Assembly: GCA_003218945.1 (NCBI GenBank)
Contig: QHPE01000155.1
Coordinates: forward strand, 1 to 47,009
DNA: 47,009 nt
Direction of reading: 5' to 3'
Source: Verrucomicrobiota bacterium
GTDB lineage: Bacteria > Verrucomicrobiota > Verrucomicrobiia > Chthoniobacterales > UBA10450
Both the position numbers and the translations under genes were made by a program. A model generated the notes under the pieces. The model ran no database searches. It worked only from the letters and a program-made list of their open reading frames with translations, and had not been told where the DNA came from. Positions 1 through 47,009 of this stretch are shown in pieces (positions within the stretch are counted from its first letter, which is position 1; every line of letters begins with the position of its first letter).

Positions 1-2
1 CA

Positions 3-98
3 AAAATGAGCATCGTCTGCGCCATCATGCGCAAACTCATCCACATCGCCTTCGGTGTGCTCAAACACCAAAAGCCTTTTAATCCCTCACTCGCATGA
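3..98 (+). mobile_element. IS110-family transposase, C-terminal tail (cut by window edge)
   Basis: An open frame enters from the left edge and stops at TGA 96-98. Its last 31 residues contain AIMRKLIHIAFGVLKHQKPF, which fits the conserved end of IS110/IS1111/IS116-type DEDD transposases (typically A-x-MRKLL-x(5)-VLK-x-x-x-PF/PW). Only the tail is visible, so it is unknown whether the element is intact. No clear terminal repeat was seen between 99 and 167. Family assignment rests on the short C-terminal motif only. Confidence 0.72.
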
Positions 99-167
99 CT
101 ACACAACTGACTTGCACTTCAAGATCGTATCTACAGCGCCGGCGCAATTTTACACGAAGAATTTCCG

Positions 168-1703
168 TTACGCCGTCCCACTCCCCTCGCCTGCGCCGAA
201 TTGAATTCCCTGCGCCAGAGGAAGCTCGCTCGAGAAATTGATCGTGTTGGTTTGGCGGCGCATGTACGTCTTCCAGCAATCGCTGCCACTCTCGCGGCCG
301 CCGCCGGTCTGTTTTTCGCCGCCGAAAGCGCCGCCGATCTCCGCACCGCTCGTACCGGTATTCACGTTCGCAATTCCGCAATCGCTCCCGATCGCGCTCA
401 GGAATTTTTCCGCTTCGCGCACGTCGTTGGTGAAAATCGATGAGGTCAATCCCTGGGGCACGCCGTTCTGGATCGCAATCGCTTCGTCGAAATCGCGATA
501 CGTCATCAGGTAAAGCAGCGGTCCGAATGTTTCGTCTTTCACGATCTCAAACTCCGGTTTCGCAGATGCGAGGCAGGGCTTCATGTAAGCGCCGCCGGGA
601 ACCGTGAGCCGCTCCCCGCCATAAAGCACCTCGCCGCCTTCGTGTTTCAAGCGCTGAATGGAATCCTGAACCATATCCACAGCATGCCTGTCGATGAGCG
701 GTCCCATCACCGTCTTGCGATCCAGCGGATTTCCAATCGACAGGCTCTCATAACCGGCAAGAAGTCTCTCACGAACTTTAGACGCCACTGATTCATGCAT
801 GATCACGCGTCTGGTGGAAGTACAACGTTGTCCGGCTGTGCCCACCGCGCCAAAAAAGATCGATTGCACCGCCATGTCGAGATCGGCGCTTGGCGTAACG
901 ATGAGCGCATTGTTGCCGCCAAGTTCCATGATCGTTCTGCCGAGGCGACCGTGAACATTCTTGGCAACGTTCACACCCATGTTGACCGAACCTGTGGCGG
1001 ACACCAACGGAATCCGCGGATCATCGGCCAGCTTTTGTCCAACTGTTTTGCGATCGCCCACGAGCAGAGTGAAAATTGCCGGATCAGCACCAGTTTCGCG
1101 ACAGACGCGCTCGGCAATCTTAGTGACGGCAATTGCAGTAAGCGGAGTTTTTTCCGACGGCTTCCAAACCGTGGCGTCACCGCACACTGCGGCGAGCGCA
1201 GCGTTCCACGACCAGACTGCGACCGGAAAGTTGAAGGCGGTAACCACCGCGACAACACCGAGTGGATGCCATTGTTCCATCAGCCGGTGACTTGGCCGTT
1301 CTGATTGAATCGTTAGGCCGTAAAGCATGCGCGACTGGCCGACGGCGAAATCGCAAATGTCGATCATCTCCTGAACTTCGCCTTCGCCCTCGGCGATGAT
1401 CTTTCCCGTCTCAAGCGTCACGAGTTGCCCAAGCTCGTGTTTTAATTCCCGCAACGCGTTGCCGAGGCGGCGAACCGTTTCGCCGCGCACCGGTCCCGGC
1501 GTGACGCGCCATTTCACAAAGGCTTCGTGCGCGCGGGAAACAGCGCTGTTGTAATCGTCGTCGGAAGCGGTGCGCACACTGGCCAGTCGCCGTCCGTCGA
1601 TGGGTGAAATTTTGTCAATCTTCACGCCGCCTCCACGCCATTGGCCATCGAACACGCCGGCGTTTTCATCGGTAAGCCCCAGTTTTTCCAAAACGGATTG
1701 CAT
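168..1703 (-). CDS. amaB: L-2-aminoadipate-6-semialdehyde dehydrogenase (ALDH7 / antiquitin type)
   Basis: NAD-dependent aldehyde dehydrogenase of the ALDH7 group, expected to oxidise 2-aminoadipate 6-semialdehyde (in equilibrium with piperideine-6-carboxylate) to 2-aminoadipate. With the ATG at 1703 the protein has 511 residues, the usual family length, and begins MQSVLEKLGLTDENAG like antiquitins. The open frame continues 28 codons upstream, but those codons run through a palindromic repeat and into lat, so they were rejected. Visible motifs: TAFNFPVAVW near residue 155, the general-base Glu in MELGGNN (about 260), the catalytic Cys in GQRCTSTRR (about 294), ETFGP, and a C-terminal NTINFSSELPLAQG. 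It lies 62 bp downstream of lat, which makes its substrate, so the two form a lysine-degradation pair. The function is a family-based inference but well supported by this context. Confidence 0.9.
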   Translation of the reverse strand: MQSVLEKLGLTDENAGVFDGQWRGGGVKIDKISPIDGRRLASVRTASDDDYNSAVSRAHEAFVKWRVTPGPVRGETVRRLGNALRELKHELGQLVTLETGKIIAEGEGEVQEMIDICDFAVGQSRMLYGLTIQSERPSHRLMEQWHPLGVVAVVTAFNFPVAVWSWNAALAAVCGDATVWKPSEKTPLTAIAVTKIAERVCRETGADPAIFTLLVGDRKTVGQKLADDPRIPLVSATGSVNMGVNVAKNVHGRLGRTIMELGGNNALIVTPSADLDMAVQSIFFGAVGTAGQRCTSTRRVIMHESVASKVRERLLAGYESLSIGNPLDRKTVMGPLIDRHAVDMVQDSIQRLKHEGGEVLYGGERLTVPGGAYMKPCLASAKPEFEIVKDETFGPLLYLMTYRDFDEAIAIQNGVPQGLTSSIFTNDVREAEKFLSAIGSDCGIANVNTGTSGAEIGGAFGGEKQTGGGRESGSDCWKTYMRRQTNTINFSSELPLAQGIQFGAGEGSGTA

Positions 1704-1710
1704 TCTCAAA

Positions 1711-1770
1711 TGTAGCGCGAGCCTCTGGCTTGCGACATTGTTAAAACGCAAGCGGGACGCATGCGCTACC
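1711..1770. repeat. TGTAG...CTAC bipartite palindrome, lat-amaB junction
   Basis: A 60-bp imperfect palindrome, TGTAGCGCGAGCCTCTGGC... to ...GACGCATGCGCTACC. On the minus strand its GTAG supplies the TAG stop codon of lat. Its outer arms (24 nt each) match the in-frame copy in mfd (44994-45050) with about one mismatch, while the central loops differ completely. Confidence 0.85.
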
Positions 1771-3169
1771 TTCTTCTTTGCCGGCAAAACTTGCGCATCA
1801 ACTCGATCGCTTCATTAATCGCTTCCGTACTGATATCGAGCGCAGGACGAAAACGGATCGAGTTCTCCCCCGAGCGAAGCGTCAACACACCGAGATCAAA
1901 AAAGCCGTGCCAAAATTCTTCCCGCGTTTTTGCATCGGGAAGATCGAACGCGAGAAATACTCCTCGGCCGCGCGCGGCGGAAATCAGTCCCGAAGGCATT
2001 AGGGATTGTAGATCACGCAGTTGATCGAGAAAATAGGCACCTACTTTCGCGGCGTTCTCAACCAAACGTTCCTGCTCGATAATGCGCAGATAATGGGTCG
2101 AGCGCACCATGTCGGTGAAGTTTCCTCCCCACGTCGAATTCAAGCGGCTGGGTAAGCGAAACGCATTATCTTCCACCTCGTCCATACGGGGGCCAGCCAT
2201 TACGCCGCATACCTGCGCTTTTTTCCCGAACGCCATCAGATCGGGCAAGACATTGAAATGTTCGCAACACCAGTTACGGCCGGTCGCGCCCATGCCGCAC
2301 TGCACTTCGTCGAAAATCAGCAGGATATCGTTTTCGTCGGAAATATTTCGCAGCTTTTGCAGCCATTCACCGCGAAAATGATTGTCGCCTCCTTCGCCTT
2401 GGATCGGCTCGATAATAATCGCGCAAATGTCGATGTTGCGCTGTTGAATGAAATCACGGATCTCGCGCTCGGCTTTCTGTTCCCGCTCAATCACGTCCGC
2501 CTCGCGTTTCGATTCAGGCAGCGAAAAATCGATGGATGGACACGAAACGCGGGGCCAATCGAATTTCGCAAACAAATCCGTTTTACGCGGATCGGTATTG
2601 GTGAGGCTCATGGTGTAACCGGTCCGTCCGTGGAACGCATGGCGGAAATGCAAAACTTGCGTGCCGCGTTCGCCGTGACCTGCGGCCATGTTCTTGCGAA
2701 TTTTCCAATCCATCGCTGCTTTTAAACAATTCTCCACCGCCAGCGCGCCGCCCTCGATAAACAGATAGCGCTGAAGCGGAGGCAAACCGACGACGCGCTC
2801 AAACGTCGCTACAAATTCAGCGTAGCCGGCTGAGTAAACATCCGAGTTTGCGATCTTCACTTTGGCTGCTCGCAACAGATCGCGCTTTACTTCCGGATCA
2901 TCGAAATGCGGGTGGTTAAACCCGACTGGCATCGATCCAAAAAAACCGTAGAGATCGATGAGGCGGCGATTATCGACTCTGTTGAACAAGTATGAGCCGC
3001 GGCTTTTATCGAGATCTACAACGATCTTGAAACCATCCAGCAATACATGCTGCTCGATTGTTTCGAGAACTTTCGCGGGCGCTATTGTCCCGCGACTGCG
3101 GGATTTTTCGCTCTTTGGTGTGCGGTTTTGCGTCGAAGGTGTCTCCGCGAGGACGGGCGCGATACTCAT
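1766..3169 (-). CDS. lat: L-lysine 6-transaminase
   Basis: Class-III PLP aminotransferase that moves the epsilon-amino group of L-lysine to 2-oxoglutarate, giving 2-aminoadipate 6-semialdehyde and glutamate. The 467-residue protein (ATG at 3169; a GTG at 3190 is possible but has no better ribosome site) closely follows actinobacterial Lat: LYGFFGSMPVGFNHP, FIEGGALAVENCLKAAMDWK, FRHAFHGRTGYTMSLTNTDP, IIIEPIQGEGGDNHFR, the PLP-ring Asp in IFDEVQCGMG (about 287), and the Schiff-base Lys in AFGKKAQVCG (about 316). The last codons end in TAG contributed by the palindrome at 1711-1770. It is third in the minus-strand operon, directly before the dehydrogenase that uses its product. This route (Lat plus semialdehyde dehydrogenase) is a known lysine catabolic pathway. 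Confidence 0.92.
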   Translation of the reverse strand: MSIAPVLAETPSTQNRTPKSEKSRSRGTIAPAKVLETIEQHVLLDGFKIVVDLDKSRGSYLFNRVDNRRLIDLYGFFGSMPVGFNHPHFDDPEVKRDLLRAAKVKIANSDVYSAGYAEFVATFERVVGLPPLQRYLFIEGGALAVENCLKAAMDWKIRKNMAAGHGERGTQVLHFRHAFHGRTGYTMSLTNTDPRKTDLFAKFDWPRVSCPSIDFSLPESKREADVIEREQKAEREIRDFIQQRNIDICAIIIEPIQGEGGDNHFRGEWLQKLRNISDENDILLIFDEVQCGMGATGRNWCCEHFNVLPDLMAFGKKAQVCGVMAGPRMDEVEDNAFRLPSRLNSTWGGNFTDMVRSTHYLRIIEQERLVENAAKVGAYFLDQLRDLQSLMPSGLISAARGRGVFLAFDLPDAKTREEFWHGFFDLGVLTLRSGENSIRFRPALDISTEAINEAIELMRKFCRQRRR

Positions 3170-3208
3170 CCGAGATCGTAACTGTGACACGAATCGGGGT
3201 CAACAGAC

Positions 3209-3285
3209 GTAACACAGGCTTCCAGCCCGCGAATCTTGCGGGCAGGATGCCCGCTCGACGTGACAGCCAGGATGGCTGTGCTACA
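3209..3285. repeat. Palindromic element at the acyl-CoA dehydrogenase / lat junction
   Basis: Reading the minus strand, the unit starts GTGTAGCACAGCCATCCTGG and ends with GGCTGGAAGCCTGTGTTAC. It consists of two back-to-back hairpins. The TAG inside its first six bases is the stop codon of the upstream acyl-CoA dehydrogenase (ATG GTG TAG), so the insertion probably defines the end of that protein. Confidence 0.8.
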
Positions 3286-5212
3286 CCATGCCCTGACGCA
3301 GCAGTTCGTGTTTCCCGGCAAGCAACTCCTGAACGAGATCGTAACCGCGCTTGTCCACGTTGCGCGCTGTCCCGGCGAAATGATGAACGATCCTCGTTCG
3401 CGCAGAGCGACAGAAATAATCCGCAACAGAAAGAATTTCATCGGCGGGTTTGCCCTGGCCGAGCAACCATTGCGCGTACGAACACGTCGCGCTGATCGCA
3501 AATAATTCCGTCGCGACCCCGACAAACCTGGAAAGGAGCAGTTGCTCGCGATCGAGTTTTGGACCGAACCGAGCCATGGCGTGAAACAAACCCCGGGCCA
3601 GTCGTTTGCTAGTGCGCGCGGCGTAATTGACGTGACCAAAAAGTGTTTCGTGCAAATTGTCGATCTTCCCCGCGCCGTTCGGCATCCACTGACGCGGATA
3701 CCAACCGGCATAAAATTTTCCGGAGCTGACAACGGCTTTCGCGCGCTCGGACATCGCTAGTTGCGTGTTAAAAATTGCACCGCCGACTTTCAGATGCGGA
3801 TCAAGCGCTTCGCGCGCGATGAATAACCGCATGATCTCGCTCGACCCCTCGAAAATTGTGTTCACGCGGCAATCACGCAGGAATCGTTCGACCCCGATGG
3901 CCGGCTCGCCGCGTCCCGCCAACGATGCCGCAGTCTCGTAGCCGCGCCCACCGCGCACTTGCATGGCGTCATCGGCAATGCGCCAGGTGGTTTCCGTTGC
4001 CCACATTTTGCACATCGCCGTCTCGATACGAAGATCGCCCGCCTTGCGATCGAGCAGTGATGACGTGAGGAACGTCATTGCTTCCATCGCGAAAACGTTT
4101 CCTGCCATTTCTGCAATTTTCCCGGCGATGGCTGCGTGCTTGCCGATCGGCACTCCCCATTGAATGCGTTCGCCGGCCCATTTTCGCGAAATCTCAAGCA
4201 GTCGCTTCGATACGCCAACGCACGCGGCGGGCAACGTCAGCCGTCCGGTATTGAGTGTGGTCAATGCAACCTTCAACCCCGCGCCTTCTTTGAAAATCAT
4301 GTTCTCGCGCGGGACACGAACATTGGTGAACCTAACGACCGCATTGTAAAGCGCCCGGAGTCCCATAAACCGGCAGCGATACGCGATTTCCAGTCCCGGC
4401 GTGTCCACATCGACGATGAAGGCTGTAATTTGCTTGCGTTCCTTTCCGCCGACCATCTTGGACGGCGTCCGCGCCATCACCACCAGCACGCCGGCTTTCA
4501 CGCCATTGGTGCACCAAAGCTTTTCGCCGTTGAGCACGAACTTGGAGCCGTCTTCGCTTGGCTCGGCTTTGAGACTCAATGTCGCCGGATCGGATCCCGC
4601 ATGGATTTCAGTCAGCGCGAACGCGGAAATCTCCCCGCCGGCAACGCGTGGAAGATATTTTTGTTTTTGCTCTTCGGTTCCAAACAAAAGCAACGGCTGC
4701 GCGACACCAATTGATTGATGCGCCGACACAAGTGCAGCGACGTTTCCGTCCCAACTACCGAGCAATACCGCAGCGCGGCCATAATTCGACTGCGATAAAC
4801 CGAGCCCGCGGTATTTCTTCGGCACTTTGATTCCGAACGCGCCAATCTCCGCCAGCCCCTTGAAGTTCTCCGGCGGAATTTCACCGGTGCGATCGATCTC
4901 ATCGGGATCGACATGTTCGCGAAGATAACTTTCAAGCTTGCGCAAAAACTCTTCCCCTGCGGCGCGATCCTCGGCGCTCTGTGCCGGATACGGGTAAATT
5001 CGATTGAAGTCGTATCGGCCGACGAACAAGTTGCTGGCGAAACTGCCGCGGTCCTCAAGCGGATCCCGCGCCGCCTCGGCGAGCTCAAGCGCTTCGCGCT
5101 GGCCTTTGGCCATTTTCGAAGTGTCGATGACGGCAGGAGCTACCGGCTGTTCGGGCTGTGCGCTGGTTTCCTCGGCGATTTGTTTTTCCGGTGCTTCGAG
5201 AGGCGATTTCAT
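3281..5212 (-). CDS. Acyl-CoA dehydrogenase (long/very-long-chain type)
   Basis: FAD-dependent acyl-CoA dehydrogenase catalysing the first step of beta-oxidation. The protein has 643 residues from the ATG at 5212; eleven further upstream codons come from a palindromic repeat and were excluded. After about 85 polar residues come the acyl-CoA dehydrogenase N-terminal and middle domains (ALTEIHAGSDPATLSLKAE at about 200), then the flavin-binding helical domain with QVRGGRGY and the catalytic-base region IFEGSSEIMRLF (Glu about 455). An extra C-terminal helical extension of about 150 residues is typical of VLCAD/ACAD9-like members rather than short-chain enzymes. It lies between fadJ-like and lat genes on the same strand. 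The substrate is unknown: fatty acyl-CoA, or an acyl-CoA derived from lysine breakdown. Confidence 0.87.
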   Translation of the reverse strand: MKSPLEAPEKQIAEETSAQPEQPVAPAVIDTSKMAKGQREALELAEAARDPLEDRGSFASNLFVGRYDFNRIYPYPAQSAEDRAAGEEFLRKLESYLREHVDPDEIDRTGEIPPENFKGLAEIGAFGIKVPKKYRGLGLSQSNYGRAAVLLGSWDGNVAALVSAHQSIGVAQPLLLFGTEEQKQKYLPRVAGGEISAFALTEIHAGSDPATLSLKAEPSEDGSKFVLNGEKLWCTNGVKAGVLVVMARTPSKMVGGKERKQITAFIVDVDTPGLEIAYRCRFMGLRALYNAVVRFTNVRVPRENMIFKEGAGLKVALTTLNTGRLTLPAACVGVSKRLLEISRKWAGERIQWGVPIGKHAAIAGKIAEMAGNVFAMEAMTFLTSSLLDRKAGDLRIETAMCKMWATETTWRIADDAMQVRGGRGYETAASLAGRGEPAIGVERFLRDCRVNTIFEGSSEIMRLFIAREALDPHLKVGGAIFNTQLAMSERAKAVVSSGKFYAGWYPRQWMPNGAGKIDNLHETLFGHVNYAARTSKRLARGLFHAMARFGPKLDREQLLLSRFVGVATELFAISATCSYAQWLLGQGKPADEILSVADYFCRSARTRIVHHFAGTARNVDKRGYDLVQELLAGKHELLRQGMV

Positions 5213-5216
5213 AAAA

Positions 5217-5274
5217 GTAGCGCAAGCCTCTGGCTTGCAGAACAACCGAACGCAAGCGTGACGCTCGCGCTACA
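5217..5274. repeat. TGTAG-family palindrome, fadJ / acyl-CoA dehydrogenase junction
   Basis: GTAGCGCAAGCCTCTGGCTT... pairs with ...GACGCTCGCGCTACA. It fills almost the whole gap between the fadJ stop (TAA at 5276-5278) and the start codon at 5212. It is the same subfamily as the copies at 1711-1770, 38503-38560 and 44994-45050. Confidence 0.82.
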
Positions 5275-5275
5275 T

Positions 5276-7399
5276 TTACTCCTCATAAAATTTCGTCCCA
5301 TCACGCGCATGTCTCTTCAAAATTTTACAAGGGGCAAATTTCTCTTCGGTTTGAGCCAGCCGTTCCAATTCCTCGCAGACTTTGCCTACCCCCAGATGTT
5401 CGGCAAAACGCAACGGCCCGCCACGAACCGGTGCAAAACCCGTTCCCAGAATCATTCCATAATCCGCATCCTCGGGAGACTCGACGACTCCATCCTCTAC
5501 GCAACGAGCAGCCTCATTCACCATTAGAAGGACGAGGCGCAGCGCGATGTCATCCGCTGTAGCCGGCGGCGATGACGCCGGCTGGCTTTTCGTGCTGCTT
5601 TCGCCCCGGCCGGGGTCACCGCCCCCGGCTACAACGCGCCATTGTGCCCGCGACTCGTTAGGCGTCTGCATCTTGCCTTCGTATTTGTAAAAACCTGCGC
5701 CTGTTTTGCGACCAAGCATCTGCTGGTCGCGCAGCCAGAGCAGAACAGTTGGGACGTGATCACGCTGCCCATAGGTTTTTTCGAGTGTGTTGCCGATATC
5801 AATGCTGATGTCCACGCCGATCTCATCAATCAATCGCAACGGACCCATCGGCATCCCCCATTCCACCAGCGCGCGATCGATCCGCTCCGCATCCACGCCG
5901 CTCTCGAAAAGCTCAACCGCATCGAGCAAATAGGGAAACAAAACCCGGTTGACCAGAAAGCCGGGGCTGTCGCGCACGATTACCGGCACTTTTCCGATCT
6001 GCCGTACAAAAGCCAGGCTTCGGTCACGGGTCTCGTCGGATGTTTGCTTCGCGATGACAACTTCCACCAATTTCATCCGACTCACCGGATTAAAGAAATG
6101 CAGTCCGATCACGTGCTCGGGCGAAACCGTCATGTCGGCCAGTTCACTGACCGGAAGCGCTGAAGTATTCGTCGCGATAATGCTTTTTGGGCCGGCCTCC
6201 ATGGCCAACTCGCGAAAAACTTCTTTCTTGATTTCCATCTTCTCCGAAGCCGCTTCGATAACGAATTGCACATCACGCAGTTCCATCGGCGCGGTCGAGC
6301 CGCAAATGCGCGCACGCCCTTGTTTAGCTTTTTCCTCAGGCATCAAACCACGCTTAACTGCGTCGGCGTAGATTTTCTCGATGTTTGCCAGCCCGCGATC
6401 GATCTGTTGGCGAGCGACGTCGCGCAGGATCACAGTGACGCCGCGGGAACTGAGCCATTGCGCGATGCCGGAGCCCATCACACCGGCCCCAATCACAGCC
6501 GCGTGCACGACCTTTTCAGACGCCATTCGCGACGTTCCCTTCTTGTATTTCTCCGCGAGGAAGAAATTGCGAATCAGGTTCTGCGTCGACTCCGTCTTGC
6601 CAAGATCCACAATCCCCTCCAGTTCCAAACGCAATGATTCATCGGGCGAAATCGACAAAGTTTTACTGATGATTTCGCCAGCACATTCGAGCGCCCGATT
6701 TCCGGCCACGCGGTTAGGGACGCCGCGCTGCGGCGTCCGGTCATCGCGGCGCGATGACCCTACCATTTTGCGTTTTTCAGTGCGCAGCATTTGGCGTGCG
6801 CTGTCGAGGAGCTGATCCTGTGGCGCGACATCATCGACGAGGCCGAGCTTGAAGGCTTCCTGAGCGGAATAAAGTTTTCCTTTCAAAATCACTGCGGCGG
6901 CGTCTGAAGCGCCAATCAATCGCGGCAGGCGCGTGCAGCCACCCCAGGCGGGAATAAGCCCCAGCGTTGTTTCTGGCAATCCGATTCGTGTCGCCGGAGC
7001 ATCTGACGCGACGCGATAATCGCAAGCCAGTGCAACTTCGTAGCCGCCGCCCGCCGAGGCGCCGTGGATCGCAGCAACGGTGGGAATTCCAAGATTGGCC
7101 AGGCGATTGAAGACCTGCTGGCCGCGTTCGATGAATTCGCGCATTTCGCCGGTTCTTGCCCCTTGCAAAAGAGTCTTCAAATCCGCACCCGCGACAAAGA
7201 TGGATTTTTTTGCCGATGCGAGGATCAGGCCGCGCAGTGAAGCATCTTTTTCGACGCCATCGAGCTGCTCATTCAACTCATCGAGAGTAGCGGCATCGAA
7301 AATGTTCGCGCCCGAGTCGGGACGATCGAACGTGAGCACGCAAATGTGATCATCACTGGTCTCGCGCCGAATCATTGGAGCTGAAACAACCGCGGGCAT
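5276..7399 (-). CDS. Bifunctional enoyl-CoA hydratase / 3-hydroxyacyl-CoA dehydrogenase (FadJ/FadB-like)
   Basis: Multifunctional beta-oxidation protein of 707 residues. The N-terminal crotonase domain (about 1-210) keeps both catalytic glutamates: Glu121 in SAGGGYEVALACDYR and Glu143 in GLPETTLGLIPAWGG. The C-terminal part (about 297 on) is a 3-hydroxyacyl-CoA dehydrogenase with the NAD motif AAVIGAGVMGSGIA and GLHFFNPVSRMKLVEVV. Two low-complexity stretches interrupt the family pattern and correspond to palindromic repeats read in frame: residues about 212-232 (VGSSRRDDRTPQRGVPN) and about 589-614 (VAGGGDPGRGESSTKSQP). It is the first gene of the four-gene minus-strand operon. An ATG at 7375 (MIRRETSDD) is an alternative start; neither has a strong ribosome-binding site. 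It presumably acts with a separate thiolase that is not in this window. Confidence 0.9.
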   Translation of the reverse strand: MPAVVSAPMIRRETSDDHICVLTFDRPDSGANIFDAATLDELNEQLDGVEKDASLRGLILASAKKSIFVAGADLKTLLQGARTGEMREFIERGQQVFNRLANLGIPTVAAIHGASAGGGYEVALACDYRVASDAPATRIGLPETTLGLIPAWGGCTRLPRLIGASDAAAVILKGKLYSAQEAFKLGLVDDVAPQDQLLDSARQMLRTEKRKMVGSSRRDDRTPQRGVPNRVAGNRALECAGEIISKTLSISPDESLRLELEGIVDLGKTESTQNLIRNFFLAEKYKKGTSRMASEKVVHAAVIGAGVMGSGIAQWLSSRGVTVILRDVARQQIDRGLANIEKIYADAVKRGLMPEEKAKQGRARICGSTAPMELRDVQFVIEAASEKMEIKKEVFRELAMEAGPKSIIATNTSALPVSELADMTVSPEHVIGLHFFNPVSRMKLVEVVIAKQTSDETRDRSLAFVRQIGKVPVIVRDSPGFLVNRVLFPYLLDAVELFESGVDAERIDRALVEWGMPMGPLRLIDEIGVDISIDIGNTLEKTYGQRDHVPTVLLWLRDQQMLGRKTGAGFYKYEGKMQTPNESRAQWRVVAGGGDPGRGESSTKSQPASSPPATADDIALRLVLLMVNEAARCVEDGVVESPEDADYGMILGTGFAPVRGGPLRFAEHLGVGKVCEELERLAQTEEKFAPCKILKRHARDGTKFYEE
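5558..5633. repeat. TGTAG...CTACA element inserted in frame in the fadJ-like gene
   Basis: A 76-bp bipartite palindrome: TGTAGCCGGCGGCGATGACG... and ...CACCGCCCCCGGCTACA. On the coding (minus) strand it is read GTT GTA GCC GGG, giving a Gly/Ser/Pro-rich insert (VVAGGGDPGRGES... to ...SSPPATADD) between the two helical C-terminal subdomains of the dehydrogenase. Confidence 0.85.
6712..6764. repeat. GGTAGGG...CCTAACC palindrome inserted in frame in the fadJ-like gene
   Basis: Two hairpins (GACGCCGCGCTGCGGCGTC and TCATCGCGGCGCGATGA) between GGTTAGGG and CCCTACC. It encodes VGSSRRDDRTPQRGVPN in the linker between the hydratase and dehydrogenase halves. A close relative lies between genes at 46582-46632. 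Confidence 0.85.
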
Positions 7400-7626
7400 A
7401 GAAACTATCTAGATTGTTTTTCGCGCAATTCCAAGCGAAGGCGAACCGCCGCCGCCAAACAATAATTAGAGATTCCTCGACTTCGCTCGGAATGACAAGC
7501 GCGTTTGCGATAAATTCCAAGCGCAGAAGACAGTGAGTTAATGGCCGGTCAGGCAGTCTTTGTAACGTTTTGAAGAAGACTTCGCGAACCGTTGCTTTGG
7601 GCAAGTGCGAGTGCTAGAAACGCCAC
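7400..7626. other. Divergent intergenic region (fadJ operon / mgtE)
   Basis: This gap must hold the promoters of both the minus-strand catabolic operon and mgtE. It contains one arm of the GTCATTCCGAGCGAAG repeat at 7469-7497. No convincing operator, riboswitch or strong -35/-10 pair could be picked out by eye. In particular, no extended structured leader typical of magnesium riboswitches was seen. Confidence 0.5.
7469..7497. repeat. GTCATTCCGAGCGAAG repeat (single arm)
   Basis: GAGATTCCTCGACTTCGCTC followed by GGAATGACA. This is the reverse orientation of the repeat also found at 11460, 11866, 34659, 35426 and at the ends of the two MITE-like elements. Confidence 0.75.
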
Positions 7627-9024
7627 GTGGTCGGCAAGATCTTAGAACCGGAAATCAGAAGTATGATCGAGGCGCGGAACTTCGCTGCCCTCCGTGAAAT
7701 ATTTCGCGAATGGCCGCCAGCGGACGTGGCCGAAGTGATTCTCGATCTGCCAGAAGACGAACAGGTGATCATCTTTCGTGTACTACCGCACGATCTGGCG
7801 GCGGACGTTTTTGAATACCTTGATTTCGACGCGCAACAAACGTTGCTCCGCGCGATGGCGCACGAGCAGGTCGTGGCCATCCTCAACGAAATGGCGCCGG
7901 ATGATCGCACGGCGTTGCTGGAAGAATTGCCAAGCGCAGCGGCGCGACAGCTGATCCGATTACTTACCCCGGAAGAGCGACGCATCGCGACGGCCCTGCT
8001 CGGTTATCCCGAAGACAGCGTGGGCCGGTTAATGACGCCAGATTTTATCGCGGTGCATGAGGACTGGACTGTGCAGCAAGTGCTCAATTACGTACGCGAG
8101 CACGGCCGCGACAGCGAGACACTAAACTTTGTATATGTCGTCGATGACCGCGGGAAACTGATTGATGACGTTCGGATGCGCGAGTTCCTGCTCCGGCCAC
8201 TCACGGCGAAGGTGAGCGAGATTCGCGATCAAACCTTTGGGGCGTTGAATGTGACTGATTCGCAGCAGGACGCATTGAATGTTTTCCGCAAGTACGATCG
8301 CGCCGCTTTGCCTGTAGTCGATTCAAACGGCGTACTGGTCGGGATCGTCACAGCCGACGACATGCTTGACGTCGCCGAGGAAGAAGCGACCGAAGACATC
8401 CAAAAATTCGGTGGCATGGAAGCGTTGGATGAGCCGTACATGCGCATTCCACTCTGGCGGATGGTGCGTAAGCGCGCCGGGTGGCTCATCATTTTGTTCC
8501 TGGGGGAAATGTTAACCGCGACCGCAATGGCAAGTTACCAGGAGGAACTTGCGAAAGCGCTCGTGCTGGCGCTGTTCCTGCCGCTCATCGTTTCAAGCGG
8601 CGGCAACTCTGGATCACAAGCTTCGACTTTGATGATTCGCGCCATGGCATTAGGCGAAGTGACTTTGCGCGATTGGTGGCGAGTCATGGGTCGGGAAGTG
8701 CAGGCTGGCCTTTCGTTAGGCGCGATTCTGGGAGCCATCGGCGTTGTTCGTGTGGCCGTATGGGCGATCATTGGCGAACAATATTTGCATCGACAGCCGT
8801 ACGGTCCGCATTGGCCGCTCGTGGCCATCACCGTTGGAATTTCCCTCGTCGGTGTTGTAATCTGGGGAACGCTTTCCGGTTCCATGCTTCCCTTTCTTCT
8901 GCGCAGAATCGGCGCCGACCCTGCGACATCATCTGCGCCATTTGTTGCAACTTTGGTCGACGTAACGGGACTAATTATTTACTTCAGTATCGCGCTGGTA
9001 ATTATGCGCGGTGTGATGTTATAG
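7627..9024 (+). CDS. mgtE: Magnesium transporter MgtE
   Basis: Complete MgtE Mg2+ channel of 465 residues in the inner membrane. The order is an N-terminal superhelical MgtE_N domain (about 1-125, with WPPADVAEVILDLPEDEQ), two CBS domains (about 135-255, with YVVDDRGKLIDDVRMREFL and PVVDSNGVLVGIVTADD) and five transmembrane helices from about residue 285. The pore signatures PLIVSSGGNSGSQASTLMIR and DPATSSAPFVATLVDVTGL are present. The start is a GTG; starting there gives KILEPEIRSMIEARNFAALRE, the expected family beginning, while the ATG 36 bases later would cut into the first helix. The cytosolic N and CBS domains sense Mg2+ and gate the pore in characterised homologues. Transcribed alone, divergently from the fadJ operon. 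Confidence 0.95.
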   Translation: MVGKILEPEIRSMIEARNFAALREIFREWPPADVAEVILDLPEDEQVIIFRVLPHDLAADVFEYLDFDAQQTLLRAMAHEQVVAILNEMAPDDRTALLEELPSAAARQLIRLLTPEERRIATALLGYPEDSVGRLMTPDFIAVHEDWTVQQVLNYVREHGRDSETLNFVYVVDDRGKLIDDVRMREFLLRPLTAKVSEIRDQTFGALNVTDSQQDALNVFRKYDRAALPVVDSNGVLVGIVTADDMLDVAEEEATEDIQKFGGMEALDEPYMRIPLWRMVRKRAGWLIILFLGEMLTATAMASYQEELAKALVLALFLPLIVSSGGNSGSQASTLMIRAMALGEVTLRDWWRVMGREVQAGLSLGAILGAIGVVRVAVWAIIGEQYLHRQPYGPHWPLVAITVGISLVGVVIWGTLSGSMLPFLLRRIGADPATSSAPFVATLVDVTGLIIYFSIALVIMRGVML

Positions 9025-9035
9025 GCGTCGCACAC

Positions 9036-9062
9036 TGTAGCGTCCGCTGTCATCAGCGGATA
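9036..9062. repeat. Half TGTAG element downstream of mgtE
   Basis: TGTAGCG followed by the hairpin TCCGCTGTCATCAGCGGA starts 12 bp after the mgtE stop. It looks like one half of the bipartite palindrome family. It lies between two genes that end towards each other, so it may also act as a weak terminator. Confidence 0.55.
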
Positions 9063-9102
9063 GGCTTCCTCCGTCATACCCCAAAAGCAACATCCGGCTC
9101 GG

Positions 9103-10095
9103 TTACCTAGCCAGTTCTTGAATTACTTTCTCGATCCCGCTAACCACTAGCGTAAAACGATCGTAATCAAGTTTGTCGGGCGTGTCGTTGGACGAGTGAT
9201 AGTAGGGATATCGAAACGGCGCGGTATCAGTGACCATGATGGCCGAATAACCGTACTTCCAGAACGACCATTGATCAGACCAACTGACGCCGGGAACAAA
9301 CCAGGGAAGCGCTGCTCCCTCCGATGGAATCTTTGCATGCCTTCGGAACAGCGGGACTACGCGACGAAGCAGCGGCCTTGAATGAATGTTGCTGACGAAG
9401 CCGATGAAGTTACCGACTTTCGGATAAGGGATGCCCAGCACCGGTGAGGGATATCTCTGCGAGTGCGGCGCATCTGAGAAGTAGCCGATCGTTTCCAAGC
9501 TGATCATTGCGGAGATCTTGTCGCCGCGTTCCTTGCATCTACGGGCATAGACCAAACTTCCCATTTCACCCGTCAAAAAATAAGGGGGTTCCTCATTCAC
9601 AAACGCGACGAAGCGCAACGTGTGTTTCGGTCTTGTGCCGGCAAACCGCCGAGCGAGCGCAATCGTTGCAGCCACCCCAGTGCCGTTATCATTTGCGCCA
9701 GGCGAACCAAAGACGGAGTCGTAGTGCGCGCCGATGACGATGATCTCCGGGCGACTCCCCGAGATTTCTGCTTCGACATTGTGGCACGCTTGTCCCTGCA
9801 TCTGATAGCTGTCTCTTCGGGTCCGCAGACCCGCTCGCGAAAAAGAACCTTCGATGAAATCGGCAGCGGCATTGAGTTGTGCATAATGCCACATGTTGCG
9901 TTCGCCAATTTCTCCTGCGAGCTTTTGTACGTCCGTTCGGAGCTCTTCGCGCAACGCGATTTCATCAGGCGACAGCAAGCCCGCCTTGGAAGCATTCTTT
10001 CCAGGCATTCTCATTCCAAACCACCAGAGTAACACCAAAATGGCGGCGACGGCGATGGTGACGCGCAGCGCGCTGGACAGAATTTTCAAAAGCAC
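9103..10095 (-). CDS. Membrane-anchored M28 family metallopeptidase
   Basis: A 330-residue protein with one N-terminal membrane segment (about residues 8-28), then an M28 zinc exopeptidase domain likely exposed in the periplasm. The zinc-binding pattern is visible: His124 in IGAHYDS, the bridging Asp136 in GANDNGTG, Glu168/Glu169 in FVNEEPP (catalytic Glu and ligand), and a C-terminal His in YYHSSNDTPDKLD (about 300). M28 members are aminopeptidases or carboxypeptidases, and the substrate cannot be told here. It stands alone, transcribed towards mgtE, and a repeat-rich gap separates it from the ABC export operon. Confidence 0.85.
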   Translation of the reverse strand: MLLKILSSALRVTIAVAAILVLLWWFGMRMPGKNASKAGLLSPDEIALREELRTDVQKLAGEIGERNMWHYAQLNAAADFIEGSFSRAGLRTRRDSYQMQGQACHNVEAEISGSRPEIIVIGAHYDSVFGSPGANDNGTGVAATIALARRFAGTRPKHTLRFVAFVNEEPPYFLTGEMGSLVYARRCKERGDKISAMISLETIGYFSDAPHSQRYPSPVLGIPYPKVGNFIGFVSNIHSRPLLRRVVPLFRRHAKIPSEGAALPWFVPGVSWSDQWSFWKYGYSAIMVTDTAPFRYPYYHSSNDTPDKLDYDRFTLVVSGIEKVIQELAR

Positions 10096-10155
10096 ATCGC
10101 CATCAAATTAATGAATACGAAGGTAACCGAAAGCGTGTTTGCGTAACTTCTGAGG

Positions 10156-10318
10156 AGCACACGCGGCCCGCGTGTGCCGTTCGGCGGCCCGCCGAACCGC
10201 CCTTGGGGAGAAGCGGCATCTCCCAGAGCTTCTCTTGAAAAATCGCGCTTCTCATGCTCGCGATTTTTCGGCCAGCGGCCGAAAACAGCACGCCGGCTGC
10301 GTGCGCTCCCCGGGATTC
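10156..10318. repeat. Composite palindromic repeat cluster
   Basis: Several nested inverted repeats fill the gap upstream of the M28 gene: CGCGGCCCGCG, GTTCGGCGGCCCGCCGAAC, a 33-bp hairpin at 10237-10269, TTTCGGCCAGCGGCCGAAA, and an outer GGAGCACACGC / GCGTGCGCTCC pair. The end GCTCCCCGG is shared with the 57-bp inverted repeats at 37454 and 40754, suggesting a common, longer multi-hairpin family. Confidence 0.65.
10237..10269 (-). terminator. Hairpin downstream of the ABC permease gene
   Basis: A perfect 11-bp stem, GAAAAATCGCG / CGCGATTTTTC, with an 11-nt loop, about 57 bp past the permease stop. On the minus strand the stem ends in a T run, so it could stop transcription of the export operon. 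It sits inside a cluster of repeats, so a purely repeat-derived origin is also possible. Confidence 0.45.
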
Positions 10319-10325
10319 TTATCGG

Positions 10326-11450
10326 TCACGCGAGCTTTTTCCGGAACCGTATAGCGCAAAGACTAAAAAGCAGATTCGACATCACAATAAGTACCAGCAG
10401 GTTGGGCCAGTATTCGAAAAAATTTGCGCCGCGCAGAATGATTGCGCGCATGAGCGCGATGAAATACGTCGTAGGAAACAGCGCACCGAGCGCATAGAAA
10501 ATCCACGGCATTGTTTCACGCGGGAAAATGAAGCCAGAAAAGAAAACGCTCGGCAGCAGGAAGACCATGGACATTTGCAGCGCCTGCATTTGGTTTTCGG
10601 CTCTGGTCCCAACGAGCAAACCGAGGCTTAGCAGCGCAAACACATACACCAGTGTCGAAAACATCATGGAGAAAACATTGCCCTCGATCGGAACGAAAAA
10701 CACAAAACGCATAATGGTGAACAAAACGACCGCCATGGTCATGCCAATGCAGAGATATGGAACCAGCTTGCCGAGCATGAGCCCGGCGGGGCTCAATGGG
10801 CTCACCAGTAATTGCTCAAGTGTGCCGCGTTCGCGTTCGCGCACCAAAGCCATGGCCGCGGCAACTGTGGTTCCAATTTGCAAGACCACGCCTATCACGC
10901 CGGGCACAAAAAAGTTCGGCGCTCGCATGGCCGGGTTGTAAAGCATCTGCGGGCGAACATCGATCGGCATACCCGTTCGGCCGGCGTCGCGCATCAATGA
11001 TTCCATTGATTGCGTCAACGCCACGCCGAGCCCGGTTTGCAGAGCCTGCAACGCCGTGGTGGAATTGGATCCGTCAACAAGCAGTTCCACCTGTGCGGAG
11101 TGCCCTGCCATCAGTTCGCGGGTAAAGTTTGGCGGGATGTAAAGCGCGGCGTACGCGCGCCCCTTGCGCATGTCGCTTTTCAGTTGGTCGAGACTTTGTA
11201 CTTCGCCAACCACGCGAAATGATTCGGTGTTCACGAAGCGATCGATCAACTGGCGGCTCTCAACGGTCCGATCTTCATTGAAAACAAGCATCGCCATGTG
11301 TTTCACGTCGTTGTCGAGTGCATAACCGAACGCGACCATCTCGATCAACGGCGGAAAAAAGAAAAAAAAGAGTGTCAGCGGATCACGCCAGACGACGATG
11401 AACTCCTTGAACAGAATTGCGCCAAGCCCTCTAAACGGTTTGTGCTTCAT
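10326..11450 (-). CDS. ABC-2 type multidrug export permease (YbhR/YbhS-like)
   Basis: A 374-residue inner-membrane permease of the ABC-2 class. One N-terminal helix (LFFFFFPPLIEMVAFGYAL) precedes a large periplasmic domain (about 50-175), followed by five membrane segments. The cytoplasmic signature RERERGTLEQLLVSPLSPAG and PSVFFSGFIFPRETMPW are typical of the YhhJ/YbhR/YbhS group, which export drugs or other small hydrophobic compounds. It is the last gene of the TetR-HlyD-ATPase-permease operon, but it is separated from its ATPase by a 435-bp cassette carrying a GIY-YIG gene. The exported compound is unknown. Confidence 0.88.
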   Translation of the reverse strand: MKHKPFRGLGAILFKEFIVVWRDPLTLFFFFFPPLIEMVAFGYALDNDVKHMAMLVFNEDRTVESRQLIDRFVNTESFRVVGEVQSLDQLKSDMRKGRAYAALYIPPNFTRELMAGHSAQVELLVDGSNSTTALQALQTGLGVALTQSMESLMRDAGRTGMPIDVRPQMLYNPAMRAPNFFVPGVIGVVLQIGTTVAAAMALVRERERGTLEQLLVSPLSPAGLMLGKLVPYLCIGMTMAVVLFTIMRFVFFVPIEGNVFSMMFSTLVYVFALLSLGLLVGTRAENQMQALQMSMVFLLPSVFFSGFIFPRETMPWIFYALGALFPTTYFIALMRAIILRGANFFEYWPNLLVLIVMSNLLFSLCAIRFRKKLA

Positions 11451-11459
11451 GGCTGGCTT

Positions 11460-11488
11460 GTCATCCCGAGCGAAGCGAGAGACCCCAC
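11460..11488. repeat. GTCATCCCGAGCGAAGCG repeat, left flank of the GIY-YIG gene
   Basis: This 29-bp sequence matches the reverse complement of 11866-11894 at 24 of 29 positions by direct comparison. Together they form terminal inverted repeats around the GIY-YIG gene. Confidence 0.82.
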
Positions 11489-11509
11489 AAAATACGCAAA
11501 ATATCCGAA

Positions 11510-11857
11510 CTAGGATCGATCATTGTTGGCACCTCGAACTGCTGAAGTATGCGAAGGACGTTTGACATGTTGAAAAAGCATCGGCGATAAATCGGTCCAC
11601 TTGGGATTCTTCGTTTCGACCAATGCATTCTTCTTCTCGCGCCACCAGCCCTTGATTTCCTTTTCATGTGCGATCGCGTCTCGGGGATCATCGAAACACT
11701 CGTAATACACGAGTCGATTGGCCTTGTAGGATTTTGTGAACCCTTCGATCTCCCCGCTCTGATGCTGCCACACTCGTCGCACTAAACTGTTTGTGATTCC
11801 GGTGTAGAGCACGACGCGGCTTCGATTGGTCATCATATATACGTAGAACGCCTTCAC
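11510..11857 (-). CDS. Stand-alone GIY-YIG domain nuclease-like protein
   Basis: Small GIY-YIG superfamily protein (about 115 residues). The family core is complete: FYVYMMTNRSRVVLYTGITN contains the two conserved tyrosine motifs, followed by the conserved Arg in LVRRVWQHQSG and the metal-binding Glu in AIAHEKEIKGW, then NPKWTDLSP. The start is uncertain. A GTG at 11857 gives the expected beginning; the longer frame from 11884 starts inside the flanking repeat. The last 20 or so residues (after PMLF) have no family resemblance and read into spacer sequence. The gene lies inside the TetR/HlyD/ABC operon, in the same orientation, between two inverted copies of a dispersed repeat, so it is more likely a mobile passenger than part of the exporter. 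Confidence 0.83.
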   Translation of the reverse strand: MKAFYVYMMTNRSRVVLYTGITNSLVRRVWQHQSGEIEGFTKSYKANRLVYYECFDDPRDAIAHEKEIKGWWREKKNALVETKNPKWTDLSPMLFQHVKRPSHTSAVRGANNDRS

Positions 11858-11865
11858 TCTAATTC

Positions 11866-11894
11866 GTGAGGTCCTTCGCTTCACTCAGGATGAC
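11866..11894. repeat. GTCATCCTGAGTGAAGCG repeat, right flank of the GIY-YIG gene
   Basis: Inverted partner of 11460-11488. It ends 11 bp from the stop codon of the ABC ATPase gene. Confidence 0.82.
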
Positions 11895-11905
11895 AATCAT
11901 TGGTA

Positions 11906-12865
11906 TCACGCGGCTTTTTGTCGTTCCGCCGCGTGCTTGGCGGAAAGCTCGACGAACACGTCTTCCAGGGAAGGACCTATTTCATGAATCTCGACATGCG
12001 CGACGCCGACTTTGCGCAGTTGTTCCTCGATCTGCGCGCGCTTGACGGTGTCATCGACGAGCAAATGCATCGATTGACCGAAAATTGTGGCGCTGCGCAC
12101 TCCGGTCATCTCATGCATTGCGTGGAGTGCCGCCGTCACGTGATCGCAAGTCACGTCCAGCCGGCGTGTCCCGGATGGATTCACCTCCGGCAGCTTTTTC
12201 AACTCATCCGGCTCACCACACACGATCAATTTCGACATGTAGATGTAGCCGACATGATCGCAGCGCTCGGCTTCATCCATGTAATGGGTTGTCACGAACA
12301 GGGTCATCCCTTTGCCGGCAAACTCGAAGAGCAAATCCCATAGTTCACGTCGGGCGACTGGATCGATGCCGGCGGTCGGCTCATCGAGAAAGAGCACACT
12401 GGGCCTGTGCATAAGCGAACAAGCCATCGCCAAACGTTGACGCCAGCCACCGGACAGCTGAGCAGCGCGCCTATCGATGTACGGCTCCAGATGGGTCGTG
12501 GCGATCATTTCGTCGCGCCGCTGGTCTAATTCGCCACCGCTCAACCCATAAAGTTTTCCAGCAAAGATCAGATTCTCATTCACAGTCAGCTCGTCGTAGA
12601 GCGAAAATTTCTGCGACATGTAGCCGATCATTTCCTTGATCGGTTCCAAATCCCGCACGATGTCGTGGCCGCCGATTCGCGCCGTGCCTTCGGTCGGCTC
12701 CAGAATGCCGCAGAGCATCCTGATCATTGTTGTTTTCCCCGACCCATTTGGGCCGAGAAAACCGAAGATCGATCCTTTTCCGACGGAAAACGAAACGTGG
12801 TCAACCGCGGTGAAAGCGCCGAACCGCTTCGTCAACCCTTCGACTTCGATCATCGGCTCAGACAT
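11906..12865 (-). CDS. ABC transporter ATP-binding protein (YbhF/DrrA-like)
   Basis: A 319-residue nucleotide-binding subunit that powers the ABC-2 permease encoded downstream. Walker A GPNGSGKT (about 38-45), Q-loop in YMSQKFSLYDELTV, signature LSGGWRQRLAMA, Walker B VLFLDEPTAGIDP and the switch His in FVTTHYMDEAE are all intact. The C-terminal 90 residues resemble the extension of DrrA/CcmA-type multidrug ATPases. It is the third gene of the operon starting with the TetR regulator. A 72-bp gap separates it from hlyD. On the 3' side, the GIY-YIG cassette intervenes before the permease. Confidence 0.93.
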   Translation of the reverse strand: MSEPMIEVEGLTKRFGAFTAVDHVSFSVGKGSIFGFLGPNGSGKTTMIRMLCGILEPTEGTARIGGHDIVRDLEPIKEMIGYMSQKFSLYDELTVNENLIFAGKLYGLSGGELDQRRDEMIATTHLEPYIDRRAAQLSGGWRQRLAMACSLMHRPSVLFLDEPTAGIDPVARRELWDLLFEFAGKGMTLFVTTHYMDEAERCDHVGYIYMSKLIVCGEPDELKKLPEVNPSGTRRLDVTCDHVTAALHAMHEMTGVRSATIFGQSMHLLVDDTVKRAQIEEQLRKVGVAHVEIHEIGPSLEDVFVELSAKHAAERQKAA

Positions 12866-12937
12866 AAACAGAGAATTTGGAAACCATGAAACCAGAAAGG
12901 ATATCTAGTGAAACTCCTGGATTCCTGGATTCCAGAT

Positions 12938-13846
12938 TCATTTCACATTTGGAAAGTAAACATCCGCCGCCATTCCGGCGCGGAGACGATCGTCGTCGCT
13001 GGGCAAACGGACCTTCACGCCGAATACTTGTTTGATCCGGTCAGCGACGGTTTGCACATTGCGCGGCGTAAATTCGGCCTGTCGATTGATCTGTTCGACC
13101 ACGCCGTCGAAGTCGGTATGCGGAAACGAATCCACACGGACGCGGACGTGCTCGCCCAGCTTGATTAAACCCAGCCAAGATTCAGGGACATAAACGCGCA
13201 CCCAGAGATGTCCGGTCAACAACAGCGTGGCGGCCTCGCGATTGGCCGGCAGCACGTCGCCCATCTTTACGCTGAGCACCTCTAGAATGGAATCCGCCGG
13301 GGCAGTAACCTGCATTTCTGCCAACTGCGCATCGATATCTCCAAGTTGCGCACGGGCCTGTGCGACGCGCATCTTCGCCGCCGCCACATTTTTCTCCTGC
13401 GCTTTCGCCGCGCTGTCGGCGCGCTCCGCGTCAGTAGCCGAAACGACCTTGCGCTGAAGCAAATCCTGCTGGCGCCGCGCGTCGTCGTGCAAGAACACCA
13501 GTTGCGCTTCCTGGGCGTCGGCGTCGTGAACCGCGGTGTCGATTTGCGCAGCAGCAAGATCACGCCGCGCTCGCAGCTCTGACGCATCGAGTTGCACGAT
13601 CACCTGTCCTTCGTGCAAACGATCTCCTTCCCACGCGAAGATTTTCTCCACGCGCCCGCCCGCACGCGGTCCCACGTGCGCTTCGTCCACTTCAATCGTC
13701 CCCGAAACCGCGTTCTTTCGGTCACTGCAACCAGCAAACAAGAGAAACAACGTGAAAACTCCGACCAGAAGAATCAACTCCGAATGAACCCGCAAGCCCC
13801 GATCACTTTGGGGTTGCCGATTTCGCCTAACGAATGGCGCGTTCAC
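12938..13846 (-). CDS. HlyD-family periplasmic adaptor lipoprotein of the ABC exporter
   Basis: Membrane-fusion (adaptor) protein of 302 residues. An N-terminal hydrophobic segment ends in a lipobox-like LLFAGCS (Cys about 40). A biotinyl-lipoyl-like half motif (GRVEKIFAWEGDRLHEGQVIVQLDAS) is followed by a predicted coiled-coil hairpin (about 90-170, rich in Ala, Gln and Arg), then the second lipoyl half (VTAPADSILEVLSVKMGDVL) and a beta-barrel domain. This is the arrangement of YbhG/EmrA-like adaptors. The start is a GTG that overlaps the TetR stop codon (GTGA), indicating translational coupling. It is expected to link the inner-membrane ABC exporter to the outer membrane; no outer-membrane channel gene is nearby. 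Confidence 0.9.
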   Translation of the reverse strand: MNAPFVRRNRQPQSDRGLRVHSELILLVGVFTLFLLFAGCSDRKNAVSGTIEVDEAHVGPRAGGRVEKIFAWEGDRLHEGQVIVQLDASELRARRDLAAAQIDTAVHDADAQEAQLVFLHDDARRQQDLLQRKVVSATDAERADSAAKAQEKNVAAAKMRVAQARAQLGDIDAQLAEMQVTAPADSILEVLSVKMGDVLPANREAATLLLTGHLWVRVYVPESWLGLIKLGEHVRVRVDSFPHTDFDGVVEQINRQAEFTPRNVQTVADRIKQVFGVKVRLPSDDDRLRAGMAADVYFPNVK

Positions 13847-14469
13847 GCTTTCCGTCCTTTTGGCGTTAGCGCGCCCTCAAGAACAATCTTGAGGATGCCG
13901 GCGTAGCCTTCTTTCGGCGTCATCCCAAGCTCCTCCATCTTCGGCGGATTCATGATCGATTGAACCATCGCCAGCAAGATTTCGATGATCAGTCTGGCCG
14001 GAACATCCTTGCGCACCATTCCCAGCCGTTGTCCATCGACAAAAAATTTTCCCATGTAGCGCTGGATTAGCGCGGCCCGCCGGCGCTCGACGAGTTTGAA
14101 GACGTCGGGCGCTTTCTGGCGCATATCGCGCACGAACGGCGGCTTGATCTCGTCCAGTTCGCGTTGGGTGCCAGCCAGCAACTCGCGCAAAGTTGCCGGA
14201 AAATCGTCCGGATGCGCGCGAGTAATTTGCTTTAGCGTGGCTTCGACAGCTGTTAATTTATCGGCCAGCACGGCCTCGAGTAGATCGAATTTCCCAGGAA
14301 AATAAGCATAAAGCGTCTTCTTGCTGATCCCGAGTTCCTCCGCCAGATCGTCCATGGTCACACTACGGAAGCCGTGACTAAAAAAGTGCCCCCGGGCAGC
14401 ATCAACAATGCGCTGCCGATTGGAATTGCTTTTCCGGCTTCGCGGCCACGGTTTGTGTGCCCGTTTCAT
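13843..14469 (-). CDS. TetR/AcrR-family transcriptional regulator
   Basis: A 208-residue repressor. The N-terminal helix-turn-helix (RQRIVDAARGHFFSHGF, then MDDLAEELGISKKTLYAYF, about 18-65) is canonical, and the C-terminal helical ligand domain is variable as in the family. The gene heads the export operon and overlaps hlyD by four bases. A 34-bp palindrome at 14492-14525, 22 bp upstream of the start codon, is a strong candidate for its operator, implying autoregulation and relief of export gene repression by an unknown ligand. Confidence 0.9.
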   Translation of the reverse strand: MKRAHKPWPRSRKSNSNRQRIVDAARGHFFSHGFRSVTMDDLAEELGISKKTLYAYFPGKFDLLEAVLADKLTAVEATLKQITRAHPDDFPATLRELLAGTQRELDEIKPPFVRDMRQKAPDVFKLVERRRAALIQRYMGKFFVDGQRLGMVRKDVPARLIIEILLAMVQSIMNPPKMEELGMTPKEGYAGILKIVLEGALTPKGRKA

Positions 14470-14491
14470 ATCGACGGTAGTGTTATCACAA

Positions 14492-14525
14492 CGTGGAAAC
14501 TAATCCAGTATATTTAGTTTCCACG
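14492..14525. promoter_or_regulatory. Candidate TetR operator
   Basis: Perfect 12-bp inverted repeat CGTGGAAACTAA / TTAGTTTCCACG separated by 12 bp (ATCCAGTATATT). It lies just upstream of the tetR start and is AT-rich in the centre, as expected for a promoter overlapped by an operator. It does not resemble the dispersed repeat families of this window. Binding is inferred from position and symmetry. Confidence 0.7.
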
Positions 14526-14763
14526 ACCACTAAAACGTTTAACCTGGTTGCGAACCGAAAATGTCGAATGGATGGCGACCCCTTGCCTATCGAGCGCGAA
14601 TCCTGCAAAACCCACTCCGCCGAAAGCGCATTTCAGAACGAGTGGCTATTCGCTGTGCACGGAAAATGTTCCCGTTAAAACACGAACTTTTTGGACGGGG
14701 CGAGAAGCGTCGTGCTCCCGACGTCATAAACAGCAGTCACCGGCGCGAATTATTCAGAAGCAC
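14526..14763. other. Intergenic region without a recognised gene
   Basis: Short plus-strand open frames here (for example 14493-14678 and 14561-14767) show no domain, signal peptide or ribosome-binding site. The region separates the tetR operon promoter from the 3' end of the next minus-strand gene. Confidence 0.4.
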
Positions 14764-15321
14764 CTAGTGTGCTCCAGTTTCAGTTTTCGGTTCGAGATAG
14801 GTGAACCTTTTCAGCACTTCACCCAGCGCGTGCGCATCTTTGCGATAACTCGCCTCATCGCGCGATGAGAGAACGATGTAAGCCACCGCCTTGGGCAACT
14901 GGATGTAGGCTACGCGTTCCCATTGAGAATACGTTTTCGTGGCAGGGTACTCGTTGATAAAGAAGGACTGTCCGTTACCGGTGGTTCCTTTGTCGATCTT
15001 TTCCTTCGGCTTTCCGTGCTTACTGTGCATTTGTTTGATAGCCACTTGCACGAACTTCTCAGCATCCTCGTAATCGGTGCCGGCGATTTTTGCATATATT
15101 ACTGTTCGCGCATCGGCCCAGGATTCACCTTTCGGATAAAGAACGCATGGCAGCCCCTGCTCCACGCCTGATTCGTTGTCCAGCACCCAGCCTTCCGGCG
15201 CAGCAATATTAAATGCGGCTTTCGGCCCGTAAACGATTCCGCCGGCATACTGGTTCTGTGCCGGAACTCCGGCAGGAAGAAACAACAGCGCTAAGCAAAC
15301 CACTCCTGCTGCTTTGATCAT
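14764..15321 (-). CDS. Secreted protein of unknown function
   Basis: A 185-residue exported protein. The ATG at 15321 follows GAAGATCGAG and starts a clean Sec signal peptide (MIKAAGVVCLALLFLPAGVPAQ). The open frame extends 53 codons further upstream, but that part runs into the MITE-like repeat at 15420-15586 and was excluded. The mature part has YGPKAAFNIAAPEGWVLDNESGV, ARTVIYAKIAG, then IVLSSRDEASYRKDAHALGEVLKRFTYL. This pattern, a small beta domain followed by 'SSR...' and a final helix, recalls PsbP/Mog1-like folds that describe themselves as 'fit after exponential' stress proteins, but I cannot assign a family. Confidence 0.7.
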   Translation of the reverse strand: MIKAAGVVCLALLFLPAGVPAQNQYAGGIVYGPKAAFNIAAPEGWVLDNESGVEQGLPCVLYPKGESWADARTVIYAKIAGTDYEDAEKFVQVAIKQMHSKHGKPKEKIDKGTTGNGQSFFINEYPATKTYSQWERVAYIQLPKAVAYIVLSSRDEASYRKDAHALGEVLKRFTYLEPKTETGAH

Positions 15322-15419
15322 CTCGATCTTCTGTTGTGCACACTTCCGGTACGGCGCACAAGCAAACAATTCTGGGCAAAACGCTGGCACGTGGATAAGA
15401 CTCATCTCGTAAACAGCAA

Positions 15420-15586
15420 TGTCATGTTGAGCGAAAGCGCTGCAACGAGATGCGAAGCATGAAGCCAGGCTTTCAAACATCTCAGTCTATTTCATGCACA
15501 ATGGAGAAATATCAGAGATTGAAAGCCTGGCCTCGCCCCGAAAGCTTTCGGGGCTGCGTTGCAGCTTCGCTTCGCTCACAATGACA
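15420..15586. repeat. MITE-like element, copy A
   Basis: A 167-bp unit starting TGTCATGTTGAGCGAAAGCG and ending CTTCGCTCACAATGACA. It has terminal inverted repeats plus inner inverted segments (GCCAGGCTTTCAAACATCTC against GAGATTGAAAGCCTGGCCTC). Copy B at 36134-36305 is the same element in opposite orientation and aligns end to end. Copy A ends 18 bp before the recQ start codon. It contains no open frame, so it would be non-autonomous. Confidence 0.8.
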
Positions 15587-15604
15587 TGAAGGAGCGTATG
15601 TAGA

Positions 15605-17512
15605 ATGACTACTGTGGATCTGAGCGCAACGCTCAAAAAGCATTTCGGCTATGACGAATTTCGGCCGTTGCAGCGGGAGATCATCCAGGATGCGCTCGCG
15701 GGGCGAGATGTGTTTGTGCTAATGCCGACCGGCGGCGGCAAGTCGCTTTGCTTTCAGTTGCCGGCGTTGACGCGTGATGGACTCACGATTGTGGTGTCGC
15801 CGCTCATTTCGTTGATGAAAGATCAGGTGGACGCGCTGCAGACCAGTGGCATTCCGGCGACATACCTGAACTCAACGGTTGATCGAGAGGAAGCAAAGGC
15901 GCGCTGGCGCGGCTTGCATCGCGGCGACTATCGATTGCTCTACGTCGCACCGGAGCGGTTGATGCTGGACACGTTTTTGGAACGCGCTCTCAACTGGAAT
16001 ATTGCGCAATTTGCAATCGACGAAGCGCACTGCATCAGCGAATGGGGTCACGATTTCCGGCCGGAATATCGTGAGCTGAAAAAGCTGCGAAAACATTTGC
16101 CCGATGTGCCCATCATGGCGCTCACCGCCACGGCAACAGAACAGGTACGGGCCGACATCATTAAGGAATTGAACCTGCGCGATCCACGCCCTTACGTGGC
16201 CAGCTTCAACCGGCCGAACCTGACCTATCGCGTAGTTGCGAAAACGGCGCCCTACGACCAACTGTTGGCCTTTATGCGCAGCCGGCCTAACGACAGCGGC
16301 ATCGTTTACTGTGCAAGCCGGAAGAGCACCGAATCGCTGGCGCGAAATTTGAACGAGAACGGCGTAAGCACAAAAACATACCATGCCGGGCTCACCACGT
16401 CCGAGCGGACGAGACATCAGGAAGCATTTCTGCGCGACGACGTGCGCGTGATCACCGCGACGATCGCATTCGGGATGGGTATCAACAAGCCGAACGTCCG
16501 CTTCGTTGTGCACTACGATCTGCCGAAAAATCTGGAGAGCTATTACCAGGAGACCGGACGCGCCGGACGCGATGGGTTGCCGAGTGAATGTGTGCTGCTA
16601 TTCAGCCCGGGTGACGTAGCCAAGCAGTTGCACTTCATCGATGAAAAGAGCGAAAGCGAAGCGCGTATTGCCCGGGCGCAACTGCGGCAAATGGTTCACT
16701 ACGCTGAGACGCGCGAATGCCGGCGCGCGACGCTTCTCAAATATTTTGGGGAAACATACCCAATTACGCGTGACGGCATCGGCGGTGAGACAGCGCCGCT
16801 ACAGGTTTCGTGTGATGGTTGCGATAATTGTCTGCAGCCGCGCGAAACGTTCGACGGAACTGTGCATGCGCAAAAATTCCTTTCCTGTGTTTATCGGGTT
16901 CATGCGAAAAGCGGATTCGCTTTCGGATTAAATCACGTTGTTGACGTTCTGCGGGGGGCGGACACGGAGGCAATCCGCCAACGAGGCCACAACGAGTTGT
17001 CCACTTACGGCATCGGCGCCGAATTGAAACGCACTGAATGGCAGGCAATAGGTCGCGAACTGCTGCGACTGGGGCTGATCGAATGCGCGCCCGGCAAGTT
17101 TACGACGTTATCGCTTACGTCTGAGGGTCTGAAGACGTTGCGAAACCGGACACCGATTGTTTTGACGAAGCAAATCGACATTGCTGAGAAAAACGCGCGA
17201 CGCCGGGCAGGCACGATCGAATGTGACGAAGCGTTGTTCGAGCGACTCCGTGCGCTCCGCCGAAAACTCGCCGACGACCGGAAGGTGCCCGCTTACATCA
17301 TCTTCTCTGACGTTTCGCTCCGAGAAATGGCGAGAGATTACCCGACAAATTCAACCGAGTTCCGTCGCATTCCCGGCGTCGGCGAACAGAAACTGAAGGA
17401 TTTTGGCGAAGCGTTTCTGAGCGAGATCAAGAGCCATTCGGCGGCAAACCCGCGCCGAATATTCTCTAAAGATGTCGATATTACGTTCCCAAAGCCGGCG
17501 GAACTCGCGTAA
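15605..17512 (+). CDS. recQ: ATP-dependent DNA helicase RecQ
   Basis: Full-length RecQ (635 residues), a 3'-5' helicase acting in recombination and fork repair. The helicase core has motif 0 FGYDEFRPLQREII, Walker A PTGGGKS (about 43-49), DEAHCISEWGHDFRPEY (about 140), TATAT, and motif VI QETGRAGRDG. The RQC zinc-binding cysteines follow (ECRRATLL...CDGCDNCL, about 378-405), then a winged helix and a C-terminal HRDC domain (about 530-610) with MARDYPTNSTEFRRIPGVGEQKLKDFG. The ATG at 15605 is preceded by AAGGAGCG. The MITE-like element ends only 18 bp upstream, so the native promoter may lie within or beyond that element. Monocistronic; converges on the LprI-type gene. Confidence 0.96.
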   Translation: MTTVDLSATLKKHFGYDEFRPLQREIIQDALAGRDVFVLMPTGGGKSLCFQLPALTRDGLTIVVSPLISLMKDQVDALQTSGIPATYLNSTVDREEAKARWRGLHRGDYRLLYVAPERLMLDTFLERALNWNIAQFAIDEAHCISEWGHDFRPEYRELKKLRKHLPDVPIMALTATATEQVRADIIKELNLRDPRPYVASFNRPNLTYRVVAKTAPYDQLLAFMRSRPNDSGIVYCASRKSTESLARNLNENGVSTKTYHAGLTTSERTRHQEAFLRDDVRVITATIAFGMGINKPNVRFVVHYDLPKNLESYYQETGRAGRDGLPSECVLLFSPGDVAKQLHFIDEKSESEARIARAQLRQMVHYAETRECRRATLLKYFGETYPITRDGIGGETAPLQVSCDGCDNCLQPRETFDGTVHAQKFLSCVYRVHAKSGFAFGLNHVVDVLRGADTEAIRQRGHNELSTYGIGAELKRTEWQAIGRELLRLGLIECAPGKFTTLSLTSEGLKTLRNRTPIVLTKQIDIAEKNARRRAGTIECDEALFERLRALRRKLADDRKVPAYIIFSDVSLREMARDYPTNSTEFRRIPGVGEQKLKDFGEAFLSEIKSHSAANPRRIFSKDVDITFPKPAELA

Positions 17513-17557
17513 ATGATCGGCAACGAAGCAAGATGACAGCCCACAAGCAACGCTTTC

Positions 17558-17881
17558 TCACTCCGGACTCGGCGATCGTTGATCAGGCTCGAGCTGTTTG
17601 CGTAATTCTGCAGAACGCTGCTCTGTGAGTTGCCGCAGAATGCGATCTCGAACGATTCGTGAGCTCTCAGCGGTATCCTTGGTGCGCAAGGCGTCGTCGG
17701 CTTGCTGGTTACGTCGCTCAACCCATACGCGCTGTTCGATTCTAAGCGCGTTCTGTTCGGAGCGATCGAGTCGCTTCAGAAGCGCGGAATATATTGCATT
17801 CAGCTCTCGATCGGCTTTAGCCAGCCGCGCTGATTCGGAAAACGGATCGTCCGGCAACGGGCCTGGAATGGTTTTAGCCAC
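17558..17881 (-). CDS. LprI-like (DUF1311) domain, probable separated 3' part of the upstream gene
   Basis: A 107-residue frame with GTG start. It carries an LprI/DUF1311-type helical segment (ARLAKADRELNAIYSALLKRLD, then EQRVWVERRNQQADD). Members of this domain family include periplasmic lysozyme inhibitors, though many are uncharacterised. The frame has no signal peptide and overlaps the 3' end of the 270-residue upstream gene by 82 bp. Two paralogues in this island (20393-21364 and 22923-23969) have the same domain fused to the C-terminus of a secreted protein. The simplest explanation is a frameshift near 17880 that split one gene into two; overlapping translation is the alternative. Confidence 0.6.
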   Translation of the reverse strand: MAKTIPGPLPDDPFSESARLAKADRELNAIYSALLKRLDRSEQNALRIEQRVWVERRNQQADDALRTKDTAESSRIVRDRILRQLTEQRSAELRKQLEPDQRSPSPE

Positions 17882-18612
17882 ACTGGCCGCGGACCTTCGG
17901 CGCCCCTGACCAGCTTAAGCGTGAGGATGCCCTCGCTCACCTTCGCATCGTTTTCGCGATCCTTTGTTACGAATGGAATGCCGACTGTAAATGGATCCGA
18001 AAAACCAGTTCTTTTTCCAAGTTCCGGTAAACCCGTCAGAAGGTAAGTTGAATCGAACGGACCGCGTGTTCGCGGCTTCGCGTGTTTAATCTGCGCCTCG
18101 ATTGCCTTGTCCAGCACGGGGCCGATCTGCGTGGAGCGAGAATCATCCGGGCCGACATCGAGAAGAAGTAACGTGTCAGTTCCCCATTTCCACTGGTAGG
18201 CAGCCAGCGCAAAGCGCCTTCCATTGTCGGAAAGCGGCCCCCACGCAACGCTCAACGTCCGATGGCTGCCCGGACGAACGTAACCGCCTTTATCGGCTAC
18301 CGTGCCAATTTTCTTTTTGTCAGAAAGATTAACCACCCAGATTTCCTTCACGTCGTACTGTTCATAGAAATGCTCGACGTCTTTTTCCAGAAGAGTCCAG
18401 TCGATTGGTTCGCTGCTATCGATTGTCCACGCCAGGGCATTGCGATCGTCCGCCGATTTTGAATCGCGCACGATCACGGCTCTTTCTGAACCGATTTCGA
18501 TCCAGCGCGGTTCACCCGGCGGAGACGATTCGGCCGAAATGAGCTTGTCGCATACAAATTCAGCGGCGACCAGCACGCAGGCGATCCCAAGAAGATAAGT
18601 GCGTGGTTTCAC
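17800..18612 (-). CDS. Secreted beta-propeller-like protein (paralogue family of this island), probably frameshifted
   Basis: A 270-residue product with GTG start and signal peptide (KPRTYLLGIACVLVAAEFVCD). Its mature part resembles neighbouring proteins: a clause describing observed values (WIEIGSERAVIVRDSKSADDRNALAWTID), then VAWGPLSDNGRRFALAAYQWKWGTDTLLLLDVGP. The segment SDPFTVGIPFVTKDRENDAKVSEGILTLKLV reads as a final beta element. The last 27 residues (after PVWLKP) look non-native, rich in Arg and Cys. In the alternative frame the sequence continues as AKTIPGPLPDDPFSESARL into an LprI-like domain. Function unknown. It follows the TPR gene 18619-20304 by six bases on the same strand. 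Confidence 0.6.
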   Translation of the reverse strand: MKPRTYLLGIACVLVAAEFVCDKLISAESSPPGEPRWIEIGSERAVIVRDSKSADDRNALAWTIDSSEPIDWTLLEKDVEHFYEQYDVKEIWVVNLSDKKKIGTVADKGGYVRPGSHRTLSVAWGPLSDNGRRFALAAYQWKWGTDTLLLLDVGPDDSRSTQIGPVLDKAIEAQIKHAKPRTRGPFDSTYLLTGLPELGKRTGFSDPFTVGIPFVTKDRENDAKVSEGILTLKLVRGAEGPRPVWLKPFQARCRTIRFPNQRGWLKPIES

Positions 18613-18618
18613 ACGAAA

Positions 18619-20304
18619 CTAAGGACTTGGCTGTGGTGAGGTTGTAGTCTGCGGTGAGGCGGTCTGCTCTGGCAATGCCGCGTTTGTTTTGCCTTTGTGT
18701 CGGATCTTTGCAGCCCGCTCACGAAGCGGTTGGGCTTTGGCTGTATCGCCCATTGCTTCGTAAACTTTGGCGAGGTCGTTGAGTGAAGTGGCAGTCTCGG
18801 GATGGTCGGGGCCGCGAGCCTTTTCTGTGACCTCCACCGCGCGCAACGCATACGACTCAGCTTTTTTGTAATCGCCCTTTTCACGATAGAACACGCCGAG
18901 ATTATCCAAAGCCGCGCCGGTCTTGTAGTGGTTCGGTCCCAGTTTGTCCTCAAAAAGTTTTAGCGCTTTCTCGTAGGGCGGCAGCGCCTTGTCGTATTTT
19001 CCCATGCCTTGATAAGTCGCAGCCAGATTATTGTATGCAGTCGCAGTCATCTCGTGGATCGGGCCAAATGTTTTTTCAGAAAGTTGTAAGGAGCGTTGGG
19101 CCATCGGTTCAGCTTTGGCGTAATCGCGCTCCAGCCGATAAAGATCAGCCAGGCCGCCGATACTCGAGACGAGAGCAAAATTGTTTGGTCCCAACGCTTT
19201 TTCCCGAATCTTTAAAGCGCGCTCATAATATGGCTCGGCTTTTTTGTACTCACCCATCATTTGGTAAAGCACACCGAGATTGTTGAGCGAAGTGGCGGTG
19301 TCCGGATGCTCCGGACCCAAAGCCTGTTCGGTAATCTTAAGCGAGCGCAAAAAGAGCGGTTCAGCTTTGCTGTAGTCTCCACCGTCCATGTAAACCCACG
19401 CCAGATTGTTTATGCTTTCTCCCGTCGAGCGATGATTCGGGCCGAAAATTTTCTCCCGAATATCCAATGCGCGCTTGAAGAGCGATTCGGCTTTCGCCAG
19501 GTCGCCTTGGTTGAGGTAAAGAGCGCCGAGATTATTGGCGACATTGGCAGTCTGCGGGTGCTCTGCTCCGAACGCCTTCTCAAAAATTTTCAATGCCCGA
19601 TCGTACATCGCCTCTGCTTTGGCGAAGTTGCCCTGTGAAGCATAAATGGTCGCCAGACCGCTGAGCGTATTGGCGACTTGCGGATCATGAGGGCCGAGAG
19701 TTTCCTCGCGGACCTTCAGCACGCGCGTGTATAGGGGTTCTGCTTTGGCCAAGTCTCCCTTGTCCTGGTAGAGCAGTGCCAGGTTGGCCGTAACACTTAC
19801 GGTGTTGTCGTGCTTTGAGCCGAGTTTGGTCTCAAAAATCTTTATAGCTCGTTTATAGAGCGGCTCGGCCTTTGCGTAGTCCCCTGCTTCTCGATAGGTC
19901 TCCGCCAGATTGTTGAGGATGATCGCGGTATAGGGATGGTCCTTGCCAAGCGCTTTTTCGCGAATCTTCAAGGCGCGCTCGTAAAGCGGCGCTGCCCTGG
20001 CGTAGTCACCCATACCTGCATACAACGATGCGAGGTCATTCAAGCTATCGGCTGTTTCCGGGTGGTCCGGCCCGTCATGTTTCTGGCAATACTTCAGCAC
20101 CTTTTCGGCAATCGGCACTGCTTCCTGGAACTTGCCGGCGTCGCGCAACTGATCGATCTGCTGAACCATATCACGCACCTCGGAGTCGGTCTGAGCTGGA
20201 GCGGAAGTGATAAAAACTGCGATTGAGCAAAAACAGACCAGGCGCCACGTCCACCAGGTGGTTCTGCCAAGGGACTGTGAAACTTTTATAGCTAATTCAT
20301 TCAT
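18619..20304 (-). CDS. Secreted kinesin-light-chain-type TPR protein
   Basis: A 561-residue exported protein. After a signal peptide (WRLVCFCSIAVFITSAPAQ) it consists of about 12 tandem 42-residue TPR units of the kinesin-light-chain kind, each with a version of GDYAKAEPLYKRALKI and EKALGPDHPxTAxxLNNLA. A Pro/Thr/Ser-rich tail ends it. Such repeats form a right-handed superhelix for protein binding and have no enzymatic activity. It probably acts in the periplasm as a scaffold; the partner is unknown. The regular 126-bp DNA periodicity in this gene reflects the protein repeats, not a mobile array. It is followed by the LprI-type genes on the same strand and could be co-transcribed with them. 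Confidence 0.9.
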   Translation of the reverse strand: MNELAIKVSQSLGRTTWWTWRLVCFCSIAVFITSAPAQTDSEVRDMVQQIDQLRDAGKFQEAVPIAEKVLKYCQKHDGPDHPETADSLNDLASLYAGMGDYARAAPLYERALKIREKALGKDHPYTAIILNNLAETYREAGDYAKAEPLYKRAIKIFETKLGSKHDNTVSVTANLALLYQDKGDLAKAEPLYTRVLKVREETLGPHDPQVANTLSGLATIYASQGNFAKAEAMYDRALKIFEKAFGAEHPQTANVANNLGALYLNQGDLAKAESLFKRALDIREKIFGPNHRSTGESINNLAWVYMDGGDYSKAEPLFLRSLKITEQALGPEHPDTATSLNNLGVLYQMMGEYKKAEPYYERALKIREKALGPNNFALVSSIGGLADLYRLERDYAKAEPMAQRSLQLSEKTFGPIHEMTATAYNNLAATYQGMGKYDKALPPYEKALKLFEDKLGPNHYKTGAALDNLGVFYREKGDYKKAESYALRAVEVTEKARGPDHPETATSLNDLAKVYEAMGDTAKAQPLRERAAKIRHKGKTNAALPEQTASPQTTTSPQPSP

Positions 20305-20392
20305 AGGATGATTTGGTGTGAATTCGTGAAATCGTGTCTCGCATTCTTCGAGATTCCCCGTGCATGACGTGGTCGATCTCTTCCTTCAGTTG

Positions 20393-21364
20393 TTAAAGCT
20401 CCCATTCTTCATCCGGCTGAGTGTCGATTCGTGCCGTTGTGACATCGCAAAGAAATTGGAGCCGATGCCGCTCTTTCTCCGCTGCCGGAAAGAGCGAGAC
20501 GTAAAACTTCGCCCCTTCGTCTCGACGTTTGATCCAGTTGCGTTGAGCTTCACGCACATTCGGGACCCGTTCGTTATCTGTTTTTGCGATGACTTCAGCG
20601 TAGCGCTTGTTCAATTGCCGATCTAACGTGTCGAATCTCATCTTCAATTCGACTAAACTCGGCAACGGATCGACCGGTTCGGCGCAAACGAGCATTTTGG
20701 ATTTACTCTTGTTTAGCTTCCGCAGGTAATCCGTGATCTCGAACTTCTGCGAGCGTGTATTGAAGTAAATGTGCCGTTGGTTGGTCGAGCGTCGATCTTC
20801 GCCGCCAAGCATAACGACCAAAAGCCGTGACGCGTCCAAGCTCCAGCAGCCAAACTGGATCATCGCACACAAACCTTCAGCGGAATAGTTGGTTTTAAAG
20901 GCGCCGAGCTTCACCGCATCATTCCATGCTCTGTCGCTAAATGACGGTGTCGCTTCGAAGGCATCGTTATCCTTGCAACGATAAAGATCTCCGCGTTGCA
21001 AGCACGACCCCTGATGTGATTCTACGAACAACCACCGCTCGCCAGGCGCACTGTAGAACGCGGTTGGGAAGGTTATCTCGCTCGAATAAAGCTTGGTCCG
21101 CCGGCTCTCATCCCGCGTCGATACGATCCAAAACTCTTGCCCGCTTTGGTCATCCCCAGTGGGTGTAACGTTGAGTTGCACGACTCGAAACGCGCTACTC
21201 GGGCTCGTATAAAGAACTTCAGTTTTTTCCTCGGCACTGTTCTTCGCCGAAGAGGACTCTCGAGAAGGAGTCGCCGCGTTAACGCGTTCATCCGCAGCAC
21301 GAGTGGCAAAGCCAAAGCCGATCGTGCACGCGACGACTACGACGAACCCCGAAAACGATTTCAT
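20393..21364 (-). CDS. Secreted protein with C-terminal LprI-like (DUF1311) domain
   Basis: A 323-residue product with a signal peptide (MKSFSGFVVVVACTIGFGFATRA). The central part (about 45-225) holds strands such as SAFRVVQLNVTPTGDDQSGQEFWIVSTRDESRRTKLY and QFGCWSLDASRLLVVMLGGED, reminiscent of a small beta-propeller. The C-terminal 80 residues carry DTLDRQLNKRYAEVI and EAQRNWIKRRDEGAKF, the LprI/DUF1311 pattern. It is the intact example of the architecture that appears broken at 17558-18612 and is repeated at 22923-23969. Its first residues, MKSF, are also found in the gene at 22285 behind an ATA codon. A role in inhibiting or sensing periplasmic lysozyme-like enzymes is possible from the domain, but unproven. 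Confidence 0.75.
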   Translation of the reverse strand: MKSFSGFVVVVACTIGFGFATRAADERVNAATPSRESSSAKNSAEEKTEVLYTSPSSAFRVVQLNVTPTGDDQSGQEFWIVSTRDESRRTKLYSSEITFPTAFYSAPGERWLFVESHQGSCLQRGDLYRCKDNDAFEATPSFSDRAWNDAVKLGAFKTNYSAEGLCAMIQFGCWSLDASRLLVVMLGGEDRRSTNQRHIYFNTRSQKFEITDYLRKLNKSKSKMLVCAEPVDPLPSLVELKMRFDTLDRQLNKRYAEVIAKTDNERVPNVREAQRNWIKRRDEGAKFYVSLFPAAEKERHRLQFLCDVTTARIDTQPDEEWEL

Positions 21365-21435
21365 TATTCGCGTCTCTTTGACCTCTTTTTCGACATCTGA
21401 TGCGTTTTGACGATTTCAGTCGTCGACGTCGAGTC

Positions 21436-21702
21436 TTATTCAGTCTCGGTCTCATATTTAATCGTCGATTTCACGGCCTTCGGTTTGCCGGCGCGATTGA
21501 ACGCGAGCACAACCGTGCGGGTTGCGCTAAGTGGAGTGCCCGATCCCGTTCCATCGGGCGTGATTTTAAAGATCGATTCCCTGTCCACCTCAAAGAGGTT
21601 GCCCCTTTATAAAACGCGAAGCTCAACGCGGGCAAGCGCACTAATCGAAAACAAGATTGTTCCGAGACAGGCAAATGCCCGGGCAACGAGTCGGCTTTTC
21701 AT
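21436..21702 (-). pseudogene. Small exported protein gene with an in-frame TAA
   Basis: On the minus strand, ATG at 21702 opens a frame with a convincing signal peptide (MKSRLVARAFACLGTILF, then SISALA). A TAA occurs at codon 32 (21607-21609), and the same frame then continues without interruption for 56 codons (RGNLFEVDRESIFKITPDGT...) to TAA at 21436-21438. The two halves together make an 88-codon gene that fills the space between its same-strand neighbours. Either a point mutation created a premature stop, or the stop is read through. The product is not recognised; FKITPDGTGSGTPLSATRTVV hints at a beta-rich exported protein. Confidence 0.5.
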
Positions 21703-21743
21703 GAATGTGCGTGAAGAGTCCACATGATTTGGCGTTACGCCGT

Positions 21744-22232
21744 CTATTCATTAATGTTGTCGAGCGCGACAAATTTCCACCCACCTTTGGTCCATTCAAA
21801 GACGAAGCGAATCGGCGCGTTTTCCCATTCGTTAGGCGTTTCCTTGAATGGGCAGTAAACTTCCTGCCGCCGGGCCGATTCTTTTCGCGGTTGGCCGGTT
21901 GCGAAACATTGGACGGCATTGGCCTCGCCTTTAAAGATCTCGTTATACCGTCGCAAGAAATCCTCCTTGTTCTTTACGACTTTTACCCCATAGGACATCG
22001 ACAGTGGGAATTTCGTCATCTCGGCCACCGTCGCTTTTTCGCCAGCGATCACCGCGGATCTAAATTTTTTCCAGAATGTCGAAAAATCGGTCTGCGCAAA
22101 AGCGCTTGGAAATAACAACAGAATCAAAAGCCCGGCTAACCAAGTTCGCGCGCTGACCACCCGCGACGGCCGGCAGGCGCGAATAGGCGCGAATGAATTT
22201 GATTCCGACGCTTTGACTGTTCCTTTAATCAC
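21744..22232 (-). CDS. Secreted protein of unknown function
   Basis: A 162-residue exported protein. The GTG at 22232 is preceded by a strong ribosome-binding site (AGGAGA, spacing five), so it was preferred over the ATG at 22265. A membrane or signal segment (TWLAGLLILLLFPSAFAQ) ends near residue 45. The mature domain, FSTFWKKFRSAVIAGEKATV, then MTKFPLSMSYGVKVVKNKEDFLRRYNEIF and ENAPIRFVFEWTKGGWKFVALDNINE, looks like a compact alpha+beta domain of the NTF2-like or DUF4440-like sort. That resemblance is my inference from pattern. It is in the secreted-protein island, same strand as its neighbours. Confidence 0.7.
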   Translation of the reverse strand: MIKGTVKASESNSFAPIRACRPSRVVSARTWLAGLLILLLFPSAFAQTDFSTFWKKFRSAVIAGEKATVAEMTKFPLSMSYGVKVVKNKEDFLRRYNEIFKGEANAVQCFATGQPRKESARRQEVYCPFKETPNEWENAPIRFVFEWTKGGWKFVALDNINE

Positions 22233-22284
22233 GGTGTTCTCCTTTCGGTAGGATTTCTTGCGCATTTGAAGGTGAACGATGACT

Positions 22285-22893
22285 TCATTGTTCTTCCTCG
22301 AGCTCCTTTTTCGCCATCTGATGCGTTTTGATGATCTTCCAATTGCCGGCGGCGTCGAATTTCAACGTGAAAAGAAATCCCGCTTCCAACTTGCCCGACG
22401 TTCGCCCATAACACGGCGCGTACACGATCGCCGTAGTTGCGTCGGACCATTTGCGCAACTTCATAATGTCCCATTCTGGTGCGCAATGGCGCGGGTCAAA
22501 ATGCTTTGGCAAATAGCCTTTGCCGAACTGCACCAACTGCGGACCCTTTGTTTCATCCGCCGGTGAATCCACCGCTACCCATTTATCGCCACGTAGCTGA
22601 TAAAAAGCGATCGACAGAAACGTCATATGATGCGCGTGCATCGGACTGTAATTGAAGCCAAACCGTTTCGAATCCGGCGCCCAGAGCAATTCCGGATCCT
22701 CACCAGCCGGCGCGGTACCCGGATTACGTTGCTCGAAGAAATCGATCTCAGTTTCGCTCGTGACGACTTTAACGAGTTTCGGTGCATCCCCACCGATGTA
22801 CGCCCATTTTTTGTCTGGAGAAATTGGGGATTGCTCCTCTGCCGGAAATGGGGACTCCTGCGCATGGGAAACACCGTAGCTGATTGCGCCCAC
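22285..22893 (-). CDS. Secreted 'SPDGKW/DSKR' paralogue, with a non-canonical upstream ATA in place of ATG
   Basis: A 202-residue frame from the GTG at 22893. It includes ISPDKKWAYIGGDAPKLVKV, LLWAPDSKRFGFNYSPMHAHH, FYQLRGDKWVAVDSP and FLFTLKFDAAGNWKIIKTHQ, all shared in order with the gene at 25180. The pattern suggests a short beta-propeller fragment. Starting at GTG leaves only half a signal peptide. In frame, the sequence 33 bp further upstream reads ATA AAA TCT TTT TGC ACT TTT, i.e. (I)KSFCTFGVIIVGAISYGVSHA, matching the MKSFSGFVVVVACTIG start of the paralogue at 21364. The ATA overlaps the stop of the preceding gene as ATAA, where ATGA would be typical. The true start is therefore probably 22926, with a mutated or AUA initiation codon. 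Confidence 0.65.
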   Translation of the reverse strand: MGAISYGVSHAQESPFPAEEQSPISPDKKWAYIGGDAPKLVKVVTSETEIDFFEQRNPGTAPAGEDPELLWAPDSKRFGFNYSPMHAHHMTFLSIAFYQLRGDKWVAVDSPADETKGPQLVQFGKGYLPKHFDPRHCAPEWDIMKLRKWSDATTAIVYAPCYGRTSGKLEAGFLFTLKFDAAGNWKIIKTHQMAKKELEEEQ

Positions 22894-22922
22894 GATGATG
22901 ACGCCAAAAGTGCAAAAAGATT

Positions 22923-23969
22923 TTATTGTTCGTTGGCTTTCTTTTTGTCAGGCCAGACAAGCTGCCGCAATACCTTGATTCTTTCCTCGGTTAGCTTGCT
23001 TTTCTCGGCAACGGAGTTGTTGGCGTCCCGCTTCTTTAACCACGCGATTTGGTCCTGCTTGGCCTTTGCAAATTCTGGCGGCGAAAGCACGAAATGAACG
23101 GCCTTGTAAACATCATTCATGCGTTCATCCAAATACTTGAATTTGCTTTCTTCGGATCGAAAAAATGATTTCTCGTTGTAAGAAAGTGGTTCCTTGGCGT
23201 CCGGGAATTCTTTAAAGGGTTCTGGTGAGACAGCGTACACCTCGAAGCAACAGGAAGCCTCCGACGCGCTTTGCAGCATTTCATTGTCTTTCGCGGTAAT
23301 CGCTGGCGCCGAGGTCGCCGTCCATTTTTTTGAACGTGGATCGAAGATACCTTGAAATAAGGCATAATACGTCTCAACACCTTCAAGCTGCTTGGGATTA
23401 TTGCTGGCCTCGGCGAACACGCGAATTTTTGGCCCTGCTTCGATGTAAAATTGTGGATACACATCCGCGTCCACATCGCGCGATTGCTTTTTGATCGTCG
23501 CGTCGATCGCCTTGCGAATGTGTTGGCCGATATCCGTCTGTGTGAAACTGTCACCCTTGGGTTCCAAGACGGCCGCCGACGCGAATCCGTACCGCTCCCA
23601 ATAGGTCGCGATACACAGTTTGGAATCAGGCGTCCACTCCGCGTCCAGGTGAGCGTGATTCTCGCCCTCGACATATTCGAAATTCTTGATCTTGCCGAGC
23701 AGCCGATGGTTTTGTAAATCGGCGAAGTAATCGACGAATTCCTCGTCCTTCTCAGGTAGCAGCACTGTCGCACCATCGTCCACGTGTGATGAAGTGGTGA
23801 CGACGATCCCATAATGCCCATCGGGCGAACGCGATGCTTCGTGAAGCGTGAGATGTTCCGGCCAGTCTGCCGCAATCAGATCAAACGTGCTTAGGACCGG
23901 AGCCACTAGCAGTACCCGGATAAGTGTAGCTGCGACTTGCGGAATGTAGGATTCAAGCCGCCGGTTCAT
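22923..23969 (-). CDS. Secreted beta-propeller-like protein with C-terminal LprI-like domain
   Basis: A 348-residue product. The ATG at 23969 is preceded by GGAAG at a good distance; the GTG at 24005 was rejected. A hydrophobic export segment (IRVLLVAPVLSTFDLIAA) precedes EASRSPDGHYGIVVTTSSHVDD and AEWTPDSKLCIATYWERYGF, the propeller-like core shared across the island. The C-terminal 85 residues (FKYLDERMNDVYKAVHFVLS, then KQDQIAWLKKRDANNS) match the LprI/DUF1311 helix pattern. Its stop codon overlaps the ATA of the next gene, so the two are probably translationally coupled. Function unknown; the domain architecture is the same as at 20393-21364. Confidence 0.75.
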   Translation of the reverse strand: MNRRLESYIPQVAATLIRVLLVAPVLSTFDLIAADWPEHLTLHEASRSPDGHYGIVVTTSSHVDDGATVLLPEKDEEFVDYFADLQNHRLLGKIKNFEYVEGENHAHLDAEWTPDSKLCIATYWERYGFASAAVLEPKGDSFTQTDIGQHIRKAIDATIKKQSRDVDADVYPQFYIEAGPKIRVFAEASNNPKQLEGVETYYALFQGIFDPRSKKWTATSAPAITAKDNEMLQSASEASCCFEVYAVSPEPFKEFPDAKEPLSYNEKSFFRSEESKFKYLDERMNDVYKAVHFVLSPPEFAKAKQDQIAWLKKRDANNSVAEKSKLTEERIKVLRQLVWPDKKKANEQ

Positions 23970-24226
23970 TCTTCCATGTCGTTTCGGTTTCCCAACCTTC
24001 CTCACGGATACCCCATCAACGAAGCTCCCGTGATTAGCTGTTCCTTTTGCATGATTGACCTTGTCTCTGGTTTGGTCGTGAGCACCGCTTTGATCTTTTC
24101 CATATCCAGCTGTGTAGGGAGGCTCGTTTGGACACAGCTGAATAGCTTTGCATGATTCGCCGTTGAGTGCGTTCTGTCATCACAATTTGAATTCTCAGTT
24201 CCTCAGCATACGTGTTAGAGGTAGGT
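23970..24226. other. Intergenic region without a recognised gene
   Basis: Open frames on the minus strand here (such as 24034-24294) are out of phase with any recognisable domain and overlap the next gene. One frame reads KAIQLCPNEPPYTAGYGKDQ, which could be a decayed TPR or similar fragment, but it cannot be supported. No repeat of the dispersed families is present. Confidence 0.35.
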
Positions 24227-24823
24227 TTAACGCTGCGCCTTGGCTTCCGATGGCAGCCGCTTGGCTTCTTCAGCATCCAGGTTTCGAGGCACAAGTTTGA
24301 ACGAGCCGACCAATTCTTTTACCAATGGATCTACCTCCTTTTTGGCTGGCGAAACTGAAAGGACAAAAACCCCATCCTTCGCAGCAAGCCCGATCAAATA
24401 CGATGACATCTTTGCACCTCGGTCATTGTACACTCTTATCTCAGTCACCTTAACGTCCTTTCCTGTTCCTATTAAGTCTTCTCGGATATTACTTTCAACT
24501 CGGCTCGCATGTTGATGCCAGTAATTTACTTCCCATTGAGCGTGAGCGCTCAACAAGTCCCTGTTGTTTTGAAGCTCCTTTTTATCGACAAAGGAAACCA
24601 TCATTCCAACACCCTTTTGTAGCAGGATATGATAAGCGTCTTGAAGTTTTGCGCTGTTCCCTATTATGCGGAATTCAGCGTACTCGTTATCGTGTGCGTA
24701 CGCGGCATTCCACCCGTTGGAAGTTTTCATGTAGATTGGATCTTTGGGAGGTTCTGCCTGGGCACCTTTAACTGCCAGCAGTATGACCGCTCCCAGCAGT
24801 AATAATTCAGAAAGGAGTTTCAT
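24227..24823 (-). CDS. Secreted protein of unknown function
   Basis: A 198-residue exported protein. The ATG at 24823 sits behind GGGAGAG and begins a strong Sec signal peptide (MKLLSELLLLGAVILLAVKG, cleaved near AQA). The mature domain includes TSNGWNAAYAHDNEYAEFRI, a long middle helix (QNNRDLLSAHAQWEVNYWHQ), VTEIRVYNDRGAKMSSYLIGLAAKDGVFVLSVSPAKKE and a final VKELVGSFKLV. The end is similar in style to the secreted protein at 14764-15321 (a strand ending in 'SVS', then a helix and 'F-x-L/Y'), so both may belong to a PsbP-like fold. This is inference. It has no recognised catalytic residues. Confidence 0.72.
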   Translation of the reverse strand: MKLLSELLLLGAVILLAVKGAQAEPPKDPIYMKTSNGWNAAYAHDNEYAEFRIIGNSAKLQDAYHILLQKGVGMMVSFVDKKELQNNRDLLSAHAQWEVNYWHQHASRVESNIREDLIGTGKDVKVTEIRVYNDRGAKMSSYLIGLAAKDGVFVLSVSPAKKEVDPLVKELVGSFKLVPRNLDAEEAKRLPSEAKAQR

Positions 24824-24838
24824 AAACTCTCCCAGCGT

Positions 24839-25183
24839 CTAACGAGAATTCGGCGCCAACAATCTGCAATTAAAGGCAGATAAAATCGGCATAATCGGGT
24901 TGGGTTCGAGTCGGCCGAGGAGTAACAAGTCGTCCATGCCGGCATCAGTAACCCCCGTCGTTTCATCACTCGGATCCATTCTCCCTAGCGACGTTCCGGG
25001 ACAACTTTCTGCTTCAACTCCTTCCCTGCAGGTGCACGCAGAGTGTTGATAATTGCTTTTCCGTTCTTGGCTGTTCGGCTCCGGCGTCCGCGGAGCATCC
25101 TGAGCGAGACCCGAATCGCAGGAGGTGATGAGAATAGGGAAGAAAAGGCGACTAATTGTTTGCCACATGATGACACTGTTCAT
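24839..25183 (-). pseudogene. Frameshifted small exported-protein gene
   Basis: The ATG at 25183 (or the ATG 15 bp later) opens a short exported or lipoprotein-like start (MWQTISRLFFPILITSCDSG, then LAQDAPRTPEPNSQ). After codon NSQERK the current frame becomes nonsense-like (SNYQHSACTCREG), while skipping one A in an AAAA run gives ERKAIINTLRAPAGKELKQK followed by VVPERR and a stop. The run IINTLRAP..KELKQKVV resembles the start of a small family of secreted proteins seen in Verrucomicrobia-like genomes. The homology-bearing part therefore looks both frameshifted and truncated. The 114-codon open frame is listed as its remnant. Confidence 0.5.
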
Positions 25184-26079
25184 TTACCTCTCAATTCCCG
25201 GTCCCCATTCTCGATCCTATTAATTTCTTTGCGCTCCTCTGCGTTCAATCCGCCGACTCCTTTCTCCGGCACCTCGAACGTCCTTGTGACTCTCCAGTTG
25301 CCTGCAGGATCGAATTTGAGGGTGAAGAAAAAAGACACGCTCACCGCTTCCGTTTCGTCTCCGATTTCGACAGTTTTAACCTTACGGGCATATAAAAGCG
25401 CAGTGCTTGAGTCGATCCATTTGCGAACCTGCCAGCTTGTCAAAAACGGCCAGTCCGCCCGCAGTTTCAGCTTTTTTTCCTGCCTTGCCATCGCAGGATC
25501 GAGCGGCGCAGTCGTGGCGGCGTTGGATTCTAGCGAATCGAGCTTGCGCCACGTGTTCCCGTCGAATTGATAAAATTGCACCGTTTGATAGGCCTTGCCC
25601 GGCTGAAGGTTAAATGCAAAGCGTTTTGAGTCCGGCCCCCAAACGATGTTTGCGTAGCTAGGCGCTCGACTCAGCGCTTCTGCGAGTCCGTCAGCGTATT
25701 CTTCTTCGGAGAGCACGAGGGAACTCTCGTCGCTGCCAGCTTTTGCGATAACAAAATCCTCCTGTTCACCGGCCGCGGCAGCACGAAATTGCCACTTGCC
25801 GTCCGGCGAAATAGATCTCGCCGGCGGTTTTTCCTGCTCTTGTGCGAAGGCGGATGTGAGGACAAACAAAAACACCGCACCGAATGTCCATATAATGAGG
25901 TGATTGCACGCACCAAGGACTGATTCACTTATTGGGTGGTCCGGTGTGATTTCGCCCGCCCCGCCGTACCCTGCGCGCAGGCGGGTGAATGCAGCTAAGG
26001 GGATCAGCGACATAAAAGGTAAAGCAACGACGGGTAGCGGCGAACGAGCAAGCAAGCGAAGCGAGTTCCAAATCCGCAT
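25180..26079 (-). CDS. Secreted 'SPDGKW/DSKR' paralogue with an atypical N-terminus
   Basis: The conserved part starts near the hydrophobic segment IIWTFGAVFLFVLTSAFAQE (about 25870) and continues ARSISPDGKWQFRAAAAGEQ, NIVWGPDSKRFAFNLQPGKAY, VQFYQFDGNTWRKLDSLESN and FFFTLKFDPAGNWRVTRTFE, colinear with the gene at 22285-22893. The end, GVGGLNAEERKEINRIENGD, is extra. The start is uncertain. The open frame reaches 26208 but would overlap the previous gene by 113 bp; ATG codons at 26079 and 26013 remain. The intervening 60 residues (SLRLLARSPLPVVALPF..., TRLRAGYGGAGEITPDHP) do not resemble a leader, and no ATG or GTG precedes the signal-like segment. Function unknown. Confidence 0.62.
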   Translation of the reverse strand: MRIWNSLRLLARSPLPVVALPFMSLIPLAAFTRLRAGYGGAGEITPDHPISESVLGACNHLIIWTFGAVFLFVLTSAFAQEQEKPPARSISPDGKWQFRAAAAGEQEDFVIAKAGSDESSLVLSEEEYADGLAEALSRAPSYANIVWGPDSKRFAFNLQPGKAYQTVQFYQFDGNTWRKLDSLESNAATTAPLDPAMARQEKKLKLRADWPFLTSWQVRKWIDSSTALLYARKVKTVEIGDETEAVSVSFFFTLKFDPAGNWRVTRTFEVPEKGVGGLNAEERKEINRIENGDRELRGK

Positions 26080-26095
26080 CTGGAGTCTCGGCTGT

Positions 26096-26683
26096 TCATT
26101 CTTCCACCTCAGTCTTCGTTTTGCCAACCTTTTTGACCGAGGCGTGGTGTTGCTCGTCAAAGGCGAGTGTGAATCGTAGTTCGCCCGTGCAGGTGGCACC
26201 GCTGCCACGACAAAGCATCATCAAATCGCTCGATAGCTCCAACTCTCCTGACTTTAACCATCGCAAAGGCGTCGCTGCGCCTCCGTAGTTCTTCACGGCA
26301 CCGCAGTCCTTTGGGAACTTGATATGCGGAGACGGCAACTCCTCAGGTAAGGCGACCTGCTCGAAACTTGAGCCGTCCCAAAAATAAACGCTTACTTCGC
26401 CCCCTTTATAACCACGGTTGCCATAGGCTACCCGTTTTGAATCACGCGACCACACCAGAATTTGGCTGACCTGACCTGGGTTGTGCCAGGCCTCCCCTAG
26501 ATCGACCATGACCTCGCCGGACGCCTTCTCGATCAGCTCAACCTTTTGTTCATCGATAATCCGCAAAGCGAGGCGCCCATCGGGCGATAGATATTTGATC
26601 TCCTCCTCTGCCGCTAGCCACTGCCAAGGGTATGCGACATAGCAAGCAACAGCGATCGACAAGAACGCTTTCAGCGCTCTCAT
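26096..26683 (-). CDS. Secreted paralogue of the 'SPDGKW/DSKR' family
   Basis: A 195-residue exported protein. The ATG at 26683 overlaps the stop of the upstream gene (ATGA), showing translational coupling. A signal peptide (MRALKAFLSIAVACYVAYPW) is followed by IKYLSPDGRLALRIIDEQKV, QILVWSRDSKRVAYGNRGYK, VSVYFWDGSSFEQVALPEEL and GELRFTLAFDEQHHASVKKV. These four strands are colinear with the genes at 22285 and 25180, placing it in the same paralogous family, but more diverged. Two Cys pairs (DCGAVKN, LCRGSGATCTG) may form disulphides in the periplasm. Role unknown. Confidence 0.75.
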   Translation of the reverse strand: MRALKAFLSIAVACYVAYPWQWLAAEEEIKYLSPDGRLALRIIDEQKVELIEKASGEVMVDLGEAWHNPGQVSQILVWSRDSKRVAYGNRGYKGGEVSVYFWDGSSFEQVALPEELPSPHIKFPKDCGAVKNYGGAATPLRWLKSGELELSSDLMMLCRGSGATCTGELRFTLAFDEQHHASVKKVGKTKTEVEE

Positions 26684-28761
26684 TCTTCAAGGTGCACCGA
26701 GTCCATGATGTGATCTATCTCTGCCTTTAACTTGGGATCGGTGTTCAAATTTGAGGTGAAGGTGACCTCTAGCAGCTGGCCTTTATAGGAAGTGGTCAGG
26801 AAACGTGTGTACACGGGGCTATGCGAGTAGTCTTTTGTCCCCTTTAGCATCGGGACATATCGCCAATCGGCCCACTTGCGACCATCGATGGTCACGATGT
26901 CTTTCTTCAGCCATTGAAGATGTGAATCCTTCGGCAGCCAATTGAAGCCTTTGCTGTATTCGGCTACGCGCATTTTTAGATAACCCTCGAGCTTGTCAGG
27001 CGTCAGACCATGCGTACCGCGCAAAACCTCTCCCCACGCTCCATCGGGGCCTGAGAACTTAGCCAGTGTTTTTGGAGTTTTTGGATCGTCAGTGTCACGC
27101 GAAAAATCCGATGGGATATCGAGCTTGAGCTTTCCGTCGAGGAGACTAACCGCTGTTCCAGCCGCTCCATTATTCGCGGAACCGCCCCTGCTACTGGAAT
27201 CGGCCACGGACTCTTCGCTCACCAACTTTGGATCTAGTTGTCGGGCGCGCTTGAAGTCTGCTGCGGCCCCGCTCGCATCATCCTTGTCCTTCCTGGCGAC
27301 AGCACGGTTGTAGTAGGCACGTGCGTAATCGGGTTTGAGTTCGGTGGCGCGCGTGTAATCAGCAATCGCACCATCTTTGTCATTGTTCTCGGCTCTGGCG
27401 TTACCGCGGTTGTTATAAGCCGCGGGGTTCGTTGAGCCGAGTTCGATGGCTCGGGTATAATCGGCAATGGCGCCAGCCGTGTCGTTCTTCATCCGTCTGG
27501 CTTGGGCACGGTTATAGTATGGGGCGTCGTCTTTTGGATTGAGTTCGATTGCACGGTTGAAATCGGCCATGGCGCCATCCAGGTCACCGTTCTTCGCTTT
27601 CTCGATCCCGCGGTTAACGAGGTCGCCGTCGGAGGCGTCCGACGCCGCAGGAGCAGGAGGTGATTGCGCCGTCTGTTTCTCATCGGTTTCCCAGCTATAA
27701 CTGACACTCCCGTCGGGATCGCGGACGAGCTTCGCGCCAACGGCCACGGCTCGTGCGGCGGGCTTCTCGCCGAGTGGAATCACCTCGACATAAAATGAAA
27801 CTGGTTTGCCTTCGGTGCGACCCAACGCACCCATCTTTTCCAGATCCTCCCAGGCATGTGCACCGCTCACGATCTTTTTGAGAAATCCCAGCTTAACCAA
27901 GGCGTCGTGCGGAAATTCGACCACGCCGTAATGATTCGGTGTCGCAGTATCCTTGAGAAAGGCGCGATAAGTGTCCTCGCCAATTTGTTTGGACTCCAAA
28001 ATTTTCGGAGTCACCTCGAGCCTAACAATTCTACTTTTCCAATCAAACTTGTGTTGCTCGATGTCGTTAAAGCCATATCCCTTATCATCGACTGGTGCCC
28101 CGAGTGGTGGTGGCGCGATCTTTTCTTTAGCCGGGGCATAATCGAATGAGCAATACATGACTTCCTTACGCGCTTGCGAGAACATCGGCATCTCGGTGTG
28201 GCCGATGTATTGGGCTTGCCCCTGAGAATCGAGGACGAGCCAATATTCGGGCAACTCTTTTGGGTTGATCTTCTTCTCAGGAACTTTGAGCCGAACGTGC
28301 AACCAAGTCTGTCCGTTGCGTTGCTCAGACCCCACTTTCTCAAATGGCGGTAGCTGCCGGTCGGCCATGATTGGCACGTGCGCCCAATTGTAGAGCAATC
28401 GATCATCCGGCCGACCGGCGTGCCACGTCTCCCCATCGGAGCAAACCCACGCCTTGTCTTTAATCACAATGCCACGCAACGGCACACCTGACTTAACGCC
28501 AGGTTCCATGCTTAGATCAAAATCTTCGCCAGAAAGAAGGCCGTGCAGCTTAATAATCTTCTTGAACGTAACGCTGCCGTTCACCGACCACACACCGGTC
28601 TCCATGTTTCTCATCGCGGCGTTTACGAGCGGATCCGGATTTAGCTGAATTGACTTGGTGGACTTCTTTTGCGTCCCGGCGAATGCGATCGAAGCGGTGC
28701 CGAACAGAGATACTGCAGCAACAGCCAATCTCTGGCCTCTAATAACTGCACCAGTCTTCAT
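26680..28761 (-). CDS. Large secreted protein with TPR repeats
   Basis: A 693-residue product from the ATG at 28761, which begins a good signal peptide (GQRLAVAAVSLFGTASIAFAG). The open frame reaches 29031, but those 90 extra codons overlap the divergent gene at 28863 and look non-native. An N-terminal domain (about 30-370) resembles a periplasmic beta domain (VWSVNGSVTFKKIIKLHGLL, WLHVRLKVPEKKINPKELPE). About four TPR units follow (GDLDGAMADFNRAIELNPKD and variants, about 380-515). A low-complexity linker leads to a C-terminal domain (LDGKLKLDIPSDFSRDTDDP, TRFLTTSYKGQLLEVTFTSN) of PsbP-like style. It is the first gene of the minus-strand series and is coupled to 26096-26683. Probably a periplasmic scaffold; the function is not known. 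Confidence 0.82.
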   Translation of the reverse strand: MKTGAVIRGQRLAVAAVSLFGTASIAFAGTQKKSTKSIQLNPDPLVNAAMRNMETGVWSVNGSVTFKKIIKLHGLLSGEDFDLSMEPGVKSGVPLRGIVIKDKAWVCSDGETWHAGRPDDRLLYNWAHVPIMADRQLPPFEKVGSEQRNGQTWLHVRLKVPEKKINPKELPEYWLVLDSQGQAQYIGHTEMPMFSQARKEVMYCSFDYAPAKEKIAPPPLGAPVDDKGYGFNDIEQHKFDWKSRIVRLEVTPKILESKQIGEDTYRAFLKDTATPNHYGVVEFPHDALVKLGFLKKIVSGAHAWEDLEKMGALGRTEGKPVSFYVEVIPLGEKPAARAVAVGAKLVRDPDGSVSYSWETDEKQTAQSPPAPAASDASDGDLVNRGIEKAKNGDLDGAMADFNRAIELNPKDDAPYYNRAQARRMKNDTAGAIADYTRAIELGSTNPAAYNNRGNARAENNDKDGAIADYTRATELKPDYARAYYNRAVARKDKDDASGAAADFKRARQLDPKLVSEESVADSSSRGGSANNGAAGTAVSLLDGKLKLDIPSDFSRDTDDPKTPKTLAKFSGPDGAWGEVLRGTHGLTPDKLEGYLKMRVAEYSKGFNWLPKDSHLQWLKKDIVTIDGRKWADWRYVPMLKGTKDYSHSPVYTRFLTTSYKGQLLEVTFTSNLNTDPKLKAEIDHIMDSVHLEE

Positions 28762-28862
28762 AGAATCACCGGAAAGGCACCCCGATGATCCGAGCTTCCC
28801 ATCCCGCGAGACTAGGAAATTCGAGCGTGCACTGTCAATCGCAGCTTTGCTAAGGTCGTTCC

Positions 28863-29474
28863 ATGAATCGTTGGCGACTGGCGGTAACTGTAATGACCGT
28901 CTTGTTTCCGGTGTTGGATTATGCCGCAAATCCATTTCTGGATGCGAACAACGATCAGCCGGTCTCGGCCAGATTTCGCGGAACGGAATGGGGCGACGAC
29001 ATTGGGGAAAAAGACATCGCTCTGACTGCACAAGTAGTTACAACGCGCATCGCTGAGACGGCGTGGGGTGCCATCTTCAAGATCGAATTTACCGACCTCA
29101 AATCGAGTGCGCCACAGAAACGCGAGATTCGGCCAGACTACTTTATCGTGACTGACAACCGGATCGTCCTGCTAAACGACGAGGACAATGCCACAGCCGC
29201 CACAAAGATTTCGGCCATGGACAAACCGCCAGAATTCGAACCGAACGATATTTACGGCATCACCAGCGGGAGCTTCGAACACCAGGAGGAAGAGTGGAAA
29301 GCAACAATCAAATTGAAAGCAGACCTCTGCATTTATGATGCGAGTCATCCCTCCGGACATTTCAAAAAAATCGTCTGGAAAAAGGGCGTCGGATTAGTTG
29401 AATACGCCAGCGGGTACGGTGCACGCGCCGACGGGTATCGGCTTAAACGTGAAGTAACAAGTCGAAAGCAGTAG
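28863..29474 (+). CDS. Secreted protein of unknown function
   Basis: A 203-residue exported protein; the ATG at 28863 follows TAAGG at suitable spacing. A signal peptide (MNRWRLAVTVMTVLFPVLDY) is cleaved near AANP. The mature part is mostly predicted beta strands: DIALTAQVVTTRIAETAWGA, IRPDYFIVTDNRIVLLNDED, GSFEHQEEEWKATIKLKADL and VWKKGVGLVEYASGYGARAD. No domain family was recognised. It is divergently transcribed from the TPR gene across a 101-bp promoter region and precedes the DUF4239 gene on the same strand by 34 bp, so the two may form an operon. Confidence 0.75.
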   Translation: MNRWRLAVTVMTVLFPVLDYAANPFLDANNDQPVSARFRGTEWGDDIGEKDIALTAQVVTTRIAETAWGAIFKIEFTDLKSSAPQKREIRPDYFIVTDNRIVLLNDEDNATAATKISAMDKPPEFEPNDIYGITSGSFEHQEEEWKATIKLKADLCIYDASHPSGHFKKIVWKKGVGLVEYASGYGARADGYRLKREVTSRKQ

Positions 29475-29508
29475 ATTAGCGGAAACTTTTCAGAGACTTC
29501 AACCAATT

Positions 29509-30300
29509 ATGCAATTTCTACTTAATTTGCCGGCACCGGTTTCATTCTTTGTGGTCTCGGCGGTTACCACCTTCCCCACCTTGGTCGGCCTTCACTTCGT
29601 GCGAAAGAAGTATTCGGCTGAAGTACTCAAGGAGAACCACGAAGTCGCGGCCATTATTTTCAATGCCTTTGGACTGTTTTACGGAGTGTTGCTCGCCTTT
29701 GTCGTGTTTGTTACCTGGGGCGGATACGACGATGCAACAAAAAATCTGCAAATGGAGGCGAGCGAGGCTCTGGATATTTTTCACACTGCCGCAACCTTTC
29801 CTGATTCTCCCAAGAAAATCATTCAGCAGGGAGTGAAAGATTACCTTGCCGCGGTTTACAGCGATGAAGTCCCGAAGATGGCAGGGGGAGACCTTCAGCT
29901 TTATTCCGGCGGGGCTCACAACAGTCTCAGAATATTATTCGTTCAAGTGGACTCGAGCTCGGTTCCCAACCGGGAGCTGTACGGTGAAACGTTACGATGT
30001 TTGAACAACCTGGCTCAGTATCGCCGAATGAGAATATTTGCCGGTAACAATACCGTACCACCGGTCATCTGGTTGGTGTTGCTTGTTGGCGGCATCTTCG
30101 CCGTCTCCTACACCTTTTTCTTCGGAATGAAAAACATCGAGGCGCAATACCTCCTTACCACTACACTCACCGTAATGATCTCGTCGATTTTGTTTTTGAT
30201 CTATGTGCTTGACCATCCCTTTACCGGCACAAGCAGGGTGAGCCTGGAACCTTTGAGAGAGGCTATGGCGGCAATGCAGGGCGACAGCGCGGGAGACTGA
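29509..30300 (+). CDS. DUF4239 (bestrophin-like) membrane protein
   Basis: A 263-residue inner-membrane protein of the DUF4239 family, whose members are also called bestrophin-like. Two N-terminal helices (FFVVSAVTTFPTLVGLHFV and AAIIFNAFGLFYGVLLAFVVFVTW) carry the family pattern N/H-E-V-A-x-I-F-x-x-x-G-L-x-Y-x-V-L-L-A-F. A soluble helical segment follows (about 85-180), and two C-terminal helices end with LIYVLDHPFTGTSRVSLEPL, a signature of the family. Biological role unknown; channel activity is suggested only by the family name. It is the last plus-strand gene of the island. Confidence 0.85.
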   Translation: MQFLLNLPAPVSFFVVSAVTTFPTLVGLHFVRKKYSAEVLKENHEVAAIIFNAFGLFYGVLLAFVVFVTWGGYDDATKNLQMEASEALDIFHTAATFPDSPKKIIQQGVKDYLAAVYSDEVPKMAGGDLQLYSGGAHNSLRILFVQVDSSSVPNRELYGETLRCLNNLAQYRRMRIFAGNNTVPPVIWLVLLVGGIFAVSYTFFFGMKNIEAQYLLTTTLTVMISSILFLIYVLDHPFTGTSRVSLEPLREAMAAMQGDSAGD

Positions 30301-30400
30301 AAACCTTCATCTCGTCCCAGTTCTTTTTTCGTCCGGCAGATTCGCCGGCTTGAGTGTGAATCTTCAGCTCGTGCAGCTTTCTGGTCGCCAAATACGAGTT

Positions 30401-30592
30401 CTACCTCTTCTTGCGTTTGCGTGTGGGCTTGCCCTTGCGCTTGGTCTTCGCCATTCTTCGTAGCTCGCTTTTAGTCATCGACTTCGCCATTTGGCGCGAT
30501 GCGCCCTTAAGCGACGACTTGGAACGCTTGCCTCGTTTCGCTGCAAGCGCAGCTCCGGCTGCCATTTGCTGTTTCTTTGATTTTGCAGGCAT
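30401..30592 (-). CDS. DUF3008 family small basic protein
   Basis: A 63-residue protein. MPAKSKKQQMAAGAALAAKR and SSLKGASRQMAKSMTKSELR match the DUF3008 family, whose members typically begin MPAKSKAQQRAAGAAL. It is unusual in that the C-terminus, normally ending near TKRKGLP-x-H, runs on as KGKPTRKRKKR, giving a very basic tail. Role unknown; small DNA- or RNA-associated proteins of this kind have been proposed to be stress-related. The product is soluble, with no signal peptide. Confidence 0.85.
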   Translation of the reverse strand: MPAKSKKQQMAAGAALAAKRGKRSKSSLKGASRQMAKSMTKSELRRMAKTKRKGKPTRKRKKR

Positions 30593-30616
30593 ACATAATT
30601 GATTCGGGCGCCGAGG

Positions 30617-32194
30617 CTAAACAGGACTGGTATGTCGCGCGCCGCGCAGACGCCACAGGAAGTAAGCCGGCACGCCGGTCAACACGATCAGAATTCCAAT
30701 TCCTGACGTCGCGGGCGCGAGCCATGCAAGGTCAATGGTCAACAGTGCCGAGAGCAAGATCGAGATGATCGGCACAATTGGATAACCCCACGTGCGGTAT
30801 GGCCTCTCAGCATTCGGCTTTTTGCGTCGTAAGAGAATGACAGCGACGACCATCAGGAGGTAAAACACCAGGTCCGCTGAGACGATGTATTCAAGCAGTT
30901 GATTGTAAACGTTCCCGTAACCCATCTCGTGTGTCGCAGTGTTGAGTGTGACCGTGCGCGGCAAAACCAGGAGCGCCGTCCAGATTCCCTGCGCCACCAG
31001 CGCTGCCGCGGGAACACGATACCGGTTTGTGGTCCCGATTTTTTGAAAAAACAACCCATCGCGCGCCATGGCATAGTAAACGCGCGCGCCGGCGAGAATC
31101 AGTCCGTTGTCACAACCGAATGTGGAGATCATGATTGCCCCGGCCATGCACATCGCGCCGGGCTGGCCGAAGAGCGCGCTCATCATTGCCACGGCTACGC
31201 GATTTTGTGGCGCGTGTTCGATTTCCGAAAACGGCAGCACCGCCAGATAAGCAACGTTAGCCAGCAAATAAAGTAAGACCACGATCCCGCACCCGCCTAC
31301 CAGCGCGCGCACCAGGTTCTTACCCGGGTCTCGCACTTCGCTGCCGATGAACGTCACGTTTGTCCAGGCAGTCTGGGCGAAAAGCGGGCCAACCATTGAT
31401 TTTCCAAAAAGCAGCGCGAGAGCGAATCCACCTGTGACGGTGAGACCAGGTTGCGCCACTTGCGGGTTCCAGCCATTGGCCCACGAGTCCCACCACGCCG
31501 AGCTCAGCGCCGCAGAATTGGAGTTCCAGCCTAACGACAACCCGATCACGACCACCGCAGCCAGCGCAACTGTCTTTGCAAAGGTAAATGTGTTCTGGAT
31601 AATTTTACCGACCTCAAGCCCGCGCGTGTTCGTCCATGTGAGAAAGGCGATCAATGCAATCGCGACCAGTTGTTCGGTGGACAAACTGATCGCGTAACCG
31701 CCTAACCGGATTGGCGTAACCAGGTAGTTATCCGGTGAAACTCTTGTGACAAAAACGCCGAGAAACTTCGCAAATGCAATCGCCACGGCCGCGATCGTAC
31801 CTGTTTGGATCACCAGAAATAACGTCCAGCCATACAAAAATCCCATTGCCGACCCGTACGCTTCGCGCAGAAACACATAAACGCCGCCGGCACGCGGCAT
31901 CATCGTCGCGAGCTCGGAGCAACAAAGCGCGCCGGTAACGGTAAGCAAACCGGCGAGTGCCCACGAGAGCAACAGCCAGCCGGGCGCACCACTCAACCGC
32001 GATGATTCCGCCGACACGATGAAGATCCCAGATCCAATCATCGAGCCGATAACAATCGTGGTCGCGTCAATCGGCCCAAGTGCGCGGACCAGACCGGTCG
32101 TGTCGCTTGGAGACGGCCCGCCCTCGGGCCGCAAAGGGCCTGCTGTTCGGCGCGGGGGCGCGCCGGCTCCATTCTCGGACGGCGTTGACTCCAT
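30617..32194 (-). CDS. APC-superfamily amino-acid permease with a repeat-encoded N-terminus
   Basis: A 525-residue permease with about 12 transmembrane helices of the APC superfamily (SteT/YfnA/LAT-like exchangers). The first helix IVIGSMIGSGIFIVSAESSR contains the conserved G-S-G-I-F substrate-binding motif. Residues about 7-29 (ENGAGAPPRRTAGPLRPEGG) are encoded by a 65-bp palindromic repeat and share this motif with the unrelated RAYT upstream. APC exchangers move amino acids across the inner membrane; the substrate is unknown. The gene lies just after pxpBCA and the RAYT on the same strand; its ATG overlaps the RAYT stop codon (TGATG). Uptake of an amino acid linked to 5-oxoproline metabolism is possible but inferred only from position. 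Confidence 0.9.
   Translation of the reverse strand: MESTPSENGAGAPPRRTAGPLRPEGGPSPSDTTGLVRALGPIDATTIVIGSMIGSGIFIVSAESSRLSGAPGWLLLSWALAGLLTVTGALCCSELATMMPRAGGVYVFLREAYGSAMGFLYGWTLFLVIQTGTIAAVAIAFAKFLGVFVTRVSPDNYLVTPIRLGGYAISLSTEQLVAIALIAFLTWTNTRGLEVGKIIQNTFTFAKTVALAAVVVIGLSLGWNSNSAALSSAWWDSWANGWNPQVAQPGLTVTGGFALALLFGKSMVGPLFAQTAWTNVTFIGSEVRDPGKNLVRALVGGCGIVVLLYLLANVAYLAVLPFSEIEHAPQNRVAVAMMSALFGQPGAMCMAGAIMISTFGCDNGLILAGARVYYAMARDGLFFQKIGTTNRYRVPAAALVAQGIWTALLVLPRTVTLNTATHEMGYGNVYNQLLEYIVSADLVFYLLMVVAVILLRRKKPNAERPYRTWGYPIVPIISILLSALLTIDLAWLAPATSGIGILIVLTGVPAYFLWRLRGARHTSPV
32109..32173. repeat. 65-bp palindromic repeat encoding the permease N-terminus
   Basis: GGAGACGGCCCGCCCTCGGG... through ...GGCGCGCCGGCTCCATT. 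It contains hairpins GGCCCGCCCTCGGGCC and GGCGCGGGGGCGCGCC. It is nearly identical to 32666-32730; differences are concentrated in the short stretch between the hairpins. Confidence 0.88.
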
Positions 32195-32748
32195 CAGAAC
32201 ATCAAATCATGTATCGTCCCGCTATATGGCCACGCTTCGCGCAGATCCACCAGCCCGGCCCGCACTGCGTTTTGTTCGACGTAATTCCATTTCTCCGAGT
32301 AATTTTCGCTGGACCGAAGGTACCTGTCGAAATACTCCGATTGCCAGACGGGCGGCTTAATCAAGAGCACCGCCGCAATGCGTCGTGAACTAACGCTCTT
32401 CCATATCTGCACCCAATCTGACATGCGTTGCGCACCGATTTCAGGTCGCGCAAAAAGATGTACGTGATCGGGCATGATAATGTAATTGCCAACCCACCAG
32501 CCGTCATGATCGGCAGAGCGTTGCCAGATTTCTCGTAGAATCCTCTCGTATTCGCGTGAGCCAAGAATCTTACGTCGCTGATGAGTGCACGTTGTAACGA
32601 AAACAATCGGATTGTCCCGGAACGAAGGTACGTGCGCCAAATGGCGAAATGTAGCTGGTCGTTTTGGAGACGGCCCGCCCTCGGGCCGCAAAGACCCTGT
32701 CCTTCGGCGCGGGGGCGCGCCGGCTCCGTTTTCGATCTTGTCGCTCAC
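32194..32748 (-). CDS. REP-associated tyrosine transposase (RAYT, Y1_Tnp family)
   Basis: A 184-residue HUH-type single-strand transposase. The core has the expected order: PIVFVTTCTHQRRKIL, the metal-binding HxH in IMPDHVHLF (His95, His97), and WQSEYFDRYLRSSENYSEKW followed by NYVEQNAVRAGLV, which includes the candidate catalytic tyrosines (Tyr139, Tyr150). All key positions appear present, so it may be active. Characterised RAYTs cut and mobilise REP palindromes. Residues 6-28 (ENGAGAPPRRRTGSLRPEGG) are encoded by a palindromic repeat shared with the next gene. The GTG start overlaps the pxpA stop (GTGA) and the stop overlaps the permease start, so it is now tightly embedded in the pxp operon. 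A later internal start without the repeat cannot be excluded. Confidence 0.9.
   Translation of the reverse strand: MSDKIENGAGAPPRRRTGSLRPEGGPSPKRPATFRHLAHVPSFRDNPIVFVTTCTHQRRKILGSREYERILREIWQRSADHDGWWVGNYIIMPDHVHLFARPEIGAQRMSDWVQIWKSVSSRRIAAVLLIKPPVWQSEYFDRYLRSSENYSEKWNYVEQNAVRAGLVDLREAWPYSGTIHDLMF
32666..32730. repeat. 65-bp palindromic repeat encoding the RAYT N-terminus
   Basis: Second copy of the repeat at 32109-32173, 557 bp away in the same orientation. It is read in the same frame in both genes, giving the shared peptide ENGAGAPPRR...LRPEGGPSP. Confidence 0.88.
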
Positions 32749-33500
32749 CGCGAACTCTTCGGCGCGCTGATCTTGACGCCATCGCTCTCAAGTCGAGTAC
32801 GCAATTCGCGCGCGAACTCGACTGCGCCCGGTGTATCGCCGTGGACACAAATGGTTTCGCCACGTACGGCCACATCGCGGCCTTCGACGGAACGCACCTT
32901 GCCTTCGCGCAACATCCGCAGCACCCGCTGAACAGCTTCCTTGGGGTCGTGGAGTAATGCATCCTGTCGCGTACGCGGAACCAACCAGCCGTCATTCAAG
33001 TAATTGCGATCGGCAAAAATTTCACGCGCGATTTGCAGTCCATGCGCTTCTCCCGCGCGGGCGAGGTCACTCTTGTCCGGCGCAAATAAGATCAATTTCG
33101 AATCGACCGATTTGATCGCACGCGCGATGGCATCGGCCAATTTGGCATGCCGCACAGCCATATTGTATAGCGCGCCGTGCGGCTTTACGTGATTGGGTCG
33201 CACATCCAGCGCGCAGGCGATCGCCTGGAAAATTCCAAGTTGATAGGCGACCGCCTCGAACACTTCTTCGTTGGATATCGTCACTTCCTTGCGCCCGAAA
33301 TTCTCGCGATCGAAAAAACTCGGGTGCGCTCCGACAGCAACGTCATGCTTCTTGGCCGCGGAAATGGCAGCGTGCATCGTATCGGAATCACCGGCGTGAA
33401 AACCGGTTGCGATGTTCGCCGAGCTGATCAGTTCGAACAATTCGGCATCGTGGCCTGAGCCTTCGCCGAGGTCGGCGTTGATATCGACCGATAATTTCAT
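32745..33500 (-). CDS. pxpA: 5-oxoprolinase subunit PxpA (LamB/YcsF family)
   Basis: A 251-residue LamB/YcsF protein, a subunit of the PxpABC ATP-dependent 5-oxoprolinase, which converts pyroglutamate to glutamate. The family pattern is complete: VDINADLGEGSGHDAELFEL, ANIATGFHAGDSDTM, VGAHPSFFDRENFGRK, HVKPHGALYNMAVRH and ICVHGDTPGAVEFAR. The ATG at 33500 was chosen over the one at 33518 because AGGAGA lies four bases upstream and it overlaps the pxpC stop (ATGA). That ribosome-binding site directly abuts the palindromic element at 33510-33589 (CTACAGGAGA). Last of the B-C-A order on this strand. Confidence 0.95.
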   Translation of the reverse strand: MKLSVDINADLGEGSGHDAELFELISSANIATGFHAGDSDTMHAAISAAKKHDVAVGAHPSFFDRENFGRKEVTISNEEVFEAVAYQLGIFQAIACALDVRPNHVKPHGALYNMAVRHAKLADAIARAIKSVDSKLILFAPDKSDLARAGEAHGLQIAREIFADRNYLNDGWLVPRTRQDALLHDPKEAVQRVLRMLREGKVRSVEGRDVAVRGETICVHGDTPGAVEFARELRTRLESDGVKISAPKSSR

Positions 33501-34570
33501 GACGTCTCCTGTAGCCACGGGCCTGTGGCCCGTCTGCCCTCGGCGCCGCCACTTTCGTTGTCGGAACGGCCCACAGGGCCGTGGCTACAACTCGAATCGT
33601 CCGAAGCAAGCAAGCTAATGCCAATTCTGAAACGCTCGAGATCACGCTCGCGTTCCGACAAAAGGCGATGCGCATCGGCGAGTGGGACTTCAAAAAAACG
33701 CACGTGATCGCCAGCACGAAGTTGTGCTGCGACGGCCAGGTCCACGGTGATCACGTGCGCTATTTTTGGATAGCCGCCGATGGTTTGGCAATCTCCCAAA
33801 AGCAAAATCGGTTTTCCGCTCGGTGGAACCTGGATTGTGCCGGGCGCAACGGCTTCCGAAATAAGATCGGTTTCGTCCTCGCGTTTCATTTCCGAACCAT
33901 CAAAACGAACTCCCATGCGATCCGAGTCTGGTGAAACCGCGAAGACTTCCATCGTTAGGCGTTGAAGCGTCGAAGCGTTGAAGCGATTCGAATCCGCACC
34001 GCGCGCGAAACGCAAAATCGGATTGCGCGTTGCCGGCCTTGCCCAATCATGCGGCGCGGTCCAAGAGGAAATTCCTGCTGTAGCGGCGGTCTGTGACCGC
34101 CGAAATTCTCCCAATAAAAGCTGATCGCCGTCGCGCAATGCGCGCCCTTCAAATCCGCCAAAATTGGCTCGCAAATCTGTGGAGCGGCTGCCAAGAACAA
34201 CCGGCACATCGATTCCACCCGAAATAGCGACCCAGCATCGGCAGCCAATTTGCGCGCGCCCGAATTTCAATTCGTCGCCAGCTTTCAAATGCGCTACATG
34301 CCCGGCCGGCAATGCGCGCGATCCGATCTGCACATCGAATTCGCCACCGCACCAGGCGATCATTCGCTCGTCGTCAAAGCGCAAATGCAAACCGCCGAGC
34401 GTAATTTCCAGCCCGGCCGCGCCTTCATCGTTTCCAACAAGTAAATTCGCCACGCGCAACGCAAATGGGTCAAGCGCACCGCTGGTAGAAATACCAAACT
34501 GGCGAAATCCCGTGCGACCAAGTTCCTGCACCGAGGTGAGAAAACCAGCTCGCGTTACAATCGCCGTCAT
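33497..34570 (-). CDS. pxpC: 5-oxoprolinase subunit PxpC (KipA, biotin-dependent carboxyltransferase-like)
   Basis: A 357-residue protein of the allophanate hydrolase C-terminal/KipA family. Recognised by ELGRTGFRQFGISTSGALDP, VANLLVGNDEGAAGLEITLG, AISGGIDVPVVLGSRSTDL, QVPPSGKPILLLGDCQTIGG and YPKIAHVITVDLAVAAQLR. It pairs with PxpB to activate and open 5-oxoproline. About the last 30 residues (SCSHGPVGRSDNESGGAEGR and on) are unlike the family and are encoded by a palindromic element at 33510-33589. A second, half-element near 34079-34102 gives FRRSQTAATAG. The ATGA overlap with pxpA indicates coupling. The tail probably replaces or extends the original C-terminus without affecting the active core. 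Confidence 0.93.
   Translation of the reverse strand: MTAIVTRAGFLTSVQELGRTGFRQFGISTSGALDPFALRVANLLVGNDEGAAGLEITLGGLHLRFDDERMIAWCGGEFDVQIGSRALPAGHVAHLKAGDELKFGRAQIGCRCWVAISGGIDVPVVLGSRSTDLRANFGGFEGRALRDGDQLLLGEFRRSQTAATAGISSWTAPHDWARPATRNPILRFARGADSNRFNASTLQRLTMEVFAVSPDSDRMGVRFDGSEMKREDETDLISEAVAPGTIQVPPSGKPILLLGDCQTIGGYPKIAHVITVDLAVAAQLRAGDHVRFFEVPLADAHRLLSERERDLERFRIGISLLASDDSSCSHGPVGRSDNESGGAEGRRATGPWLQETS
33510..33589. repeat. TGTAG...CTACA element forming the PxpC C-terminus
   Basis: TGTAGCCACGGGCCTGTGGC... and ...CCACAGGGCCGTGGCTACA, 80 bp. On the coding strand it is read TGT AGC CAC, an alternative stop-free frame. Its last bases run directly into the pxpA ribosome-binding site. Confidence 0.88.
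34079..34102. repeat. Half TGTAG element inside pxpC
   Basis: TGTAGCGGCGGTCTGTGACC followed by GCCGA: one hairpin (GGCGGTCTGTGACCGCC) of the bipartite family, read in frame as RRSQTAATAG on the minus strand. Confidence 0.6.
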
Positions 34571-34658
34571 GCCGACCGAAGTGGAAGGTGCAACGCAGCC
34601 GCGCCAAGCGGCGAGGCCAGGCTTTCACTCCCGATGTGTGACTTCAAAGCTAGCGCAA

Positions 34659-34699
34659 CGGGATCCCTCGACTGCGCTACGCTTCGCTCGGGATGACAA
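34659..34699. repeat. GTCATCCCGAGCGAAGCG repeat, pxpB-pxpC gap
   Basis: GGGATCCCTCGACTGCGCTA followed by CGCTTCGCTCGGGATGACA, one arm of the dispersed repeat. A nearby GCCAGGCTTTCACTCCCGATG also resembles the inner part of the MITE-like element, so this may be a degenerate copy. Confidence 0.7.
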
Positions 34700-34703
34700 T
34701 GCT

Positions 34704-35420
34704 TCATTGGGCTAGTGCCTCGAACTCTTCCCGCTTGATTGCGCGAAAACGCACACGATCGCCGGGGCGCAAGAGCGTGGGCGGATCTTTCTGCGGATCG
34801 AAAAGTTTAACCGGCGTTCGCCCGATCAGGTTCCAACCGCCGGGCGAACGCAACGGATAAATTCCTGTTTGCGCACCGCCGATTCCGACTGAACCGGGAG
34901 GGATTTCTTTTCGCGGTATGGCCCGACGCGGCGTCGCCAACTTCTCCGGCAAGCCTGCCAGAAATGGAAAGCCTGGAACGAACCCGATGCAGGCCACCCG
35001 GTATTCACATCCACTGTGGAGATCGACAACTTGCTTCGTCGAGATTTGCGTGTGGCGCGCGACATCATCAAGATCTGGAGCAAATTCGGCGTCGTAGCAC
35101 ACTGGAATTCCAATGAGTTGTGAAGCCTTGCGTTTAGTCCGGCCGGAGTCACGGACCCCGGCTACAGCGGCGCGAACGCGCGTCGCTAGCCAATCGAATG
35201 CCTCGCCCGGCACAGCGCCCGCCCTCGCGGCTACGATTGGATCAAAAAAAACTGCGACGCTGGTATAAGCGGGCGCGAACTCAACGACGCTGGGAATTTC
35301 CGCCTTTTGAAGCAGCTGGAGTGCGCGGAGCACTTCGTCCAGCGTTTCTTCAGGTGCATCTTCAAATTGCTCGCGCACGCGAACGATCAGCGCCGAATCT
35401 CCGAGCGGAATAATTTCCAT
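34704..35420 (-). CDS. pxpB: 5-oxoprolinase subunit PxpB (KipI family)
   Basis: A 238-residue protein of the allophanate hydrolase subunit 1/KipI family and first gene of the pxpBCA set. Motifs: [99 protein letters not shown] and [10 protein letters not shown]. The enzyme hydrolyses 5-oxoproline with ATP together with PxpA and PxpC. The stretch [16 protein letters not shown] (about 87-102) corresponds to half of a TGTAG palindrome (35141-35166) read in the usual GTA-GCC frame, and sits in a loop between domains. Confidence 0.94.
35141..35166. repeat. Half TGTAG element inside pxpB
   Basis: GGCCGGAGTCACGGACCCCG followed by GCTACA. On the minus strand it reads TGTAGCCGGGGTCCGTGACT, one hairpin of the family, coding for VAGVRDSGR. 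Confidence 0.65.
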
Positions 35421-35425
35421 AATCC

Positions 35426-35518
35426 TGTCATTCCGAGCGAAGTCGAGGAATCCCGCGGCTCAGCCGATCCGTTTTGCAACGAGATCCTTCGACTCCGCTG
35501 CGCTTCGCTCAGGATGAC
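35426..35518. repeat. GTCATTCCGAGCGAAG inverted-repeat element between pxpB and yceI
   Basis: A 93-bp unit: TGTCATTCCGAGCGAAGTCG at the left and GCGCTTCGCTCAGGATGAC at the right, with unrelated sequence between. It has the same terminal repeats as the GIY-YIG cassette, but without a gene inside. Confidence 0.78.
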
Positions 35519-35546
35519 CGTCCTTGCAAGGGCGAGTAGATCCAAC

Positions 35547-36131
35547 TCACTCTGCGCGCTTTGCCTCGATCTCAATGTTGATTGCCACCGTCTGACTAAT
35601 GCCCGAAACCGTTTCAGTCGCTGGAGCAAACATCAAGTTGAACTCGCGCCGGTTGATTGGATCCGTGGTCACCGCCCATCGAGTCTGTGCTGTTTCGTTA
35701 ATCGGGGTCAGCAGTTTTACATGCAGCGTGATCGGTCTGGTCACGCCGTGCATCGTAAAGTCGCCGAGGATGTCGCCACTTTGAGGACCAGTCTGCTTGA
35801 CGCTGCGGCTCTTAAACGTGACACGGGGGAACTTCTCCGCGTTAAAGAACTCCGCGCTGCGGAGATGATCGTCGCGTTTTTTTATCCGTGTATCGATGCT
35901 GCTTACGTCGATCTGCGCCGTGACCGAGGAGTTCTCCAGATGTTCCCGATCGATTTCGATCTTTCCGCTGAAGTTCGTAAACTTGCCGCGAGTCGTACCC
36001 AGGAATTGGTGCACGCTGAAACCGATCGTCGATCCGGATGGATCGAACTTGTACGTGTCCTTGGCCGATGCGACGGACGCTAAGCCGGCAATGATCACCG
36101 CAGCGATAAGATTGGGAGCGCGTGAGTTCAT
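35547..36131 (-). CDS. YceI-family periplasmic lipid-binding-like protein
   Basis: A 194-residue exported YceI-domain protein. The ATG at 36131 begins the signal peptide MNSRAPNLIAAVIIAGLASV, cleaved near ASA. The longer open frame to 36266 runs through the MITE-like element and was excluded. The domain is a lipocalin-like barrel: YKFDPSGSTIGFSVHQFLGT, GKFTNFSGKIEIDREHLENS, IDVSSIDTRIKKRDDHLRSA and GDFTMHGVTRPITLHVKL are characteristic. Members bind polyisoprenoid or amphiphilic lipids, and some are induced by base stress. The start codon lies three bases from the end of the MITE-like repeat, so that repeat must supply the 5' leader. Confidence 0.93.
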   Translation of the reverse strand: MNSRAPNLIAAVIIAGLASVASAKDTYKFDPSGSTIGFSVHQFLGTTRGKFTNFSGKIEIDREHLENSSVTAQIDVSSIDTRIKKRDDHLRSAEFFNAEKFPRVTFKSRSVKQTGPQSGDILGDFTMHGVTRPITLHVKLLTPINETAQTRWAVTTDPINRREFNLMFAPATETVSGISQTVAINIEIEAKRAE

Positions 36132-36133
36132 AA

Positions 36134-36305
36134 TGTCATTCTTAGGGAACCGAAGCTGCAACGTAGCGAACGAAGTCCGCGAGGCCAGGCGTTCAATCTC
36201 TGTTCCATTCTGCCGCGATTGTCCACAGAGGCAAACAAATCGAGATGTTTGAAAGCCTGGCCTCATGCCTATGCATTTCTTTGCAGCGCTCCGCTCAACA
36301 TGACA
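36134..36305. repeat. MITE-like element, copy B
   Basis: A 172-bp unit in opposite orientation to copy A (15420-15586). Its reverse complement begins TGTCATGTTGAGCGGAGCGC, carries GAGGCCAGGCTTTCAAACAT and ATTGAACGCCTGGCCTCGCG in the same order as copy A, and ends TAAGAATGACA. It separates recO from yceI and ends three bases before the yceI start. Confidence 0.8.
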
Positions 36306-36332
36306 ACGCTATTTGATGGAGTGATCGCAATC

Positions 36333-36911
36333 TTATTTTGAATTCTTCTTCGCCTCGGCGGCGAGTGTTTTCAAGAGCGGCGTGCGAGAGAGCGGCAATC
36401 GTCCGAACAAATTTCCCAACGCAAATGCTGGATCGGCTTTCAATGACGTTTGATCGTGCACGCCGGCGATGCGCGCCAGCTCAGTCTCGAAATGTGCGAC
36501 CGCACGCGGGGTGGGATCGTTTTCATCCAGATAACCGAACGCCCTGCGCAATAGGCCAAACAATTCCGGCTCCCGATGATCCCGCTCGGTGCAAATCTCG
36601 ATCAGCTCGACAAAATAGGCGGAAGTCTGCGTGCGCAGATACTTGCTGCGAATGCCGGGGAACGGATTTTTCAAGACGACTTCGGTCAGCGTATGCAGAT
36701 CGGATTTGCGGCTCCGCACGATGGAAATTTCAGCCTCAAAGAATAAGTCCAGTTTTCCGCCAAACGGGCTTTTCCGGCGCCGTGCGCCTTTGGCCATCGT
36801 CTGAACACAGCCAAACGATTCCGTGCACCACGACACAATCAAACTCGTGTCGCTGAATTTTCGTTTGCGCCTGTTACAGCTCCATTGAGTTTCCTTACTC
36901 GGGGAGAGCAC
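36333..36911 (-). CDS. recO: DNA repair protein RecO, with a doubtful 5' end
   Basis: A 192-residue RecO, a RecFOR pathway mediator that loads RecA on SSB-coated DNA. The OB-fold is recognised by KFSDTSLIVSWCTESFG, QTMAKGARRRKSPFGGKLDL, FFEAEISIVRSRKSDLHTLT and the helical part by YFVELIEICTERDHREPELF. The length is short for the family and the zinc-binding cysteines are absent. The open frame starts from a GTG at 36911 with an unnatural leader (VLSPSKETQWSCNRRKRK). A better initiation site, ATG at 36885 behind AAGGAA, is in another frame and stops after three codons (ATG GAG CTG TAA). The first codons therefore look damaged by a small deletion or frameshift. Confidence 0.75.
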   Translation of the reverse strand: MLSPSKETQWSCNRRKRKFSDTSLIVSWCTESFGCVQTMAKGARRRKSPFGGKLDLFFEAEISIVRSRKSDLHTLTEVVLKNPFPGIRSKYLRTQTSAYFVELIEICTERDHREPELFGLLRRAFGYLDENDPTPRAVAHFETELARIAGVHDQTSLKADPAFALGNLFGRLPLSRTPLLKTLAAEAKKNSK

Positions 36912-36974
36912 AGCGCATTACCCAATGCATTAGCTGGCATCCAAATCAGCCCGTTGCGGCGAAACTCTCTTGTT

Positions 36975-37418
36975 ATGCCAGAAGACGATGTAACTGAACG
37001 GGCCCGTGAGGACGAACGCGAAGGGCTTTCGCCATCAACCCAGGCCGGTGAATTCGTTCGGGAAGAAATGGAGCACATCCGTGAGGGAAAACACGGCGCG
37101 CGATCGCCACAACAGGCTATCGCGATTGGTTTGTCGAAAGCGCGTCGCGCGGGTGTGAAGTTGCCGCCGCCGAAACGAGGCAAGAAACGGACGAAACGTC
37201 AGGCCAAGCGAGCCTTGGCCAAGGGCCGAAAAGGTCGGCGCAAGCCGTCGACGACACGCTCGCGCGCGGTACGCGGCGCGCTGAAACGTGAAAGCCGCAG
37301 CGCGGCTTCGCGAAAGGCTTTGTCACGTCAGGCCAGGCGTGCAGCCAGAAGTCGCAGCGCAGCCGGCCGGTCCCGCTCGGCAAAGAAAGCGGCCCGGACA
37401 CGAAAACACCGCAGGTGA
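36975..37418 (+). CDS. DUF6496 protein with a histone-H1-like tail
   Basis: A 147-residue protein. The ATG at 36975 was chosen because the domain begins just after it; upstream codons overlap recO. Residues 1-60 (EDEREGLSPSTQAGEFVREE, then MEHIREGKHGARSPQQAIAI and GLSKARRAGVKL) fit DUF6496, a domain predicted to act near nucleic acids or in stress. The rest is an Arg/Lys/Ala/Ser-rich repeat (for example KRALAKGRKGRRK, SRSAAGRSRSAKKA) like bacterial histone-H1 homologues, so it probably binds DNA non-specifically. Divergent from recO. Confidence 0.83.
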   Translation: MPEDDVTERAREDEREGLSPSTQAGEFVREEMEHIREGKHGARSPQQAIAIGLSKARRAGVKLPPPKRGKKRTKRQAKRALAKGRKGRRKPSTTRSRAVRGALKRESRSAASRKALSRQARRAARSRSAAGRSRSAKKAARTRKHRR

Positions 37419-37453
37419 TAAACCCAAATTCTCACGATTAATGGAGTGCTCGA

Positions 37454-37510
37454 TCCGGGGAGCACAGGCTGCCAGTCCGCCAAAGGACGGATTCGCTGCG
37501 GCGAACCTGT
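37454..37510. repeat. 57-bp perfect inverted repeat, left copy
   Basis: Starts TCCGGGGAGCACAGGCTGCC and ends GCTGCGGCGAACCTGT. Its exact reverse complement is at 40754-40810. Internally it has a hairpin (CAGTCCGCCAAAGGACGG). The two copies enclose the S9 peptidase and L,D-transpeptidase genes. Confidence 0.92.
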
Positions 37511-37550
37511 AGCGTTCGGCAGCCTGCCGAACGCGTGTGGCACACGCGCT
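37508..37550. repeat. Double hairpin following the 57-bp repeat
   Basis: TGTAGC is followed by GTTCGGCAGCCTGCCGAAC and CGCGTGTGGCACACGCG. It overlaps the end of the 57-bp repeat (CTGT/AGC) and looks like a fusion of the GGGGAGCACA family with a TGTAG-type element. A shortened relative lies at 40728-40752. Confidence 0.6.
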
Positions 37551-37660
37551 ATGTTAGCCAGCATGTTCGCGGTAAGCTGTCACGAATTACAGAGCAGCGG
37601 CCTGTGGCCCCCAGAGACAGAGCTTGCAAGCGCCGTTCCTCAACGAGAGTTTGCCCGCGC

Positions 37661-39850
37661 GTGAAAGTTTTCCTGCTGATTATTTTTGCGCTAACGACAT
37701 CCGTCCTGGCGCAGGTCGCGAAGCGGGACATGATGAAACTCAAACGCGTCGGCGCGCCAGTGCCGTCGCCGGACGGGAAGTGGGTTGTGTTCGATTGCAT
37801 AGATGTCGATCTGGAAGCGAATACGAAGATTTCGCATTTGTGGATCGTGCCAGCGACTGGCGGTGAATCGCGGCGATTGAATCCAACGCCGAACCATGAA
37901 GAGCGACTGCGCTTTTCACCTGACGGCAAACAACTCATCTGGACTTCAAAAGCGACCGATCCGACCCAAATCTGGGTGTGCGATTTCGACTCTGGAAGCG
38001 GTGTGCTAGTTGGGAAGCCGCATCAGGTGACGGAGATCTCAACCGGCGCAGATGGCGGGATTTGGTCACCCGATGGCAAGAGCATCGTGTTCGCATCGGC
38101 AGTTTATCCGGATTGCAAAGACGACGCGTGCAACAAGCAGCACGACGAAGAGCTGAAGAAGAGCAAAGTAAAAGCGAAGATTTTCACGCGTTTGTTCTAC
38201 CGGCGTTGGAACGCATTCACTGAGTTTAAGCGAAGCCATTTGTTTGTAATCCGCGCCGACGCGATTGCTGAAACTGTAGCGGCAGGCGTGTCGCCTGCCG
38301 AATCGCAGCCGACACGGCTGCCGCTACAGAAGAAAGAGCCGCGTGATCTTACCCCCGGCGATCACGATGTGCCGCCGTTCTCGTTAGGCGGGCAAGATAT
38401 GTATGCAATTTCACCCGACGGCCAGGAGGTCGCGTACACCAGCAACATCGACGAAGTCGAAGCGGCGAGCACGAACAATGAAATTTTTGTCGTGCCGATC
38501 AATGTAGGGCATGCCTTTGGCTTGTCCGCTTCAGACACGCAAGCCGGAGGCTCGCGCTACTCTAAGAAAATTTCCACCAGTCCCGGCGCCGATACCACGC
38601 CACTCTATTCGCCGGACGGAAAATATCTCGCCTGGCGCTCGCAAGCGCGCGCCGGCTTCGAAGCCGATAAATGGCGGCTCCTGGTTCAAGATCGAGAATC
38701 AGGGAAAACGCGCGATCTGACGGAGAAGTTTGAGCGCTCCGTCGGCAGCTTCACATGGGACCAATTTCCAGTAGGGGGTACAGCGATCCTCTTCACTGCC
38801 GAGGATCACGGCGAGTCACCTATGTTTGCAGCATTTCCAGCCGAGGAGAATCCGATTCCGCAACACCAAGGTACGCCGTCACAGAAACTGCACGACGATG
38901 ACCTCGTGTTTGCGGGTCGCAGTCTGTTTTTCACGCGTATGTCAGCAACAGCACCAAATGAAATTTACAAGCTCGAAATGCCCCAAAATCCCGAACTCGG
39001 CAAATACATCAGCGAGCCGTGGCAGCAGATCACCCACATCAACGACGCGCTGTTGTCGCAGATCGAGATGCAGCCGTTGGAACCGTTCACGTTTAAAGGC
39101 GCGAATGACGACGTGGTTCAGGGGTTCATGGTTAAACCGCCGGGATTTGATCCGAACAAGAAATATCCGCTAAAATTTTTGCTCCATGGCGGGCCGCAAG
39201 GAGCGTGGGGAAACGAGTGGACGTATCGTTGGAACGCGGAGTTGTTCGCGGCGACCGGAAATTACGTGGTGGTGATGATCAATTTCCACGGCTCGACCGG
39301 TTACGGCCAAAAGTTTACGGACTCGATCAGTGGCGATTGGGGCGGCAAACCGTATATCGACCTGATGAAAGGGCTCGATTACCTGGAGAAGACCTACCCA
39401 TTCATCGATAAGAACCGGGAAGCGGCGCTCGGCGCAAGCTACGGCGGTTACATGGCTAACTGGTTGTTAGGCCACACGAATCGTTTCAAATGCATCGTGT
39501 CGCATGACGGGATGTTCAACGCCGAGTCGGCCTACGGCATGACCGAGGAACTGTGGTTTCCGACCTGGGAATTCGGCGGTCCGCCGTGGAAAAAGCGTGA
39601 TGTTTACCGGAAATGGTCGCCGCATGAATACGCGGCCAACTTCAAAACGCCGACACTCGTCTCCCACGGGCAGCTCGATTACCGTCTAGACGTGTCGCAA
39701 GGGTTCGATCTGTTTACGACTTTGCAAGTGTTGAAGGTGCCGTCAAAGATGTTGTATTTCCCCGATGAAGGGCACTGGGTCCTTAAGCCGCAAAACTCGC
39801 AGCTGTGGTACAAAACCGTGAACGACTGGGTGGATCAATGGTGCAAATAA
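37661..39850 (+). CDS. S9 family serine peptidase (acylaminoacyl-peptidase / DPP-like), secreted
   Basis: A 729-residue prolyl-oligopeptidase-family enzyme. The GTG at 37661 begins a signal peptide (VKVFLLIIFALTTSVLAQ); upstream codons run through repeats. The N-terminal beta-propeller (VPSPDGKWVVFDCIDV, RFSPDGKQLIWTSKAT, IWSPDGKSIVFASAV and others) gates a C-terminal alpha/beta hydrolase. The catalytic triad is visible: Ser593 in GASYGGY, Asp673 in SHGQLDYRLD, His705 in PDEGHWVLKP. The typical oxyanion segment FLLHGGPQGAWGNEW is present. Two in-frame palindromic inserts lie in propeller loops: residues about 205-223 (TVAAGVSPAESQPTRLPLQ) and about 281-300 (VGHAFGLSASDTQAGGSR). Probably a periplasmic peptidase cleaving short peptides. 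Confidence 0.93.
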   Translation: MKVFLLIIFALTTSVLAQVAKRDMMKLKRVGAPVPSPDGKWVVFDCIDVDLEANTKISHLWIVPATGGESRRLNPTPNHEERLRFSPDGKQLIWTSKATDPTQIWVCDFDSGSGVLVGKPHQVTEISTGADGGIWSPDGKSIVFASAVYPDCKDDACNKQHDEELKKSKVKAKIFTRLFYRRWNAFTEFKRSHLFVIRADAIAETVAAGVSPAESQPTRLPLQKKEPRDLTPGDHDVPPFSLGGQDMYAISPDGQEVAYTSNIDEVEAASTNNEIFVVPINVGHAFGLSASDTQAGGSRYSKKISTSPGADTTPLYSPDGKYLAWRSQARAGFEADKWRLLVQDRESGKTRDLTEKFERSVGSFTWDQFPVGGTAILFTAEDHGESPMFAAFPAEENPIPQHQGTPSQKLHDDDLVFAGRSLFFTRMSATAPNEIYKLEMPQNPELGKYISEPWQQITHINDALLSQIEMQPLEPFTFKGANDDVVQGFMVKPPGFDPNKKYPLKFLLHGGPQGAWGNEWTYRWNAELFAATGNYVVVMINFHGSTGYGQKFTDSISGDWGGKPYIDLMKGLDYLEKTYPFIDKNREAALGASYGGYMANWLLGHTNRFKCIVSHDGMFNAESAYGMTEELWFPTWEFGGPPWKKRDVYRKWSPHEYAANFKTPTLVSHGQLDYRLDVSQGFDLFTTLQVLKVPSKMLYFPDEGHWVLKPQNSQLWYKTVNDWVDQWCK
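38275..38328. repeat. TGTAG...CTACA element in frame in the S9 peptidase gene
   Basis: A 54-bp (18-codon) element with ends TGTAGCGGCA / TGCCGCTACA and two hairpins (GGCAGGCGTGTCGCCTGCC and GCAGCCGACACGGCTGC). Read ACT GTA GCG GCA. The right half is also present in the intergenic copy at 39961-40023. Confidence 0.92.
38503..38560. repeat. Second TGTAG element in frame in the S9 peptidase gene
   Basis: TGTAGGGCATGCCTTTGGCT at the left and CAAGCCGGAGGCTCGCGCTAC at the right. It belongs to the subfamily of 1711-1770 and 44994-45050. Read AAT GTA GGG CAT. Confidence 0.82.
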
Positions 39851-39960
39851 GCCCTTTGTCATGTCGGTCAAAGCGGAGACATCTCAATATCGCTGATCGA
39901 AACACAAAGATCTCTCGCCTTCGCTTGGAATTACTAGAAAACGTCCTGGTCAGTCGTATC

Positions 39961-40023
39961 TGTAGAGGCGGGCGTGCCGCCTGTATAGTCCTCAGATCTG
40001 CAGCCGACACGGCTGCCACTACA
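39961..40023. repeat. TGTAG...CTACA element downstream of the S9 peptidase
   Basis: TGTAGAGGCGGGCGTGCCGC at the left and CAGCCGACACGGCTGCCACT then ACA at the right, between the S9 peptidase and the L,D-transpeptidase genes. Confidence 0.85.
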
Positions 40024-40099
40024 GCTGGTCGCCACGCGACGCATATGGGCAGCCCTTGACTTTTTGCGCGAGTTGCGCATTAAAACGGCGTCGAAATTT

Positions 40100-40714
40100 A
40101 TGCAACGACTTTTGCTTCATTTTTTGCAGACCGTCCTCTCTCTTGCTCTGATTTTACTCGTTACAGGCTGCGGCGAAGACCCGCGTTTTTCTGGCAACAC
40201 TTCATATATCGGTGGCGGTATTTACGGCGGCGGCGAGCAGGCTGGTCCACCACGCGACACTGTCTCTTACTGGGATGGAGACGGCCTTGGCGGAAGCCCT
40301 TCCGTGAAAATCAGTCTTGGAGAGCAGCGCGCCTACTTCTACAAGGGCGGCGTGCTCGTCGGCGTTTCGCAGTTATCAACCGGCCGCGAAGGCAAGAACA
40401 CGTCGCCCGGCAAGTATCGAATCATCGGAAAAGATGTGAATCACGCTTCGAGTCTCTACGGCGATTATGTGGACGACGGGGGGAACGTGGTGATGCCCAA
40501 CATCGAGTTGGGTAAGGATCCGAAACCGCCCGGCACTCATTACAAAGGCGCGTCCATGCCCTACTACATGCAGATCGCTCCCGGCTTCGGCATGCACGCC
40601 GGTTATCTTCCCGGTTATCCCGCATCGCACGGTTGCATCCGAATGCCCGAATTTATGGCTGTGGATTTTTTTAAATCGGTCTCAGTTGGAACGCCGGTCA
40701 CGATTACGAACTAG
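40100..40714 (+). CDS. L,D-transpeptidase (YkuD) lipoprotein
   Basis: A 205-residue cell-wall enzyme. The ATG at 40100 begins a lipoprotein signal (LQTVLSLALILLVTGCGED, lipid Cys about 23); a TTG 36 bases earlier is less likely. The YkuD domain has VKISLGEQRAYFYKGGVLVG, VSQLSTGREGKNTSPGKYRI, and the active-site motif HAGYLPGYPASHGCIRMPEF with His177 and Cys179. Such enzymes form 3-3 peptidoglycan cross-links or attach proteins to the wall. It follows the S9 peptidase after a 249-bp gap with a palindromic element; the two genes are together enclosed by the 57-bp inverted repeats. Confidence 0.92.
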   Translation: MQRLLLHFLQTVLSLALILLVTGCGEDPRFSGNTSYIGGGIYGGGEQAGPPRDTVSYWDGDGLGGSPSVKISLGEQRAYFYKGGVLVGVSQLSTGREGKNTSPGKYRIIGKDVNHASSLYGDYVDDGGNVVMPNIELGKDPKPPGTHYKGASMPYYMQIAPGFGMHAGYLPGYPASHGCIRMPEFMAVDFFKSVSVGTPVTITN

Positions 40715-40753
40715 TTCTGCTTGCGGAGTGTCGTCGGCAAGCTGCCGAACGTG

Positions 40754-40810
40754 ACAGGTTCGCCGCAGCGAATCCGTCCTTTGGCGGACTGGCAGCCTGT
40801 GCTCCCCGGA
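40754..40810. repeat. 57-bp perfect inverted repeat, right copy
   Basis: Starts ACAGGTTCGCCGCAGCGAAT and ends GCAGCCTGTGCTCCCCGGA. It is the exact reverse complement of 37454-37510 by direct comparison. Confidence 0.92.
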
Positions 40811-40939
40811 TTCGCGCTCGGAAAACACACGTCGTAACGCGACCACATAACGACCCCGACGCATTTCAGTTCCGGAGCAATCTGCATGCTTGCAGAAGAT
40901 TCCTGGCCACGTCATTCTGATAATCCGCCTAAAGAAAAT

Positions 40940-41953
40940 ATGATCGTCATCACACAACCGAACGCCACCGAGGAACAGGTCCAGCGGATCGTTACGCGCG
41001 TCCGGGAATTTGGGCTCGAGGCACAGATCAGTCGCGGCGCGTCCCGGGTGATTATCGGGGTCATCGGACCGGAGGCGCTCCTTCGCGAAAAGCCGATCGC
41101 AGCGATGGCCGGCGTGGAAGCAATCGTTCCCGTGCTAAAGCCGTACAAGCTTGCCGCGCGCGATTCGCGCGGCTCTTCCTCTGTAGCGATCGGCGACGTC
41201 CGACTCGGTGAACACGAGGACGTCGTGCTCATTTGCGGTCCGTGCTCCGTGGAAAGCAAAGGGCAAATTTTGTCGATTGCGACGATCGTGAAGGAATCCG
41301 GTGCAAGAATCCTGCGCGGCGGCGCGTTTAAACCGCGAACGTCACCGTACAGTTTTCAGGGATTACGGGAAGAGGGACTTCGTTTTCTCGCCGAAGCGCG
41401 CGCCAAAACGGGCCTGCCGGTGGTCACCGAAGTCATGGATCCGCGCGATCTCACAATGATCGAAAAGTACGCGGACTGTCTTCAGGTCGGCACGCGCAAC
41501 ATGCATAACTTCTCCCTCCTGAAGGAGGTCGGCCGCAGCAGACTGCCTGTGCTCCTGAAGCGCGGGTTCAGCGCGACGCTTTATGATTTGATCATGAGCG
41601 CAGAATACATTCTGAACGAAGGCAACCCGAACGTAGTCCTCTGCGAGCGCGGCATTCGTACATTCGACACTGCGGCGCGCTACACACTCGACCTGAGCGC
41701 CGTTCCTATTTTGAAATCGAAAACGCATTTGCCGGTGATCGTCGATCCAACACACGCGCTCGGTCTGCGCGAGTTCGTGCCGCAGATGTCCCTCGCCGCG
41801 GTCGCCGCCGGCGCGGACGCGCTGATGATCGAAGTGCACGATTCTCCGGAGCAGGCCAAGAGCGACGGAAACCAGGCACTCACTCCTGAAATTTTTGCCG
41901 GGCTTGTTCCGCGCCTTCGCGCCGTCGCCGCTGCAATCGGCAGAACACTGTAG
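40940..41953 (+). CDS. aroF: 3-deoxy-7-phosphoheptulonate (DAHP) synthase, AroF/AroG type I-beta
   Basis: A 337-residue type I-beta DAHP synthase that condenses PEP and erythrose-4-phosphate, the first step of the shikimate pathway. The ATG at 40940 ([20 protein letters not shown]) starts a ferredoxin-like N-terminal regulatory domain (about 1-70). The catalytic barrel has [79 protein letters not shown] and [19 protein letters not shown], containing the metal ligands Cys, His, Glu and Asp. The longer frame from 40886 lacks a ribosome-binding site. Allosteric inhibition by aromatic amino acids is common in this class. Confidence 0.95.
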
Positions 41954-42057
41954 CCTCTTCCCCGTGCAACGCGCAGGCTGAGGTGTTTGCGTCGCGCGAG
42001 TCTCGCCTCTCGCAGTGACCCGGCTACACCTTTGCTTGTTTTGGCGTAAAGTTTGCG

Positions 42058-45000
42058 GTGGAAAAATCAGCGGAACTCTTGGACCGCGTCGCCGCGAGCG
42101 AACCAATCGCGCGTAAAGTCGACGCAATACAACGAGGCCGATGGTCCGTCCAATTTTCGCATGTGATCCAGCCGGCGCAGCCGTTTCTGGCCGCCGTGAT
42201 CGCATACATGTGGCATCGGCTTCCAGCCGATAATCGGCAAGATGCCGACTCTGTAATTTGGGTCCTCTGTCCCAGCGTTCACGCTCAGGAAGTCCTTTAC
42301 GAAAGCTTGCTCAATTGGCAGCCGGACGCGCTGTTCCTTCCAGAAGCAGAGTTAGCTGGAATCGAAAATGTTTTGCCCGATCCGGAAATCGCAGCTGAAC
42401 GGCTGGCGTTGTTCCTGCAAATCGAGCTGAACACCGGCCCGAGGATCATCGTTGCAACGCGCGTGGGCCTCAATCAAGCCGCGCCGAGACGCGGAACGCT
42501 GGAATCTGCGGTTGTTTTGTTACGACGTGGAGCAATCGAGAGGATGGAAGATCTTGTCGAACGACTCGCGACCAACGGTTACGAACGCGTATCACAAGTC
42601 ACCACTCGTGGACAGTTCGCCGTGCGCGGGGGCATCATTGATCTACATTCGTGGCAGGCGCCGATGCCGTTCCGGTTGGAATTCTTCGGCGATCAAATCG
42701 AATCGCTGCGCGAGTTCGATATCGATACGCAAACGTCCGTTCGCGATCTACGCTCGATCGATGTTCTGCTCGCCCACGGCGCGGCGGATCAGAGTGGATC
42801 GGTACGCGATTACGTCTGCACTGGCGATCTGATCATCGAAATCGAGCCAGATATGGAGGGCGGAGCTCTTGCGACGCCGGGCTCGCAGGAGCTCGGACCT
42901 CCGCACATTCAAATCAGTGAAGGCTGGATTGAAAGTGGTCCGGAAGACTTCAGCGGCGCGTTTCAGGATTGCGAGATCGGGGAGTTTGGTGCCGGTGATC
43001 TCGTACTCGCAGAGGCAAAACGCGCACAGTTCGTCCAGCGATTAAAGGAATGGCGCGCCAACAATGCCAGGATCCTCATTTATTTTCAGACTGAGGGCGA
43101 GATCGAACGTTTCCGGGAAATCATGTCCGGCGCGGTAGACGGCGTGGACTTCGTCGAGGGGACGCTCACGCGCGGATTTTGTTTTTCCGCGGCCAATCTC
43201 GTTGTGCTCTCGGCTGCGGAATTGTTTGGACGATTTGCAATCCATCCTCGTCGGCTGTTGCGATTGCGACGCGCAGAACGCCATCGCGTCCAAATCGATT
43301 TCAGGGAGCTCGCGGAAGGCGATCTGGTCGTCCATCTCGAGCACGGCATCGGGCGCTTCTTGGGTCTGGAAAAAAACCCTGTAGGGCAGGCGCGACGCCT
43401 GCCTGACGCCGGTCAGACATCCATGGCAAGCGGAGCGCTTGCCCTACAACAACGGCCGCAACCGCAGGAAGTCTTGGTTCTCGAGTTCGCCGATGAAGCG
43501 AAGCTATACGTCCCCCTCGAGCAGGCGTATCTCGTTTCGCGCTATGTTGGCGCAGGAAAAAAATCACCACCACTCAGCTCGCTTGGCGATGGAAAATGGG
43601 CTCGCGCGAAAATCAAAGCTGCGGCTTCCATTTTCGATTACGCCGGCGAAATGCTCGCTATCCAGGCTGAGCGCCAAATGCGGCCCGGCTACGCATTCGC
43701 GCCCGACACGAAATGGCAGGCCGAATTTGACCGCTCATTTCCGTTCCGCGAAACGCCGGATCAGCTGAAGGCAATCATTGATACTAAGATCGACATGGAA
43801 CGGACGCGGCCGATGGATCGCTTGATCTGCGGCGACGTTGGTTTCGGCAAAACGGAAGTCGCAGTGCGCGCTGCGTTCAAGGCAGTGATGGACGGAAAGC
43901 AAGTGGCCGTGCTCGCGCCAACCACTGTTCTCGCACAGCAACATTTCGAAGTGTTTCGGCAGCGTATGCTCGATTATCCGGTGCGGATCGAAATGCTCAG
44001 CCGTTTCCGCTCGCACTCCGAACAGAAAAAAGTGCTGCAATTATTGCGCACAGGCGGTGTGGACATCGTCATTGGCACCCACCGTCTCATTTCGGGGGAC
44101 CTCGTGTTCAAGGACCTCGGCCTGGTTGTAATTGATGAGGAACAACGGTTCGGTGTTCTGCACAAAGAGAAATTCAAAGAGCTCTTCAAGCTCGTGGATG
44201 TCCTTACACTTTCCGCCACGCCGATTCCACGCACCCTGTACCTTTCACTGGTGGGCGTGAAAGACATGTCCACGATCGAGACTCCCCCGCTCAACCGTCT
44301 GCCGGTCGAAACAGTCGTGTCCGCGTACGACGAACGAATCATTCGTGGCGCTATCGAACGCGAACTGGAACGCCAGGGCCAGGTGTTCTTTCTGCACAAC
44401 CGCATCGCCAGCATCGAGCGGGTGCGCGAGCGGATCATGCATCTTTGTCCGCAGGCGAGAGTCGAAATCGGTCACGGCCAGATGGATGCCGACGAACTCG
44501 AAGCGGTGATGGCGCGATTTGTCGCCGGCAAAACTGACCTGCTCGTTTGCACGACCATCATCGAAAGCGGTTTGGACATTCCGAACGCAAACACGATCAT
44601 CATCGATCGCGCGGACCAATTTGGCCTCGCCGATTTGTATCAATTGCGCGGGCGCGTCGGCCGCGCCGAGCACAAGGCGTATGCCTATCTGCTTCTGCCG
44701 CGAGAAATGATGACAGTCGGTGCCGCGCGCAAGCGGATCAGCGCCATTAAGCAATACAGCTCGTTAGGGGCGGGCTTTCGCATCGCCATGCGAGATCTCG
44801 AGATCCGAGGCGCAGGCAGCCTTCTTGGCACAGCCCAGAGCGGCCACATCATGGCTGTGGGTTTCGACCTGTATTGTCAGTTGCTCAAGCAGGCCGTGGC
44901 GCAGCTGAAAGGACAAAAGCCACGAGTTCGGCTCGATGTGGACGTGCGGCTCGATTTTGTTGTGACCAATGAAGCGGAGTTTAGTGCGCCAAATGTAGCG

Positions 45001-45402
45001 CGAGCCTCTGGCTTGCGTGCCCGGGGCGCAAGCGAGACGCATGCGCTACCTTGCATTCCCGCGTTCATTCCGGTCGCCTACATGAGCGACCCCGCCACGC
45101 GCATACGCGCGTACCGGGAGATTGCGGAAATCACCTCGCGCGAGCAACTGGGGCGGTTGCGTCGCGACTGGCGCGATCGTTTCGGACGGTTTCCGCCTGC
45201 CGCCGAGAATTTATTCGCTCTGGTTGAGATCAAGCTTGCCGCGGCAGAATCAGGCGTGAACCGTGTCGAAGTGCGCGAGCGCAAAGTGATGTTGACGCGG
45301 CACGGGGATTTTATACTTGTCGCGGGCAAATTCCCTCGTTTAGTTGGATCGAAAATCGATCAACACCTCCCGGAAATTGTCGAAGTGATTAAGAAGTTAT
45401 GA
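42058..45402 (+). CDS. mfd: Transcription-repair coupling factor Mfd, with two repeat-encoded inserts
   Basis: A 1114-residue Mfd that removes stalled RNA polymerase from damaged DNA and recruits UvrA. Order: UvrB-homology domain (about 1-330; GYERVSQVTTRGQFAVRGGI), RNA-polymerase-interaction domain (about 420-500; EGDLVVHLEHGIGRFLGLEK), RecG-like helicase with Walker A GDVGFGKTE (about 592-600), DEEQRFGV (about 693) and the C-terminal TRCF domain. Start is GTG. Two low-complexity inserts break family alignment: about 441-464 (VGQARRLPDAGQTSMASGAL) between GLEK and EVLVLEFADEAKLYVP, and about 979-998 (VARASGLRARGASETHALP) before AFIPVAYMSDPATRIRAYRE. Both are TGTAG palindromes read in frame with lengths divisible by three. 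The motifs on either side are intact, so the protein is probably functional. Confidence 0.95.
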   Translation: MEKSAELLDRVAASEPIARKVDAIQRGRWSVQFSHVIQPAQPFLAAVIAYMWHRLPADNRQDADSVIWVLCPSVHAQEVLYESLLNWQPDALFLPEAELAGIENVLPDPEIAAERLALFLQIELNTGPRIIVATRVGLNQAAPRRGTLESAVVLLRRGAIERMEDLVERLATNGYERVSQVTTRGQFAVRGGIIDLHSWQAPMPFRLEFFGDQIESLREFDIDTQTSVRDLRSIDVLLAHGAADQSGSVRDYVCTGDLIIEIEPDMEGGALATPGSQELGPPHIQISEGWIESGPEDFSGAFQDCEIGEFGAGDLVLAEAKRAQFVQRLKEWRANNARILIYFQTEGEIERFREIMSGAVDGVDFVEGTLTRGFCFSAANLVVLSAAELFGRFAIHPRRLLRLRRAERHRVQIDFRELAEGDLVVHLEHGIGRFLGLEKNPVGQARRLPDAGQTSMASGALALQQRPQPQEVLVLEFADEAKLYVPLEQAYLVSRYVGAGKKSPPLSSLGDGKWARAKIKAAASIFDYAGEMLAIQAERQMRPGYAFAPDTKWQAEFDRSFPFRETPDQLKAIIDTKIDMERTRPMDRLICGDVGFGKTEVAVRAAFKAVMDGKQVAVLAPTTVLAQQHFEVFRQRMLDYPVRIEMLSRFRSHSEQKKVLQLLRTGGVDIVIGTHRLISGDLVFKDLGLVVIDEEQRFGVLHKEKFKELFKLVDVLTLSATPIPRTLYLSLVGVKDMSTIETPPLNRLPVETVVSAYDERIIRGAIERELERQGQVFFLHNRIASIERVRERIMHLCPQARVEIGHGQMDADELEAVMARFVAGKTDLLVCTTIIESGLDIPNANTIIIDRADQFGLADLYQLRGRVGRAEHKAYAYLLLPREMMTVGAARKRISAIKQYSSLGAGFRIAMRDLEIRGAGSLLGTAQSGHIMAVGFDLYCQLLKQAVAQLKGQKPRVRLDVDVRLDFVVTNEAEFSAPNVARASGLRARGASETHALPCIPAFIPVAYMSDPATRIRAYREIAEITSREQLGRLRRDWRDRFGRFPPAAENLFALVEIKLAAAESGVNRVEVRERKVMLTRHGDFILVAGKFPRLVGSKIDQHLPEIVEVIKKL
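43380..43448. repeat. TGTAG...CTACA element inserted in frame in mfd (first)
   Basis: A 69-bp (23-codon) bipartite palindrome: TGTAGGGCAGGCGCGACGCC at the left and GGCAAGCGGAGCGCTTGCCC then TACA at the right. Read CCT GTA GGG. It lies in the RNA-polymerase-interaction domain, in the loop between two strands of its Tudor-like barrel. Confidence 0.93.
44994..45050. repeat. TGTAG...CTACC element inserted in frame in mfd (second)
   Basis: A 57-bp (19-codon) element, TGTAGCGCGAGCCTCTGGCT at the left and GAGACGCATGCGCTACC at the right. Arms match the lat-amaB copy (1711-1770) almost exactly. Read AAT GTA GCG in the C-terminal TRCF domain. Confidence 0.93.
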
Positions 45403-46388
45403 GGCATTTCATGCGTCCAGTCATGGCTGTTCTGCTCGCGGTCGGTGCACTTGCACAAGCGCCGATCGGTAACCTTGCCTTTGCCGCAGAGCCCACAGTT
45501 GTTGATGGCATGGCTGCGGTCGTAAATGGCGATGTCATTACCTATTCCCAGGTGCGCGGTTTATGCGCGCCGGAGGAAAGAATGCTCCGCCAGCAGTACA
45601 CAGGGCCTGACTTGGAGAAAAAGTTGACGGAACTGCGACAACTAGCCTTAAAAGACCTGATCGATCGGCGCCTCATCATTCAAGCTTTCAAAAAGGAAAG
45701 CTATGAGATTCCTGATCATCTCGTGGATCAGAAGGTGCAGCAGATCATCCGGGAATCTTTTGGCGGCGACCGCAACACGTTTGTCAAAACCCTGGAGGCG
45801 CAAAACTACAGCTTGGGCGAATTCAAACAAAAGGAGATGGAAAAATTTATTGTGGGCGCGATGAAGAGCCACAACGTCAAGACGAACCAGATCATTTCGC
45901 CCATCAAAATCGACGATTACTACAGGAAACATCGAGACGAATTTACGTCCAAGGAGCAGATCAAACTCCGCATGATTATGATTGCTGGCCACAAGGATAC
46001 CGCGAGCGCGCCTGCGCAAAAGGAACTCGCGGAAGAAGTGCTCGGCAAACTCGCCGGTGGCGCGGAGTTCGAGCAGATGGCGCAGATGTATTCCGAGGAC
46101 AGCACGAAAGACAATGGTGGCGACTGGGGCTGGATCGAACGGAAGACTTTGGCCGAGCCGCTGGAAAAATTCGCCTTCAACATGCCGGTGGGCAGAATCA
46201 GCAACATCATTGATTACGCCGGCAACTATTACATTCTGAAGGTTGAAGATAAACACGGCGGCAGCACGAAATCGCTGGCCGAAGTGCGAGGCGACATCGA
46301 GAAAAAACTGGTCCAGGACGAAGCCCAGCAAATTCAGGAACGCTGGCTCGCCAGCCTGCGAGAAAAAGCCTACATCAAGACCTATTAA
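45399..46388 (+). CDS. SurA-like periplasmic peptidyl-prolyl isomerase / chaperone
   Basis: A 329-residue exported foldase. The ATG at 45399 overlaps the mfd stop (ATGA). A signal peptide (MRHFMRPVMAVLLAVGALAQ and on, cleaved near AFA) is followed by a SurA N-terminal chaperone domain (VDGMAAVVNGDVITYSQVRG; DLIDRRLIIQAFKKESYEIP) and one parvulin domain (about 175-285; QIKLRMIMIAGHKDTASAPA, AEEVLGKLAGGAEFEQMAQM, YSEDSTKDNGGDWGWIERKT, YYILKVEDKHGGSTKSLAEV). Such proteins assist outer-membrane protein folding. A single rotamase domain is shorter than E. coli SurA, which has two. The downstream pdxA gene repeats the neighbourhood surA-pdxA known in many Gram-negative genomes. Confidence 0.92.
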   Translation: MRHFMRPVMAVLLAVGALAQAPIGNLAFAAEPTVVDGMAAVVNGDVITYSQVRGLCAPEERMLRQQYTGPDLEKKLTELRQLALKDLIDRRLIIQAFKKESYEIPDHLVDQKVQQIIRESFGGDRNTFVKTLEAQNYSLGEFKQKEMEKFIVGAMKSHNVKTNQIISPIKIDDYYRKHRDEFTSKEQIKLRMIMIAGHKDTASAPAQKELAEEVLGKLAGGAEFEQMAQMYSEDSTKDNGGDWGWIERKTLAEPLEKFAFNMPVGRISNIIDYAGNYYILKVEDKHGGSTKSLAEVRGDIEKKLVQDEAQQIQERWLASLREKAYIKTY

Positions 46389-46690
46389 TTTCTTGCGCGC
46401 TGGATGTTCAGCGTTGGGCGTTTCTTCCTTTAGATAATGCGTGCGCTGCTGGCCTTCGCAGTCGCCGCAAGACCAACATTAACATTGAGAAGGAGTCAGG
46501 ACGTATCTGATCCACTCACTCTGCGAAGCAATTCGTGTAAGCGCTCCAACCAACGACTCCACTACACCGGTCTTGCAGCATGGTAGGGATGCCGCGCTGC
46601 GGCGTCCGGACATCGCGGCACGATTTCCTACCAGTTGCCACGACGCTCGTGCGCGGCTGAGCAAATTCGATTACGATCACGGGCAAGAGC
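46389..46690. other. Intergenic region with one palindromic element
   Basis: About 300 bp between the SurA-like gene and pdxA. It holds the GGTAGGG-type palindrome at 46582-46632 and no supported gene. Small frames on both strands overlap the palindrome and lack ribosome-binding sites. A short AT-rich stretch around 46423-46440 could carry promoter elements for pdxA, but none stands out. Confidence 0.45.
46582..46632. repeat. GGTAGGG...CCTACC palindrome upstream of pdxA
   Basis: GGTAGGGATGCCGCGCTGCG at the left and CATCGCGGCACGATTTCCTACC at the right, with hairpin GCCGCGCTGCGGC. It is the intergenic relative of the in-frame copy in the fadJ-like gene at 6712-6764. Confidence 0.82.
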
Positions 46691-47009
46691 ATGAGCAGGG
46701 AAAAGCTACGAATTGGGGTCACGCTTGGCGATTGCGCCGGCATAGGGCCGGAGATTGTTGACCTTGCTTTGAAGTCGAGGCGAGTTGCGAAATCAGCCGA
46801 ATACAAGATTATCGGCAAATATCCCAGGTGCTCGTTGGGCCAACCGACCACGGAAACTGCGCGGGCTGCCGCCATTGCACTCGAAGAGGCTATCACCCTC
46901 GTCCGACGCGGCGAGCTGGATGCGATCGTAACCGGGCCAATTCATAAGGCGCGGATGTACGAGGTAGGATTCAGGTTCCCGGGACAAACGGAATTTTTCG
47001 CCGAGCGCT
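46691..47009 (+). CDS. pdxA: 4-hydroxythreonine-4-phosphate dehydrogenase PdxA (N-terminal part, cut by window edge)
   Basis: An open frame from ATG 46691 runs out of the right edge after 106 codons. It begins MSREKLRIGVTLGDCAGIGPEI, matching the PdxA opening G-D-P-A-G-I-G-P-E (with Cys for Pro). It continues EEAITLVRRGELDAIVTGPI and HKARMYEVGFRFPGQTEFFA, matching the V-T-G-P-I-N-K and F-P-G-H-T-E-F motifs. The enzyme oxidises 4-phosphohydroxy-threonine in pyridoxal-5'-phosphate synthesis. The stretch between the first motif and AIVTGP is shorter than in E. coli PdxA. It lies next to the surA-like gene, an ordering also seen in proteobacteria. Confidence 0.85.
   Translation, partial: MSREKLRIGVTLGDCAGIGPEIVDLALKSRRVAKSAEYKIIGKYPRCSLGQPTTETARAAAIALEEAITLVRRGELDAIVTGPIHKARMYEVGFRFPGQTEFFAER

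Follow-up and report, generated by a model that had tools for sequence, protein, structure and literature searches.

GTAG REPs lying inside genes were described in 2013, with cases in Verrucomicrobia among them (Di Nocera et al., 2013; PMC3733652); Opitutus terrae had the highest number of intragenic GTAG cases, many of the cases in that study were hosted by repair or replication genes, and recB of two Xanthomonas species carried different REPs at about the same site. The same study counted the Rickettsia palindromic elements RPE-4 and RPE-6 with the CGTC repeats and not with GTAG. RAYT genes are bordered by inverted REPs in gammaproteobacteria, and RAYT homologues were found only in that class and close groups (Nunvar, 2010; PMC2817692). 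In the literature searched, no paper linked Udaeobacter with palindromes.

The window analyzed here is a stretch of 47,009 nucleotides from the MAG of a soil bacterium, a Candidatus Udaeobacter (Verrucomicrobiota). This MAG (the own genome below) is incomplete and comprises 2.8 Mb in 250 contigs. The nearest records encoding the window Mfd are soil MAGs of Verrucomicrobia, Chthoniobacterales, several of them named Candidatus Udaeobacter. The mfd product scores 935.8 bits against the TIGR00580 (mfd) model, whose cut-off is 800, and its gene contains two palindromic elements that a preliminary description had pointed out.

42058..45402, + strand: mfd, transcription-repair coupling factor, the host gene; 1114 aa, TIGR00580 equivalog match
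43380..43448, + strand: element 1, inverted pair of GTAG-headed hairpins (REPIN); 69 bp, residues 441-464
44994..45050, + strand: element 2, inverted pair of GTAG-headed hairpins; 57 bp, residues 979-998, of a family abundant in the own genome

Both palindromes are real, and both are read in the phase xxT GTA Gxx, as first described, with the Mfd motifs on either side intact. They had been called bipartite palindromes with TGTAG/CTACA ends. Each does have two parts, but these are two head-tagged hairpins facing one another and not one palindrome. Element 2 ends in CTACC, not CTACA. The arms of element 1 are TGTAGGGCAGGCGCGACGCCTGCC and GGCAAGCGGAGCGCTTGCCCTACA. In each element an unpaired GTAG head (the class admits GTAG or GTRG) stands 5′ of each hairpin on its own strand, so that the anatomy is that of a REPIN (REP doublet). 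When folded as single-stranded DNA and compared with dinucleotide shuffles (n=200 per element), element 1 gave a z-score of -4.9 (0/200 shuffles as stable) and element 2 one of -3.3 (2/200). The figures of 69 and 57 bp are palindrome lengths, not insertion lengths; compared with empty sites, the place of element 1 (site 1) is longer by a net +66 to +81 nt or so, and that of element 2 (site 2) by +48 nt.

Element 1 lies in the turn between two beta strands (residues 430-440 and 470-476) of an AlphaFold2 model, within what we take to be the RNAP-interaction domain of Mfd; element 2 lies immediately ahead of the C-terminal TRCF domain. The model (mean pLDDT 74) puts sites 1 and 2 in loops, at 444-467 and 980-995, as the preliminary description had expected, but these loops are modeled with low confidence. 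Together with 267-277 they are the low-confidence stretches that coincide with three inserts, where pLDDT is low partly because counterparts are missing from the alignment.

The count of two inserts in the window mfd proved too low; there are at least four.

42855..42902, + strand: third in-frame insert (site 3), family E, GGAGGGCGGAGCTC..GAGCTCGGACCTCC; residues ~266-282
42210..42249, + strand: fourth in-frame insert, hairpins ATCGGCTTCCAGCCGAT and TCGGCAAGATGCCGA; residues ~50-60, basal congeners 33 nt shorter

The third was found with foreign cassettes as queries against the own genome. At least 15 congeners are 36 nt (12 codons) shorter there, in a continuous alignment. Its head is GGAG rather than GTAG, and its family, here at site 3, is found at site 1 in other species. 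Further mfd inserts occur in other species at residues ~241, ~292 and ~361, and across taxa this one protein has at least six insertion sites. Repeats like CTTCGCTTCGCTCAGGATGAC, found between genes (window 11874, 15565, 34677 and 35498), resemble the in-frame insert at Mfd residue ~292 of G034, G036 and L116.

About 50 Chthoniobacterales mfd genes were compared, with the genus represented by the own genome and 34 congeners (~35 sampled species); every sequence compared is a MAG contig, so the assembly may mix local strains. In the protein alignment of the genus, residues 441-464 and 979-998 fall between conserved motifs and vary greatly in length. At the DNA level site 1 contains nothing or one of five palindrome families, assigned by eye here as at the other sites.

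Family A (own): TGTAGGGCAGGCG..
Family B: GGTAGGGCGCGACC..GTCCCTACC
Family C: CGTAGCACAGGCTTCCAGCCTGTG..CTAC
Family D: TGTAGCGGTAGGCGTGTCGCC..
Family E: GGAGGGGCGAGCTCC..

Site 1 is empty in two members of the genus (L058 and L059) and in many outside genera. Site 2 contains nothing or one of four families: the own, a short TGTAGGGGAAGCTGGCAGCTTCCCCTACA palindrome, and two more types. On an mfd tree from which the insert columns were left out, the palindrome families are interleaved; site 1 requires at least 20 changes, site 2 at least 9 and site 3 at least 7. A foldback z below -2 was found for 20/34 site-1 inserts, against 5/92 control segments taken from those genes; several cassettes at this site have decayed and now fold poorly. 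With congeners and outgroups either lacking the palindromes or carrying unrelated ones at the same place, the proposal of mobile-type repeats inserted in frame is upheld. The alignment suggested as a check did yield empty and differently filled sites, but an exact empty site with identical flanks was found for neither element 1 nor element 2 among the close strains compared. Nor are these stretches conserved as protein in distant Mfd, E. coli Mfd being gapped at site 1. Site 2 of a distant Mfd relative, 55% identical (L129, from MAG BP7.bin11), is occupied by a palindrome with a GTGG head, GTGGGGCGAGGCTCC..CTCGCCCCAC. Short palindromes of the CCCCGAAAGCTTTCGGGG type are nested in the family-A cassette of three congeners (site 1 of L033, L050 and L052) and are dispersed in the own genome, including window 15536-15553. 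The mfd of L050 (G034, contig C115) has one in-frame TAA near codon 875, either a sequencing error or the mark of a pseudogene.

Clean insertions are seen between near-identical genes. The sister pair L037 (G013) and L054 (G031), with mfd 96.7% identical, differs by two clean in-frame blocks, one of 129 bp at residue ~361 and one of 30 bp at site 2; the site-1 cassette is wholly exchanged within codons ~430-470, and all other 60-codon blocks are 92-99% identical. Both blocks were inspected for a target-site duplication such as accompanies MITEs with terminal inverted repeats: the ends of the 30-bp insertion in L054 are ambiguous by at most 2 bp (CC), and a 3-bp TCG stands at either end of the 129-bp insert. 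The same 129-bp block separates L030 from L052, and it is at the same place in three non-sister lineages; it may have been gained repeatedly, lost precisely or exchanged.

The elements belong to families dispersed in the genome. A strict pattern matches the own genome at 22 sites, whereas its reversed control matches at 1, and copies of the pattern are present in 29 of the 35 genus genomes, the own counted. The element 2 cassette, used as query, found 20 matching stretches in own-genome sequence. In 581 kb of own contigs, a hairpin follows 2.4% of GTAG occurrences, against 0.2-0.7% for tetramers of the same letters and 0.2% for CTAC; the head is therefore directional. A strict long-foldback scan (17/20 in both arms) missed both mfd elements because each consists of two separate hairpins, and was replaced by a paired-hairpin score with tetramer controls. 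At threshold 19 this score gave 36 GTAG pairs in the same 581 kb; most control tetramers gave zero or few, the highest being AGGT, GGTA and TAGG, whose pairs may partially overlap true GGTAGG elements. As in the mfd elements, two close REPs stand in inverted orientation in these genome pairs. Placed with a simple codon-model gene caller, 17 of the 36 are intergenic, 7 are at a gene edge and 12 are within genes. The phase of the GTAG head in the 12 in-gene pairs is GTA in 10, xGT AGx in 2 and a TAG stop in 0. Beyond mfd, the hosts of in-gene pairs include an S9 peptidase (two pairs), 3-hydroxyacyl-CoA dehydrogenase, two 2-oxoacid dehydrogenase acyltransferases, a fused 2-oxoacid dehydrogenase E1/E2 protein, dnaX (DNA polymerase III gamma/tau), an Lhr-type helicase, the YchF GTPase and an HD-domain protein. 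Pairs in the window are as follows.

38276..38327, + strand: first of two GTAG REP pairs in the gene for the S9 peptidase (37661-39850); congeners have other families or an empty site
38504..38560, + strand: second of the two GTAG REP pairs in that gene (37661-39850); several congeners are 48 nt shorter, others have another family
5559..5632, - strand: GTAG REP pair in the gene for 3-hydroxyacyl-CoA dehydrogenase (5276-7375)
1712..1769, no strand assigned: GTAG REP pair of the element-2 family, gene edge
5217..5273, no strand assigned: GTAG REP pair of the element-2 family, intergenic
39962..40022, no strand assigned: GTAG REP pair of family D, intergenic
33511..33588, no strand assigned: GTAG REP pair that extends across the start of ORF 32745-33518(-), close to the RAYT

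The dnaX linker has the same mosaic of palindrome families as the S9 peptidase sites.

A candidate mover is encoded in the window.

32194..32748, - strand: RAYT (REP-associated tyrosine transposase), candidate mover; 91.1 bits against NF047646 (cut-off 80), 9 kb from mfd

Four proteins of the own genome, this one included, score above the cut-off of NF047646, the NCBIfam RAYT model, and a fifth falls just below. Inverted GTAG REPs border the RAYT genes of contigs C141 and C189 on either side; these REPs belong neither to the family of element 1 nor to that of element 2. Copies of the GTAG pattern correlate only weakly with Y1 hits per genome (Spearman 0.26, P 0.13). The two Y1 proteins that scored best against Pfam, on contigs C229 and C89, were rejected as movers, being IS200-type TnpA and not RAYT, and weak PF01797 matches within long ORFs (such as a 925-aa ORF on C9 that also matches Mfd) were taken as chance. 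A 71-bp repeat, 90% identical (GGAGACGGCCCGCCC...), is present at window 32107-32177 and 32664-32734, within the sequence that codes for the N-terminal parts of the RAYT ORF and its neighbor, ORF 30617-32194(-), and is possibly another coding repeat. The RAYT ORF on C141 has an in-frame GTAGCCGGGATC hairpin (L175 6895-6917) read as the peptide AVAGIDDPG.

We consider it highly probable that the mfd stretches are in-frame GTAG REP doublets, presumably moved by RAYT and filtered by loop tolerance, and that their slots are refilled by different families. Elements 1 and 2 would then be in-frame copies of REPINs, short non-autonomous mobile palindromes that are mostly intergenic. Judging from the enzyme family, a copy probably travels as single-stranded DNA through the action of a RAYT, a Y1 HUH transposase reading the GTAG head and hairpin. 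Copies would arrive in genes at random, and those would survive that keep the frame open in a loop tolerant of extra residues, the others being purged; the surviving peptides would be neutral. The handful of Mfd loops that pass this filter would be refilled repeatedly, and the REP families that fill them would differ between species. Once inserted, the DNA would drift, and cassettes would be swapped or lost, possibly via short-tract recombination between species. Against this reading stand the GGAG head of the family-E insert at site 3, the weak correlation of GTAG pattern copies with Y1 hits, the decay of several site-1 cassettes, the failure to find an exact empty site for element 1 or 2 among close strains, and the possible mixing of strains in MAG assemblies.

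Such recombination could have the larger share. If cassettes spread mainly as mfd alleles, by short-tract homologous recombination such as natural transformation, and original insertions were rare, repeated occupancy would reflect exchange more than repeated insertion. We hold this tentatively, at somewhat less than even weight. The sister pair speaks for it, since L054 differs from its otherwise closely matching sister in the segment with the family-E cassette, whose linker matches L060 and L034; so do L032, which joins a family B left arm to a family C right arm, and the shared place of the residue-361 insert in non-sister lineages. Yet such swaps could be mimicked by MAG assembly, no transfer tract is visible beside the 129-bp block (the L052/L060 flanks are 73-93% identical, not clearly above the rest of the gene), and exchange does not account for the origin of the five or more unrelated families at one site. 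Another candidate is replication template switching, which would make palindromes, or keep them in place, at imperfect inverted repeats with no transposase. Paired changes within one cassette family (the site-2 palindromes of L029, L030 and L033) fit this, as do palindromes nested within older ones (L033, L048 and L050); as a sign of selection on the hairpin the paired changes would be ambiguous, because independent source copies would give the same sign. Template switching is very improbable, however: the same sequences form dispersed genome families with a directional GTAG head, which counts strongly against it as the source, and whole 129-bp and 30-bp blocks appear cleanly.

The peptides might also have been co-opted, tuning Mfd (or mRNA structure) and being kept by selection. 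Site 1 lies in the presumed RNAP-interaction domain, an assignment that draws on our knowledge of Mfd, and repair and replication genes (mfd, dnaX, the Lhr-type helicase) are among the hosts. A role of this kind for REPs in repair genes has been proposed (PMC3733652). But metabolic enzymes are also among the hosts, several congeners do without an insert, and from species to species one site holds unrelated sequences, whose divergence keeps pace with that of the gene or exceeds it (for example, family A is 62-83% identical in the cassette and 80-88% in the gene); we think co-option unlikely. That the stretches are ordinary native Mfd loops, palindromic by chance, is scarcely credible: Mfd loop length does vary between phyla, but the fold z-scores, the matches to dispersed repeats, the unrelated palindromes at the same codons in sister species and the lack of an E. 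coli counterpart at site 1 refute it.

There is a wider reading, which we put at near even odds, leaning slightly to doubt: a few loops of Mfd, and of the S9 peptidase and dnaX linkers, may be standing slots where unrelated mobile palindromes insert, replace one another and are lost precisely, time and again, throughout the genus. If so, REP traffic would keep generating variation in protein length in a soil bacterium that is dominant. The sister species are numerous enough to follow the filling, emptying and replacement of single sites, and two questions become directly testable: whether RAYTs are still moving REPs, and whether the peptides are neutral or tune proteins such as Mfd.

The Rickettsia palindromic elements, to which the preliminary description had likened this system, are also palindromes read in frame as extra peptide in housekeeping proteins (summarized in PMC3733652), and palindromes read in frame within functional protein genes, yet absent from orthologues, are what we find in mfd and in the S9 peptidase and dnaX genes. 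The organism is a different one, and the likeness is functional, not drawn from sequence comparison; the system works alike but belongs with GTAG REPs/REPINs and RAYTs and is not a separate new one. Our case extends in-frame palindrome insertion, classically known from the obligate intracellular Rickettsia, to soil bacteria that are free-living and very abundant. What the system has in common with REPINs and RAYTs (PMC3116915, PMC2817692) is inverted REP doublets, RAYTs bordered by inverted REPs and tens of copies per genome; the classic REPINs of Pseudomonas, however, are almost wholly extragenic, whereas one third of the scored pairs here are inside genes. The elements are of the intragenic GTAG REP kind already described (PMC3733652), with a GTAG head, a hairpin, mostly head-to-head dimers and several families per genome, a mostly intergenic location with a minority in genes, DNA-repair hosts and some genes hit twice. 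Mfd is absent from the main text of that paper, and to its picture the present locus adds at least six sites in one protein, a site with five families, empty sites and near-identical filled and empty pairs. What is new is Mfd as a host and the repeated re-use of fixed slots by many families.
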